Shown here one piece after another: positions 1-64,000 of a DNA stretch of 64,000 bases. This DNA comes from a secondary endosymbiont of Heteropsylla cubana. GTDB taxonomy: Bacteria; Pseudomonadota; Gammaproteobacteria; Enterobacterales; Enterobacteriaceae. Numbering within the stretch: the first letter of the stretch is position 1; every line of letters begins with the position of its first letter. Location: the NCBI RefSeq assembly GCF_000287355.1, contig NC_018420.1:930001-994000 (forward strand), given 5' to 3'. Position numbers and translations under genes: made by a program. Under the pieces are notes generated by a model. That model ran no database searches. It was not told the DNA's origin and saw only the letters and a list, made by a program, of their open reading frames with translations.

Positions 1-210
1 TTCAAAAATTACCTTTCCACTTGTTGGTTTATCTAACCCCCCCAAAATATGTAACAACGTGCTTTTTCCAGAACCGGAACTACCCACAATTGCCATCATT
101 TTTCCAAACTCCAGTTTGAAATTGACGTTACGTAACACATTGGTGTAAAGACCACCTTCTTGATAACACTTTTGAAGTTGAATGCACTGTAATAAAGGAA
201 TATCACACAT
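1..210 (-). CDS. lolD: LolD, lipoprotein-releasing ABC transporter ATPase (partial, N-terminal 70 aa)
   Basis: Cut by the window start, so only the first 70 codons are present. LolD is the cytoplasmic ATPase that drives LolC/LolE to pull mature lipoproteins out of the inner membrane and pass them to LolA. The start ATG at 210-208 leads into the typical LolD opening (LLQC...CYQEG...VLRNVNF) and an intact Walker [14 protein letters not shown], followed by [11 protein letters not shown]. It overlaps the end of lolC by 8 nt, the tight coupling seen in enterobacterial lolCDE operons. Identity is very likely; the rest, and lolE, lie outside the window. Confidence 0.9.
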
Positions 211-1396
211 AACGTAAAGCCTCAGCAGGATAAATAGTTGCAGCGTACCAAGAGGGATAGATAGTGGCAATAATTGCTAATAGCATAGCTGATAGCATGA
301 TCGTTATTACCTGTAAAGGTTCAATAACAACTGGTAGTGCACGTCCATCAATTAATACTTCAAAGATTAGTATCAGTCGGTTTATATGAGTAGCAACTAA
401 TATTCCAATAGTAGTCCCTAAAAATGCACCGATAATACCTGTTATACTTCCTTGAATAATAAAAATTAACATCACCTGTCTACGAGTAAGCCCTTGAGTC
501 TGCAAAATCGCTATTTCAGATTTTTTTTCTATAACAAAAAGTCCTACTGAGGTAAGAATATTAAACGCTGCCACTCCTACGATGAGGCTTAATAATAAAC
601 TCATTATGTTTTTTTCTAATCGCATTGCTTGAAATAATGCACCTTTACGTTCACGCCAATCTTTCCAAACTAAACCACCTGGAAGTAATTGGGTATTTAT
701 TTTATCTACCGATAAGGGCTTCTCTAACCACAACCTCCAACCACTAATATACCCGGAAGGATAACCCATAAGGCGTGATGCATCACTTTGATTAACAAGG
801 AGTTGATAGCAATCTACTTCACTTTTAGCGGAGAAAATCCCAATTACTGTAAACAGTCTTTGATTTGGGATTCTTCCTATTGCTGTAAATTGGTTAGCAC
901 CAGGAAATATCAATCTTACCTTATCACAACATTTAACTCCAAGTATAGCCGCAAGCTCATTTCCTAAAATTACCCTGTATTGCCCAGGTATAAGGTTATT
1001 CAAGCATCCCTCTACAACATAAGAGGCTAACGGCTCGGGATCTTTTGGATTTACTCCAAGCATCACTCCAATTGAGAGACCACGAGTGCTTTGTATTACT
1101 ATATCACCAACAGTTATCGGTGTAATGCCTAAAAACGTGTCTTTAATTACGTCGGGTATATAGTGAGAATCTATATGTCCATAAGAGGTAGTTAATAACG
1201 CATGAGGTATAAAATCAAGAATCTTACTTTCCAATTCATGCTCGAAACCGTTCATTACCGATAATACAGTAATTATCGCCATCACACCAAAAGTAATAGC
1301 TATCGTAGAAAACCACGATATCACTCGAAAAAAGCGATCTGCTCCTCTTCCAAGAACGTAACGCATCCCAATATATAAGACAACAGGTTGATACAT
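203..1396 (-). CDS. lolC: LolC, lipoprotein-releasing ABC transporter permease
   Basis: 397 aa (E. coli LolC 399). Inner-membrane permease of the LolCDE complex, which extracts outer-membrane lipoproteins and hands them to periplasmic LolA. The N-terminus [17 protein letters not shown] and the following [19 protein letters not shown] are diagnostic of LolC rather than LolE. One transmembrane helix near residues 20-50, a large periplasmic domain (about 50-260) and three C-terminal helices (about 265-390) are visible. The ATG at 1396 has a purine-rich GGAAAA upstream. It is first in a lolC-lolD operon with an 8-nt overlap. Mfd lies divergently upstream, an arrangement also found in Enterobacteriaceae, where ycfT sits between them; ycfT is not recognisable here. 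Confidence 0.96.
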
Positions 1397-1689
1397 TAAT
1401 TTTCCATCTTAACGTGGTTGCAATAAACATTAATAAAAGATAATAAAGTGTCGCATGAAATTTCAAAAGTATTTTTAGTAAGTTAGAATTTTGCAAAAAA
1501 AGATAGATTTTTAAGGGATTATTTTCGTCGCCATAGTATTCTATAGGTAAGCCATCACCTATGGTATTCTCATGAAAATAAAAAAAAGATTTATTAGTAT
1601 AGCACTATCATCACGTATGGTTGTTATACCTACTAAATCAAGCTGCTAAAAAAATGATTCTTGATCAGATTTTTACTACTCTGTAAATC
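1397..1689. other. Intergenic region between lolC and the mfd remnant
   Basis: AT-rich spacer. In E. coli this position holds ycfT; I see no trace of it. The lolC promoter should lie here, but no clear -10/-35 pair stands out. Confidence 0.5.
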
Positions 1690-2603
1690 TTATACATCGT
1701 CGATTATTATTCCAAACTAGTTCTTCTTATTAATCCAGATAAACAAAGTTATAACTGCGTCATAAGATTTTACAATTTAGTCGTTATCGAATATTAATCC
1801 TTCCGGTTGAAAATCCTTTCCTTATATTAGGCTTTTCTCCCCACCAAGATATTATTTCTGATAGGATAGCTACTATTTATCAAATCCCCTTTGCTAGTAA
1901 GGGGTCTTGTTATTCTTTTTGTAAAAACCTTAATGTGAGAATTTTTATCCAAATACTTTTTATATCGTTATGTATTAGCTAATAACTGAAGACAAAATCT
2001 ATTTAAAAAAAAACAGTTCATACAAAATCAATAAGGTGGGCTATCGAAATAATTTTCAGATTTTGAAAAAAATGTGAACTCGCTATCTGCGACTCATTAG
2101 TAGATTTATTTTTTTAAAAATGTAGCATTTGAGCAGATTGAATTTTTAAAAGACAGAATAAACAACCCGTATATTTGCAATCTTGCTACTCAAAGGATAT
2201 TTCAGGGAGTCAATTCTTTTAATTTGCCACCGACAGATGAATTTCTCAAATATTAAAGTCACCACAGATTTTTTCATATGCAATAGAGCCATCGATTTAA
2301 TATACTTCTCGACTCAGCTTATACTTATTAAGAAGTAAACAAGGAGACTCTTCAACAGACATAGAACATTGGTAAACATTTTTTAATAAACGTCTAGTAG
2401 CTCTATACTTAATCTTCCGGAAACTACCTTGGTAGTTAATATCAGTGATCTTGAAAGTAGCGTATATCAGTTTTGGGGCAATGTGAAAGAATAGTTCTAC
2501 ACAACGCCCTTTAACTCCCCCCCCTATCAATCATTGTTGCAACCTAAAGCACTTTGGTTGAAGACAGATATCCTAATTTTCTGAACTTAAACATTGGACA
2601 CAA
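1690..2603 (+). pseudogene. mfd: Decayed N-terminal third of mfd (UvrB-homology module)
   Basis: Frame-hopping translation recovers the missing Mfd N-terminus in collinear order. From 1720 the sequence reads VLLINPDKQSYN (E. coli VVLIAPDMQNAL). From 1827 it reads FSPHQDIISDRIATIYQIP (FSPHQDIISSRLSTLYQLP). From 2361 it reads IEHW, a stop, then TFF and, in another frame, LVVNISDLESS (LLVNTGDLETS). From 2500 it reads NSPPYQSL and ALWLKTDILIF, then shifts into SELKHWTQV, which is in the frame of the intact downstream gene. Several stops and frameshifts are present, so this part cannot be translated. It corresponds to domains D1a-D2-D1b, which carry the UvrA-binding surface. Confidence 0.85.
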
Positions 2604-2621
2604 GTGCAATTTAGTATAAAA

Positions 2622-5048
2622 ATGCTCCCTAAAAAAGCAAACCACTACAACATGGATTACCAACCACTTCCAGATGTATCGATAGTAGAAGAAAACACAG
2701 TTTCTATGAAAAAATTGAGCCAGTTTTGTCGAGAATTTAAAGGTTCTATAATTTTTTCTGTGCAAACCGAAACCCAAAAAGAAAGCTTAGAGTTAAAGCT
2801 AGCTAAAATTAAACTCTTGCCGACACTAATTAAGAAGCTTGATGAAGCTACCATACCTGGCATTTATCTTATTATTGGGGATAGTAAATACGGATTTATT
2901 GATACTCTACATGCTAGGGCTCTAATCTGCGAAAATGATCTTTTAGGCGAACAAGTGACCCATCTTACTTATCAGAGTAATAGATATTCGATTAACACCG
3001 ATACGTTAATAGGTGATTTGGCTAAATTACATAAAGGGCAACCACTGGTTCATTTAGAACACGGAGTGGGTAGATATGGTGGCATGACTACCCTAGAAGC
3101 AGGAGGAATTAAAGCCGAATATGTTATTCTTGTTTATGCCGGGAATGACAAACTTTATGTTCCAGTTTCCTCTCTACACCTTATTAGCCGATATAGAGGT
3201 GGTCCTGATGAACACGCACCGTTATATAAACTTGGTGGAGATACATGGACTCGAGCACGGCAAAAAGTAGCAGATCGAGTACGAGACGTAGCTGCGGATC
3301 TGTTAGATATTTATGCCAAACGTGCTGTAAAACACGGTTTTGCGTTTTTCAAAAATCAACATAGATATCAATTATTTTGTGATGAATTTCCTTTCAACCC
3401 TACTACAGATCAATTGCAAGCAATTAACGCAGTTATAAACGATATGACCCAACCATTAGCTATGGACCGCCTAGTTTGTGGCGATGTTGGATTTGGCAAA
3501 ACAGAAGTAGCAATGCGTGCTGCTTTTTTAGCAATAGAAAATAAAAAACAAGTAGCTGTTCTCGTTCCAACTACTTTATTAGCACAGCAGCATTTTGATA
3601 ATTTTCGTGAGCGATTTGCTAATTGGCCTGCGCGGATTGAGATGATTTCTCGCTTTCGCAACGCCCGAAATCAAATGCAAGTTCTGGAACATACCGCTAA
3701 AGGTCAAATAGATATTTTAATAGGAACTCATAAGCTCTTACAAAAAAATATCAAATGGAACGATTTAGGTTTACTAGTTATCGACGAAGAGCATCGTTTT
3801 GGAGTTCGTCAAAAAGAACGTATTAAATCTATGCGTACCGATGTTGATATTCTCACCCTCACCGCTACTCCCATTCCACGTACTTTAAGTATGGCTATAA
3901 GCGGTATGCGTGATCTTTCTATTATCGCAACCCCTCCAGCACGGCGACTAGCAGTAAAAACATTTGTTCAGGAATATGATGACCTCGTGGTACGTAAAGC
4001 TATTCTCCGCGAAATTCTGCGTGGTGGACAAGCTTATTATCTTTACAATGATGTGGAAAAAATTGAGAAAGCAGCTCTACGTTTAAAAGTACTTATTCCA
4101 GAAGCGCATATTTCTATTGCTCATGGCCAATTAAATGAACGTGAATTAGAGCGGGTGATAAATGATTTTCATCATCAACGTTTTAATCTATTAGTATGTA
4201 CCACTATTATTGAAACCGGCATTGATATTGTTAATGCTAATACTATTATTATCGAAAGAGCTGATCACTTTGGATTGGCTCAATTACATCAATTACGGGG
4301 TCGAGTTGGGCGTTCTCATCATCAAGCTTATGCTTACCTCTTAACTCCTCCTTTACAAGCACTAAGTCAAGACGCTCGTAAACGTTTAGAAGCAATTTCT
4401 GCACTAGAAGATCTAGGAGATGGATTTTCATTAGCGACTCATGATCTAGAAATTCGAGGGGCAGGTGAGCTATTAGGAGAAGGCCAAAGTGGTCAAATTG
4501 AAACAATTGGTTTTTCTTTGTATATGGATCTTCTTGAAAATGCAGTAAATGCACTAAAATCTGGCCGTGAACCCTCTTTAGGAGATTTTACTCAACAGAC
4601 AACCGAAATGGAACTTCGAATTCCAGCATTACTCCCAGAAGAATATATTCCTGACGTAAATACACGTCTGTTATTATATAAGCGCATTGCTAGCGCTACT
4701 AAGCAATCTACCATTGAAGATGTGAGAGTGGAGCTAATTGAACGTTTTGGTTTATTACCCAAACCAGCACAACATCTACTTTCAATAGGCTGTTTGCGGT
4801 TACAGGCGAACAATCTTGGAATCCGGCGCATTGAAAGTAATAATACAGGAGGATTTATTGAATTCAGTCGAAATAATCGCGTCGATCCTAATTATATTCT
4901 TTCTCTTCTAACACGTGAGCCAAAAACTTATCGATTAGACGGACCAACACGATTAAAATTTATATGTAACTTAGAAAACAGCAACACACGACTAGACTAT
5001 ATTGATAGCCTTTTACAAGCACTTCTGGAGAATATGTGTAATAATTAA
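2622..5048 (+). CDS. mfd: Mfd, transcription-repair coupling factor, N-terminally truncated
   Basis: About 808 aa from the first ATG (2622; the open frame runs back to a GTG at 2604, and another ATG is at 2652); E. coli Mfd is 1148 aa. The frame keeps D3, the RNA-polymerase-interacting domain (GQPLVHLEHGVGRYGGM region), both RecG-like helicase lobes (Walker A GDVGFGKTEVAMR, DEEH box, LTATPIPRTL, GRVGRSHHQAYAYLL), the TRG motif and D7. What is lost upstream is the UvrB-like UvrA-binding module. No Shine-Dalgarno sequence is evident before any start candidate. Conservation to E. coli is high throughout, in contrast to the wrecked upstream third, so it appears to be under selection. It could act as an RNA polymerase translocase without repair coupling; function is inference. 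A very recent pseudogene is the alternative. Confidence 0.85.
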   Translation: MLPKKANHYNMDYQPLPDVSIVEENTVSMKKLSQFCREFKGSIIFSVQTETQKESLELKLAKIKLLPTLIKKLDEATIPGIYLIIGDSKYGFIDTLHARALICENDLLGEQVTHLTYQSNRYSINTDTLIGDLAKLHKGQPLVHLEHGVGRYGGMTTLEAGGIKAEYVILVYAGNDKLYVPVSSLHLISRYRGGPDEHAPLYKLGGDTWTRARQKVADRVRDVAADLLDIYAKRAVKHGFAFFKNQHRYQLFCDEFPFNPTTDQLQAINAVINDMTQPLAMDRLVCGDVGFGKTEVAMRAAFLAIENKKQVAVLVPTTLLAQQHFDNFRERFANWPARIEMISRFRNARNQMQVLEHTAKGQIDILIGTHKLLQKNIKWNDLGLLVIDEEHRFGVRQKERIKSMRTDVDILTLTATPIPRTLSMAISGMRDLSIIATPPARRLAVKTFVQEYDDLVVRKAILREILRGGQAYYLYNDVEKIEKAALRLKVLIPEAHISIAHGQLNERELERVINDFHHQRFNLLVCTTIIETGIDIVNANTIIIERADHFGLAQLHQLRGRVGRSHHQAYAYLLTPPLQALSQDARKRLEAISALEDLGDGFSLATHDLEIRGAGELLGEGQSGQIETIGFSLYMDLLENAVNALKSGREPSLGDFTQQTTEMELRIPALLPEEYIPDVNTRLLLYKRIASATKQSTIEDVRVELIERFGLLPKPAQHLLSIGCLRLQANNLGIRRIESNNTGGFIEFSRNNRVDPNYILSLLTREPKTYRLDGPTRLKFICNLENSNTRLDYIDSLLQALLENMCNN

Positions 5049-6058
5049 AATATGTATTTTTTAGATAAATCTATATTCATTTCATGTTGCTGAAAAAATA
5101 ATTGTTTAATTTCAATATATAAATTCATATTTTTAATAATATTTAAATGTATATAGTAAACTTACTAAGAAATTTTATTACTAAATAGAATAACAAATCT
5201 AAAAAAAATGGCACGATCCATCGTGATTTTTATCCTTAAAAAAATAATCCAAGCAAGCTTAATTACCCCACTAAAATTTAGAAATAAGTTTCTATTTCTT
5301 GTTTTTTTTGATAAAGTCATTTTTTTTAAAAAATTATCATGTAAATTTTTATAAATTTCTGTTAATTCTATTCTATTCTCATAGAATATTTAAGTTATCC
5401 ACTTCACTCATTAATTAAAGACGAAAAAATGACTCATCTTCAAAAAGACAACTCTTTTAAAAAATTTGGACACATTCAACTGACAATCGGTAAACCACCT
5501 CCCCACTGGCCCTCTTGAGTATATTTAAGAAATATAAAATCAATAATTTATAAATCAGTATATTAGGTACCTATCATTTCAACAACTCAATTATAAATAC
5601 AATGATCTTAGGGGTTTCTATGAAATTAAAGAAAATGTTTAAGACAATAAAAAAGTGACGATGAGTTTATAATTAACGCATATTCAAGATCAAAACCATC
5701 CATGATGATATTAATTAGTATATTTTTTAAATAGATATTGAGTAATGTTTTAGTCGATAAAATTATATTATTTAAATATAATATTAATTTCAATATTATT
5801 ACTAATAATAATCTAATTCTGTAAGTAAAAACTCATGAAATAATTATTCATTAGCTAATTAAATAAAAAATTATAATATGAATTTTGTTTTAAAGAAATA
5901 TACTTCTTAAGTCAGATTAAGAATAAAATAATATATAAATTAAAATAGCCTTATAGAATATATATTCCATTTTTTATAGTTTATGGTAAGATTTATTTTA
6001 TTTTTTATAGCTTAAAATGTTACTTCAAGCTATTACAGATTGTTTTAAGGAATGCAAA
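5049..6058. other. Gene-free AT-rich region between mfd and lolA
   Basis: About 1 kb. In E. coli ftsK precedes lolA, but no FtsK motif can be read here. A slightly GC-richer island at 5450-5520 reads FKKFGHIQLTIGKPP in one frame and may be a scrap of a lost gene that I cannot name. Confidence 0.4.
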
Positions 6059-6670
6059 ATGAACAAAAGGCTTATCACCGTTTGTCTGTTTAGCGCCATT
6101 GTAGCACCTACTGCATTAGCTGATCATGCAGATGTACTCAAAAATCGCCTGAATCATTTAAATAATTTTCATGCCATCTTTATTCAACGAGTGATGAACG
6201 CTAAAGGAACCTTAATTCAAGAAGGAGAAGGAAAATTATGGATAAAACGACCTAATCTGTTTAGTTGCAAGATGATAAAACCGAATGATAGCATTTTGGT
6301 CTGTGACGGCAATACACTATGGTATTATAATTCTTTTTTTGAACAGGTCACTGCTTATTCGATCAAGGATATAATCGAAAAAACACCTTTTATTTTAATA
6401 ACTTGTAACAATACATTTGATTGGGATCAGTACAATGTGGATAAAAAAGGTGATAATTTTGTATTAATACCAAAAAAAAATAGCAATAAATTAAAAAAAA
6501 TCACTATTAATGTAAGAAACAATGGTATTGTTGACTATTTCGATACCATAGAAACTAACAATCAGCATATCTCTTATCAACTTCATAGTCAGCAAATTCG
6601 TTACATAGATAATAGTCAATTTCAATTCGTACCACCAAAAGGGGTAATTTTAGACGATCAGCGTCATTAA
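6059..6670 (+). CDS. lolA: LolA, outer-membrane lipoprotein carrier
   Basis: 203 aa, the same length as E. coli LolA. Periplasmic chaperone that accepts lipoproteins from LolCDE and delivers them to LolB. I chose the ATG at 6059 rather than the in-frame ATG at 6017 because it has AAGGA 7 nt upstream and begins a normal Sec signal peptide (MNKRLITVCLFS...PTALA, cleavage before DHAD). Family signatures follow: FHAIFIQRV, GEGKLWIKRPNLF, DGNTLWYYN, FVLIPK and a C-terminal PPKGVILDDQRH. It sits upstream of serS as in E. coli, with rarA between them eroded. With lolC/lolD in the same window, the lipoprotein-sorting route is evidently retained. Confidence 0.96.
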   Translation: MNKRLITVCLFSAIVAPTALADHADVLKNRLNHLNNFHAIFIQRVMNAKGTLIQEGEGKLWIKRPNLFSCKMIKPNDSILVCDGNTLWYYNSFFEQVTAYSIKDIIEKTPFILITCNNTFDWDQYNVDKKGDNFVLIPKKNSNKLKKITINVRNNGIVDYFDTIETNNQHISYQLHSQQIRYIDNSQFQFVPPKGVILDDQRH

Positions 6671-6809
6671 GTTTTTTATAGAAAACTATTCTATATAACT
6701 CTAGTTATGAGTAAGTAAATAATAATATAAATTGTAAACTTCATCGAGCAAACTAACTCATCAAAGATATATTTGTTGTTAATAAATAAATTACTATTGA
6801 AATCCTGAA

Positions 6810-7385
6810 AACAACAACTTCATCATAATCATTTTTGGTAAAATACTACACTCCGTTAAAAGTATTTAATAAAACACTAGAGGTTATAATTAATTTTATG
6901 ATTTTAATGACTATAACTTATTAGAATAGTGAAGAGACAACTGCTCCATTCATATCAAACTTAAGTATTTAAAGAAGACAACACAAATCCGATGTTCAAA
7001 AAAACTCGATTATTTTTAAATAGAAGTTTAAAAAAAATAGCTAATAATGTTAAATGTATACTTAAATTTTTCATAAACATTAGAAGTTTGTCTAATGAAT
7101 AAAGCTTAAAACATATTTATTAAAAATATGTAAACTAGTTTATTTAATTACACTAAAGAAATAATATTTCTATAATGCAATCCGCTTCCACAGAAGACTG
7201 CAATATACTTTATTCTATTTTAATCTTAGTAAAATTTTTTAAACCTAATCAAATTAATTGGTATTAAAAACAAGTAAGAGCAGACAATTTAAATCAAAAA
7301 AAAATAAGAAACTATAAACACAATAAAGCTAGTCGTAATTTATTAACATAGTTATGCTAAATGATTAGTTGGGACAAATAGAAAT
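6810..7385 (+). pseudogene. rarA: Probable rarA (mgsA) remnant
   Basis: In E. coli rarA lies between lolA and serS. Three short matches to RarA fall here in order and at about the expected spacing from lolA: near 6821 LHHNHFW against LHSMILWG just before Walker A; near 7176 NISIMQSASTED against RVYLLKSLSTED; near 7327 ASRNLLT against ARRALNT. All lie among stop codons and different frames. RarA is a replication-fork clamp-loader-like ATPase. Each match is short, so the call rests mainly on synteny. Confidence 0.45.
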
Positions 7386-8250
7386 ATCGTATATGTGAAA
7401 CATAAAAAACAATATATTTTAATCAAGAAACGCCACAAATAAGTTACTTCCATAAGATATAAATAGAAATCATACCGTGAATAATATGATAAACCTTGTG
7501 TAAAAAAAGTTTTATTAGTATAAATTTTCACTAATAATTTTAATTTTTAACTTGTTTAATAAAAAAACTAAAAGAAGATATCCAATTTATTTTCCTGTTA
7601 GCTCTATATTATATTAATTAACACAATATTACCGCTCTAATTAAACTAATTTAGAATCTATAAAATAACATTTTTTTAAGAAATTTTTTATATCCACTAT
7701 TTCCTTGAATTTATTAATCTATTCATAGAGTAGTCTCTAATAACACGATGTAAAAAATACAATAAACGTGTTATTACTAATACTCTCATATTTCGATTAC
7801 GTGAAAATTTTACTAGTTAAATTTAAATAATCTATTTATATCAATAATCTAAAAATAGTTGTTACAATATAAAATTGTAAAATTAATTATAAAAAAATAA
7901 TAGTAAACAAATAGTCTATTATACGAAGCAGTTATTGCTGAGAATGAATATGCTGTATCAAATCTTAAAAGCACTGATATTAAATATAAGCAAAAAATCA
8001 TGTTAATGATAACTGTTACCGATTAAGTATGAGTATACAATAAGATCTTATCTAACTGTTACTTGGTAACATAGGTAAATTAATTAGTTAAGTATTAATG
8101 AGTAATACACTAGTTACTAACTAAATTAAAATACATACTATCTAACTAGTAGGAGAAAAATATCACTTAATGCAATAAAGTGAAGTCAATAAAACACTAC
8201 CGATCATTATAATATTATGACAAAGTTGTTAAAAAATCCATAAAATATAT
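7386..8250. other. Gene-free AT-rich region before serS
   Basis: Would hold the 3' half of rarA by synteny, but I can read nothing convincing. No other gene seen. Confidence 0.4.
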
Positions 8251-8283
8251 AACCTTACTCTTTTTTAAAAAAGAGTTTAGGTT
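8251..8283 (+). promoter_or_regulatory. Long hairpin in the serS leader
   Basis: AACCTTACTCTTTTTT followed directly by AAAAAAGAGTTTAGGTT forms a near-perfect inverted repeat with one bulge, ending 38 nt before the serS ATG. It could be an upstream terminator or a leader structure of serS. There is no T-tract after it on the plus strand, so a classical intrinsic terminator is unlikely. Confidence 0.4.
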
Positions 8284-8321
8284 ACTCAAAATACATAGAT
8301 AATCATAGGGAGGGGAATAGT

Positions 8322-9629
8322 ATGCTTGATCCCAATCTACTTCGCAATAAAATGGACGTAGTTGCTAGAAAATTAGCACGTCGAAAATTTACATTAGATG
8401 TAAAAAGATTACAGGAAAAAGAACAACTGCGTAAAATACTGCAGATAAAAACCGAGAAGCTTCAAGCTGAACGTAATACTCGCTCTAGAGTAATCGCTCA
8501 TGCAAAATCCCGAGGAGAAGATGTTGAGTTACTACGAGTAGATCTTAATCGATTAGCTAATCAATTACAGTCTACTAAAACTGAATTAAAAGCTCTACAA
8601 CAACAAATTCAAGAGTATGTACTTTCTCTACCTAATATCCCTGACGACGATGTACCGGAAGGAATTAATGAAAATGACAACAGAGAGATTTCTCGTTGGG
8701 GAAAACCCCGAAAATACGATTTTCCTATTCGTGACCACGTGGAACTTGGAAATCTTACAGGTGGCTTTGATTTTTCTGCAGCTATTAAGCTTACTGGTGC
8801 ACGATTTATAGTAATGCGTGGTCAAGTAGCTCAATTACACCGAGCCTTAACCCAATTTATGTTAGACCTGCATACTCAAGAGCATGGTTATGTGGAATAT
8901 TATGTACCTTATCTTGTTAATCAGACATCCCTATACTGTACAGGACAGTTACCAAAATTCTCCAAAGATCTATTCCACACTACATCTCTTAATGAAAGCA
9001 AAAAAAATATCACTTATACTCTTATTCCAACAGCAGAAGTTCCATTGACTAATTTAATGCGAGATAAAATTTTCGAAGAAGATCAATTACCGCTTAAAAT
9101 TACTGCTCATACACCATGTTTCCGAACAGAAGCTGGTTCTTACGGGCGTGATAGTAGAGGTCTTATTCGAATGCATCAATTTGATAAAGTAGAAATGGTA
9201 CAGTTAGTGCAGCCAGAACAGTCAATGCAAACGTTAGAAGAGATGACTAGTCATGCAAAAAAAATACTTCAACTACTGGATCTTCCATATCGAAAAGTGT
9301 TATTATGTACTAGTGATATGGGTTTTGCTTCTTGTAAAACCTATGATTTAGAAGTATGGTTGCCTACTCAAAATACTTATCGTGAAGTCTCTTCATGTTC
9401 TAATATGGGGTCTTTTCAAGCACGACGAATGAAAACCCGCTATCGTAATCGGATAAATAAAAAACTACAATTATTACATACTCTAAATGGTTCCGGTTTA
9501 GCAGTTGGGCGTACACTTATAGCTATATTAGAAAATCATCAGCTTCCCGACGGTCGCATAACAATACCAAAAGTATTACAGCCTTATATGCAAGGTTTAC
9601 ATCATATAAATACAAACAATTCCATATAA
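8322..9629 (+). CDS. serS: Seryl-tRNA synthetase
   Basis: 435 aa (E. coli 430). Charges tRNA-Ser, and tRNA-Sec where present, in the cytoplasm. The N-terminal long antiparallel coiled coil that grips the tRNA long variable arm spans about residues 30-110. The class II catalytic core carries motif 2 at about 267-290 ([15 protein letters not shown]) and motif 3 at about 389-404 ([13 protein letters not shown]). A strong ribosome site, AGGGAGGGG, lies just upstream of the ATG. One oddity is [11 protein letters not shown] at 359-369, where the family has an acidic residue before FQARR (E. coli CSNVWDFQARR); here it is Ser364. The gene is otherwise intact and certainly essential, so it is presumably functional. 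Confidence 0.97.
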
Positions 9630-10806
9630 ATTTTATTTACCTCACCTAAAAAGAACGTGCATTTCATTCGGAATTAGTGATAAACTTGATGTAGAGAAAA
9701 TACGACTTATTTGATTTATTTTAATAGATTCAACTAATTAAATAGTATTTTCAACAATACCACACTGTTTTTTTTACTTTAAATAAAAAGACATAACATC
9801 TTAAATAGATTATAACATTTAATCTAAAACTAGATTTATTTTATAAAATAACTGTAACAACCATTTTTTTCTTCTCTAATAAAATTATTGTTAATAATAG
9901 TTAAATAAGAAATGGATTACTTAGTTTTTAGTATATTATTTTTTGTTAATTTAAGTCTTAGTTAAATCTTAAACACTTGTTTTACATATTATAAAAAACC
10001 AAATTCGTTTATATATATCTTAAGAGTAATATGATAGATATAGCTTTTATTTTTTTTGAGATTCTCAAATAGACTTTTGAGTATTCTTGTTATCAAATCA
10101 TTGCTTATCTAGTTTTTAGTCAATACATTAACAACGAAAAAACTGTCTTGTAAAAGTTACAGTAATTACATACTAATATAAATACTACATGTATTAAATT
10201 GATTTTTTTTAGTTTTATAAAACAATAAAATTTGTTTCTTTTATTTCTAATCGTAAAAGATTTTTCATCTTATTCCGTTAATAAAAAGATAATTTTACTA
10301 AATAAAATACTTCTAATTTTCTTTGATACTATTTCCTTATTTTTATATTGAGTCATCTAAACTTTTACTAAAATTTTTAATAAAAGAGAATATAAAATTA
10401 ACCTACCCCCCCCCAAAAAAACTCTCTAGATCGTCTAAATATTCATTAATAGCTATATTAGAAAAAAAACACGAACCAACTGTAAAATATTTAATTTTTA
10501 TATTTGTGAAACAGTTACTCACTGCTAATTTTCTTAGTAATAATCTTTGTAATTATTTTTAATTGTATTAAATAAAACAACTATAATTAATTGCAATTTA
10601 TTAACATTTTTATAAAAAGAGGGATCAGATTGTGAAAGAAACATTAGGATTTGCTCGTCTCAAGGCTATAATTTATAAAAAAATCTTATTTATAAAGAAA
10701 ATCTTTACATTTTAAAAACCTATGTTAAGGATATATTATCATTTATTTTTCTGTTATTGCTTCTTATCTTAACCTGGTTATTTCCACCCTACCCTAGGAC
10801 TCCGCT
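9630..10806. other. Gene-free AT-rich region between serS and prlC
   Basis: No gene recognised. An open frame at 10323-10562 has no homology I recognise and runs through a C9 tract (10406-10414). A less AT-rich patch at 10630-10670 reads KETLGFARLKAIIYK and may be a relic I cannot identify. Confidence 0.45.
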
Positions 10807-12843
10807 ATGAGTAATCCATTACTAACATCTTTTCTCTTACCTCCCTTTTCTAGCATTCGTCCGGAGCACGTCGTCCCAGCAGTGAAAACGTCTTTAAAAA
10901 ATTGCCAGGATAATGTTACAAGTGTTATAGCACAACCGGGTTCTTTTACCTGGAACAGTCTCTGCCAGCCATTAGCGGATATAGATAATAATTTTCATCG
11001 GATTTGGTCAACTATCTCTCATTTAAATTCGGTTAAACATAGCAGAGAATTGCGTGAATCCTACAAAGAAAGCCTATTTTTATTATCTGAATATAGCACT
11101 TGGATAGGACAACATTATGAGTTGTACCAAGCTTATCGCCAATTGCGTAATAGTTATCACTACATAACGCTGACGATATCGCAAAAAAAATCCATAGATA
11201 ATACCTTGCGAGATTTTTTATTATCGGGCATTGATCTACCTACAATACAAAAACAACGTTATGGAGAAATTGTTTCTCGATTATCTGAACTTAGTTCAAT
11301 CTATAGCAATAATGTATTAGATGCTACGATGGGTTGGAGTAAACTCATAACAAACAAAAAAACGCTAGCTGGCATACCTGAAAGTGCTTTATCGATTGCA
11401 CGCGCTCAAGCAGATACTCACAAATTAGAAGGTTGGTTATTAACACTCGACATTCCAAGCTATTTACCGGTTATCACTTATTGCGATAACGCCAATCTGC
11501 GTGAAGAGTGTTATCGCGCTTATAACACCCTAGCTTCTGACTGTGGTCCTAATGGAGGAAAATGGGATAATGGTCCTATTATGTCTGATATTCTGAATAT
11601 GCGTCATGAATTAGCTCAATTATTAGGATTTAAAAATTATGCTGAAAAATCTTTAGTAAATAAAATGGCGAAAGATCCAAAACAAGTACTATGCTTTTTA
11701 AATGATTTAGCTAGTCGAGTAAAGCCTAAGGGAAAAGAAGAGTTAGAACAATTGAAAACTTTTATAAAAACTAACTTTGATCTTGACACCTTAAACCCAT
11801 GGGATGTTCCTTATTATAGCGAAAAACAAAAACAATACTTATTTTCAATAAATGATGAACAACTTCGCCCTTACTTTCCTCAAACTAAAGTCATTAACGG
11901 GTTGTTTGAGATTGTCAATCGCATCTACGGTATTACCGTTAAAAAGCGTATTAATGTAGACATCTGGGATCCCCATGTTACCTTTTTCGATGTATATGAT
12001 CATCTAAATGAAATTCGTGGTAGTTTTTATTTGGATTTATATACCCGAAATAATAAGCGTGGTGGTGCTTGGATGGACGAATGTGTTAGTATGATTCGCA
12101 AAGGAAATGGAGAACTTCAGAAACCGGTCGCCTATCTTACTTGTAATTTCAACCGCCCGATAAGTGGCAACCCGACCTTATTTACCCATAAGGAAATTAT
12201 TACACTTTTTCATGAATTTGGTCACGTATTGCATCACATACTAACTTGTATTGAAACCCCTGGGGTATCCGGTATTAACGGCGTTCCTTGGGATGCTGTA
12301 GAGTTACCTAGTCAATTTATGGAAAATTATTGCTGGCAACCTGAAGCTCTAACATTGATTTCCAGCCATTATGAAACAGAAGAACCTATACCTAAAAATA
12401 TATTAAATAAATTGCTTGCAGCAAAACACTATCAAACAGCGTTTTTTCTTCTTCGTCAACTTGAATGTGCGCTATTAGACTTCCGCCTACATTCTGAATA
12501 CCAATCTGGCCAAAATGTACGTTTGTTTGAATTGTGGGAACAAGTAAAAACACAGGTAGGAATTTTTCCAACAGTAACATGGGGGAGATTTCCCAATACT
12601 TTTACCCATATTTTTTCAGGTGGATATGCCGCTGGATATTACAGTTATCTATGGGCCGAAGTTCTATCTGCAGATATTTGGTCACGGTTCTTGGAAGAAG
12701 GTATTTTTAATCGAAATACTGGAAAAGCATTTCTCGACATATTTCTTTCTCAAGGTGGATCTGAAGATCCAATGGTGTTGTTTTCTCGTTTTCGAGGACG
12801 TGAGCCACGAATAGATTCTATGCTTAAACATTATGGGTTTTAA
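10807..12843 (+). CDS. prlC: Oligopeptidase A (M3 zinc metallopeptidase)
   Basis: 678 aa (E. coli PrlC 680). Cytoplasmic zinc peptidase that degrades short peptides, including cleaved signal peptides. The catalytic zinc site HEFGH is at residues 469-473, with the downstream glutamate ligand region ELPSQFMENYCW intact. The N-terminal opening (SNPLLTSFLLPPFSSIRPEHVVPA) and the helical C-terminal lid (SHIFSGGYAAGYYSYLWAEV) match throughout. The ATG has AGGA 8 nt upstream. It stands alone with more than 1 kb of empty sequence on each side; the enterobacterial partner rsmJ is not seen downstream. Heat-shock control is known for E. coli prlC, but I cannot see a sigma-32 promoter here. Confidence 0.97.
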   Translation: MSNPLLTSFLLPPFSSIRPEHVVPAVKTSLKNCQDNVTSVIAQPGSFTWNSLCQPLADIDNNFHRIWSTISHLNSVKHSRELRESYKESLFLLSEYSTWIGQHYELYQAYRQLRNSYHYITLTISQKKSIDNTLRDFLLSGIDLPTIQKQRYGEIVSRLSELSSIYSNNVLDATMGWSKLITNKKTLAGIPESALSIARAQADTHKLEGWLLTLDIPSYLPVITYCDNANLREECYRAYNTLASDCGPNGGKWDNGPIMSDILNMRHELAQLLGFKNYAEKSLVNKMAKDPKQVLCFLNDLASRVKPKGKEELEQLKTFIKTNFDLDTLNPWDVPYYSEKQKQYLFSINDEQLRPYFPQTKVINGLFEIVNRIYGITVKKRINVDIWDPHVTFFDVYDHLNEIRGSFYLDLYTRNNKRGGAWMDECVSMIRKGNGELQKPVAYLTCNFNRPISGNPTLFTHKEIITLFHEFGHVLHHILTCIETPGVSGINGVPWDAVELPSQFMENYCWQPEALTLISSHYETEEPIPKNILNKLLAAKHYQTAFFLLRQLECALLDFRLHSEYQSGQNVRLFELWEQVKTQVGIFPTVTWGRFPNTFTHIFSGGYAAGYYSYLWAEVLSADIWSRFLEEGIFNRNTGKAFLDIFLSQGGSEDPMVLFSRFRGREPRIDSMLKHYGF

Positions 12844-13885
12844 ATATATAAAGCAATAAAATAGGAGTTTTACATCTCGAGCATTGATTTCCATAAAATC
12901 CTAAATTTTATTGAAAATAGTGAGATTAAAATAAGGAAGAATGCATTTTATTGTTCAAGAGACAATAAATTGTCTTCCTTAAAATATTTTTATATAATAA
13001 AATATATTCATATATATAATAATATAATTATTAATAAATTTTATCATAATTATGATATTATTCATTAAATTCTGACAATAAATAACAAGTATTTTTTTCT
13101 CTATATTGTCATTGATTTTGAAAAATTGAGCATTGTTCTTATTAATATCAGATGGATAATTGATATAAAGAAAAAATTTTTTATTCTCAATAATATTTAT
13201 ATATTTTATATATTCCACCTAATATGATGTATTTCGATTAATAAAGTTACGTGTAATCAATACAAATAAAACGTTAGTTTAGATCGCATTATTGATTACA
13301 TAGTCTTTACTTATATCTCAATTTATACTACAAACTTCTACGGTATAATCTATCATATATTTTGATATAAAATTTTAAAATCTACCCATATAACGCCACG
13401 ATGTATAATCCTAATATGGATAGATCATTTTCATGGAAAACAAACTGTTTTATACAATAATTATTTAGTAGTAATTTTAATTTAATTTTCTAAATTAGAT
13501 AATATTTCTTACAAAATTATCTTAAATATAAAAAAATACTAAATATGTGCTATATAATAAGATATACTAAAATATGTATCTAAATTAACTAAAAAAATTA
13601 CAACCTCGTTTAAGTGTTTTTTTAGTTTATATAATTATATAATATTTTCCTGCTAATCTAGTTTTATGATTAAAAACATAGAATTACTTAAAATATATGT
13701 TATAAATAGACTAAGTTCTTATTTTAATTTTTATATGAGCTCCTAGCTCTTGAAGTGACGATTAGATTATGAATATATGTATTCACTTATAAATGCAACT
13801 TATAAAAAAAGCTACTGGGTAGTAAAAAAAGCATAATAATTGCTCAATAATACTACGTTGATCTATCCTAAACCCGTTAATACTA
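12844..13885. other. Gene-free AT-rich region between prlC and udk
   Basis: No gene recognised. A minus-strand open frame at 12979-13218 is low-complexity Ile/Asn/Lys sequence. It contains a perfect 16-bp palindrome, TATCATAATTATGATA, at 13042-13057. Confidence 0.45.
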
Positions 13886-13887
13886 GC

Positions 13888-13914
13888 TTGTAATTATCCT
13901 GACCTCCCTATAAT
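13888..13914 (+). promoter_or_regulatory. Possible udk promoter
   Basis: A perfect -10 box TATAAT at 13909-13914 lies 64 nt before the udk ATG, with TTGTAA at 13888-13893 as a -35 candidate. The 15-nt spacer is short. In such AT-rich DNA TATAAT is common, so this is only suggestive. Confidence 0.3.
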
Positions 13915-13977
13915 TGCTTCCTAAATTACAGCTTCATCGTAGAGGCATACTTAGGATATTATTAGGCCTTTGATTGT

Positions 13978-14619
13978 ATGAGTGACAAGCCTCACCAGTG
14001 CGTTATTATAGCTATTGCCGGCGCATCTGCTTCAGGAAAAAGTCTTATTGCTAGTACGTTGTATCGAGAATTATATGATCAAGTTGGCGATGAGCATATT
14101 GGTATTATCCCAGAAGATAGCTATTATAAAGATCAAAGCGAAATGACTATCACTGAACGGATCAAGACTAATTATGATCACCCGAGTGCCATGGACCATA
14201 GTTTACTTTTTCAACATATTCAAATGCTGAAGTCCGGTTTACCAATTCAAATGCCGGTTTATAGCTATGTGGAACATACTCGTCGTCCTGAAACCTATCA
14301 GCTTCGACCAAAAAAAGTTATTATTATAGAAGGCATTTTGTTGCTTACCGATTTACGTCTTCGCCAAGAAATGCATTTCTCAATATTTGTTGATACACCG
14401 TTAGATATTTGCTTAATGCGACGTATAAAGCGAGACGTTAATGAACGTGGTCGTTCAATGGATTCTGTGATAGAGCAATACAAGAGGACGGTTCGCCCTA
14501 TGTTTTTACAGTTTATTGAACCATCAAAACAGTATGCCGACATTATCGTCCCTCGTGGGGGTAAAAATCGAATTGCTATCGATATTTTAAAAGCTAAAAT
14601 CAGTCAATTTTTTGAATAA
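13978..14619 (+). CDS. udk: Uridine/cytidine kinase
   Basis: 213 aa, the same length as E. coli Udk. Phosphorylates uridine and cytidine to UMP and CMP with GTP/ATP, in pyrimidine salvage. Walker A GASASGKS is at residues 14-21. The substrate loop ([22 protein letters not shown]) and the lid region ([17 protein letters not shown]) are intact, and the C-terminus [20 protein letters not shown] is nearly identical to E. coli. The downstream neighbour in enterobacteria, dcd, is absent; an intrinsic-terminator-like hairpin lies 99 nt after the stop. Keeping salvage suggests use of host nucleosides, which is inference. Confidence 0.97.
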
Positions 14620-14718
14620 TCGTTATCTAATAATATAAATAAACCAAATTAGGATCACACCATGATTAAAGCTTAGCTTATATTAAATATTATCTTATTA
14701 ACTAATTAATATATTTAT

Positions 14719-14756
14719 ATGGCGTTTAATAAACGCTATGTATCTTTATTTTTTAA
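14719..14756 (+). terminator. Probable udk terminator
   Basis: ATGGCGTTT, loop AAT, AAACGCTAT (14719-14739; one G-U pair) is followed by a T-rich run (14741-14756). It lies about 100 nt after the udk stop. Confidence 0.55.
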
Positions 14757-15221
14757 TCAAATAACTACCCTCTAAGACACTTTATTAAATTAACTTGATT
14801 TCATAATGCTCATCATAGTTAATAACTAAACTCCAACGTATTTAAATAAACTGTTATACAAATATTAATCTATTTAAAGATTTTTTTAGTTAAGTTTATA
14901 ATCATAAGAAATTTATTTAATCAAATTGAATACGATGTAACTTATTTTATAGTTCTATTCCATAAAAATTTTATTTTTTTTGAATAGATTACTTATTATC
15001 ATCTACTTTAAATTACATTTTTTTAAAATTTATTTATTTTACATAAACTATTCATTAGTTTTAATCATAAAACATTTATAATTGATAATAGTAGTTTTAC
15101 TTTACCCCCCTAGAAAGTTATAAAAAATTTTACTTAACAATAATGTTTGTTAACAAAATATTTTTTTATAATAATTATTTATTATACTATTTTTATAACT
15201 ATTTTTAGCTGGAATTTACAT
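14757..15221. other. Gene-free AT-rich region before rep
   Basis: No gene recognised; extremely AT-rich. An in-frame upstream extension of rep from 15147 is low complexity and not homologous to Rep. Confidence 0.5.
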
Positions 15222-17252
15222 ATGTGCCTTAATTTAAGCCAACAAGAAGCTATCAAATGCGTAAATAGACCCTGCCTAATATTAGCTGGTGCCGGATCTG
15301 GAAAAACTAAGGTTATTATTAATAAAATTAGTTATCTAATCCGAAAATGCGGATATGAAGCTCAACACATAGCGGCACTAACTTTTACCAATAAAGCCTC
15401 TAATGAAATGAAATTACGATTAGCTAAAGAGCTCGGTTCTCTAAAAACACGCAAACTAACTGTCTCTACATTTCACATGCTAGGACTTACTATTATAAAA
15501 AAGGAATATCAAACCTTAGGAATAAATTCTAAATTTTCTCTTTTTGATGCACAAGATCAAAAATCTCTTTTAAACAGTCTTTCCGAGCAGTGGTTTAAGG
15601 GAAACAAAGAATTGATTCAATCACTTATGTTGTCTATTTCTAATTGGAAAAACGATCTATTATCGCCTGAACAAGCAAACAACTCAGCGATTTCTCAACA
15701 TGAAAAATTGTTTGCTCATTGTTATGCTCTTTATCAAAATTATCTTAGATCTTGTAATATCCTTGATTTCGATGATTTAATTTTACGCCCAATACAGCTA
15801 TTAAAACGAAATAAAGAAGTTCGTAAACGATGGGAAGAAAAAATTAACTATTTGCTAATAGATGAGTATCAAGATACAAATCCTAGTCAATATGAACTAA
15901 TAAAGCTATTAGTAGGATCTAAGGGTTGTTTTACTGTAGTTGGTGATGACGATCAATCCATTTATTCCTGGAGAGGCGCTCGTCCAAAAAATCTAGAATT
16001 ATTACAACAAGATTTTCAAACACTTCAAGTGATTAAATTAGAGCAAAATTATCGTTCCACTAAGCGAATCTTAAACGCTGCCAACATTCTTATTTCTAAT
16101 AATCCCCATTTTTTAAAAAAACGTCTTTTCTCTTTATCAAACTATGGCGACATTTTAAAAGTCATCGATGCAAGTAATGAAGAAGATGAGGCAGAAAAAG
16201 TTATAAAAAAAGTAATTACTCATCACTTTATTAAAAAAACTCGTTATCAAGATTATGCTATTTTATATCGCAGCAACCATCAATCTCGATTATTTGAAAA
16301 GATTTTAATTAAAAATTATATTCCTTATCGTATTAGTGGTGGAACATCATTTTTTTCACGACCAGAGATCAAGGATCTTCTTGCTTATCTTCGTGTGCTA
16401 ATTAATCCTAATGACAATAGCGCCTTTTTGAGAATAGTCAATACACCTAGACGAGAGATAGGCACCGCAACATTAGCTAAATTAGGAAATTGGGCAACAC
16501 AACGCAATAAAAGTCTCTTTTCTGCTAGTTTTGATATTGGTCTTGAACAAAAATTAAAGGGCATCAACCTTAAATTTTTAAAAAACTTTACTATATGGTT
16601 GCAAAAAATAGCCAAACAAGCTGAGATTAGACCAATAGAAGCGCTGCATGAACTTATTATAGACATTGACTATAAAAATTGGCTTTATGAAGTATCTACA
16701 ACATCGCAATCAGCGGACATACGAATTAAAAATGTCAACCAACTATGTACTTGGGTCACTGAAATGCTAACTGGATCTGAATTACAGGAAGCAATGACAT
16801 TAGATCAAATTATCACTCAATTTACTTTACGTGATATTATGGAAAATAACAATGATTGCGATGAGGAACGCGATCAGGTTAAATTAATGACTTTGCATGC
16901 GTCTAAAGGACTTGAGTTTCCGTATGTTTTTTTAGTCGGAATGGAAGAGGGTTTATTACCACATCACAATAGTATTTCTGATAATAACATTGAAGAGGAA
17001 AGGCGCCTTACTTATGTCGGTATTACTCGTGCACAAAAAGAATTAACTTTTACTCTATGCCGGGAACGATGTCATTATGGGAAAATTGTAAAACAAACAC
17101 CAAGTCGATTTCTCTTTGAATTACCTAAAGAAGATATAGAATGGAGAGCAACATACAAATCGATGAGTGACGAAATGCGTATCACTCAAGCTCACAAACA
17201 TTTATCTACAATTCGAGATCAGCTATCTAAAGCTCGAAATAAAAGTGATTAA
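15222..17252 (+). CDS. rep: Rep, ATP-dependent 3'-5' DNA helicase
   Basis: 676 aa from the ATG at 15222 (E. coli Rep 673). I placed the start here, not at 15147, because MCLNLSQQEAI aligns with E. coli MRLNPGQQQAV. Rep is an accessory replicative helicase that works with DnaB to clear protein roadblocks. All UvrD/Rep-type SF1 motifs are present: GAGSGKT (I), DEYQDTN (II), GDDDQSIYSWRGA (III), QNYRS (IV), MTLHASKGLEF (V) and YVGITRAQKEL (VI). The C-terminal region (SRFLFELPKEDIEW and after) is complete. With Mfd truncated, Rep is one of few enzymes here likely to handle replication-transcription conflicts. No operon partners. Confidence 0.97.
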   Translation: MCLNLSQQEAIKCVNRPCLILAGAGSGKTKVIINKISYLIRKCGYEAQHIAALTFTNKASNEMKLRLAKELGSLKTRKLTVSTFHMLGLTIIKKEYQTLGINSKFSLFDAQDQKSLLNSLSEQWFKGNKELIQSLMLSISNWKNDLLSPEQANNSAISQHEKLFAHCYALYQNYLRSCNILDFDDLILRPIQLLKRNKEVRKRWEEKINYLLIDEYQDTNPSQYELIKLLVGSKGCFTVVGDDDQSIYSWRGARPKNLELLQQDFQTLQVIKLEQNYRSTKRILNAANILISNNPHFLKKRLFSLSNYGDILKVIDASNEEDEAEKVIKKVITHHFIKKTRYQDYAILYRSNHQSRLFEKILIKNYIPYRISGGTSFFSRPEIKDLLAYLRVLINPNDNSAFLRIVNTPRREIGTATLAKLGNWATQRNKSLFSASFDIGLEQKLKGINLKFLKNFTIWLQKIAKQAEIRPIEALHELIIDIDYKNWLYEVSTTSQSADIRIKNVNQLCTWVTEMLTGSELQEAMTLDQIITQFTLRDIMENNNDCDEERDQVKLMTLHASKGLEFPYVFLVGMEEGLLPHHNSISDNNIEEERRLTYVGITRAQKELTFTLCRERCHYGKIVKQTPSRFLFELPKEDIEWRATYKSMSDEMRITQAHKHLSTIRDQLSKARNKSD

Positions 17253-17369
17253 TATTTTTTTCAAACTATCCTCAAATTCTTATATAAGAATAAGTTTTAA
17301 GATAAGGTCTAGTATAGCGTTATTAGATCAGCGTTTAGAAAATTTTTTAAAAAAAACATAATAAAAATT

Positions 17370-17409
17370 ATCAATCTAATTTAATTTTATAAAAGTTAAT
17401 TAGATTGAT
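17370..17409 (+). terminator. Perfect 12-bp inverted repeat after rep
   Basis: ATCAATCTAATT (17370-17381) and AATTAGATTGAT (17398-17409) are perfectly complementary with a 16-nt loop, 118 nt downstream of the rep stop. It is AT-rich and lacks a clean T-run, so it is either a weak terminator or a 3'-end-protecting hairpin. Confidence 0.4.
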
Positions 17410-18281
17410 TATAATAAAATAATTATTTAACTATTTTTATAAAAATATTTTAAGTAGATATGTTTAAAACAACTTAATAAGTAGTCTTTTTTTTGTAAAC
17501 GAAAAATCAATATCCTTATAGAACTACACCACTCACATATACTATTTATTAGTATACTGGTAGTAAGTTCCATATTTATTTTATTCAATTTCAAATAGAT
17601 TATTCTCTTAATATGCATAAAATTTTTAATGATATTGAAAATATTTTGCTCATTAAAAAGCAATAAAACACATAAAGACCACTCTTACTTATAATAAAGT
17701 ATATCTTTACTAAGTAATTAAAGTAACAGGATTATAGATTTATGCATAGAAAAACGATCAATAGACATGACAAGAAAAATGTTCTTTTTCATAGTAAAAA
17801 AAATACCTATCTAAACTTTATATAATCGAAAGTGAAATAAGATATAAATCATTTATTGTTATTTAGATGCTCTTGATCTAATTTACATTTACTGATATTT
17901 AACAGAATATAATAAAAATATTTAGCTAAAAAATCGAAAAACATATTAAAAGTTAATAAAAATTTCTTAAATTAAATAATTTTATTATATAATTATAAAA
18001 TTTTTAATGATTTTAATCGTATTTAAAAATATTAAAAATCAAATGTATATAATATCTTAAATAGTTAACATATTATGTATATAACATACTAAAAAAATTA
18101 TTTTCATGATACAGAAATTATAAATTTTAACAACAATTACTTTTATTCTGAAAAAGAATTATTCTTTTCACACGAAATAACTTTAATTTATTATTACATA
18201 ATATTGTCATTATATATTTTTTATACTAAAATGACCCTATTTTCATTTAAACTAATACAATTGAATCTACGTTTTTTTAGA
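17410..18281. other. Gene-free AT-rich region between rep and rluB (convergent)
   Basis: No gene recognised. A minus-strand open frame at 17427-17663 is low complexity. Rep and rluB converge on this stretch. Confidence 0.45.
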
Positions 18282-19046
18282 TCATTCACTCTCCTGAAGA
18301 GGTAAATTTACTTTTTTTCGTAAATCATTAATGTATGCAAGAGGTAATTCAATCCATGAACCTGGCGATAATCCTTTTGGAAGAATAATATTGCCATAAC
18401 GCACACGAATAAGCCTACTGACTTGCATCCCAACGGCTTCCCAAAGTCTTCTAACTTCACGGTTTCGACCTTCTGTTAAAACAACATTATACCATCGATT
18501 TAATCCATCACCTCCTTGAGGTGTTAAAGTTAAAAAAGCTGCTAGACCATCATTTAATTTTACACCACACGTTAACTGACGTTTTTTATTTTCGTTTATT
18601 TCGCCAAACACACGTACAACATATTCACGCTCAATTGCGTAACTTGGATGCATTAATCGATGAGCTAACTCTCCATTTGTGGTAAATAAAAAGAGTCCAG
18701 AAGTGTTTATATCTAGACGTCCAATCGCTATCCATTTTGCATTCTGGAGAGGAGGTAGACAATTAAACACAGTTTTTCTATTTTTTAGATCATACCTAGT
18801 ACATATTTCACCTGCTGGTTTATGATAAATTAATACTCGACATAGATTTTCTTTCATAGGTCTTATGGTAATCAAACGTTTATCGATGCGAATTAATATT
18901 GTCCTGGTAACATTTAGTCTATCTCCAAGGGTGACAATCTTTCTGTTAACGCTAACTCGACCTTGTTCAATTAGACCTTCTATAGTCCGACGAGATCCAT
19001 ATCCAGCGCGAGCTAAAACTTTTTGAGGTCTTTCGTTTTTCTGCAT
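18282..19046 (-). CDS. rluB: RluB, 23S rRNA pseudouridine-2605 synthase
   Basis: 254 aa; E. coli RluB is 291, and the difference is the basic low-complexity C-terminal tail, missing here. Converts U2605 of 23S rRNA to pseudouridine. The N-terminal S4 RNA-binding domain (QKVLARAGYGSRRTIEGLI) is followed by the RsuA/RluB catalytic domain with the active-site Asp in GRLDINTSGLFLFT, then the conserved ILTEGRNREVRRLWEAVG-type block (here VLTEGRNREVRRL) and VSRLIRVRYG. The close E. coli match favours RluB over RluE/F. In E. coli rluB neighbours btuR-yciK; here yciK is about 9.4 kb away, so the region has been rearranged. Confidence 0.93.
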   Translation of the reverse strand: MQKNERPQKVLARAGYGSRRTIEGLIEQGRVSVNRKIVTLGDRLNVTRTILIRIDKRLITIRPMKENLCRVLIYHKPAGEICTRYDLKNRKTVFNCLPPLQNAKWIAIGRLDINTSGLFLFTTNGELAHRLMHPSYAIEREYVVRVFGEINENKKRQLTCGVKLNDGLAAFLTLTPQGGDGLNRWYNVVLTEGRNREVRRLWEAVGMQVSRLIRVRYGNIILPKGLSPGSWIELPLAYINDLRKKVNLPLQESE

Positions 19047-20213
19047 AATAAACCTTTATATTCATTTATAAACTTTTTAGATCCTTATAAAATTTTTAAA
19101 GAAACATGTTCTTACTCTCATATTTTTGCAATTATTTTGCTCTTTTTAAATTAAATTGAGTTGGTAACGTTTAAATAATTTTTATTATTTTTAATAACGC
19201 CACAATTTTAAGTTCATTTAAATCATTATTGATTATATTTAAAAAGTGAGAATCTTGTTTTATACAAGAATACAACTCCGAAAGGTTGTTACTTTAATTG
19301 CTTAAAAGTGATCATAGCTGACTTTCTTTTCTTTTTTAAATTCTAATCCTTACTGATATAATCATCTTTCATCAAATTCTAAGTGTTTAAATGAACTTAA
19401 TATTATTAATAAATAATCAACTAAATGTTAAAAATATGAACTTATTTATAAGCGGTATAAGGTAATTGAAAAAAACAAAATTAACCTGTTATAGTTATAA
19501 CATATAAAACACTTACCATTTTAGTAGTATTAATATTTAGTATACTAAAATAACTATTTGCGCTATACAATAAAAAAATATTTAACATTATGAATAACTA
19601 AAATGTTAATAATAACAATCTATTCCACAAGATTAAGATACTTATAAAAAATTACACATCCTTAATTTAAGTTTTTAGCGTTAACTTTTCAAACAATTTT
19701 TATTAAAGTTACAAATTTGCATTAAATTTATAATGTTTTTATATAATTAAAAATTAGTTATAAATACAGTCTTTTTATCTATAAAAAGCTATATAATATT
19801 TTTCTATCTTTTCATACAAATCGATTAATTTTTTACTTTATCTTTAATTAATAATATATTATGTACACAAGAATAATATGTTATTATTAATAATTGTTCG
19901 GGTTTTTAGATTAATATCTATCTACGTTGGTTTCTGTAAAGAGAATACATTGCTATTATACTAATGTTTTTAACATAACAGGGAAGAGTTAAGAAATAAA
20001 CATCTTCATTGCTAGCACATTCTACAAAATAAAGTATTTTGTAAACAACAAAATATGAGGATATATGAATTTTTAAAGAAAGAGTATAGTGATTATATCA
20101 TACCCAGTTAATGTTTAAGTAATAATGAATATATTTGTAGTTTATTCATTTACTAATTGGGATAAAAAACTTTAAAGAACAAATTTAATTTGCTAAATTA
20201 TAAGGGGAGAGAA
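19047..20213. other. Gene-free AT-rich region between rluB and slyA (divergent)
   Basis: No gene recognised. It must contain promoters for both flanking genes, but no pair of boxes stands out. slyB, the usual neighbour of slyA, is not seen. Confidence 0.45.
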
Positions 20214-20648
20214 TTGAAATCGCCATTAGGATCAGATTTAGCACGACTTGTTCGAGTATGGCGTGCTTTAATTGATCACCGCTTAAAACCTTTAGAACTT
20301 ACACAAACACATTGGATTACTTTGCACAATATTTGTCAATTGCCACCGGAGCAATCTCAGATTCAATTGGCAAAAGCAATAGGTATCGAACAGCCTTCGT
20401 TAGTTCGTACGCTAGATCAGCTTGAAGAAAAAGGGCTAATCACTCGGCATATTTGTGCAAACGACCGCAGAGCAAAGCGAATAAAACTAACCGAATCTGC
20501 TAAACCTGTTATCAAAGAAGTAAACCATGTTATCGATAGCACTCGAGATGAAATTCTCCATGGTATTAGTCATCAAGAAATTCAGTTACTGAGCGTTATG
20601 ATTTCTAAACTGGAAAAAAACATTTTAGAACTTTATAATAAAGTTTAA
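20214..20648 (+). CDS. slyA: SlyA, MarR-family transcriptional regulator
   Basis: 144 aa from a TTG start at 20214, the same length as E. coli SlyA. AGGGGAGA 6 nt upstream decides this start; an in-frame TTG at 20190 would add eight non-homologous residues. SlyA is a dimeric winged-helix DNA-binding protein that counteracts H-NS silencing and regulates envelope and stress genes. The dimerisation helices ([18 protein letters not shown]), the recognition helix ([22 protein letters not shown]) and the wing ([12 protein letters not shown]) are almost identical to the E. coli and Yersinia proteins. Keeping a global regulator in so reduced a genome is notable. A strong intrinsic terminator follows. 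Confidence 0.95.
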
Positions 20649-20685
20649 TATATTAAACTAATAGGATACTGTATAAAACAAATAT

Positions 20686-20712
20686 CCGGCTATAAAAAGC
20701 CGGTTTTTTTTA
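20686..20712 (+). terminator. Intrinsic terminator of slyA
   Basis: CCGGCT (20686-20691), loop, AGCCGG (20698-20703), then eight or more T. It is the most GC-rich hairpin in the window, 38 nt after the slyA stop, and a textbook rho-independent terminator. Confidence 0.9.
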
Positions 20713-22521
20713 AAACATGTAAATGCTTATTAAAATCTAAAAATAAATATAAGAGCTCAATAAAAAAACTTTTTCTTAAATGAATATATTTTATTATTTT
20801 TTAAGAAAAATCAGCGTTATTTTTTTTGTGAAATCATAAACATTTCAACTAGAATATTAACAAATACTGTACGATAAATCTAATTAATTTTAAAATTTAA
20901 GTTTTAAGTTAAACTCTTACAACTTGCTATTTGATTAAGTTGAAAAACTATTCATCTAAAATATTAGATTCTACAGATATTTATCAAATAGAAGATCTTT
21001 GAAAAATATTATTGAGTATGATTATACTAGCCAATATTCTAACTTTTAACAACGGATTTATGTCTTGATTGTTATATTGTTATTCTTAAATAATATCTTT
21101 GTCAGTTACCCGAATTAGATTTTTACTGTTTATGCCCCCTTATTTAAATGTAACATTTAAGATGACGTCTTTAACGTTCAAAGATAAAACATTTCAGTTT
21201 TTAATACTAATTAAAAATATTTTTTCAGGATTAGCTTAATAAATTAACTGTTATTATGTGAGATTGAAAATAGCTCCTATTAACCGACCTATTCACTAAT
21301 AAAGTATTTATTCTGTCTATTAAAAATGAGATAGATTTATTTTTTTTGTTATTAATCTGAATCAAATAAAATTGCTTAATAGCAAATAAAAATACTTAAT
21401 AGCAGTCAATAAAAATTTAAATTAACATGAAAACTTATATATATTGACTATTAATACTAATTTTAAAAGTTTTGTTTATTTCATATATAAATAATACAAC
21501 CTTTTAATGTTATAAAATATGAAAAATATATTTAGCACCCTAAATACGACTAGATAAGAAAATAACGCGTAAGATTGTTTCTATTGATTTTTTTTCTCTT
21601 AGCTATATTACCATTAACATTTTATTCTTAATACGTTCTAACAACGTAGTAAAGATGTACTCAATATTAACTACCACATTGATTATAAATATAGCGGTTA
21701 ACTGTATATTAATTATTAAAATAATTAAATTACTTATATTATTTTATAACTATTAATATAATACTTATTTAAACTTTTTTCTTTAAAAAATAAAGCGGTT
21801 CTCAATGAATATTGAGATTAATATAACAGTATAAAAATAATAAAATTTATTTTTTTCGAATAATTACTGCTTAAAAACTATTTAAATTTAAAGTCTTATT
21901 AAGAATCAATATATCTGTCTATAACGATATTGTAAAAAAAAACAAGAAACAGTGTCGTAACTCTAAAAGCAACATTTTATAATATATAATTTCTAATCTC
22001 ATTTAAAAAAAAACAGTTTGGTTTAAAAACACTTCTTAAGTTTTTAATAGATCAACTGTAAATTTTCGTTTTCTTGTGAAATATACTCTTAAGCTAAATA
22101 ATGTACTAAATCTTTAATAGATTATATGATATAAAATATATTTGAGTTCCTTCTAAACTCTCATGTGACTTTATTGTTTATAGATAAAATGATCTTAAAA
22201 TATAGAGCATTTGCTTGTAAATTGCATGGTCGCAATAAATTTAATGTTTATTAAATGAAAAGATTCTCAGCAGAGAAGTCTTTATAAAAAAAGACAATGT
22301 AACTTAATTTTCGTAATGTTTATTAATCATTATTATTCATCTAATTATCTATTTACCTTAGCATATTTAACTAAAAAAGCTTCAAAAATAAAAGTGTTAA
22401 AATTTACGCTTTTCAACTAAAAATCTGCTATGCTAAAATATTGATAGTAGTATTCTCTATTATTACTTTTAATTCCCTGTAAGTAACACTATAATATACC
22501 ATTACTGCTTGAGTAGATAAA
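20713..22521. other. Gene-free AT-rich region between slyA and yqjA
   Basis: 1.8 kb with no gene recognised on either strand and no readable relic. Confidence 0.5.
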
Positions 22522-23193
22522 ATGGATATTTTAAAAGAATTGTTACAAGCACTCTGGCAACAAGATTTTGAAACACTCTCTAATCCAAATGTGGCTTGGG
22601 CTATTTACATTTTAGTCTTTGTTATTCTGTTTTTAGAAAATGGTTTTTTACCTGCAGCATTCCTTCCTGGTGATAGTTTACTTATATTTCTAGGTGTATT
22701 GATTGCTAAAGGGACGCTAAATTTCACCTTAGTTTTATTACTGCTTACGATCGCTGCAAGCCTGGGTAGTTGGATAAGTTATCTGCAAGGAAAATTATTA
22801 GAGAACAATCGAATTGTAAATAATTGGCTTGCTCATTTACCAGAACACTACCATCAAAAAGCAAATCGGATATTCTATCGACACGGATTATCGGCTTTAC
22901 TTATCGGACGCTTTATTGCTTTCGTCCGAACTTTACTGCCAACTATTGCCGGATTATCGAGTCCAAGTAATGCGCGATTTCAATATTTTAATTGGATTAG
23001 TGCTTTTCTTTGGGTGTTTATCTTAACACTCATTGGATTTTTAATTGGTAAAACAACTGTTTTTCAGTTTTATGAAGAAGAATTGATGCTATGTTTAATG
23101 TTGCTTCCGTTAAGTTTGTTAACAATAGGGTTAATAAGTTCATTAATTGTTATATGGCGCAAAAAAAAACTTATTGAGTTTAAAAAAAAATAA
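22522..23193 (+). CDS. yqjA: YqjA, DedA-family inner-membrane protein
   Basis: 223 aa (E. coli YqjA 220). DedA-family membrane protein needed for proton-motive-force homeostasis and envelope integrity; the family is linked to lipid flipping. The opening (LLQALWQQDFETL) and LENGFLPAAFLPGDSLL match YqjA better than YghB or DedA. The family motif block GRFIAFVRTLLPTIAGLS and downstream NARFQYFNWISAFLW are intact. About four hydrophobic segments are visible, near residues 25-50, 55-85, 150-175 and 185-210. The tail WRKKKLIEFKKK is cytoplasmic-type basic. It stands alone; yqjB and exuR, its usual neighbours, are absent. E. coli needs YqjA or YghB for normal division, and no yghB is visible in the window. 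Confidence 0.92.
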   Translation: MDILKELLQALWQQDFETLSNPNVAWAIYILVFVILFLENGFLPAAFLPGDSLLIFLGVLIAKGTLNFTLVLLLLTIAASLGSWISYLQGKLLENNRIVNNWLAHLPEHYHQKANRIFYRHGLSALLIGRFIAFVRTLLPTIAGLSSPSNARFQYFNWISAFLWVFILTLIGFLIGKTTVFQFYEEELMLCLMLLPLSLLTIGLISSLIVIWRKKKLIEFKKK

Positions 23194-25803
23194 TATCTTC
23201 GTAAATTTTCTTAAGAAATCCACAAGTAGTATGAATGCATTCATATCTTTAACGTAATATAAAAAGTTTTAAAAAATGCTTTATTTTAAAAAAAAATAGT
23301 AAATATTTCGCTGCAGTAAAATAATAAATAATTATCAAATTTTATATCTTATAATTCTTTCTGATAAAAGATTTTACAGATTCCATTTAAGAATAAATGA
23401 TTTTTATCGTATTAAAAATCTATCTCATGTAGATGAATTACTAATTCAATATATTCATTTTTAAAAAAACAATAGGTTTGGATATAAAAAATCTTTTTTA
23501 TCTAAATTTTATTTCAATTTTTATTGATGTAATTTAAAAGCATTAGTTTCTCTGTTAAAAATAACTTGGTATTAATCATTAATTATTATAAAATAAAGCA
23601 TTATATAAGATAATAACGTATATTTTAGATGTCTTTGTAAGAATTCTCCCTTATTTAAAATAATATCAACGACATTCCAACTGTTTTTGATATAAGGAAA
23701 GAGGATTTATAAGTATATCCTATCGTTTATCTAAAATATTTTTGAATATAAAAAAATAATTTTTGATTAACAATCTACACTTACGGGATCAATTTTCAAA
23801 TAAGGCATTTTGTTGTAATTGTTTCATGCTATTCTGGATGATTAAACTATAATCGTTTTTTAAAAATCATTTATAAACTTATTTACTAAATAACTTCACC
23901 ATAAGATTAAAAGTTCAACTAACATTTATTATCGCGTAACATCTTAAATGTTAATATAATTAATACACCCTATATTAGTTTTTACTAAGAATTTAAAAAT
24001 TAAAAAAACTAATCTTTAACTCATGTTTCTCATCGAATATTTTTTTAACAAAAAAAACTTAAGAGAAATTATTCAACAATATCTATTAAATAATTTATTT
24101 TGTTAATTAAGAAAGTTAAAGATAAAATTTTTATAAAAGAGAGAAAAAAAAACAAATAAAATCTTCACAACAAAACTTATTAATCAATATTAATATAATA
24201 AGAGCAATTCACTTCGAAATAAAATAGCTATTATCCTCGCTTAGTCATTAAGTTCACCATGTTTTAACTAGACAATTCATTCATGTAAAATATAATTACA
24301 TGATATAAAGTACATTATAATAAAAAACATAAAAATATAATTATATTAAAATAATTTAAACAATTAATTGTTTTTTTTATTTTTAATTAATAGATTTTAT
24401 ATATTAAAAATTTGATTTCATCTTATTTATAATTATTTTGATTTAATGTAATTAAATCAAAAAAAAATAATTCATACATTAATACTGTGATTAAGTATGC
24501 AAAAAAATTGATGCCCATACAATATCTTGTATAGACTAAGACTTTCTTAGTTATAATTGTATTTTAGTCCGTATTTTCGTACATTTGTAATTGAGCAGGA
24601 AGTATGTAAGTATTTTTTAAATATATTTGTAAATGTTGACTCATAATGCTCTGTAATAACACTTTTTCTGTAGAATTTAATTATTTTTCGAATAAAATAA
24701 ATAAATTCTAATAATTAAAATATGTAATAATATTAAATATATATATTAAATAAAATTGTTATATTAACAGCAATACAGTAAATAAACAAATGAATAACAT
24801 TAACACTAACAAGCACCAATCATTCCTAATATTGTAAATTTTTTTTTAAAATATCTTTTTAAGAAAAGTCTAATCAATTAATAATTTATATTATAAACAT
24901 GTTTTAGATCTCAAAAAAAAAATTAAATCCCAATTGGCACTAATTAATTTAACTACTTATACATCACTCTATTCCGATATTTTTTTTTGGTCACATCTCT
25001 CAGATTAAGAATTGTTCTTAAAGATTTTAAATCTCTAGTGAGATATATTTAAAATCGGATAGATTTTTAGATTATCTTTAAAAAGACGAATATAAAAAAA
25101 CAACACATAATTAAAACAAAAATATATTTTAGTAAAAAACACATGTAATCACATATAAAGAGCAACAACTATAGAAATGAAGCAACTAATATGACTAGAT
25201 AGTATTTTTTAAGAATTGTAAAGTGTAGTACAAGTACTGTACATAATCGTAATTATCATGATATATATACATTTGTAGGTGTTTTATTGTCTCGAAGAGA
25301 GAAACATGAATATTAAGCTTTGTAAGCATGTAGTAAATAAATTATTTAAATATATAAAAATAAGTCAATTAACAGTATCTAACATATTTTATGCTATAAA
25401 AATTCGCTAATGAATAAACATACGCATTATTTTACCATATATTTAAAAAAAAATAATATTTATTGATATAACTTAATTATTATAGCAAATTATTAACATA
25501 TCAGTAAAAATAAAAAACTCTAAAAATAAAACTTTTGACATACAAACAGATAAAAACTATTTTTAGTTTAAAGCCTTTATTGGAAATAAACATATATATC
25601 TATATAAACAGCTTGTTTTAAGTTAAAAATAGTTCAATTTATCGTAAAACTAAAATAGTTAAACTTATTAAAAACTTTACAGAATATGAATTCTGTAAAA
25701 GTAGAGTCTACTTAACAACGATTATCTTACTACTGTTTTTTTATAAATAATTTTTTATGAATTTTATCTGGTTTTAATGTTTTTATATAATGAGGTTATA
25801 ATT
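23194..25803. other. 2.6 kb gene desert between yqjA and der
   Basis: No gene recognised. In E. coli bamB precedes der; no beta-propeller repeat or lipoprotein signal can be read. A and T homopolymers dominate. A small interrupted palindrome, GTACAAGTACTGTAC, lies around 25231-25245. Confidence 0.5.
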
Positions 25804-27279
25804 ATGATACCTACTGTTGCAATAGTAGGACGCCAAAACGTAGGAAAATCTACTTTGTTTAATCGACTAACACGAACACGTGATGCACTAGTAGCAAACT
25901 TTCCAGGATTGACACGTGATCGAAAATATGGTATTGTAAAATTTGAAGATAATCAATTTAATATCATTGACACTGCCGGTATTAATGACAACTGCGATAA
26001 ATTAGAAAACCTTATTAACACTCAATCACTATTAGCTATTACAGAAGCTGATATTGTATTGTTTATAGTAGATGGACGCGCTGGGCTAATGAAAGACGAT
26101 ATAAATATAGCCCACCATTTACGTCAACAAAAAAAAACTACTCTGGTGGTAGTTAATAAAACTGATGGAATGAATCCAGAGATTGCATCAGGAGATTTTT
26201 ATGCTCTTGGAATAAAACAAATAGTTTCTATTTCTGCGTCTCATGGTTCTGGAATTACTATTTTATTAAACAAGATTTTTTCATACTGGAAGCAGTATGA
26301 ATTATCTAAACCAAAAATTAATCTTGAAGATAGATCTTATACATTTCTAAAAAATACAAATCAAACGCTTTCCTTAGAAAAAAAAAACAATATTTATTCT
26401 TTAAAACTTCCCCCACTTAAACTTGCAATCGTTGGACGTCCTAACGTAGGAAAATCTACGCTTATCAACTGTATTCTTGGAATAGATCGCGTTATAGTAT
26501 ACGATATGCCTGGTACGACTCGTGACAATATATATATTCCCGTAATATACAACAAAAAAGCATACATTCTGATAGATACCGCTGGAGTTCGAAAGAACTC
26601 TAAAGTTAAAGAAAGAATAGAAAAATTTTCGATTATAAAAACGCTAAAAGCTATTCAAGATGCTAATGTTGTATTACTAGTGATCAACGCGCGTGATGAT
26701 ATTTCTGATCAAGATGTGTCGCTTCTAAGCTTTGTACTTAATAGTGGACGTGCGTTAGTTATCGCAGTTAACAAATCAGATGGATTGTCTAGCGATACAC
26801 GAAAAAAAATAAAAGAAGAATTAGATCGTTGTTTTTCTTTTATAAATTTCGTTCAAATCCATTTTATCTCCAGTCTATATAATATCGGTATAGGGAATCT
26901 GTTTAACTCAGTTAATGAAGCTTATCGGTGCGCTAACAAGCGAATCAGTACTGCACTATTAACGCGCATTATGCATACTGGATTAAATTCATATCAACCA
27001 CCACTAGTGCAAGGTCGACGTGTAAAGTTAAAATATGCTCATACTGGTGGCTATAATCCCCTGATTTTAGTAATCCACGGAACAAAAGTTAACGAGCTCC
27101 CAGATAACTATAAACGTTATCTAATAAACCATTTTCGTCGTTCCTTAAATATTATAGGAACGCCAATTCGCCTTCAGTTTAAGGAAACCGCTAATCCTTT
27201 TGCAGGAAAGCGAAATATATTAACACCAAGACAATCACGCAAAAGAAAGCGTCTTATAAATTATATAAAAAAAACATAA
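25804..27279 (+). CDS. der: Der (EngA), tandem-GTPase ribosome assembly factor
   Basis: 491 aa from the ATG at 25804 (E. coli 490); GAGG 8 nt upstream and homology reject the in-frame ATG at 25777. Der is an essential GTPase for 50S assembly. Both G domains are complete: GD1 with GRQNVGKS (E. coli has Pro for Gln), FPGLTRDR and NKTDG; GD2 with GRPNVGKS, MPGTTRD, DTAGVRK and NKSDG (E. coli NKWDG). The KH-like domain follows (GRRVKLKYAHTGGYNPL), and the C-terminus RNILTPRQSRKRKRL is preserved. The acidic linker between GD1 and GD2 in E. coli is replaced by a Lys/Asn-rich stretch, as expected under AT pressure. bamB, its usual upstream partner, is missing. Confidence 0.97.
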   Translation: MIPTVAIVGRQNVGKSTLFNRLTRTRDALVANFPGLTRDRKYGIVKFEDNQFNIIDTAGINDNCDKLENLINTQSLLAITEADIVLFIVDGRAGLMKDDINIAHHLRQQKKTTLVVVNKTDGMNPEIASGDFYALGIKQIVSISASHGSGITILLNKIFSYWKQYELSKPKINLEDRSYTFLKNTNQTLSLEKKNNIYSLKLPPLKLAIVGRPNVGKSTLINCILGIDRVIVYDMPGTTRDNIYIPVIYNKKAYILIDTAGVRKNSKVKERIEKFSIIKTLKAIQDANVVLLVINARDDISDQDVSLLSFVLNSGRALVIAVNKSDGLSSDTRKKIKEELDRCFSFINFVQIHFISSLYNIGIGNLFNSVNEAYRCANKRISTALLTRIMHTGLNSYQPPLVQGRRVKLKYAHTGGYNPLILVIHGTKVNELPDNYKRYLINHFRRSLNIIGTPIRLQFKETANPFAGKRNILTPRQSRKRKRLINYIKKT

Positions 27280-28491
27280 TTCGAATAAATATGACACGTT
27301 AAAAATATCAACTTTGATCGGATATTAATACTATCTTATTTACTTGAGATGTTATTTTTCATACTTTTTAGCATTATTAAACTTATATCTATTTAATTAT
27401 CCTACCCTAAGAACTTAGTCGCTTTTCTAAAAAAAATCAACATAAACACAAGTATGTTTTTATAAAGGTAAAATTCTAGAGAATTTTATATTGGTAAATT
27501 TATAATCAATGATTAGTCTTAAATCCTAGATATAAAAAACTTAAAACAATAAATGGAGTTAACATTAAAAAAAATGCTAAAATATTCTAAATATTTCGAA
27601 ATATACCTGTATCATCAATCAGCTTAATAAATAAACAATATTTCATATTGAACTAAATTATTCATCTTTATAATAAATTGCTTAAATTTTTTGTCATACA
27701 ATTCAAGTACTAACTTATATCGTATTAAAGTTATATCTCTTGATGAATAAAACAAAACTGCCGATCTTTAGTAGAAACTATATACAGATCACCTATTTAA
27801 TAGGTTGCCGTTAAGATATAAAAGTATAAATTCTGCTTTTGTAGCACTTAAAGATTAAAAATCATATATACTAACTGATCTGTTATCAGTTAAGTCATAC
27901 ATATAAAATTTATATATTTTCACAAATTATGCTCACTTAAAAACTTATGAAAGATACCGTAGTCTTATTTAATTTTCCCACCCCACCATGACCACTTAAA
28001 TAGATAAGTATAGAACTCTTTCACTCAAATGAAATAACAACTTAATATTAGTTGTATTAACGTTTTTTAATAAAAATAAACACTAAAAACTAGCTTATTA
28101 ATTTTAAAACCATAAAGTTTATAATAAAAAAAGTCTTTTATCATTTAACTGTTTACAGTTAATAAAAACTGTTTTAATTGAAATGTCTGTAAAAAATCAC
28201 TAATAGAATTAGAAAAAATCTTGTTATTAAATTTTATTTGTAAATATAAAACTAATTTTATATAACACTTCTAACTTTTCTACAAATATGCTTAAAGATG
28301 CGCTATTTAATAATTTTGTTAAAAACAGAACCAATTCAAACTATGTAATATATTGCATTGAAATATCTAAAAATTAAAGTTAACATAAAATTAAATAAAT
28401 ATCATGTATTACAAAGTAAACAATTTACATATAATTAATAATATTCACATAAACTTTATAAATTAGTATAGTCGACATTAAGAGGTATAGA
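27280..28491. other. Gene-free AT-rich region between der and yciK
   Basis: No gene recognised. An AT-rich inverted repeat (TAAAATTC/GAATTTTA) at 27469-27488 lies 190 nt after der and lacks a T-run. Confidence 0.45.
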
Positions 28492-29250
28492 TTGTTTTAC
28501 CAAGCAAAACGTGATTTATTAAAAAATAAAATAATCCTCATAACAGGAGCGGGTGATGGTATCGGTCGTGAAGCAGCTATTACCTATTCAAAATATGGCG
28601 CATCAGTAATCTTAGTTGGACGAACGTTAAATAAACTTAACGCGGTAAAAAAAAATATCGCCGAAGCGGGTAACCCTGAAGCTTATGTGCTTGTAATTGA
28701 CTTACTGTCTCCTGATCCTGAATCTTATAAATCTGCAGCTTTACATCTATCTTATAAAATTTCACGTCTAGACGGATTGCTAAACAATGCAGCCATTCTA
28801 GGAGACATTGCACCAATGATACAGCAAAATCCTACACGCTGGTGTGAAGTTATCTCGGTAAATGTTAATGGTACTTTTATGCTCACGCAAGCATTATTGC
28901 CTCTCTTATTAAAAAAAAGGGGAAGTTCGCTCATTTTTAGCACTTCCAGCGTTGGAAGGAAAGGTCGTGCAAATTGGGGGTCCTATTCAGTCTCTAAATT
29001 TGCAACAGAAGGTATGATGCAAATCATATCAGAAGAATATCCAGCATCAATCCTCCGTGTTAATTGCATTAATCCAGGAGCCACCCGGACTAAAATGCGT
29101 ACCGCTGCTTATCCGAAAGATAACCCAAAAACACTTTTACCTAAAGATATTATGCCTATTTATCTTTATTTAATGGGAGATGACAGTCGAGAGATAAGTG
29201 GGGTTAGTTTTGATGCACAGTGCGATTGTAAGTCTAATACAAAACATTAA
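28492..29250 (+). CDS. yciK: YciK, short-chain dehydrogenase/reductase
   Basis: 252 aa, the same length as E. coli YciK. The start is TTG, with AGAGG upstream; FYQAKRDLL aligns with E. coli HYQPKQDLL. Classical SDR fold: NAD(P) glycine motif TGAGDGIG, NNAA after strand 4, catalytic Ser in STSSVGRKG, and YSVSK with the catalytic Tyr and Lys, then NCINPGATRT. The physiological substrate of YciK is not established in any organism I know of. In E. coli it lies next to btuR and rluB; here both neighbours are missing or moved. A hairpin (TTATCAT/ATGATAA, 29322-29339) lies downstream. Confidence 0.92.
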   Translation: MFYQAKRDLLKNKIILITGAGDGIGREAAITYSKYGASVILVGRTLNKLNAVKKNIAEAGNPEAYVLVIDLLSPDPESYKSAALHLSYKISRLDGLLNNAAILGDIAPMIQQNPTRWCEVISVNVNGTFMLTQALLPLLLKKRGSSLIFSTSSVGRKGRANWGSYSVSKFATEGMMQIISEEYPASILRVNCINPGATRTKMRTAAYPKDNPKTLLPKDIMPIYLYLMGDDSREISGVSFDAQCDCKSNTKH

Positions 29251-29527
29251 AATATTTATATTTTGTATATAGATATCCTCTGCTACAAAATCTATTATAA
29301 AACAATAGATCTATAATAACGTTATCATAATCATGATAAATTATATTAAAGATATGTATGATGATATAAATAAAAATTGCGAGTAGTTAAACACTCATAA
29401 TAAAGTCATAATTTTAACGTCTATTTTATCTTTAAAAATAAAAAAAATAAAATAACATATTCTTATTAATCAATTTTTTACTAATTTAATCTAAAATTAA
29501 ATATAAATAGCCAGTCGTAAAATAAAT
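29251..29527. other. Convergent intergenic region between yciK and trmB
   Basis: No gene. It holds small hairpins: ATCTATT/AATAGAT near 29290-29310 and TTATCAT/ATGATAA at 29322-29339, either of which could end yciK transcripts. Confidence 0.45.
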
Positions 29528-29565
29528 ATCTCATTAATAATTTATATACTTATTCTTAATGAGAT
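29528..29565 (-). terminator. Terminator-like hairpin at the end of trmB
   Basis: ATCTCATTAA (29528-29537) pairs perfectly with TTAATGAGAT (29556-29565). Read on the minus strand the hairpin begins at the trmB stop codon and is followed by a T-rich ATATTTATTTT. Confidence 0.55.
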
Positions 29566-30284
29566 TATAAATATTTTTCAAACATTAAATCCCTGACATC
29601 ATAACCTAAATGATGAGCACGTTGTTCAAATTTAGTGGGAAATCGAGTTATAGGTCGAGGTACATAATCACCTGTAACTGATAAATTTCGAAAAAAAGAA
29701 AAACAGGAAATTACTTTTAATATATGTTCAGCATAAGATTTACAATCAGTTGCTATATGAACAATACCCCCTAAGGCAAGTTTATTGCCAATAAGATCAA
29801 TAAATGAAGGTTGTATGATACGACGTTTATTATGCCTAGCCTTATGCCAAGGATCTGGAAAAAATATCTGTACTAATGATAAAGACCCGGAAGGAATCAT
29901 ATCTTCTAATACTTCTACTGCATCGTGACATATGAGACGTAAGTTATAAATATTTCTTTCTTTAGTACTAGCAAGGCAAGAACCGACACCCGGTAAGTAT
30001 ACTTCAACACCAATAAAGTTGTACTCTGGATATGCTGCAGCCATCTCCACTAATGAGCTTCCCATCCCAAAACCGATCTCAAGTATAATAGGCGCTATGC
30101 GGTCAAATAGTTTTTGTAAATTAAGCGGATAAATCTGATAGGGTGTTCCAATTACTGGAAAAAGATTAACTAACGCATATTTTTGCCTTTTTGTGAGTCG
30201 ACCTTGACGACGTCTAAAAGTATGAATCCTCCGTATTGCGTATCCTTGTTTATCAAACTTAACAGAAACAACATTGTTTATCAT
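29565..30284 (-). CDS. trmB: TrmB, tRNA (guanine-N7-)-methyltransferase
   Basis: 239 aa from the ATG at 30284, exactly the E. coli length; the in-frame ATG at 30317 adds an unrelated hydrophobic leader. TrmB makes m7G46 in many tRNAs using SAM. The SAM site EIGFGMGSSLVEMA, the tRNA and catalytic block FFPDPWHKARHNKRRI and the C-terminus TKFEQRAHHLGYDVRDLMFE are conserved. In E. coli trmB is divergent from mutY-yggX-mltC; here that trio lies 24 kb away, so an inversion or translocation has split the locus. Confidence 0.96.
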   Translation of the reverse strand: MINNVVSVKFDKQGYAIRRIHTFRRRQGRLTKRQKYALVNLFPVIGTPYQIYPLNLQKLFDRIAPIILEIGFGMGSSLVEMAAAYPEYNFIGVEVYLPGVGSCLASTKERNIYNLRLICHDAVEVLEDMIPSGSLSLVQIFFPDPWHKARHNKRRIIQPSFIDLIGNKLALGGIVHIATDCKSYAEHILKVISCFSFFRNLSVTGDYVPRPITRFPTKFEQRAHHLGYDVRDLMFEKYL

Positions 30285-31614
30285 AAAATTCCGGAATAAA
30301 AAAATTAAAAAAATCAATATAAATTCAAATTTTAATACGAATAGAAAACATTTATTTAAAAAAGAGATTTTAAGACTTATACATAATTTTTACATGATTT
30401 TATTTTTTTTGAGAAAATTCTTACTTATTAACAAAAATGAAATTCAACACCTATACTTTCCTGAAAATTAGATTTAAGAAACTAAAATATTCCACTTATA
30501 ACCGCTCTTAAAAATTTTGATTTGTTAGTAACATATTTAATACATCATCTATTTCTGTGACCATAGATAAAAAATACATATTTAAAATATAATTAACTTT
30601 TTTAATATTTAAAATATAATAACCTTATTATACAGTTTTTTTAATGACCGAACATATTTTTAGATTTTGTTCTAAATGCTTTCAAAAAAAATCGTTAGTT
30701 TTATATTAAAATATAAAAATTTCTAAAAAATATTATTTACAACATAAAATATAAGCGATGCTGCAATCGCAGACTCATGAAAATTTGTTTTTAAACATGT
30801 CAATATACGTTAATTATTTAAAAAAATAAAATTATCCTAATAAAAAATAGTAGTATAAAATAAAGTGTATTTATTCTAACTCAGATATTGTACTAAATTA
30901 AAACTATTTTGATATATGCTATTTTAATTTAGTATTAATATGATTGAGATAAAATTTATCAAATACTGATAAATCAAGTTAATTACAACATAGATACAAT
31001 ATTTTATAATAATAATTATTTTTTCTACAGTGTATGATTCCCGAAATGAACTAATAGATAAAAAATGATTTATTTTCTAAGAAAATAGATCAGCATTTTA
31101 ATTAAATTAACAGCAATGAATTCTTAACAGATTTTTAAATATATATATTTTTAAGTTCAATGAGATTTTTTATAAAGATATCTAAATTATTATCTAACTT
31201 AAAAAATCGAGTAACTATTGAACAATTCTTAATTCTTTATATAAAATAAAACTAATTTTATATAATAGAACATGAATAAGATATAAATACAAGAACAACA
31301 ATAACACCTTTTTTCACAATCGAACATTGCGTGGATAACTGTCACTATGCTTGTATTAATGAGAAATTTAATGAATTTTTTTATTCATAAAAACTATCTA
31401 TAAAAAGCTATGTATCTTATTAATGTTAATTGCTAACAATCTGTATTTCTTAAAAAAATATGCTACATACAGAAAAATTTTTCTTAAATTTCAAGCATAT
31501 TAAAAAATAGAAATTTCACACAATATAAATACTTTTAATGAAGTAAAAATTTTTTGTATTTCTAAGAACCTTTTATGGTCTGTGACCTAGCTTGCTTGTT
31601 ATTACATATAATGT
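30285..31614. other. Gene-free AT-rich region between trmB and the pabB relic
   Basis: 1.3 kb, no intact gene. A plus-strand open frame at 30274-30471 is low complexity. In E. coli nudL follows pabB; a possible scrap of it near 31280-31350 is too weak to call. Confidence 0.45.
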
Positions 31615-32975
31615 TTATATCTTTAATTGCTTTAAGCGTATCGGGGTAAAAGCCGATTTCACTCATATCTCCTGATACTTTTTTTCTTTATTATTATTTG
31701 AGATTATTTCTTCACCGATAAAACAACAAATATGTTAATTTATAACTAGTAGAAATCGAATAGTGATGTTAGTATCTATACCGTCAAACAGATTAATATA
31801 ACCAATACTACTACACCAAAGATTCTAACATTTAGGGTTCTAACTGCTCAATTATTTATATAGATCTCACTTTAGGTATCCCAGAAATAGAATAACCGGA
31901 AAAATAAACGCATAATAAATCAAATAAGTTGTACTCTTCTTTTAAAAAAGTACCAATAGTATTGACTGTATGGTGCATCACAATAAATATCTTTATTTTA
32001 AATAAAACCAGAACACGGACAACTCCAAGTTTCACTAAGCACCCTATATCATTACACAATAGGTCCACTATTATTATATTTTCAACTTGATCGTTAGTTG
32101 AATTGTCTAACTTTTTATCTGCTTTCGATCTTCTTCGAAACCTGTCAGGTTATATAAACTACCTTTAATAAGCTAAGATTGTATGTTTTTCCCTTCATCG
32201 TAAAAAAAATATTTTGGTGATAAATTAAGCATTATCTGATCTGGAAAATAAATAAATACAGGAAAAGTGCCCGGTTATATACTAATACACAACGAAATTT
32301 TGCCCCCCCCTACGTCTTCAATGCGGTATGCACCGAAATACTGTGATAAGAATGCTTGATAGCAACCCCTAGCTTTATAAAGAGAAGATTTTTCTGAACC
32401 TAACGGAGTTTACAACCATAGTCGATTTTAGTTATGTTAGTAGTATTCCAAAAATACAGTAAATAAAACACTTGTTGTTATAAAGCTAAATGTAATCGAT
32501 TCAATAAAAAAAAGGTCGAAGTAGCTAACTAACATTACTGTACGCTTACGATGATCATCTATTATCACCAAACGATAAACCACAATTGCCACATCCGAAG
32601 GGGGGTGTCCTGATGAACTATAACGGATAAAACTTCGATGTTGCAATCCAAATCCAAAACAACTTATATCTAACCCCCATTAAAGTAAAAATTCAGTATT
32701 GGGTAAAGCTGATATATCTGTCCATGATAAGTATTCTTGTCTTAAAACGATGGCAGTTCGTACCGAAATTCGCGAATTCTCCAGAACAAACTTTAGTTAT
32801 ACCGTTACAAATAAACAACGGTTACAAAGGTTCGGTTACCAAAACATCATAACAACCATCAGGACTTTTCTGTACCCAAAGTGAAGTAACATTGACTAAA
32901 ATTGAAACCAAATGAAAGAAAAAAAAATTACGACAGTATCAAGTTTATAGTGTAGTTTAATAAATTTTAGCTGTA
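31615..32975 (-). pseudogene. pabB: Full-length pabB pseudogene (aminodeoxychorismate synthase component I)
   Basis: Reading across frames on the minus strand recovers PabB in order, with stops and frameshifts. Near 32830 YDVLVTEPL (E. coli FDIVVAEPI). Near 32590 SDVAIVVYRLVIIDDHRKRTV (PDMAVGIYDWALIVDHQRHTV). Near 32240 LNLSPKYF and LIKGSL (LSLSPERF, IKGTL). From 32068 DLLCNDIG...HHTVNTIG...GYSISGIPKVRS (DLMRNDIG...HHLVSTIT...GSITGAPKVRA). Near 31800 CSSIGYINLFDGIDTNITIR (CGSIGYLSFCGNMDTSITIR). It ends with NNNKEKKYQE and RLKQLK near 31625. PabB supplies p-aminobenzoate for folate; its loss implies host or co-symbiont supply, or another route. A G8 tract (32303-32310) lies inside. Confidence 0.88.
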
Positions 32976-33408
32976 TCAATAACTACTTATTAACGAGTTT
33001 ATTTAATTTCAGAAGCTTAATTTTACTTACACCTCGATACCAAGTTTTGATTATGTAATGGATATTTTGATATATTTTTTTGTTATTAAATAATTTATTT
33101 TATATTTTTTTATAAACAATGTTAATGTAAGATATAATATCTTTATATGCTCAAAGAAACAGTTTGTATAAGAAACTAACTTATAAACAAGTATTCATAT
33201 TAAATACTATTAATATTATTAATAAATAATTATTAGTTACATAAATTAGGTTAAAGTATGTAAACCACTCCTACTTTAATTAGATCTTTAAAAATATTTA
33301 TATACAATATTGATAAAGAACTTAAACTCTAACATGTTATTTTCTCCTCGAAAATGATAAAATTATATAAATTAATTTAACTATTCATCGTTATGGAGAG
33401 CCCCTTTA
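32976..33408. other. AT-rich region upstream of ssb
   Basis: No gene. In E. coli uvrA lies divergently upstream of ssb; no UvrA motif can be read here. The ssb promoter should be within this stretch. Confidence 0.45.
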
Positions 33409-33936
33409 ATGGCTAGTAGAGGCGTAAATAAAGTGATTTTAATTGGAAACTTAGGCCACGATCCAGAAATTCGCTATATGCCTAATGGTGGGGCGGTAGC
33501 GAACATTACGCTGGCTACGTCAGAAACTTGGCGTGATAAGCAGACTGGTGAATCGAGAGAAAAAACAGAATGGCATCGAATAGTTTTTTTTGGAAAACTA
33601 GCTGAAATAGCCGGTGAATACCTGAGAAAAGGCTCTCAAGTATATATTGAGGGTTCACTTCAAACACGAAAATGGCAAGATCAAAGTGGCCAAGATCGCT
33701 ATACAACTGAAGTTGTAGTTAATATGAATGGTACGATGCATATGCTGGGTAATCGTCAGAGTTCTACTCTCACTAGTAGCGGTAAAGAAAATGGATGGAA
33801 TCACAATCAGCAACTACAAGGAAATAACTCACAACTTTCTGACGGTAATGTAACATCAGGACGACATGTAGCACAAAACAGTTCAATATTAAACAATGAA
33901 ACAACAATAGATTTTGATGACGATATTCCATTCTAA
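33409..33936 (+). CDS. ssb: Single-stranded DNA-binding protein
   Basis: 175 aa (E. coli 178). Homotetrameric ssDNA-binding protein in replication and repair. The OB fold ([21 protein letters not shown] through TEVVVN) covers residues 1-115, followed by a polar Asn/Gln/Ser-rich linker that replaces the Gly/Pro/Gln-rich one of E. coli. It ends with the intact acidic interaction tip DFDDDIPF, which recruits partners such as ExoI; sbcB is present in this window. GGAGAG lies 8 nt before the ATG. A perfect 10-bp hairpin follows. Confidence 0.97.
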
Positions 33937-33960
33937 ACTATTTTTAAATAATTATTTAAT

Positions 33961-33987
33961 CTATTGCAGGTCGAAATCCTGCAATAG
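33961..33987 (+). terminator. Perfect hairpin downstream of ssb
   Basis: CTATTGCAGG (33961-33970), loop TCGAAAT, CCTGCAATAG (33978-33987), 24 nt after the ssb stop. There is no T-run on either strand, so termination would be weak. The loop and stem superficially resemble a tRNA T-arm, but no other tRNA arm is present. Confidence 0.5.
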
Positions 33988-35529
33988 TAAATACTATCTT
34001 ATAAACAGAACTATTATGTAACAAACATTTTATCCACGCTACATTCCAATTATTCCAAGGCTAGACAAACAACGGATAAAGACCTTAATTTCTATAATAA
34101 ATTTATTGTATAAAATATTATGATATTGAAACACTTTTTCAGATCAAAGTGCTTAGTTAATTTTTTGTTTAATTTTTCTTGATCTATTTTATTAAAAACG
34201 GATGGATATTTACTATAAAACAATTTCATGAACAAAAATCTATAAAAAACAAGTTTTTACATATAAGAAATATAACTTTATATAAATATGGTATTTATCA
34301 TATAATAATATGATGAAAAATATAAACTCTCCTTTGCAAAAAAATCCTCTTATTAAATATAAATATTACAGTGTTGTAATTTAATTTTATATTTAATCTA
34401 AATCGAACTTTAAACTATAGAAAACTTTATTGTCTTTCTAATCAGCAATCAAAGAAAACAATTTTAATTAAAAAAAACAAGAAAACTCTATTTTATTGAA
34501 AATAAACATCATATCATTCATACAAATAAAAATAAAAAATCTCATCAAAATATATATAGTATATAAAGTAACCTTAAAAGGGATGCAACGTAAGCGACAT
34601 ACTAATCAAAAAAAAACACAGCATAACATTTCATATGATTTATGATGAGGTATATTTACACATATACAATCTACTCTCTACCCCTTAATCAAATTAATAT
34701 ATTGAATATTAAAAATATATTAGAAATGTGTGCTCTAAGAGTAAAACTGATATATCTATACTCTTACATAAGCTTACAAATATACTAATGCTACTTTTGT
34801 GCTATAAAACAAATGAATATCTCTTAAATTTATTTTGAGATAAGACAAAGATGCTCAACCATGTATGTGTTAAAGTGAACAATAAAATCTGAAAGAAAAA
34901 ATAAACTATTTTATCAAAAAAAATATATAATAATTATTATTTAAATATAACATTAAAAAATAGAAGTTTTAATTATGATGAAATACACTCCGATCATGAT
35001 CGCTAAATGACAACAATTAAAAATCAAATTACTAAAAACGATGATATTTATCTGTTTATACTTATAAGTTTTTTCACATAAAAGTATTGACCCTAACCCG
35101 CTGTTATATAAAAAAACCTCTAATATTTTTACATAATAACTCAAATATAATAAATCTGATATATTCAAACTCATTATATACAAATTTTAAGCTACAAAAT
35201 TTCACATGTATTGATGGAGTAAGCAACGCATTTATGTAATTAATTATTTAAGGATAAAATTAAGGAAATAATCCTGGATTAAGATTAATGATTTCTAGAT
35301 ATCTAGATAAATAATTTCAAGGTTTACTAACTATGTAAACAGATTAGGAGTCTCTTAGTAAAACTAAGTGTATGATGATCTACTAATTGACATTCACTAA
35401 GATGCAAAAACATAACCTATAGAAGTGAAAATAAAAAAAACATCTATATGAATATTTATAATTCTAGATTATTAATCTATTGTGCTAACTATTAATCGAT
35501 CATCTTATTTTTATAAAAAACTTTTTAAA
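33988..35529. other. Gene-free AT-rich region between ssb and the sspA relic
   Basis: 1.5 kb with no gene recognised. The 5' part of sspA would be expected from about 35060 but is not readable. A minus-strand open frame at 34953-35183 is low complexity. Confidence 0.45.
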
Positions 35530-35690
35530 ATGTTTACTGCATTGCTATCTAACTTAGTTGTTTTAACGTTGGCACAGTTAGATATTAAGAGAAGTGGTAT
35601 AGATTTTAAGAGGATTAAGCGCATATAATACGTAATCCTGAAGCAAGATTTCTTCTCAGTATTATTGATTTAAACTACACAATAGAGATG
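35530..35690 (+). pseudogene. sspA: sspA remnant (stringent starvation protein A, C-terminal part)
   Basis: Immediately before sspB, where sspA sits in enterobacteria, one frame reads LAQLDIKRSGIDFKRIKRI, then a stop, then YVILKQDFFSVLL. E. coli SspA has LPQLGIEFSGPGAKELKGY followed by MTRVFERDSFLASL. A preceding CYLT matches DCYLAP of SspA in a different frame. SspA is a GST-fold RNA-polymerase-associated protein. The match is short but in the right place and order. Confidence 0.6.
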
Positions 35691-35715
35691 TCCTACGTAA
35701 GAGAGGTTAATTTAG

Positions 35716-36216
35716 ATGAATATCACTCAATGTTTACCACAACGACCATATCTGCTTCGAGCATTCTATGAATGGTTAACTGACAATCAACTTACACCGC
35801 ATTTAGTCGTAAATGTTACATTTCCTGAGGTTGTTGTTCCGGTGGGATTTGCTCATGACGGAAAAATTATATTAAATATTGCACCATGTGCTATCAGCAA
35901 CTTAAATTTAGGTAATAAAGAGATACATTTTAACGCACGATTTAATCGTGTTCTACACCCTATATCAATACCAACGGCAGCAATACTGGCCATCTATGCG
36001 CGAGAAAATGGTATAGGAACTATGTTTGATTCTAAACTAGCCTACAATCAAATAACCAATGCAAATCTTAACATGAAAGCAACATCAGACACAAGTAAGC
36101 GTTTGTCATTATTCGAATGCAATAAATTAGATAATGTTCAATCTACTAATCTTAAAGATAAACTCCATCAATCAGCTCTCACTACTAAACACCCAACATT
36201 AAGAGTAGTTAAATAA
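35716..36216 (+). CDS. sspB: SspB, ClpXP specificity adaptor for ssrA-tagged proteins
   Basis: 166 aa (E. coli 165). Dimeric adaptor that tethers ssrA-tagged and some other substrates to ClpX. The substrate-binding domain (RPYLLRAFYEWLTDNQLTPHLVV, ILNIAPCAISNLNL, HFNARFNRV, AILAIYARENGIGTMF) covers residues 1-110. A flexible linker, normally acidic but here Asn/Lys/Ser-rich, leads to the terminal ClpX-binding tail LRVVK, identical to E. coli. AGAGAGG lies 9 nt before the ATG. The partner sspA upstream is a relic, so sspB must now rely on sequence within the relic for its promoter. A 12-bp hairpin follows. Confidence 0.96.
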   Translation: MNITQCLPQRPYLLRAFYEWLTDNQLTPHLVVNVTFPEVVVPVGFAHDGKIILNIAPCAISNLNLGNKEIHFNARFNRVLHPISIPTAAILAIYARENGIGTMFDSKLAYNQITNANLNMKATSDTSKRLSLFECNKLDNVQSTNLKDKLHQSALTTKHPTLRVVK

Positions 36217-36253
36217 AATTTATCATATTATTAAATAGATATACCGGTCTACA

Positions 36254-36295
36254 TCAAATCAGATTATCGTAATTTTTATTAAAAATCTGATTTGA
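36254..36295 (+). terminator. Perfect 12-bp inverted repeat after sspB
   Basis: TCAAATCAGATT (36254-36265) and AATCTGATTTGA (36284-36295), 38 nt after the sspB stop with an 18-nt loop. No T-run follows. Confidence 0.45.
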
Positions 36296-37049
36296 TAAAT
36301 AAAAACATAACCTTTATTTAGATGAAAATAAGCATCCTTATAACATCATCTATACCGATTTATCGAATCATGATAATAGGTGTGCCACCTTATTCGTCAC
36401 GTAAGTGCAAGTTGCTTTAAATATAGATAAAAATTTTACGTGGCATACTAAATTCATATCTATTAGCATCAACAAACATACAAAAATAAAATGACTTATT
36501 TTTTTATTATTTTCAAAAGAAATATCATTGCTTTATATATCATGAATGTTTATACGATTTTTGATTTTAATCAAAATCACCACGCCTAAAAAATTGCTTA
36601 CTATTAACCTACTATTCACAATAGTATATTTATAGTTAAAATTTTCATAACATAGAACAACTAAATCTTCCTTTATGAAGAAGGAAAGAGAACCAGCACT
36701 ATGATAAAAAGCTAGTAATACAAAATTGTAAATTTAACTTAAATGCTTCTAAACATAAATCTACTTAGCAAAATGCTAAGATATATCATGGATTGTTTTG
36801 TTTCTATAACAATAGGAAAATTGTAAACAAGCTAATGCATGGTTTTGATTAGAATCATATTCTAGCGAAAAATAGATTCTCTCATATTTTAAAATTATTT
36901 TTTTCTTAATTTTTTTTATGTTTTTTTTAAAACATTATCCCCAATTAGTTGTTTTGTATGGCAAGATTAAAAGTTATATCTATAAAATAAAGAAAGTTAG
37001 GTAAATTCCCCAAAAAAAACATCTTAATAATATGCATTTTTATTTAGTA
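36296..37049. other. Gene-free AT-rich region before the rssB relic
   Basis: Expected by synteny to hold most of rssB, but I cannot read a convincing match. Confidence 0.4.
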
Positions 37050-37159
37050 AGAATGATTTAGGTATACCTACAAACACTAGTCAGTGGCTTGATGCATTGA
37101 GATGTTTTCTATCTATTATAGATGGTGCTAAACTTATAAAGATGTTTGATTCAGAATAG
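37050..37159 (+). pseudogene. rssB: Possible rssB C-terminal remnant
   Basis: In E. coli rssB lies directly upstream of galU. Here one frame reads GIPTNTSQWLDALRC then IDGAKLIKMFDSE before a stop at 37157-37159; E. coli RssB ends GVPLGTLGN...QRC...GTGGRLRLMLSAE. Anchors are G-[VI]-P, RC, the G-x-[KR]-L...M...E pattern and the stop position. RssB is the adaptor that delivers sigma-S to ClpXP. Most of the gene upstream is unreadable. Confidence 0.42.
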
Positions 37160-37334
37160 AAACCAGTTGAGAACTGTGTATAATAAAAATTATCTTTTTT
37201 TATATTCTCTCACGTAACATTGAAATAACGTTACTCTATACAACCTTGATTTATTGATAACAGTTGAAACTATATATTACTGTTTATCAACACACATACG
37301 TCAATAAATATTTTTGATAAAAGAAAGGCAATGC

Positions 37335-38240
37335 ATGTATCCCACTAAAAACAAAGTAAAAAAAGCAGTAATTCCAGTAGCTGGATTAGGGACCCGCATG
37401 TTACCAGCGACAAAAGCTATTCCAAAAGAAATGCTACCCTTGGTAGACAAGCCCCTCATTCAATATGTAGTTAATGAATGTGTTGCATCTAACCTTAATG
37501 AAATTATTTTAGTAACACACTCATCTAAAAACTCCATTGAAAATCATTTTGATACTAGCTTTGAGCTAGAAACTATGTTAGAAAAACGTGTCAAGCGTCA
37601 ACTTCTAGAAGAAATTCAAGCAATTTGTCCTCCACATGTTACAATTATGCACATTCGTCAAGGGTTAACCAAGGGATTAGGTCATGCAATATTGTGCGCG
37701 CAACCTCTTGTCGGAAACGAACCAGTTGCAATTATTTTACCTGATGTGATTATCAATGAATATGCCTCAAATCTAAAGACAGAAAATCTATCAGCAATGT
37801 TAAAACGATTTGAAGATACCGGATGTAGTCAAATTCTAGTTAAACCCGTTAAAGATGTTAGTAACTATGGGGTGATTGATTGGCAAGGTAACACTATCAA
37901 CCCAGGAGAAAGCGTAAAAATATTGGGTATTATTGAAAAACCGTCTCGAGAAGAAACCCCATCAAATTTATCAGTAGTGGGCCGCTACGTCCTTTCTGCG
38001 CATATTTGGGAAATCTTGAAAACAACACCACCAAGATCTGGTAATGAAATCCAATTAACCGATGCTATTGCAATGCTAATATGCAAAGAAAATGTAGAAG
38101 GTTATCATTTAATCGGACTTAGACATGATTGCGGAAACAAGTTAGGTTATATGAAAGCATTCGTAGAATATGCTTTGTGTCATAAAACTCTTGGAAAAAA
38201 ATTTAAAAAATGGATAACGAATACAGCATTAAAACAATAA
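37335..38240 (+). CDS. galU: UTP-glucose-1-phosphate uridylyltransferase
   Basis: 301 aa from the ATG at 37335 (E. coli GalU 302); AGAAAGG 6 nt upstream supports this over the in-frame codon at 37314. Makes UDP-glucose for envelope polysaccharides. The nucleotide-binding motif [19 protein letters not shown] is intact, as are [49 protein letters not shown] and the C-terminal [18 protein letters not shown]. With lpxK and msbA also retained, it points to continued synthesis of a modified outer membrane, which is inference. Usual neighbours hns and tdk are not seen. Confidence 0.97.
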
Positions 38241-40960
38241 TTGGTATTATTCGATATACTCAAATGTTCGCTTGCTATTGCACAGTAGTATACTATGTAT
38301 AAATATATGTTACACATTACACTCACAACACACATTAAAATAAAAAAATTTGCATATTTTTGGTATGTTTAAGCAAAAAAAAAGATTAGATATCTATCTA
38401 CGCACATTAGCAGTGCTTTGTTCTCTTAAATATAAATTTTTAATTTTCTATATTTAATAGCAAAATAGATATTGTTTATTGTGATATACGTAAAATCAAG
38501 ATGTCAACAATTAATTGCTAATCAATAAATCAAAAAAAAATAATTTTTATTGAAATATAAAATATTTTACTGTATGATAAAAATCAAGTTAACTTTTAAA
38601 CTAAAGAGCTATAGATTTTTCAATGAAGTAGAAGTGGAAAGTAAAAAAAATGGAATAATTATAGTATTATAAAAACTAGAAGCTAATATTGAAAAAAAGG
38701 CATAGTAGATTCAAAAAAAAACCATAAAATTATCTACTTTATCTTTATGAAGTAATAATAATATTGTTGCTACATTTATCTTAATTTTAATGTATAAATA
38801 TCAATAAAATATCGTAAAAAAACAAAACTATAAACACTTAAGATGTTAACTTCTATTACAATATATTCGTAAATAAACAGCGTTGCTTCTTTTTTTTATC
38901 AGTTATATTTATTTAATAAATATCACTTAACGTGATCGACATGAAAAAACTTAAGTCATAAAAGATAAAAAGTTTTTCTCTACAAATTAGAGAAAATTAA
39001 TTATTAACAGTGATCAAGTAAAACAAACCACGTTTATCAGATTTATTTTATCGGATAACAATTAAATTTAGATGTTTATGACAATTCAACGTATTAATAT
39101 AAAACATTAATAACATACCAAATAAAATTATATAATCTAACATATTAATTAATATCTAATATTTTTATTTAAGAACCTAAATCAAGCAATGCATTCTTTT
39201 AATTAAAAATGCAATTTTTTAAAAATATTAAAAATATAAACACATTCTTTATAAGAAATAAGAATCTGGTTGAACATGCCTGCATTATCTATGGTAAAAC
39301 CATAGTAGGTATAGGATGTTTTTTAAATTTTCTCTATCCCACATCTTTCTTATCATGAATCTTTTCTTTCGATTTTACATTTTAGAAAAAAAGCTTACTT
39401 ATAAAGACTTATTTGCTAAACTTAATAAAAAAAAGGAAATACACTGATCCGAAAACCGGCGACATCTGATTATGAAAATCACTACTCAGTAGTAATACAA
39501 ACATACAAACATACAAACATAATATCTCAAAAAAAATAATAACATAAAGAATGACTACACTATAAATTTTACATAAGACCTCAAATAGATTGAAAATAAG
39601 TTAAGAACATGATATTATATTGAGTTTTAACAAACTATATTGTGAGGTCAATGGATGGACATCAACACCAACACTATTAGATGATAATAGTATCGCACAT
39701 AATCTTCCTTAATAGGCCCTTTTAGAGATACTTGAAAAATCTAGATTCGGGGTGCTCTTAAGTTGACTGAAAAGTGGTTAAATAGAAAAACTTTTATCAA
39801 TACTAATTTTTAAGGAAAAGAAAAAAATTATGTCGAATACAATAATAGTGTTGATTTAAAAACTTAGATTCCAATGATTCGAATAACTTTACCGCAATCC
39901 GATTATTATACTTTATAAATAGCGCTAACTAACTTTAAGGGTAATTATTTTGACTGTTAATATACATCTAGATTTCGATAACACCAATAAGCTGCTTACT
40001 TTAATTTTTTATTAAATTTTACAAGAAATTAAATATTCGTCTTCTTGATTTGTATGGTGGTACGCTATGTAATTTTATTCCAAATAAATAATTTGCTACT
40101 CTAGCTGTGCTTAAAAAGCATCGTTCTCCATTCGAGAACAAGACAAAAAATTTTAAAAATTATTTTAAAATCAATGATATACTTTCTGAAAAAAATATAA
40201 TTTGTATTTTGTTATAACAGTTCTAAAAAAAATAAGCAATCACTAAAAACCGCAGTAAGAAACTGCAGCATTAATTCATGTTATTACACGTGGAGTTATA
40301 TAAACAAATCATGATAAAAAGGATTTTATGGAAACATCGAAAACCTTAACACAATCTCGATGACAACCTACTCAATTAAAGTATAATGTATAATTTTTTC
40401 TCTTTATTGAAAACGCTCAATTGCAAGTAAAAGGGATGATTCATAAAATTCGGTATCTTTCGAAAGCAAACGATTCTTACTTAACAAGATTATCTAGACT
40501 GGATTTTAAATTAACAATCTCCAATCATATATCTTATTCATGATACTTATCATCGATGTTTTTAATAAAATATTAAAAATAGAAGTAATTTATATTGGTT
40601 TAAAATACTATATCTAAAATAGATGCGGTTTCTATAGGTCTAATTCTTGCTAATCCATGTTCGCCAGATGAACAGATCCACGCCCAATAGTTTACCGAAA
40701 TTGAAAAACATTGACTTCATTACTTAAAATCATTCCTCTTACAATAAAAAATATGTTATTATGGTTTTTTTAAAAATATACCTTAACGAGTTTTATCATA
40801 AAATTTTACCTAGTACATTTTTAAAATAAAATTTAAGGAAAAAGTTTTTATTGAAAAAAATATCTATTTGATAAAAATCTTTAAATTACATACACACATT
40901 TATCACCTAATGCATAAGTAAATTAAATAAAATTTAAAAAAACAAATATATCTACTATTT
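38241..40960. other. 2.7 kb gene desert between galU and sbcB
   Basis: No gene recognised. Less AT-rich islands at 39640-39780 and 40620-40690 look like relics. The latter can be read on the plus strand as IGLILANPCSPDEQIHAQ or on the minus strand as SSGEHGLARIRPIETASIL, and I cannot decide between strands or name the family. A short direct repeat of ACATACAA units lies at 39502-39520. Confidence 0.4.
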
Positions 40961-40986
40961 AAATACGATAAAAAATCGTATTTTTT
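40961..40986 (+). terminator. AT-rich hairpin with T-tract
   Basis: AAATACGAT, loop AAAAA, ATCGTATTT (40961-40983), followed by T to 40986. It looks like an intrinsic terminator with no gene left upstream, probably an orphan from an erased gene. A second small hairpin, TTCTCTT/AAGAGAA, follows at about 40995-41012. Confidence 0.5.
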
Positions 40987-41076
40987 CATAAATTTTTCTC
41001 TTTATTAAGAGAATCTAACTTAGATAAGAACTTTAACTTATTCGCCTATAAATAATTTATACTCTAACTACTGTTT

Positions 41077-41096
41077 ATATCGCTTATAAGCGATAT
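41077..41096. repeat. Perfect 20-bp palindrome upstream of sbcB
   Basis: ATATCGCTTATAAGCGATAT is perfectly self-complementary and has six G/C bases, high for this region. It lies 230 bp before sbcB. It could be an operator for a dimeric regulator, a cruciform, or part of an orphan terminator; nothing assigns it. Confidence 0.6.
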
Positions 41097-41325
41097 CTCA
41101 TCCTAAATCACTATATATTTAATCAATCCAATAATTTATATCCATGATATATCCATCTATAAAAATGGAATAAACACATAAAACTGAATTATAAGGTACT
41201 TTCACTATATTTTTATTTAAAATAAACAAAAACAAATTAATAAGCCTATTAGCTTTTTCAGGTTTTTCGTATAGTTAAATAAAAAAATAATTTTTATTAT
41301 ATTCGATAATCTAGAAATATATAAA

Positions 41326-42762
41326 ATGGATTACATGTTGAACGAACCGACTTATCTGGTGCACGATTATGAAACTTTTGGAAAAAATCCTGCTCTTGAT
41401 AGACCAGCGCAATTTGCAAGTCTACGCGTAAATAAAGACTTGAGAATTCTTAGTAAACCACAAGTTTTTTTATGCTCTCCAGCCAATGATTATTTACCAG
41501 ATCCGGAAGCAGTTTTAATTCATGGGATTACTCCACAACAAACTCTACGTGATGGTGTTATCGAATCAGCATTTGCTCGCCGTATTCATCAATTGTTTAA
41601 TACGCCAAACACCTGCATATTAGGTTATAATAATATTAGTTTCGATGATGAGTTTAGTCGACATTTATTTTATCGTAATTTTTATGATCCTTATAGTTGG
41701 AGTTGGCAAAAAGGTAATTCTCGCTGGGATATACTTAATATAGTTCGAGCTTGCTATGCTTTGCGTCCAGAAGGAATAAAATGGCCTAGCAATGATAAAG
41801 GTCAACCTAGTTTTAGACTTGAAGATTTAACTTTAGCTAATGGAATTAAGCATTATCATGCGCATGATGCTATGAGCGATGTTTATGCTACTTTAGCAAT
41901 AGCTAAACTAATACGTCAAATGCAACCAAAATTATTTGACTACTTTTATCAATATCGCCGTAAGCAGCAATTAAAATTACTTATTGATATTAGTGCTATG
42001 AAACCACTAATTTATATTTCAGCTATATTTGGACTAATACGTTCAAATATAGCTTTAGTTGCACCGCTTGCCTGGCATCCTGCAAATCCAAACGCAATTA
42101 TTGTATGTGATCTTAGTGGTGATGTACAGATTCTAGCTAATTTGGATAACGATATACTTCGTTCTCGCTTATATACTAAGTATAATGACACTATGAATCA
42201 TGATACTAACGCAGTCCCTTTACAGATAATTTATTTGAATAAATGTCCAGCATTAGCACCTGCTCACACCCTTCGAACACTAGATGCTGAACGTCTTGGA
42301 ATTAAAATTAAACACTGTATAAATAATTTAATTTGGCTGCGAAAACAATCAGGATTAAAAGAAAAAATAATAATGTTATTTAATGAAACTAAACATTTTA
42401 CATCTAGCGAAGATGTAGATGCCCAGCTATATGACGCATTTTTTAGCAGAAGCGAACGTACCTCAATGGAGTTAATTCTTTCTACTCCGCCAGAGCATAT
42501 TAGATCGCTGGAGAAGTTTTTTACAGATCCGCGACTTCAGCCATTGTTGTTTCGATATCGTGCTCGTAATTTTCCATCCACCTTGAATCAAGATGAACAC
42601 TTAAAGTGGTTGCAATATCGAAAAACACGTTTTAATCAAAAGATTATAGAATCTTATCTAGATAAATTAAAAATACTCTCCGTAACCCATAAAAATTGTA
42701 ATAAAAAAACACACTTATTAAACAAGCTATATTTGTACGTGCATGAATACTTCATCCACTAA
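41326..42762 (+). CDS. sbcB: Exodeoxyribonuclease I
   Basis: 478 aa (E. coli 475). Processive 3'-5' ssDNA exonuclease in mismatch repair and recombination that binds the SSB tail. The DEDDh active site is visible: HDYETFG (Exo I, D and E), GYNNISFDDE (Exo II), and NGIKHYHAHDAMSDVYA (Exo III, with catalytic His and Asp). Also conserved are YRNFYDPYSWSWQ, the SH3-like region and the C-terminal domain (NVDAQLY-type block at EDVDAQLYDAFFS, LLFRYRARNFPSTL). The start at 41326 could equally be the ATG at 41335. It stands alone. Confidence 0.96.
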   Translation: MDYMLNEPTYLVHDYETFGKNPALDRPAQFASLRVNKDLRILSKPQVFLCSPANDYLPDPEAVLIHGITPQQTLRDGVIESAFARRIHQLFNTPNTCILGYNNISFDDEFSRHLFYRNFYDPYSWSWQKGNSRWDILNIVRACYALRPEGIKWPSNDKGQPSFRLEDLTLANGIKHYHAHDAMSDVYATLAIAKLIRQMQPKLFDYFYQYRRKQQLKLLIDISAMKPLIYISAIFGLIRSNIALVAPLAWHPANPNAIIVCDLSGDVQILANLDNDILRSRLYTKYNDTMNHDTNAVPLQIIYLNKCPALAPAHTLRTLDAERLGIKIKHCINNLIWLRKQSGLKEKIIMLFNETKHFTSSEDVDAQLYDAFFSRSERTSMELILSTPPEHIRSLEKFFTDPRLQPLLFRYRARNFPSTLNQDEHLKWLQYRKTRFNQKIIESYLDKLKILSVTHKNCNKKTHLLNKLYLYVHEYFIH

Positions 42763-44611
42763 TAAAAGTCATATTTTATAAAGTACATATTTTAATTTTT
42801 TTAAATATTTTATATATGCGTAATAGAGGTTATTGCTGTCAAACAATTTTTTTTAACATAGTAAACAATAAAATCAACGAAAAAAAATCTGAAGAAAATT
42901 TTTTCTGATGAGGTACTGTTTAGTTTGTTTACAAAACCATTTTTTTAAATAATAAGCATTATCATTCGCAGGATTTTTTAAAAAAATTAAATTTTTAAAT
43001 AAAATTTAAGCTAATTTTATCTAAAATTCTTGATAAGAGTATTAATATGAAATTTTTGGAATCTCGCTATATGCTGTAAAAAAAATAGAAGGTACTACAA
43101 GGTTAACTAATCATTCTATAAAAAATCTACCAGTATAATTAGTGTGATAACTTTCTTTTTATCTATTCTTTTGGATGAGAAATACATTTATTCAATAAAA
43201 TTAATCGTGATTTTAATGTTAAACGTATAAACAATAAACTATTATTGCATATTTTAATATTTTTTATTTCAATTACTTAGTCGTAATTTCCTAATTTATA
43301 GAAACCACGGTTCGACATTTTTTATTTATATCACTCAATCAGTTTAAATTATATACATAAAATAATATTATTTATTATTTTATGTATAAAAAAACACTTT
43401 ATAATGATTTTTTTTAATTTTAGTGCATTATTAATTAGTAAGTAATTTTGTACTTGTTATCAAAATCATTTTTATATAAATTATATTTTGAGTGTATTAT
43501 ATTAAATAATGTAATAAAAATTACAAAAACTGTATATAATATTAAAACACTTAAGTATACTTTAGTAAATAAAATATATTTTATCTTAACTATTTTATTC
43601 ATCATTACATGTTTTTCAACCTCAAAATTTTTGAATTTATCAGTATTATTTGGATTACTTTATAATGATCTAATATCAGCAATAAAAATAATTTATATTG
43701 CAAATAACAAAAAAAATTGTACAACTTATAAAAATTTTTAATTAATATCGTTGATCAATAATTCTTATAAAGATTTATTTTTTAGAAAAAAGCAGTAGAT
43801 GAGTAAATGTATAAGACAAACTATGTACTAATTCACATACCATAAATTAATCAGCATTGACACTTACTGTAATATTTATACGTAAATACAAAACCACGAT
43901 TTGCTCAACTTCAATAAATCAAAACTATCAAAATCTCGATAGTGTTATCAATAACGTTTCTAACATACGATAGCATCGTGATTTATATATCAGTGAATAG
44001 AAATAGTGTTTTTCTTTAAAAACAAATATAAATTTTAATTTTATCAGCCATAATAAACTATTAAAAAATACATTAAAAAAACACTCCCTATTTATTGATG
44101 TTTATCATTTAAAATAAGAAACTTCAAAAGTAATTTTTTTTATTTTAAAAAAAACTTATAAAATAATGTCTAAGTTGTCAAAATTATGATTTTTCAGAGA
44201 CCGAAAATTGTAAATATGATAAAATTTTTAATAAAAAGTATTATTAAATAATAACAAAGCCATTTAAAAAACGATACATATTTATGTAATGATAAATAGT
44301 TTTCAATTTAAAAGTTTTTATAAAAAGGTATATTACATCGCGATAAAAATAAAATGATATTTTGATTTTGTTGAATCCTAAGAAATTTCTCTAATAAGTA
44401 TGTTTTTATAATCAGTTAAATCCAATATATAAACTCACAAGTTATTGACATTTTTTTTGAAATACAAAAAACTCAGCCTATCCTAATTTGTCACAAGTTT
44501 TGAACTCGTATTATTTAACTTTAGAGTTAATATAATCTAGTAGCAAGTAATCAATCAATACGATAGTTAGTAAAAACATAGAAAATTTACAGATACATCA
44601 AGCAGGCTAGT
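42763..44611. other. 1.85 kb gene-free region between sbcB and nrdB (convergent)
   Basis: No gene recognised. yfaE, the ferredoxin that normally follows nrdB, is not readable. A 97-codon plus-strand frame at 43448-43741 has hydrophobic stretches but no Shine-Dalgarno and codon use typical of random AT-rich DNA. Confidence 0.45.
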
Positions 44612-44655
44612 GCTTCCTCGGAGTTTCTGATTTTACTAAAAACTCTGATGGAAGC
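44612..44655 (-). terminator. Two-tier hairpin downstream of nrdB
   Basis: GCTTCC then GAGTTT (44612-44626) pair with AAACTC then GGAAGC (44640-44655), separated by small internal loops. It starts 48 nt past the nrdB stop on the minus strand. There is no T-run, so it may protect the 3' end of the nrdAB mRNA rather than terminate it. Confidence 0.5.
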
Positions 44656-44702
44656 GTTACGTAACTACAAATGTAAAAAAATATTGAATACAAGAAAATG
44701 TA

Positions 44703-45833
44703 TTACAATTGAAACTCGCTCAAATCTTCACTATGAACTGTAGAATCAATCTGACCAACAAGATAGGAACTAACTTCTACTTCTTGTGGAGCTACTTGAA
44801 CATTATCTGACACAAGCCAGGAATTAATCCAAGGAATAGGATTCGAACATGTAGAAAATGGTAACTCTAAACCTACTGCCTGCATTCGAATATTTGTTAT
44901 ATATTCCACATACTGACATAATATCTCTTCATTTAATCCAACCATAGAACCATCTTGAAATAAGTATTTAGCCCATTCTTTTTCCTGTTTTGCTGCTAGC
45001 AAAAATAAATTATAGCTTTCTTTTTGACATTGTCTGGCAATTTCAGCCATTTTAGGGTCATCTGCACCGGATTGCATTAAGTTAAGGATATGTTGCGTTC
45101 CAGTTAAATGTAAAGATTCATCTCGAGCTATCAGTCTAATAATTTTTGCATTACCTTCCATCAACTCTCTTTCAGCAAAAGCGAAAGAACAAGCAAAGCT
45201 GACGTAGAATCGAATTGCTTCTAAGGCGTTCACGCTCATCAGACAAAGATAAAGCTTTTTTTTAAGTGCATCTAAGGTAACTAAGACGTGCTTGCCGTTA
45301 ATAACATGATCTCCTTCACCAAGAAGGTGGTAATAACTTGTTAACTGAATTAGTTCATCATAATAGCTAGAAATATCCTTCGCACGTTTTAATATTTCTT
45401 TATTAGTAACAATATCATCGAAAATTATCGATGGATTATTAACAATATTACGAATGATATGTGTATAAGAACGCGAATGTATAGTTTCAGAAAAAGCCCA
45501 CGTTTCTATCCAAATTTCTAATTCTGGTATAGACGTTAAAGGTAATAATGCAACATTTGGACTACGACCTTGTATAGAATCTAATAACGTTTGATATTTG
45601 AGATTGCTAATAAAAATATGTTTTTCGTGTTCTAAGAGAGCGTGATAATCTATTCGATCCCGCGATACATCAACTTCTTCAGGGCGCCAGAAAAATGATA
45701 ATTGTGTTTCAATTAACTTTTCAAATATATCGTATTTTTGCTGATCAAATCGAGAAACATTTACTGACTGCCCGAAAAACATTGGTTCTAAGAGTTGATT
45801 ATTTTTAACTTCTGAAAAGGTTGTATAGACCAT
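44703..45833 (-). CDS. nrdB: Ribonucleotide reductase class Ia, beta subunit
   Basis: 376 aa, the same length as E. coli NrdB. Houses the diferric-tyrosyl radical that starts dNTP synthesis. The metal and radical residues are visible in [16 protein letters not shown] (E115, H118 and Tyr122 by E. coli numbering), [13 protein letters not shown] and [15 protein letters not shown]. The C-terminal peptide [11 protein letters not shown], which docks on NrdA, is kept. GGGAG lies upstream of the ATG. It is 54 nt downstream of nrdA in one operon. yfaE, which maintains the radical in E. coli, is not found after it. Confidence 0.97.
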
Positions 45834-45887
45834 ATTAGCTCCCGTTATATACGAAAGGTATTTTTATTTTTCTGTATTATATTAACA

Positions 45888-48158
45888 TTAAATCTTGCAA
45901 GCACCACTTTCGCAATCATCTTTTTGAATTAGCTGCTTGTCTTCTGCACGGTCTCTCGTATTTTGATAATATAGGGTTTTTATTCCCACTTTATATGCGG
46001 TAAGCAAATCTCTTAATAGCTGCTTCATTGGTACCTTATCGGTTGGAAATCGGGATGGATCATAATTAGTATTAGCAGAAATCGCCTGATCTATGAATTT
46101 CTGCATCACACCGACCAAATGCAGATATCCATCATTATTTGGCATCTCCCATAAAAATTCATAAGATTTTTTAAGAGAAATAGATGCTGGCACTACCTGA
46201 CGTAAAATACCGTCCTTTGACGCTTTAACGCTAACTAAACCACGTGGAGGTTCAATACCATTTGTAGCATTGGAAATCTGTGAAGACGTTTCTGAAGGCA
46301 TTACTGCCGAAAGAGTAGAATTACGTAAACCATACTGCTTAATATCCACACGAAGCGCTTCCCAATCATAATGTAATGGTTCACTCACAATACAGTCGAT
46401 GTCTTTTTTGTATGTATCAACTGGAAGCAGACCCTGAGCATAAGTTGTTTCATTAAACCATGGACAAGCACCACGCTCACGCGCTAAATCATTAGATGCT
46501 TTTAAAAGATAATATTGAATAGCTTCAAATGTGCGATGAGTTAAATTATTGGCGCTACCGTCAGAGTATCTCACTCCATTCTCAGCTAAATAGTACGCAA
46601 AATTGATTACACCGATACCAAGGGTACGACGCCCCATAGCACCCCTCTTCGCAGCAGGAACAGGGTAATCCTGATAATCAAGAAGTGCATCAAGAGCACG
46701 TACCGTCAATGTAGCTAACTCTTTTAACTCTTCAAGACTATCGATAGCTCCAAGATTAAAAGCAGACAAAGTGCAAAGAGCGATTTCACCGTTATCATCA
46801 TTTACATCTTCTAGAGGCTTGGTGGGTAATGCGATTTCTAAGCATAAATTAGACTGCCGAATCGGTGCTACTAAGGGATCAAATGGACTATGAGTGTTAC
46901 AATGATCAACGTTTTGTACATAGATACGACCAGTAGAAGCCCTTTCCTGCATCATTAATGAAAATAGTTCTACTGCTTTAATTTGATGTTGACGAATACA
47001 AGAATCTTGTTCGTATAAAGTGTACAGTCGCTCAAATTCACACTGGTCTGCAAAGAAAGCATCGTATAACCCAGGCACGTCAGATGGACTAAATAATGTG
47101 ATATACTTTCCTTGAAGTAAGCGTTGATACATCAATTTATTCAGCTGAACTCCATAATCTATATGACGCACTCGATTAGCTTCTACACCACGATTGTTTT
47201 TAAGAACTAAAAGACTTTCAATTTCTAAATGCCAAATGGGATAAAATAAAGTGGCGGCACCACCACGCACTCCACCTTGAGAACAAGATTTTACTGCACT
47301 TTGAAAATATTTGTAGAAGGGAATGCAACCAGTATGGAGCGCTTCCCCACCGCGAATTGGGCTCCCTAAAGCACGTATACGACCAGCATTAATTCCTATT
47401 CCTGCGCGTTGGGATACATATTTTACAATTGCACTCGCAGTAGCGTTAATAGAATTAAGACTATCACTACATTCGATGAGAACGCAAGAGCTGAACTGAC
47501 GAGTAGGTGTACGTACACCAGACATAATAGGTGTTGGCAAGGATATCTTAAAGGTTGAAACCGCATCATAAAAACGTTTTATATAATCTAATCGGGTTGT
47601 AGACGGATAACTAGAAAACAAACATGCTGCAACTAGTATATATAAAAACTGAGCACTTTCATAAATTTCTCCAGTAACCCTATTTTGTGCAAGATATTTT
47701 CCTTCTAATTGTTTAACGGCAGCATAAGAAAAATTCATATCACGCCAATGATCAATAAATCCATCCATTTCCTCTAATTCTTCAGCACTATAGTCTATTA
47801 ACAAATGTTTATCATATTTCCCCATTGCAACAAGAAGCGACACATGGTCGTAGAGTTTTGGTGGATTAAACTGGCCATAAGCTTTTTTACGTAAATAAAA
47901 AACAGCTAACCGAGCGGCTACATACTGATAATCTGGCGACTCACATGAAATTAAATCCGCAGCAGCTTTAATAATAGTTTTATGAATATCTGCGGTTTTA
48001 ATACCATCGTAGAACTGAATATGAGATCGCACTTCCACTTGAGAAACGAGAACATTTTTTAATCCCTCAGTTGCCCAGTGGATCACTCGGTGGATTTTAT
48101 TAAGGTTAATGCTTTCTTTACGTCCATCGCGCTTTGTTACGAGCAACCTCTGGTTCAT
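45888..48158 (-). CDS. nrdA: Ribonucleotide reductase class Ia, alpha subunit
   Basis: 756 aa from the ATG at 48158 (preceded in frame by a GTG at 48161); E. coli NrdA is 761. The catalytic subunit reduces NDPs to dNDPs. The ATP-cone activity domain is N-terminal (LVTKRDGRKESINLNKIHRVI). Active-site residues are present: C225 in FSSCVLIE, N437/C439/E441 in SNLCLEIALP, C462 in ALCTLSAFN, the radical-transfer tyrosines in the LYYQNTRD region, and the C-terminal redox pair CESGAC. It heads the nrdAB operon. No NrdR boxes or DnaA boxes could be recognised upstream. Confidence 0.97.
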   Translation of the reverse strand: MNQRLLVTKRDGRKESINLNKIHRVIHWATEGLKNVLVSQVEVRSHIQFYDGIKTADIHKTIIKAAADLISCESPDYQYVAARLAVFYLRKKAYGQFNPPKLYDHVSLLVAMGKYDKHLLIDYSAEELEEMDGFIDHWRDMNFSYAAVKQLEGKYLAQNRVTGEIYESAQFLYILVAACLFSSYPSTTRLDYIKRFYDAVSTFKISLPTPIMSGVRTPTRQFSSCVLIECSDSLNSINATASAIVKYVSQRAGIGINAGRIRALGSPIRGGEALHTGCIPFYKYFQSAVKSCSQGGVRGGAATLFYPIWHLEIESLLVLKNNRGVEANRVRHIDYGVQLNKLMYQRLLQGKYITLFSPSDVPGLYDAFFADQCEFERLYTLYEQDSCIRQHQIKAVELFSLMMQERASTGRIYVQNVDHCNTHSPFDPLVAPIRQSNLCLEIALPTKPLEDVNDDNGEIALCTLSAFNLGAIDSLEELKELATLTVRALDALLDYQDYPVPAAKRGAMGRRTLGIGVINFAYYLAENGVRYSDGSANNLTHRTFEAIQYYLLKASNDLARERGACPWFNETTYAQGLLPVDTYKKDIDCIVSEPLHYDWEALRVDIKQYGLRNSTLSAVMPSETSSQISNATNGIEPPRGLVSVKASKDGILRQVVPASISLKKSYEFLWEMPNNDGYLHLVGVMQKFIDQAISANTNYDPSRFPTDKVPMKQLLRDLLTAYKVGIKTLYYQNTRDRAEDKQLIQKDDCESGACKI

Positions 48159-49478
48159 CACGAAAGTATACCCTATCTAAAAGTGACCCCCTTAACTACT
48201 TAAGCTCACACTGAGGCTTAATAGTAACTTATCATGAAATACATGACTATTATGAGGTCTTTTGTAAAGTTTGAGGACAAGATAGTGACAAAATCTGCAC
48301 AATGCAAGTGAGTAACTTTCTTACTTTTTAGCACAGCAATGGATATAAAAGATAATAATGCAAGAAAATAGTTATTACGAGATATTGGTTGATAAAAAAA
48401 GAGAAACCGGTAGGTTTTTACACTATTCAAGTAGACTCACATATTATCTTAATATATTTTTTTAAACAAAAAAATAGAGATTTTAGTTGTTATTCGCTTT
48501 AAATTACTTAAATCTAGAATATCTAGTTAACTAGATATTTTATGAAAATCTTCTTAAAATAATGTACAGTTTGTCTATTTTACTTGTTGATCACAAAATC
48601 ACACTGATAGTAGGAATCAATATCATTAGTTGTTTTGTTTTAATTTTCTTTCAATATTCTTTATTGAGCAATTATACAATTTACATTGTATCTAATGATT
48701 TTAATAATTTAGTGTTAATTGATATATATAAAAGTATTTTTCTATTTGATGCTTAGCAACACATTCTGTATTTTTTATAATAATATTATTGTAATATCTT
48801 TTCTTTATTCCTATCAATTTTATTCAGTGATAAATTTTATTGAGTTATGAATATATAAATAATCTAAAAAAATATCTTAAATCAAAGAAAAATTTAATAT
48901 AATATCTTTAATTCACAATAAAATTAAAAAATTCATATTAGTCAAGTTTTATTAAAATTACTCTTGTTCTGTTTATATCTATATTTTTGTTATTTTAAAA
49001 TAATGATTTATCATAAAATGGATACCTAACCATTAACTCATATCAATAAAAATATCAAGAACGATAAATGTTAAAGATGATATTAATGTGTTTACACATT
49101 ACAATAAAATTATATAGAAAAAAAATGACTATCTCATGAGAGTCTTTATTAGTAAATAAGCTATTTATCTAAAAAAAAAATAAACTCTAACGATAATTTT
49201 ATTACTCTGACGAGTGGTTTATGTCGAAAATTTTAAATGATATTGCTTATGTAATAGACATTGTCTATAGTTAAACGGTATAATGAAATTTATAGCGTCT
49301 AAAATCTTGAGGAGTGACTAGGAACAACATTTCTAAACTTATTGTATACTAACTTAAAAATAGATATGACAATAAAACACTTCAAATCTTTTCTGTAGGA
49401 AAAGACAAATAAATCAATTATTCATGTCTAAATAATGTTGAATCTAATAAATAAAATACTATACCCGTAAAAATAACG
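48159..49478. other. Gene-free AT-rich region between nrdA and rpsT
   Basis: No gene recognised. A 64-codon plus-strand frame at 48562-48756 is hydrophobic and low complexity with no ribosome site. The nrdAB promoter region (about 48160-48300) shows no obvious operator. An A/T-only hairpin (AATATTTTTTT/AAAAAAATATT, 49479-49501) may end rpsT. Confidence 0.45.
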
Positions 49479-49520
49479 AATATTTTTTTAAAAAAAATAT
49501 TAAGTTCTTATCTTTTCTAA

Positions 49521-49784
49521 TTATTGCATAGAATTAATTTGAGCAATTAAATTTGATTTATAACGTGCCGCTTTATTTTTATGAATTAAACCTTTACTTG
49601 ATTGACGATCAACAATTGGTTGCATTATAAAAAATGCAGCCATTGCAGCTTCTTTATCACCAGTGGCTATAGCTGCATAAACTTTTTTAACAAATGTCCG
49701 CATCATAGAACGCCGACTTGAATTGTGTTGGCGAAATTTTTCGGATTGAATAGCACGCTTCTTAGCTGATTTTATATTAGCCAC
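49521..49784 (-). CDS. rpsT: 30S ribosomal protein S20
   Basis: 87 aa from a GTG at 49784, exactly the length of E. coli S20. The mature start [20 protein letters not shown] fixes this codon, with AAGGG upstream; the in-frame ATG at 49817 is not homologous. S20 is a helical 16S rRNA-binding assembly protein. The basic C-terminal block [15 protein letters not shown] is intact. E. coli rpsT uses a rare UUG start that takes part in autogenous translational control, and a non-AUG start is kept here even under strong AT pressure. ribF, its divergent neighbour in E. coli, is not recognisable. Confidence 0.96.
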
Positions 49785-52189
49785 AATGTAACCCTTAAAA
49801 TTATTTTCTACTATCAAGTAGTTTAAATTTTTATTAATTATATCTTATTTTTTTCTTTTGTCAAAAAATCTTCTTTAAATTTGGCACGAGTTATATATGT
49901 ATAACCAATATTTAAATATTAAACATAAAGTTTTTATTAAAATAAAAAAAACAAATCATTCTCCAATTAAAATTCATCATTTTATTTTATAAAAACATAA
50001 TTTAATGTTACAACAACTATTGTAATTAACGTTTGATTTTTTCAGAACAAAACCCTTAACAATATTACGTTTTTTAATAAACACTATCGTAATTATCCAA
50101 CAATCAACCACTATATGCTTTATTTATTAATTTAAATCTACAGTGATAATAAAATATTCTATTTGAATGTTATTTTTCATCTTGATAAATGAATTTATGA
50201 GGAAAGAAATTACTTCTTTTAAATTCTCATTCATATATAGTATTCATTACTTTAGTATATTGGAGTAATAACTTGTATTTATTTTTCATATTTTAGAATA
50301 AAACGCATTTTTATCCTAGTCATGATTATAGAAATGTTTCTTAACCGTTTTGTATAAACTTTATTTAGAATAAAAAATCTTAACTTTAGTCGTGTTTCTT
50401 ACATAAAACAACTATAATAAACAACCTCATTGATCATATTTTATACGATTTATAGTTAGGTTCTATCTTATTTAAACACACTTCTATCATAGTCTTGCTT
50501 ATGTTGATATTTGATAATATTATTAAACTTTTTTGTGTTCAACGACGAAGCTATAAATCTGATTTATACTGATCATTTATATTAATTTTAATTTTTTTCT
50601 AATTTTCTTTTTCGCAGGAAATTAGAAAGCAATCTTAATTTCACCTCTGATTTAAATTAAATTCATTAGTAGTAATTTTGTTTTTTTACATTAGGTATTT
50701 TAGATGATAAAATATTTATTGCACTTGCTTGTTTAGGTAAAATATTTTGCCATGATTAGAAGCTTTAAAATAAATGAAAATAAGAAATTATTTAGTAATG
50801 AAGTTACTTTAAATCAATATCTTTAAAAAATAAAGACATATCGACGTATAAAATGTATTGGTAAACACATAAAATATTATCAACATCCAAATTTACCACT
50901 TAAGCTTTCAAGTATCACCATACTTAGTTTTCACTCAGCAATGTAAAGAGTTGTTTGATTTTAATTTGTACGTTTATAAATCTTATATTAATTTTTTTAA
51001 TTTAGAGAAGTTTTCTTAATAACATTTTTATATTTTCTAAATAAAAAAAAACAAGTTCTATATTAAATTAACGACTTTCTCATATTAAAGTTGCATGTCT
51101 ATACAATTAAAAACAATCAGAATTGAAGATATGTAAAAACAGATATTTAATAAAAGTATTAAAAATATAAAGCCCCAAGGTGATCGGTACATAATTAAAG
51201 AAAACATCTACAATAGAGTTGTTAGTACTACCTATTGAAAGATTAGTTTTAATCAATATCATTTTAATAATTAATTATATTAACACATAGTTAAAAAAAT
51301 ACTGATTAATAAAAACATTAAACTATGGCTTTTAATATTAACATAAACCGAGTTGAATTAGATTATTATATTTATAATAAAATACAGATGAAATAATTAT
51401 TCTTTTTTTTAAAAGCTATATACTAAAAATATTTGATCGTCCCCAATTATTTCCGTAAATATTTACGGGAAAAATAACCATAATAAAATACTCTACTTAT
51501 AAATACAAAATAATTTCTATTACAAAGTTTACTATTTAACTTAATTTACATACATGAAAAGATTGCTTGTGAGGTTTCTTTAAAATAAAAATATTAAATT
51601 AAGAATTATTACCTACACCATAGATTTCTTTTATTTGCTTTTTATAATTCAGTGAATATATGTTGCATATATGTTATGTATAATTTTTGATTTCTCTTTT
51701 ACGATTTTTTGTTCTTATCATAACAGTAAACTTAAGAAGTTTTCTTGATAACCACGATGGTTTATTAATACATTTTAGGTTTAATACAATATCTCTGACG
51801 TTGTCAAACTGATAGCATCGTTATACTTAAAAAAATTTATATTCTTAATAAAGTGTTTCTATTAGTTAATATATATCTTATGGCAATAGAAAGTCTACAT
51901 TAAGTCTATATATTTTATTGTATACTAATATCATAGATAAAGTTTTATCAGAATTAGAATAATATACTTTATCTGTTTTACTTTAATAGGAACTATTGGT
52001 AATAAACATTAGTGATAAGTATTTTTTCTTTTGCTATCTCAAGAATTTTTGGACTAACACTAATTTCTTTTAAGTTATAACCTAATCTAAGCAACAATGA
52101 CACTGCATGACAACGCATCACACCAAAAAAAATACTTTTACAATAAAGTGCTGGTGTAAAAAACATCATTTACGATTTATTAAAACAGA
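49785..52189. other. 2.4 kb gene desert upstream of rpsT
   Basis: No gene recognised on either strand; ribF and ileS, expected here by E. coli synteny, are not readable. Sequence is A/T homopolymer-rich throughout. Confidence 0.45.
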
Positions 52190-52680
52190 TTAGCAGTCAT
52201 ACATTATTCTACAACTAATCCTTCTATATCAAAGAAAAACAAGCGCTTCCTCTGCTGTACTATGATCTAAACAACCACGGATTAACGCTTGATCTAATCT
52301 ATCATTATATTTAATGCCAACTAGTATAAGAGGATTTCTTTCTAGACGTATAAGAAGGAGTCTGCAAACGCACTTCACCCTGTTGCCATCAATATATCGA
52401 AATGGACGGATTGGAAACTATACAAATTGGAGAACCAAAATCTTTAAAACAATAGCCTCACCACCTTTATCACGACTGATTAATACTTTTGAGAATACCA
52501 TTATTCAAATCTTATACAACTACAAGCATCTCCTCAAGTAAATCTTGACGATCGAAAAAATACAAATAATAACTTATTTACCTCAAAAAGTCAGTCGCTT
52601 TAAATTAAAATTTAAAAATGAAATTATTCGATCTGATCTGTCGTATAAACTATCTCCAAAATGGGTTGTACAATCAGTTA
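52190..52680 (-). pseudogene. dprA: dprA (smf) pseudogene, C-terminal half
   Basis: Frame-hopping on the minus strand gives DprA in order. From about 52535 EEMLVVV, stop, DLNNGILKSINQS (E. coli KGVLVVEAALRSGSLVTARCA), then a frameshift to RDKGGEAIVLKDFGSP (LEQGREVFALPGPIGNP), then ISIYWQQGEVRLQTP (HWLIKQGAILVTEP). A later frame carries a segment matching the C-terminal winged helix, ending AEEALVFLDIEGLVV (PEVVTQLLELELAGWI). Stops and at least three frameshifts are present. DprA loads RecA onto incoming ssDNA in competent bacteria. Neighbours def, fmt and topA-like yrdD are not seen. Confidence 0.75.
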
Positions 52681-54265
52681 TCAGTATTTTTTTTTGGAAG
52701 TCTATTTTAAAAATGTATATTTTTTATGAACAACTTTTAATAAATTAATTAGATAGAAAGAAAAGGTAATTTAATCTTTTTTCATCTTAAATTTATAAAA
52801 ACACACATTATTTCTACCCTACGTATGTCAGTACATTCATTAATGTATATTTATAAAATCCTTTCAATAAATCTCTATTGTTATATTTACGTTAATAACC
52901 AGGTAAAAATTGCTTTTTTTTAAAATTTATTGCTCATAAAAAAGCAATCTCTTTGAACATTTGTCTTTTTATATTTAATTTCTTTCTAATTATTTATCAC
53001 AATACATAGAATCTATGACTCTAGATAACAATCATTATTGTATATTTAAGCGTAGTGAAATTTATTTTTTTGTTTCTTAAAACAGCTGAATTGAAATTAA
53101 ATTAAGTACATAAATTACAATTTAATCTAAATTTTATATTCATTTCGTAATTGTATATTTAACAATTGTATTTAATAAAAATATATCTATTAATTACATT
53201 AAATTTATAGCAAGTATAATAATTAAAATATTATAATATATTTTGTATGTGTATTGGCTAGAATTTGTCTATAATCATAGTATTTTTACTGACGAAACTA
53301 TTATTAAAGCATTAAAGAAAATCATTTACTTTATAAAAGTAATTAAAGATTACTGACCGATCTAATATAAACGTGTGAACAGTTTTATGAAAAATAAAAT
53401 CAATGCTTGATGTCTAGTTAATAAATTGAAGAATTTAATACAAATTAAAATATTTTAATAAATGTTTTGTATAACACTTTAATAATAAATCTAGCTTAAT
53501 GACTAATTTTTAAAATATATCTTTTATAAGATACACTAATTTCTCAATAAATAAATTATTGATTTATTTATTATCTTTTATAGACTATAAATCTAAAAAA
53601 ACCTTATAAATAATTAAATTCTTAAATAACGCATATAAAATCACAATATAAGAAAAATTCTTTTCTTGAATAAAATTCGAATAAAATTATCGCAATATAT
53701 AAAATTTTCTTATTTTTGTAACCTTTAATTAGCAAAAATCACCATATAATGGTGCAGTTTGTCTAATATATTAAAATTAATAGATAATTGAGTAATAATT
53801 TTTTTATAAGAATTACTGTTTTAATAGACAGTATATTTCCACTAATAAACAATGTTAAATTATACAACTATTGTGTTCATAAAAAAATACATCTTGTAAA
53901 ATACAAGTTACTTATATATATTTTAAATATCAATCAAAGAATTGATGATTTCTGGATAATAAAATTACGCTGTATTTCAAAATATATATAAAAATAAATA
54001 ATTTAGTTATTAATTAATTAAAAATTACATGATATAAAAAAAATAAACCATCAAAAGAACATCTCCTTATCCTTCTCATATTTTCATCAGATTGTCTAAA
54101 TACATGATTAAATACCCAAAAGAGTATCTGTATGTTCATCACGATTAATTTAATTAAACTAAAAGCGAATTAATTATGATCAATGATACAAAATATCATA
54201 ATCTATGAAATTATTAAATAAGTTATTAAGTTTATAATTACTTATATAATATGATATAAAATATA
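52681..54265. other. Gene-free AT-rich region before mutY
   Basis: Expected to contain the dprA N-terminal part up to about 53300, but this is unreadable. No other gene recognised. Confidence 0.45.
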
Positions 54266-54296
54266 TTAAGTTATAGTTATAAAATTATAACTTAAT
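54265..54296. repeat. Perfect 11-bp inverted repeat upstream of mutY
   Basis: ATTAAGTTATA (54265-54275) and TATAACTTAAT (54286-54296) with a 10-nt loop, about 100 bp before the mutY start. It could be an operator or an orphan terminator stem; there is no T-run. Confidence 0.45.
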
Positions 54297-54393
54297 TTAT
54301 AAAATCCTAGACTTAAAAGGAGTGGTAATGATTTCAGTTTACACTATATCCCTAACAATAAAGCGTACTTTACAATAAAATTTATGGGTAACA

Positions 54394-55483
54394 ATGTTAT
54401 TTATGAAAAAAATAATACTATTTACAAAATTTATTCTGCATTGGTATCAACAATCCGGAAGAAAAACACTACCTTGGCAAATAGAAAAACCCCATATAAG
54501 GTTTGGTTATCAGAAATTATGTTACAACAAACGCAGGTTAAGACTGTTGTTCCCTATTTCCAACGTTTTATAAGTAGATTTCCTACGGTTCGTGAGCTTG
54601 CAGAAGCTTCGCTCGATGAGGTTTTATATTTATGGACAGGTTTGGGTTATTACGTTCGAGCACATAATTTACATAAAACAGCAAAATTTATTTATGAACA
54701 ACATGAAGGTAAATTTCCAGAAGACTTTGATACCCTCTTTTCTCTACCTGGTATTGGTCTTTCTACAGCAGGCGCAATATTATCGTTAGCATTTGATAAA
54801 CACTACCCTATTCTTGACGGCAATGTCAAGCGAGTTCTCGCTCGATATTACGCCATAGCTGGCTGGCCAGGAAAAAAAGAAATACAACAACGTCTATGGT
54901 GGCATAGCAAACAAGTTACCCCAAAAAAAAAGTTGCGCAATTCAATCAGGCTATGATGGATTTAGGTGCAACCTTATGCACACGCTCTAACCCAAAATGT
55001 GAACAATGCCCACTAAGCATAGGTTGTCAGGCTTATAGTAATCATAATTGGATAGACTATCCAGGTAAAAAACCAAAAAAGACCTTACCAGAAAAAACCG
55101 CTTTATTTTTACTGTTACAAGATACAAATAACCATATATGGCTCGAACAACGTCCACTAAGAAGTATTTGGGGAGGATTATTTTCTTTTCCCCAATTTTA
55201 TGAATTTAAGGAACTATTATGCTGGTTTGACGAACATGATTTACCTATAAATGAACATTTTAAAAAAATGGTACCATTTCGACATAAATTTAGTCATTTT
55301 CAGTTAAATATTGTACCAATATGGTATAAATTTTTTAATAATCAAAGGTGTATACATAAAAAGAATGGACTTTGGTATAACCTAAATCAACCACCTAAAG
55401 TAGGATTAGCAGCGCCAGTAAAAGGATTACTAACTCAACTAACTATATCTAAAAAAAATAACTTATTAGAAATAATAAACTAG
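54394..55483 (+). pseudogene. mutY: mutY, A/G-specific adenine glycosylase, split by two poly(A) frameshifts
   Basis: Together the pieces give a complete MutY (E. coli 350 aa). Starting at ATG 54394 or 54403, frame 1 reads [20 protein letters not shown]. At AAAAACCCC (54485-54493) the frame must shift by -1 to reach [18 protein letters not shown] (catalytic Glu), the HhH motif [11 protein letters not shown] and catalytic Asp in [11 protein letters not shown]. At A9 (54923-54931) a second -1 shift leads to [10 protein letters not shown], the four Fe-S cysteines (C-x6-C-x2-C-x5-C in [17 protein letters not shown]) and the NUDIX-like 8-oxoG-recognition domain. MutY removes A opposite 8-oxoG. It may be a young pseudogene or be rescued by slippage. 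yggX starts 8 nt after the stop. Confidence 0.9.
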
Positions 55484-55491
55484 GAATACTA

Positions 55492-55764
55492 ATGAGTAGA
55501 GTAATTTATTGTATGTTTCTAAAACGTCAAGCAGAAGGGCAACACTTTCAAGTTTACCCTGGGAAAATAGGTAAATTGATTTACGATCATATTTCTAATG
55601 ATGCCTGGGAACAATGGAAAATAAAACAAACAATGATTATAAATCAAAAAAAACTCAGCATGATAAATATTCTTGATCGTAAAACGCTAGAACAAGAAAT
55701 GATCAAATTTCTATTTCAAGATAAAAAACTATATACATATGAAGATGAGCCACACGAGACATAA
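55492..55764 (+). CDS. yggX: YggX, Fe(II)-trafficking protein
   Basis: 90 aa (E. coli 91). Small protein implicated in iron trafficking and protection of Fe-S clusters from oxidation. The motif [23 protein letters not shown] contains the conserved Cys at position 7, and [18 protein letters not shown] is typical. It begins 8 nt after mutY, whose product is an Fe-S protein, and precedes mltC as in E. coli. It is likely co-transcribed with mutY, which would explain why the mutY region has not been erased even though it is frameshifted. Confidence 0.95.
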
Positions 55765-55821
55765 TAACGTCTTTGACACTCGTTATTCTAAAATCTTCTA
55801 TATCTAATATAATTAATTCAG

Positions 55822-56895
55822 ATGAAGAAAAACTTACTCTTACTCATCATTTTTCCATTATTAACGTCTTGCTCTGCTAATAATTACAATAAAAAACATC
55901 AACATCATATCAAAGATATTGATGGTTTTAATATTTTTGTAGGGCAATTTGCTAATAATATTGAAACAATGTGGGGAATAAAGAAAGTGCTAATTGCTAA
56001 ACCTAGAGACTATATAAAATATACCGATCATTATCAAACTCGAATCCATATTAATTTTGATCTTGGCGTTATTAATATTGAAACTATAAATACTGAAAAT
56101 CCTATTGCACGCTTGCGTCAAGCGATTATTAGTACAATATTAATGAGCAAAAATACAGGGATTATGACACTATATGCAGATGCAAGTGACATTCCTATAA
56201 GCAATGAACCTTTTCTTTATGGTCAGGTAGTAGATCAGGATAATCATCCCATCCGATTTGTGTCGCAAGCAGCTAATTTTGCTAATCATTTACTACAGAC
56301 CCGCCTAGAAATCTGCATAACTAATCCACAAAAAATTTGGTCCGTAACTATAAAACTAATTCCAAACCACGTGGATAAACGTGCTAACGAATACTTATCT
56401 ATGGTAAAAAAATCCTCAAGAAAGTATGGCATAGATCAATCCCTTATCTTAGCAATTATCCAGGCAGAATCAAGTTTCAATCCTTATGCTGTGAGTCAAA
56501 CAGAGGCTTTAGGTCTCATGCAAATCATGAAACAAAGTGCTGGTCGAGATGTTTTTAAAATGAAAGGACAATGGGGAGAACCAAGCCGAAGTTACTTATT
56601 GGATCCACAAAACAATATAGATACAGGTACTGCTTATTTAGCTATACTTCAAAACACTTATCTTAGTGGTATTACAAATCCAAAATCACGACATTATGCT
56701 GTGATAACTGCTTATAATAGTGGCGCTGGAAGCGTATTACGAGTCTTTTCACACGATCAAACTGAAGCATTGCAGATTATCAACGGCATGCTACCAGATC
56801 AGGTTTATCAAACACTCACCACACACCATCCCTCGTCAGAATCTCGACGATATCTTTATAAAGTTCATGCTCTACAAAAACATTACCGACGCTGA
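55822..56895 (+). CDS. mltC: MltC, membrane-bound lytic murein transglycosylase C
   Basis: 357 aa (E. coli 359). Outer-membrane lipoprotein that cleaves peptidoglycan with 1,6-anhydro bond formation. Signal peptide [17 protein letters not shown] ends in a lipobox with lipidated Cys17, consistent with the LolCD/LolA system in this window. The N-terminal MltC-specific domain (residues 25-185) includes [10 protein letters not shown]. The SLT domain follows, with catalytic Glu in [25 protein letters not shown], then [16 protein letters not shown] and the [15 protein letters not shown] block. The ATG has no evident Shine-Dalgarno. It is last in the mutY-yggX-mltC cluster; nupG, next in E. coli, is missing. 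Confidence 0.96.
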
Positions 56896-58145
56896 TTTTA
56901 TCACACAAACATACATATTTTTAATAAAAAATTTTATATAAATTACATGAGTTGCAAAAGAATTAAGTGCTATCTAAATACGTATATACTATTGAAAATA
57001 AAAATTAGACTATTTTATTTACTATTTTGGTTATATGTTTCATAAACAATTTGTTTGTTTATTGAATAAAATTAGAAAATATACTTATTTTACCCACTCA
57101 AAATCGTTAATAAAACTTATTATATATTATTATTTTTAATGTTTAATAAATTAACTTGATAAAAATTTTGATATTCAAAATATTACAATTTAATTATTAA
57201 TAATAGTAATAAACATCAATTAATTCTTATTAGATGATGACAACATTTTTCAGCATTGTTAATAATATTTGCAGATTATACATTTTTTTTGAATTATCTT
57301 TATTAATTTAGAGTTAGTTAAGCTTCTTAACATTTATTAAAATATAAAAGTTAACATAGTTATATTTAATTTAAAGAAGATATGATCATAGTTATCACCA
57401 TTCTTATATCAGCCAATAACATCTTGGAGAGATAAAATCTAATATAGTAATATGATTTACTTTAGATTATAAATTATAACTATCAAATTTTGACGATAAG
57501 CAGGCTAATTATAAATTTACACACATAAAAGAGTAAATCTTTTTAAAAAAAGAATAAATAAAATATGTTAATTATAAAATATATAAAGCATATGTATATA
57601 TAATTGAAAACAATATAAGAAGTAACGTTTTCTATTTTAATATCACTAAAAAATTATAAAAGAATTAGCTTACAACTGTTTTAGGAACCTTAGATGTTTA
57701 TAGTTCATTAATAAAAAATTTCTAATCTCTCTTCCCAAGAAATATAGCACCGCTCAAATAAAATCTTTTAAGAAACATAGTATTACAGTTTAACATATCA
57801 ACAGGAATATTGAGTTAAGAAACAACTTAAAGATATTTTGTAATTAACAGTTAATTTACACTTATATAAAAATTTTTATATATTTATTTGTTATAAATAT
57901 AAGTGAATTTTAATGTACTATTATTGCAATAACTGCTAAATTAATAAATTTTATCTAATTTATTAAAACTAAAATCATTCTTTGTTGCATAGTAAAGAAT
58001 TTTAAAAAAGAACATATATCAGTTTTCGTCATATTGTATTTTTATCTAAAATTTAATTTTTATATATAAAATAAAATCATAAAACTTATATAAAATAAGT
58101 TACCAATTTAATTTAATAGTATTAACCACGAAATATTAATAATAT
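56896..58145. other. Gene-free AT-rich region between mltC and tig (convergent)
   Basis: 1.25 kb, no gene recognised and no clear terminator for either flanking gene. Confidence 0.45.
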
Positions 58146-59450
58146 CTATTCTTCATTCGAATCCTGCATTAATTCGTAAAAATTCATTTTCTTTTCAATA
58201 AAACGAACATTAGAAAACAAAGCTTCGATTGCTTGTTGTTCAAGCGCTAAATTGCGAATATTATTCATTAACTCTTTATTTTTATAGTAATACTCTATAA
58301 CTTTTTTCGGATGTTCATAATCCTCAGCAATTTCTTCAATTAGGTTAATAATCAAAGTTTCATCTATTTTTATTTGATACTTTTGAACTATTTCACTTAA
58401 AAGAAAACAAACTTTAACGCGACGCAGTGCCTTTTTCTCAAATAAATCACGTGATAATTTAATAGGATGTTTTTTATTACTAGAATAACGATTTTCTGCT
58501 TGAGAGCGCAAAATATCTATTTCAGAGTTAACTAGTGCTAGTGGTACAGGAAATTCATTAGTAGTTAATAAGGCGTTAATTACTTGCTTCTTCATATAGT
58601 TTTTTAAAGCATTTTTTAGTTCGCGCTCCATATGTTTACGTATTTTAGATCGAAGATCTACAAAAGAACCACTGACAATGCCAAAACGTTTAATTAAAGC
58701 TTCATTCCATTCAGAGAAGACTTTTTGTTCAACTTTTTTCAAAGTAACAGAAAAATGAATACTTTCTTTATTAAAATTTTGTAATTGAGAAACTTTTGGT
58801 AAAGTCATGGTAACATCGAAAGTATCACCTACATTATGACCAATGATATTTTTTTCAAAATCATCCAGCATACGATTTTGACCAAACACAAGAACTAAAT
58901 CTGTAGATTGAGACCCCTTTAATTTTGTTTCGTTAATCTTACTCTTAATATCAATAGTAACACGATTTTCTATGCCAGCAGGACCAGTTATTTCTTTCCA
59001 TATGAATTGTTGTTTTTTTAGCGTATCTAACATAGTCTCAATATCAAGGTCTTTCAATTTTACAATAGGTTTTTTTATTTCGATAGCATCTAATCCCTTC
59101 AATGTGATTTCTGGATACACTTCAAACTCTACCGAATAACTAAAATCTTTACCCGTCTTATATTCACTAGGAATATATTTTGTATCACCTATAGGGTTAA
59201 TTTTCCAACGATTAATAGATTTAAGAAAGTTACTCTTCATCAACTCTTCAAGGACTTCTTTACGAACAGAAACCTCATGTCGCTTTACGACAAGATATAA
59301 AGGAGCTTTTCCTACACGAAATCCGTTAATCCGGATTGTTTTGGCGATATTGAGAAGTTTACTACTCACAGCTTCTTCGAGTATATTGGAAGCAATGGTA
59401 ATGTTCACGCGGCGTTTTAGCCCTTCCATGCTCTCAAGAGAAACTTGCAT
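58146..59450 (-). CDS. tig: Trigger factor, ribosome-associated chaperone
   Basis: 434 aa from the ATG at 59450 (GAGG about 7 nt upstream; E. coli 432); the in-frame start at 59486 is rejected. First chaperone to meet nascent chains at the L23 exit site. The N-terminal ribosome-binding domain carries the signature loop as GFRVGKAP (residues 43-50), where E. coli has GFRKGKVP, so Lys46 of the key FRK triplet is Val. The PPIase domain (about 150-245) is degenerate: VTIDIKSKI for VTIDFTGSV and RMLDDFE for RMIPGFE. The C-terminal arms (ALVNSEIDILRSQAENR, YEHPKKVIEYYYKNKELMNNIRN) are kept. It stands alone; clpP, lon and bolA are not seen. Confidence 0.95.
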   Translation of the reverse strand: MQVSLESMEGLKRRVNITIASNILEEAVSSKLLNIAKTIRINGFRVGKAPLYLVVKRHEVSVRKEVLEELMKSNFLKSINRWKINPIGDTKYIPSEYKTGKDFSYSVEFEVYPEITLKGLDAIEIKKPIVKLKDLDIETMLDTLKKQQFIWKEITGPAGIENRVTIDIKSKINETKLKGSQSTDLVLVFGQNRMLDDFEKNIIGHNVGDTFDVTMTLPKVSQLQNFNKESIHFSVTLKKVEQKVFSEWNEALIKRFGIVSGSFVDLRSKIRKHMERELKNALKNYMKKQVINALLTTNEFPVPLALVNSEIDILRSQAENRYSSNKKHPIKLSRDLFEKKALRRVKVCFLLSEIVQKYQIKIDETLIINLIEEIAEDYEHPKKVIEYYYKNKELMNNIRNLALEQQAIEALFSNVRFIEKKMNFYELMQDSNEE

Positions 59451-60910
59451 CTTATTACCTCGATAAATCACAATGTGTAATAACACCAGCAGCCGCTTTA
59501 AAAAAAACCTACGTGTCTAAGTATAATAACGTAAAATTGCTTTCCATATCTGGGTATATATACAATATTAAAAATCATTTTCTATATGTAGTTCTAATTT
59601 TTCTCGCTTTTTTTAAAAAAAACAATATATATCCTTAACAGAGGAATAGTTCTCATCAGTCGAGAACAGTACTAAGAATTACGCTCTATATATCAAAAAA
59701 AACAACCTAATAAAATGCAAATCTAATCGATTGTCTCTGCTGCTTCTAACTGATTCATATTTATCTTCTGAAGTATAGAAATATTCTTATCTGTTTTGAA
59801 CAAAAAATTATCTCCTAAACTTTTTATTATACAAACCATACTTTAATCATGAATTAAGAAACATTTAGACAACATAAAGCTATTAAATTTAAAATAGACA
59901 ATATAGGTTTTTGAATCTTTAGAAAAAACCTTGTTGCTTTCTTAAGCAGTTACTATTCTGATAGACAGAGACTTATTTCAATATTTATTTTTCAGATGAA
60001 AAATGTCAGAAATTTTATTATGTTTTTAGTGAAAAAAAACAACATTTTATTGTATAATTTTAAAAAAAATAATTTACTCTATTTTTATTAGACAATTAGC
60101 AATAAATTTTCAAAACTATACTCCTAACTATATCCCTATATTTCTATATAATAAATAAAAATTTAAACAATTTCTTATCACTAAGAATATAATTATTTTA
60201 GTCAACTTGATAACCAACAATGCTTGTTATCATTGTTTAAATTTTAATAATTTATTCAAAAAAAATTTTAAATTTAACGAACTTTTCTATCAAATATCTA
60301 AAATATTTATTATTTTTTAATTTTAGAATCTCGAACGATATAAAAAATTCCACTTATTAACAAATTAGATATCTGTGTGTTAGCACACCCCCTAAAATAT
60401 CTAGCACAAAACACTAATACAATAATAAAAAAATTAAAATTACATAAGATAAAATATTGTTTGTTGAAAAACCAACAATAATTCTCTCTAATTATGAGAA
60501 AATCAACTTAAACTAATTACATGGTTAAATAAAGATTAAATTACGATGTAAAATTCTATTTATTTAAGTGTTATTAAACTGAATAAATTAAATCTTTGCA
60601 TTTTTTCAAAAAAAACTATTATATGTATTACTTTACTTTTTTTTGTTATTATAAAAAACATAAATCGAAAAGAAGGGATTTCATAGCAAGAATTGTTGAT
60701 TATATAACACTTTTAAGTTTATTCTTTTTTTTGTTACAAACAAGATCACATTTAGTACAATTATACCATAGAAAATCAGATAAAATCTTTATTATAGTGA
60801 AATAAATAACAATAAAATTGTTTAAAATTATTCACAATAGACAAATTTTATTAAAAATAGAATTATTTCTCCTATTATAATCTAACTATTAAGGTTAAGA
60901 AACACTTCAC
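59451..60910. other. Gene-free AT-rich region between tig and lpxK
   Basis: 1.46 kb, no gene recognised. On the minus strand a 10-codon frame MNQLEAAETID near 59755-59725 is too short to call. A plus-strand frame at 60596-60805 is low complexity. Confidence 0.45.
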
Positions 60911-61969
60911 TTAAGCTTTTTTACTCTTGTCTTTCTTACTCTGATAGAGATAAATCGCTTGCAAAATTGGACTAAGCAATGATTTTTCAACATCTTGAGG
61001 AAAATGTACATCAACTGGCAAGTACCACCAGTTAGCTCGAGAAAATGCTTGACACTTGACTGCATCTTTTTCTGTCATTATTAGATCTTCCTCCGGCTTA
61101 ACTAAAACATCAATCATATGCTGTCGATATACTTGATGATCAGAAAATGCTACTTCTCTTAATGGCGTAACACCACCTAAATGCAAGGTATGAAAGAATC
61201 GTGTTGGATGAGCAATTCCAGCAATCGCTACTATTGACGAGAAACTACTAAGAGAACGTCGTTCACCACTGAGTAGATTTACAACCGTTTCACCCACAAG
61301 ATGCATGGATACTTCTCCAGGATAAACATCTCCGCCATTAACAATGATAGCTTGCACTGTTTTTAAACGAGTAGCTCTTTCACGTAGAGGGCCAGCGGGT
61401 AACCACCAACCGTTATAAAAACGATGCTTTCCATCAATAACCACCCATTCAATATCTCGACCAAGAGCATAATGCTGTAATCCGTCATCACTGACCACTA
61501 CATCAAGCGACTGCGTGCGCAATAACGCCGCTACCGCCTCGATACGTCGTGGTGCAACTGCAATAGGTAAACCAGTCCGTTGCCAGAGAAGAAGAGGTTC
61601 ATCTCCGCACTCTTTGCTAGTTGTAGTAGAATCTAATAAAATAGGATAATAATTTGCTCGTCCACCGTAACCACGTGAAACAATTCCAACTCGCCAACCT
61701 TGTTTTTGAAGTTGAACTACTAACCACAGAACTAACGGAGTCTTGCCATTACCACCTAAAGTTAAATTGCCTATCACTACAATAGGAATGGGAAAACGAT
61801 ATACTTTGCGCCATCCACAACGATAACTAAAACGAATACAAGCTGTAATTAATCCATATAAGCAAGAGAACGGCAATAGTAACCAATATAGAAAAAAAGA
61901 CTTAGACCAAATAAAATTTAAAATTAACTGAATTGTAGTTGATAAAGCCGTGCGTAAACACCTTGGCAA
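60911..61969 (-). CDS. lpxK: LpxK, tetraacyldisaccharide 4'-kinase
   Basis: 352 codons from the ATG at 61969, or 337 from the ancestral start position (E. coli 328). Inner-membrane kinase that phosphorylates the lipid A precursor to lipid IVA. The N-terminal membrane helix ([17 protein letters not shown]) is followed by a P-loop, [12 protein letters not shown], then [44 protein letters not shown], and the C-terminal [12 protein letters not shown]...WWYLPVDV. The E. coli start MIEKIWSG aligns with ILNFIWSK; here that first codon is ATT, overlapping the msbA TAA by one base, so translation may begin at the upstream ATG inside msbA. It lies in an msbA-lpxK operon as in E. coli. Confidence 0.95.
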
Positions 61970-63669
61970 GATATTAACTCCTGATGACTACCTCGCTCAA
62001 CGATTTTTCCCTCCACAACCACAAGGATTTGATCAGCTTTTTCGATAGTAGATAAGCGATGAGCAATAATCAGAGAAGTCCTGTTTTCTTGAAGAGCATC
62101 TAGCGCTTTTTGAATCTCTCGCTCAGATTCACTATCTAATGCTGAAGTAGCCTCATCTAGAATAAGAATTGGACAATCTCGTAATAGAGCTCGAGCAATA
62201 GCGATTCGCTGACGTTGACCCGCGGATAACAAAACTCCATTTTCACCAATAAAGGTATCTAAACCCTGATCTAGTTTATTAATAAAATCCATAGCATACG
62301 CCATACTAGCTGCTTTTTCGATCTGGTCTCGAGAATAAATTGTTTTACGCGCATAGGCTATATTGTTAGCGACAGTGTCATTAAATAAATGAAGATTTTG
62401 AGATACTACCCCAACTTGATTTCTGAGTGAAGAAAGTTTATAAGATCTTAAATCAGCACCATCAAGCAGGATATGTCCATGCTGAATATCATAAAACCGT
62501 GTTAATAGATTTGCAATCGTGGATTTTCCTGATCCGGAGCGACCCACTAAAGCTACAGTATGCCCTGCAGGGATATTTAGATTAATATTATAAAGTGAAG
62601 GTGTTTTTTTACCTGGATAGTAAAAAGTAACGTCCTTGAATAAGATATGGCCTTTAACTCGTTTAACTTCCACTACTCCCTCATCTTTCTCAGTTTCCAT
62701 ATCAAGAATGGAAAATAGAGTTTGACAAGCAGCCATACCTCGCTGAAATTGAGCATTTACATTAGTTAAAGATTTTAGTGGGCGCATTAAAGCAATCATT
62801 GATGAAAATACTACGGTAATTGTCCCAGCAGTTAATGTTTCCATAACTAACGGAAAGCTAGCAGCATACAAGATAAAGCCCAATGCAAGCGACGCAATAA
62901 ATTGAATTAACGGATCAGAAACCGATGAGGTAGCAACCATTTTTACCCCTTGTTGCCGAATACGATTGCTCACGCTATTAAAACGCTCATTTTCTACTTT
63001 TTGCCCACCGAAAATTAATACTTCTTTATGTCCTTTAAGCATCTGCTCAGCACTAGTGGTAACCTGACCCATTGTATTCTGTATTTTTTTACTAATCTGA
63101 CGAAAACGTTTTGATACCTGACGGATAGCAAGTGAAACAATAGGAGTTATTACTACTAAAATTAGGGATAATTGCCAGCTATAATAAAACATCATTGCAA
63201 ATAACCCAAGGATTAATGCACCTTCTCGAATAACACTAATTAAAGCACTAGAGGAGGATGAAGCTACCTGTTCAGAATCGTAGGTAATACGTGACAGTAA
63301 AGTACCAGTAGATTGTTGATCAAAAAATGATACCGGCATATCCATCATATGATTGAAGAGTCTACGACGCATATTCATTACTACTTTACCGGAAACCCAG
63401 GAAACACAATAATTAGAGATAAATCCACTAATGCCACGCAATACCATTAAACTAGTTATAATGAGTGGCATCCAAACAAGAATATTACTTTTAGCTTTTC
63501 CAAAGCCATCATCTAATAACGGTTTTATCAATGATAACATCAAAGTATCGCTAGCAGCGTTAATTATCAAGAAAATTGCTGCAACGATCAGACCGGGTTT
63601 AAAAGGTGACACCATTGGCCAAAGACGGTGGAAATTTTTCCAGGTGGGGAGAACTTTATCGTTTAACAT
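61924..63669 (-). CDS. msbA: MsbA, lipid A-core flippase (ABC transporter)
   Basis: 581 aa (E. coli 582). Homodimeric half-transporter that flips lipid A-core across the inner membrane. Six transmembrane helices lie in residues 20-310 ([20 protein letters not shown] first). The nucleotide-binding domain has Walker [11 protein letters not shown]-loop [11 protein letters not shown], Walker [13 protein letters not shown] and the H-loop IAHRLST. The ABC signature at 481-485 reads LSAGQ where E. coli has LSGGQ (Ala483). Its 3' end overlaps the lpxK frame. A promoter candidate and an orphan terminator lie upstream. Keeping MsbA and LpxK implies that lipid A is still made. Confidence 0.97.
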
Positions 63670-63701
63670 TCATTTACCACTGATAAGGCTAAATGGCGTT
63701 C

Positions 63702-63731
63702 TATCTACCTATTTAGCATGATATACTTCAA
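63702..63731 (-). promoter_or_regulatory. Possible msbA promoter
   Basis: On the minus strand TTGAAG (63731-63726) and TAGATA (63707-63702) are separated by 18 nt, with the -10 box about 33 nt before the msbA ATG. It is a reasonable sigma-70 candidate, though only moderately matched. Confidence 0.35.
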
Positions 63732-63747
63732 ACCACTGAGAACCCTT

Positions 63748-63779
63748 TATGATAAAAAAAGCACTTCCTGATAGGAAGT
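63748..63779 (-). terminator. Intrinsic terminator upstream of msbA
   Basis: On the minus strand ACTTCC, loop TATCA, GGAAGT is followed by GC and seven T (63754-63760). It is a good rho-independent terminator reading toward msbA. No gene is recognised in the 220 bp before it, so it belongs either to a gene beyond the window (ihfB or comEC by E. coli synteny) or to an erased one. Confidence 0.65.
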
Positions 63780-64000
63780 TAATTGCAAAGATAAGAAGTG
63801 TTCAATATGATAGTGATGTAGCTTGATTAATTTTAAACCTATCAAATTTTATGCAACGTTAGGAACAACTTAATTTTATTTACTACCTTATCATTAAAAT
63901 ACATTTTCAACAATTTACGTATCATAGTTACCTAGACTGCGATAGTCTTTAAGATAAAATTCTAAATTAAACAATAGTTAAAGCATCATTAATGAAAATG
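63780..64000. other. End of window, no gene recognised
   Basis: AT-rich. In E. coli comEC (ycaI) would occupy this position; no ComEC motif can be read. Confidence 0.4.

Follow-up and report, generated by a model that had tools for sequence, protein, structure and literature searches.

Single-base frame breaks at poly(A) tracts in mutY, ung and ispE of a secondary endosymbiont of Heteropsylla cubana

Introduction

In the secondary endosymbiont of Heteropsylla cubana, MutY is not encoded by one open frame: the gene is read as three pieces in three frames, separated by two -1 breaks that both fall in runs of A. The locus raises the question of whether this mutY is dead, is still expressed by slippage across its A-runs, or is intact in the cell and misrepresented by the assembly. 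Poly(A)-tract frameshifts accompanied by transcriptional slippage have reportedly been found in Buchnera and Blochmannia (Tamas 2008 and Wernegreen 2010, as cited in later papers). The original prediction for this DNA, made from the letters alone, saw an otherwise complete MutY whose second break lies at a dnaX-type slippery site, and held that break to be possibly tolerable and the first one harder to rescue. Here we compare the locus with its relatives and with the rest of the genome, in which ung (uracil-DNA glycosylase) and ispE carry the same type of break.

Methods

The genome is a single contig of 1,121,596 bases (completeness estimate 99.98%), and the window, that is, the whole 64,000-nucleotide stretch that holds mutY, spans genome bases 930,001-994,000. 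G+C is about 28% for the genome and 27.9% for the window, and ranges from 25.8 to 35.5% over the first 20 fetched stretches. The small size, the base composition and the eroded genes fit an insect symbiont. The sample of this genome comprised 40 genome stretches and the window, 850 kb in total (76% of the 1.12-Mb genome). Fifty-nine relatives were compared, none of which shares the genus and 35 of which share the family (Enterobacteriaceae).

The frameshift screen consisted of tblastn searches of this sample against the open frames of reference genes, which were taken from the reduced relative G015 (820 of its 980 kb), from parts of the larger relatives G004 and G026, from other symbiont-like loci and from named E. 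coli genes. Such screens depend on the reference genes chosen and are non-exhaustive, as a broken ftsW was missed. Two matches in rRNA, which Rfam assigned to 16S and 23S, and opposite-strand matches over mutY were excluded from the count, as were split genes that also carry stops, near 23050, 396614, 424278-424657, 568602-569155, 649969-651595, 821626-821771, 864363 and 969948. A three-frame gene at 1,037,561-1,039,203 was excluded likewise; this plus-strand relative of a 597-codon frame of G015 contains stops, one of its shifts lies at an A8, and a 174-residue piece of it gave no NCBIfam match.

Runs of A or T were counted in 311 of 329 homologous segments (297 kb), the 18 with a mid-gene stop being dropped. 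For broken runs we used the totals of the frameshift screens (3 and 1) and not the segment count, and the broken genes were entered at the run length that would keep the frame (10, 10 and 11). Bounds on neutral divergence are 95th percentiles from simulation.

Results

The three pieces match NCBIfam MutY profiles one after another and together cover nearly the whole model (NF008132, 351 positions), and no decay was seen beyond the two indels, which bears out the view of an otherwise complete MutY (Table 1). Both tracts have the coordinates and lengths given originally, and both breaks do need the same -1 shift, the pieces being read in successive -1 frames: piece 1 ends GAA AAA at the A5, piece 2 runs in the -1 frame to the CCA at the A9, and piece 3 lies again at -1 and reaches its stop at 55483. 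The frame leading into the A9 reads ACC CCA AAA AAA AAG TTG ... CTA TGA. By comparison with E. coli MutY, the most fitting start is ATG 54403, which places 29 residues ahead of the A5, and the frame from ATG 54384 is without the conserved N-terminal GRKTLPWQ stretch, including its PW. A MutY match at E 1e-20 was found in 51 of the 59 relatives and was absent in eight; the matching frame measures 347-516 codons (stop to stop) in 50 of these 51 and 263 codons in one genome that is 49% complete.

The gene order mutY, yggX, mltC is that of E. coli. Upstream of mutY, window positions 49845-54302 form 4.5 kb at 21% G+C without a stop-free run of 100 codons. The gene trmB, a neighbour of mutY in E. 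coli, is intact on the minus strand at window positions 29574-30284, about 24 kb off. In the relative G010 (0.44-Mb genome), mutY and yggX apparently share one 451-codon open frame (stop to stop), a possible natural fusion.

Table 1. Features of the mutY locus (window positions) and of the split genes ung and ispE (genome positions).
Feature	Coordinates	Strand	Description
mutY, whole	54403-55483	+	complete apart from two -1 frame breaks
Open frame across A5	54384..54956	+	own ATG 54384 before A5, contains piece 2; residues before A5 outside the MutY frame
mutY piece 1	54403..54489	+	29 codons, ATG 54403, ends ...LPWQIEK; NF008132 positions 6-29
A5 tract, first -1 break	54485..54489	+	G before, C after
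mutY piece 2	54492..54923	+	PYKVWLSE... to ...KQVTP; holds catalytic Glu and Asp; NF008132 positions 23-178
A9 tract, second -1 break	54923..54931	+	C before, G after
A AAA AAG heptamer	54926..54932	+	phased for a -1 shift; neither an SD-like nor a structural stimulator found
TGA ending frame read through A9	54954..54956	+	overlaps ATG ATG (54953-54958) of next frame; possible restart
mutY piece 3	54923..55483	+	Fe-S cysteines and C-terminal domain; NF008132 positions 185-348
yggX, intact	55492..55764	+	next gene after mutY
mltC, intact	55822..56895	+	next gene after yggX
ung	1008258-1008970	minus	-1 break exactly at A10 (1,008,467-1,008,476); no stops
ispE	146320-147167	minus	-1 break exactly at A9 (146,881-146,889); no stops

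In an alignment with 36 other MutYs, the translated pieces carry both catalytic residues, Glu and Asp, and all four cysteines of the Fe-S cluster, in agreement with the claim that they survive; the roles of these residues are those in E. coli MutY. Among positions invariant in at least 29 of 30 larger-genome relatives, 131 of 144 are kept (12/12 in piece 1, 73/81 in piece 2 and 46/51 in piece 3; one further such position falls at the A5 junction and was masked), and the near-invariant positions reveal no relaxation past either break. The intact small-genome MutYs of G015, G029, G006, G007, G010 and G030 keep 124, 135, 101, 108, 91 and 95 of 145, respectively. The absence of stops bounds neutral divergence at about 3% per site for mutY and at 1.4% for mutY, ung and ispE jointly. 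Since zero stops set no tighter bound than about 3%, a dead but very young mutY is indistinguishable from a rescued one.

The frameshift screens of the 850 kb returned three stop-free genes split between frames, namely mutY, ung and ispE. The pieces of ung and ispE match their families on both sides of the break, and each gene carries a single indel in a long A-run and is otherwise intact, which is untrue of mutY with its second break in an A5. No match to the uracil-glycosylase family other than ung was found in the genome. The HPSPLS motif of Ung, part of the active site, is encoded after the A10 break, so that a truncated Ung should be inactive. A single copy of ispE, as a rule an essential gene, was found, the one in two pieces. 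IspE acts midway in the MEP pathway, of which dxs, ispG and ispF were found intact in whole-genome searches and ispH in the 850-kb sample; dxr is intact over 299 of 398 residues, where the fetched stretch ends, and ispD gave no match in the 850-kb sample. A MEP pathway kept around a broken ispE suggests one of two things, tolerance of the A9 break or an assembly in which the length of this tract is wrong. The A9 break of mutY by itself should therefore not be read as the mark of a dead gene.

The homologous coding segments contain 301, 140 and 40 A/T runs of 7, 8 and 9, and five runs of 10. Three of eight runs with an actual or would-be length of at least 10 are broken, as against none of 481 at 7-9 (Fisher p 3e-6). 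The lesion of the A9 type thus exceeds chance in this genome, whereas that at the A5 has no such support, being one break set against 583 intact runs of would-be length 6. In a codon-model scan without references, which covered both strands, 51 runs of 9 could be scored, and at 48 of them the frame is the same on both sides. Over the 850 kb, run lengths are in excess at 7-8 and fall off a cliff after 8 (1095, 271, 24 and 3 runs of 8, 9, 10 and 11), while the distribution in G015 falls smoothly, with no cliff. This relative makes it less likely that the cliff is due to mutS loss, since it has no mutS match in 820 of its 980 kb yet declines smoothly.

A reference-free scan for split genes (464 kb) gave 16 junctions, which include the mutY A9 but miss the mutY A5 and ung. 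Two A8 junctions from the reference-free run scan were rejected. That at 582842 joins the end of one gene to the start of the next (presumably panB and panC, as judged by eye) and involves no A-run break, and that at 706440 is a broken ftsW beside a gene that we take to be murG, again not a break at an A-run. Weaker flags were raised at 84250, 282235, 448686 and 1002923. The ftsW gene itself, confirmed by family match, lies on the minus strand at about 706440-706890, directly upstream of murG; with two frames and an in-frame stop, it is a decaying cell-division gene.

The proposed resemblance of the second mutY break to the -1 frameshift of E. coli dnaX extends to the heptamer: the same A AAA AAG is present in the same phase, as the original prediction had it. 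A programmed shift of the dnaX kind was rejected, the stimulators being absent. No SD-like element (AGGA, GGAG or GAGG) was found in the 30 nt upstream of A AAA AAG, and the 70 nt after the heptamer fold no better than their shuffles (z -0.45, 100 shuffles). The mutY site differs from that of E. coli dnaX in its longer A-run as well, and a shift here would yield the full-length product and not a short one. RNA-polymerase slippage is the better-documented route across an A9; ribosomal -1 slippage at the heptamer is also possible. The symbiont's own dnaX has a linker (770925-771567) much longer than that of E. coli. It contains three A9 runs and one A10; at every one of these runs a slippery heptamer stands in phase, and the -1 frame meets a stop within 1-6 codons. 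As judged from these motifs, a shorter DnaX product could arise by slippage in the linker runs. The E. coli dnaX slippery site itself could not be matched in this dnaX, whose linker is expanded.

The repair background of these breaks includes older decay. The mutS gene (649482-651996) is a relic in several frames, its five alignments, which overlap in part, containing 29 stops. Likewise, mutH (821508-822139) is a relic with stops in several frames; mutL keeps a 761-codon open frame. As the mutS relic is full of stops and mutY, ung and ispE are free of them, mutS decayed long before these three. A mutM/nei-type N-terminal domain was not found at E 0.001 by a search that was positive in 8 of 14 control genomes, E. 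coli included, and a mutT query gave just a weak match (29%) in the 850-kb sample. The only other HhH-GPD match, at 126,645-127,049, lies within a 217-codon stop-free frame, presumably nth. No mutS or mutH match was found in 820 of the 980 kb of G015, which keeps mutY, ung and ispE each in one frame with no stops or breaks. Loss of mismatch repair therefore does not by itself force or explain such breaks.

Discussion

The explanation that we prefer, and to which we give an even chance of being right, is that long A-runs in this genome are unstable and lose single bases, that breaks at A9 and A10 are partly bypassed, and that mutY has recently been damaged and stands at the first step of its loss. 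Long runs of A are prone to slippage at replication, at transcription and in translation. Replication slippage in a cell without mismatch repair would contract long A-runs by one base, and RNA polymerase, perhaps the ribosome too, would slip on the resulting A9 or A10 and restore the frame in part. By such slippage ispE, broken in the DNA, would be functional in the cell. The case of ispE suggests that breaks at A9 and A10 are tolerated, with RNA-polymerase slippage as the probable route. The mutY A9 break alone could be tolerated in the same way, as was originally proposed, given that the genome apparently tolerates the same type of break in ispE. Published work on related systems is partly in line with this. 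Insertions in Buchnera transcripts fall nearly all in homopolymer runs (151/157; PMC5574713), and insertion is the direction needed for the -1 breaks of mutY, ung and ispE. Corrected transcripts at long poly(A) tracts of Buchnera and Blochmannia genes are put at 12-50%, or at about 30% (PMC5009743, PMC3017870). There are counterpoints as well, in that the Buchnera study saw no restored frame (PMC5574713) and that the E. coli polymerase is reported to prefer T-runs to A-runs for slippage (PMC6260861). The same polymerase is reported to need long runs, with 0.062% insertion at one A5 (PMC6260861). This upholds the expectation that the A5 break is the harder one to rescue. Because the A5 is not a slippage-prone run, MutY is probably failing: bypass there would be at trace level only, leaving very little MutY or none, and loss of the gene has probably just begun.

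An assembly or sequencing error, in which base calling dropped one A from the long A-runs, with all three genes intact in the cell, is unlikely but is the alternative that we take seriously. The three long-run breaks share one direction, that which an under-called homopolymer would give, and they sit in would-be runs of 10 or 11; ispE should moreover be needed, as the inspected MEP genes are intact, and there is a precedent in the 454-sequenced Baumannia, where homopolymer errors led to manual adjustment of 68 predicted genes that were out of frame (PMC4758232). However, the runs of 7-9 are without a single break, three split genes among 311 stop-free segments are unlike the 454 Baumannia, the first mutY break lies in a short run, and clipped tens would give an excess at 9 whereas the excess is at 7-8. 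We think it improbable that both mutY breaks are bypassed well enough, the A9 by slippage and the A5 by slippage or by a start at 54384, for MutY to work and to be kept by selection. Conservation of near-invariant residues on both sides of both breaks without a stop codon would agree with a working enzyme, and with mutM not found, no defence of this kind would be left besides MutY. Bypass of frameshifts in repeats of 3-8 was, furthermore, seen in laboratory drift (PMC3812077). Such a rescue is nevertheless hard to reconcile with two bypass rates that multiply, that of the A5 being very low if the E. coli polymerase is a guide (PMC6260861), and the product begun at ATG 54384 would be without its conserved N-terminal stretch.

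It is also doubtful that all three genes are dead and young, with none rescued and the function of ispE replaced by the host or another symbiont. Decay elsewhere in the genome is real, mutS, mutH and ftsW being broken by stops and shifts, and zero stops in three genes together fit a neutral divergence below about 1.4%, but IspE acts mid-pathway and the other MEP genes are intact as far as tested, and for three young deaths all to lie in would-be runs of at least 10 would take a coincidence, if runs of that length were not the hot spots. Termination and restart, by which ribosomes arriving at the TGA after the A9 would begin again at the overlapping ATG 54953 and make MutY as two chains, appears very improbable. 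The ATGA overlap in mutY has a counterpart in ung, whose A10 break is also followed by a TGA overlapping ATG ATG. No such restart was seen right after the ispE break, however, and the cut in MutY would fall before the Fe-S cysteines and inside the catalytic domain; the Met-Met belongs to a conserved QAMMDLG motif, so that the overlap is easily fortuitous, and restart would be no help for the A5 break. A highly speculative further idea is that the A-runs of mutY and ung serve as on/off switches of the mutation rate: without mismatch repair the tracts would often gain or lose an A, the symbiont population would be a mixture with and without the two enzymes that stop the decay of G:C to A:T or T:A, and AT drift would feed itself.

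Frameshifts of the poly(A) kind are already known from Buchnera and Blochmannia, and what is new here is a three-gene case that includes two glycosylases. The likeness lies in an AT-rich reduced genome of the insect-symbiont type and in single-base indels in long A tracts of genes that are otherwise intact. A MEP-pathway gene is hit in both, as dxs is among the eight frameshifted genes of B. vafer (PMC3017870) and ispE is broken in the present genome. The differences are that two of the three broken genes here are DNA glycosylases, that mutY is broken a second time, at an A5, and that the published cases include genes with demonstrated corrected transcripts, whereas the breaks here are seen in the DNA. 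Transcriptional slippage in Thermus dnaX takes place on a run of 9 like that in mutY, with inserted A residues giving other frames (PMC5009743), but two useful products result there, while in mutY slippage would merely offset damage. No report of a set of breaks in mutY, ung and ispE was present among the matches listed in the open-access literature.

The state of the glycosylases can be compared with the reciprocal loss of mutM and mutY in other insect symbionts. Each of six Blochmannia keeps mutM or mutY (PMC4389277), and none of 34 louse Sodalis lineages is without both (PMC11137140). The present genome is like these in that mutM was not found and mutY is the member kept, but differs in that the kept member is broken too, and no such lineage is present in those sets. 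That mutM is also missing counts against the loss of mutY, because the combination is absent from the 34 louse Sodalis (PMC11137140). Elsewhere, some Rickettsia are without both genes (cited in PMC4389277), and in one strain of Baumannia both ung and mutM have been lost (PMC4758232).

Within this genome ispE serves as an internal control, being needed if the pathway runs and carrying the same A9 break as mutY. If the breaks are real, mutS and mutH, and on the tests made here mutM as well, had already gone when MutY and Ung, which hold back the loss of G:C, went out of frame, and the genome would offer a direct view of AT drift and A-run breakage feeding each other during genome shrinkage.
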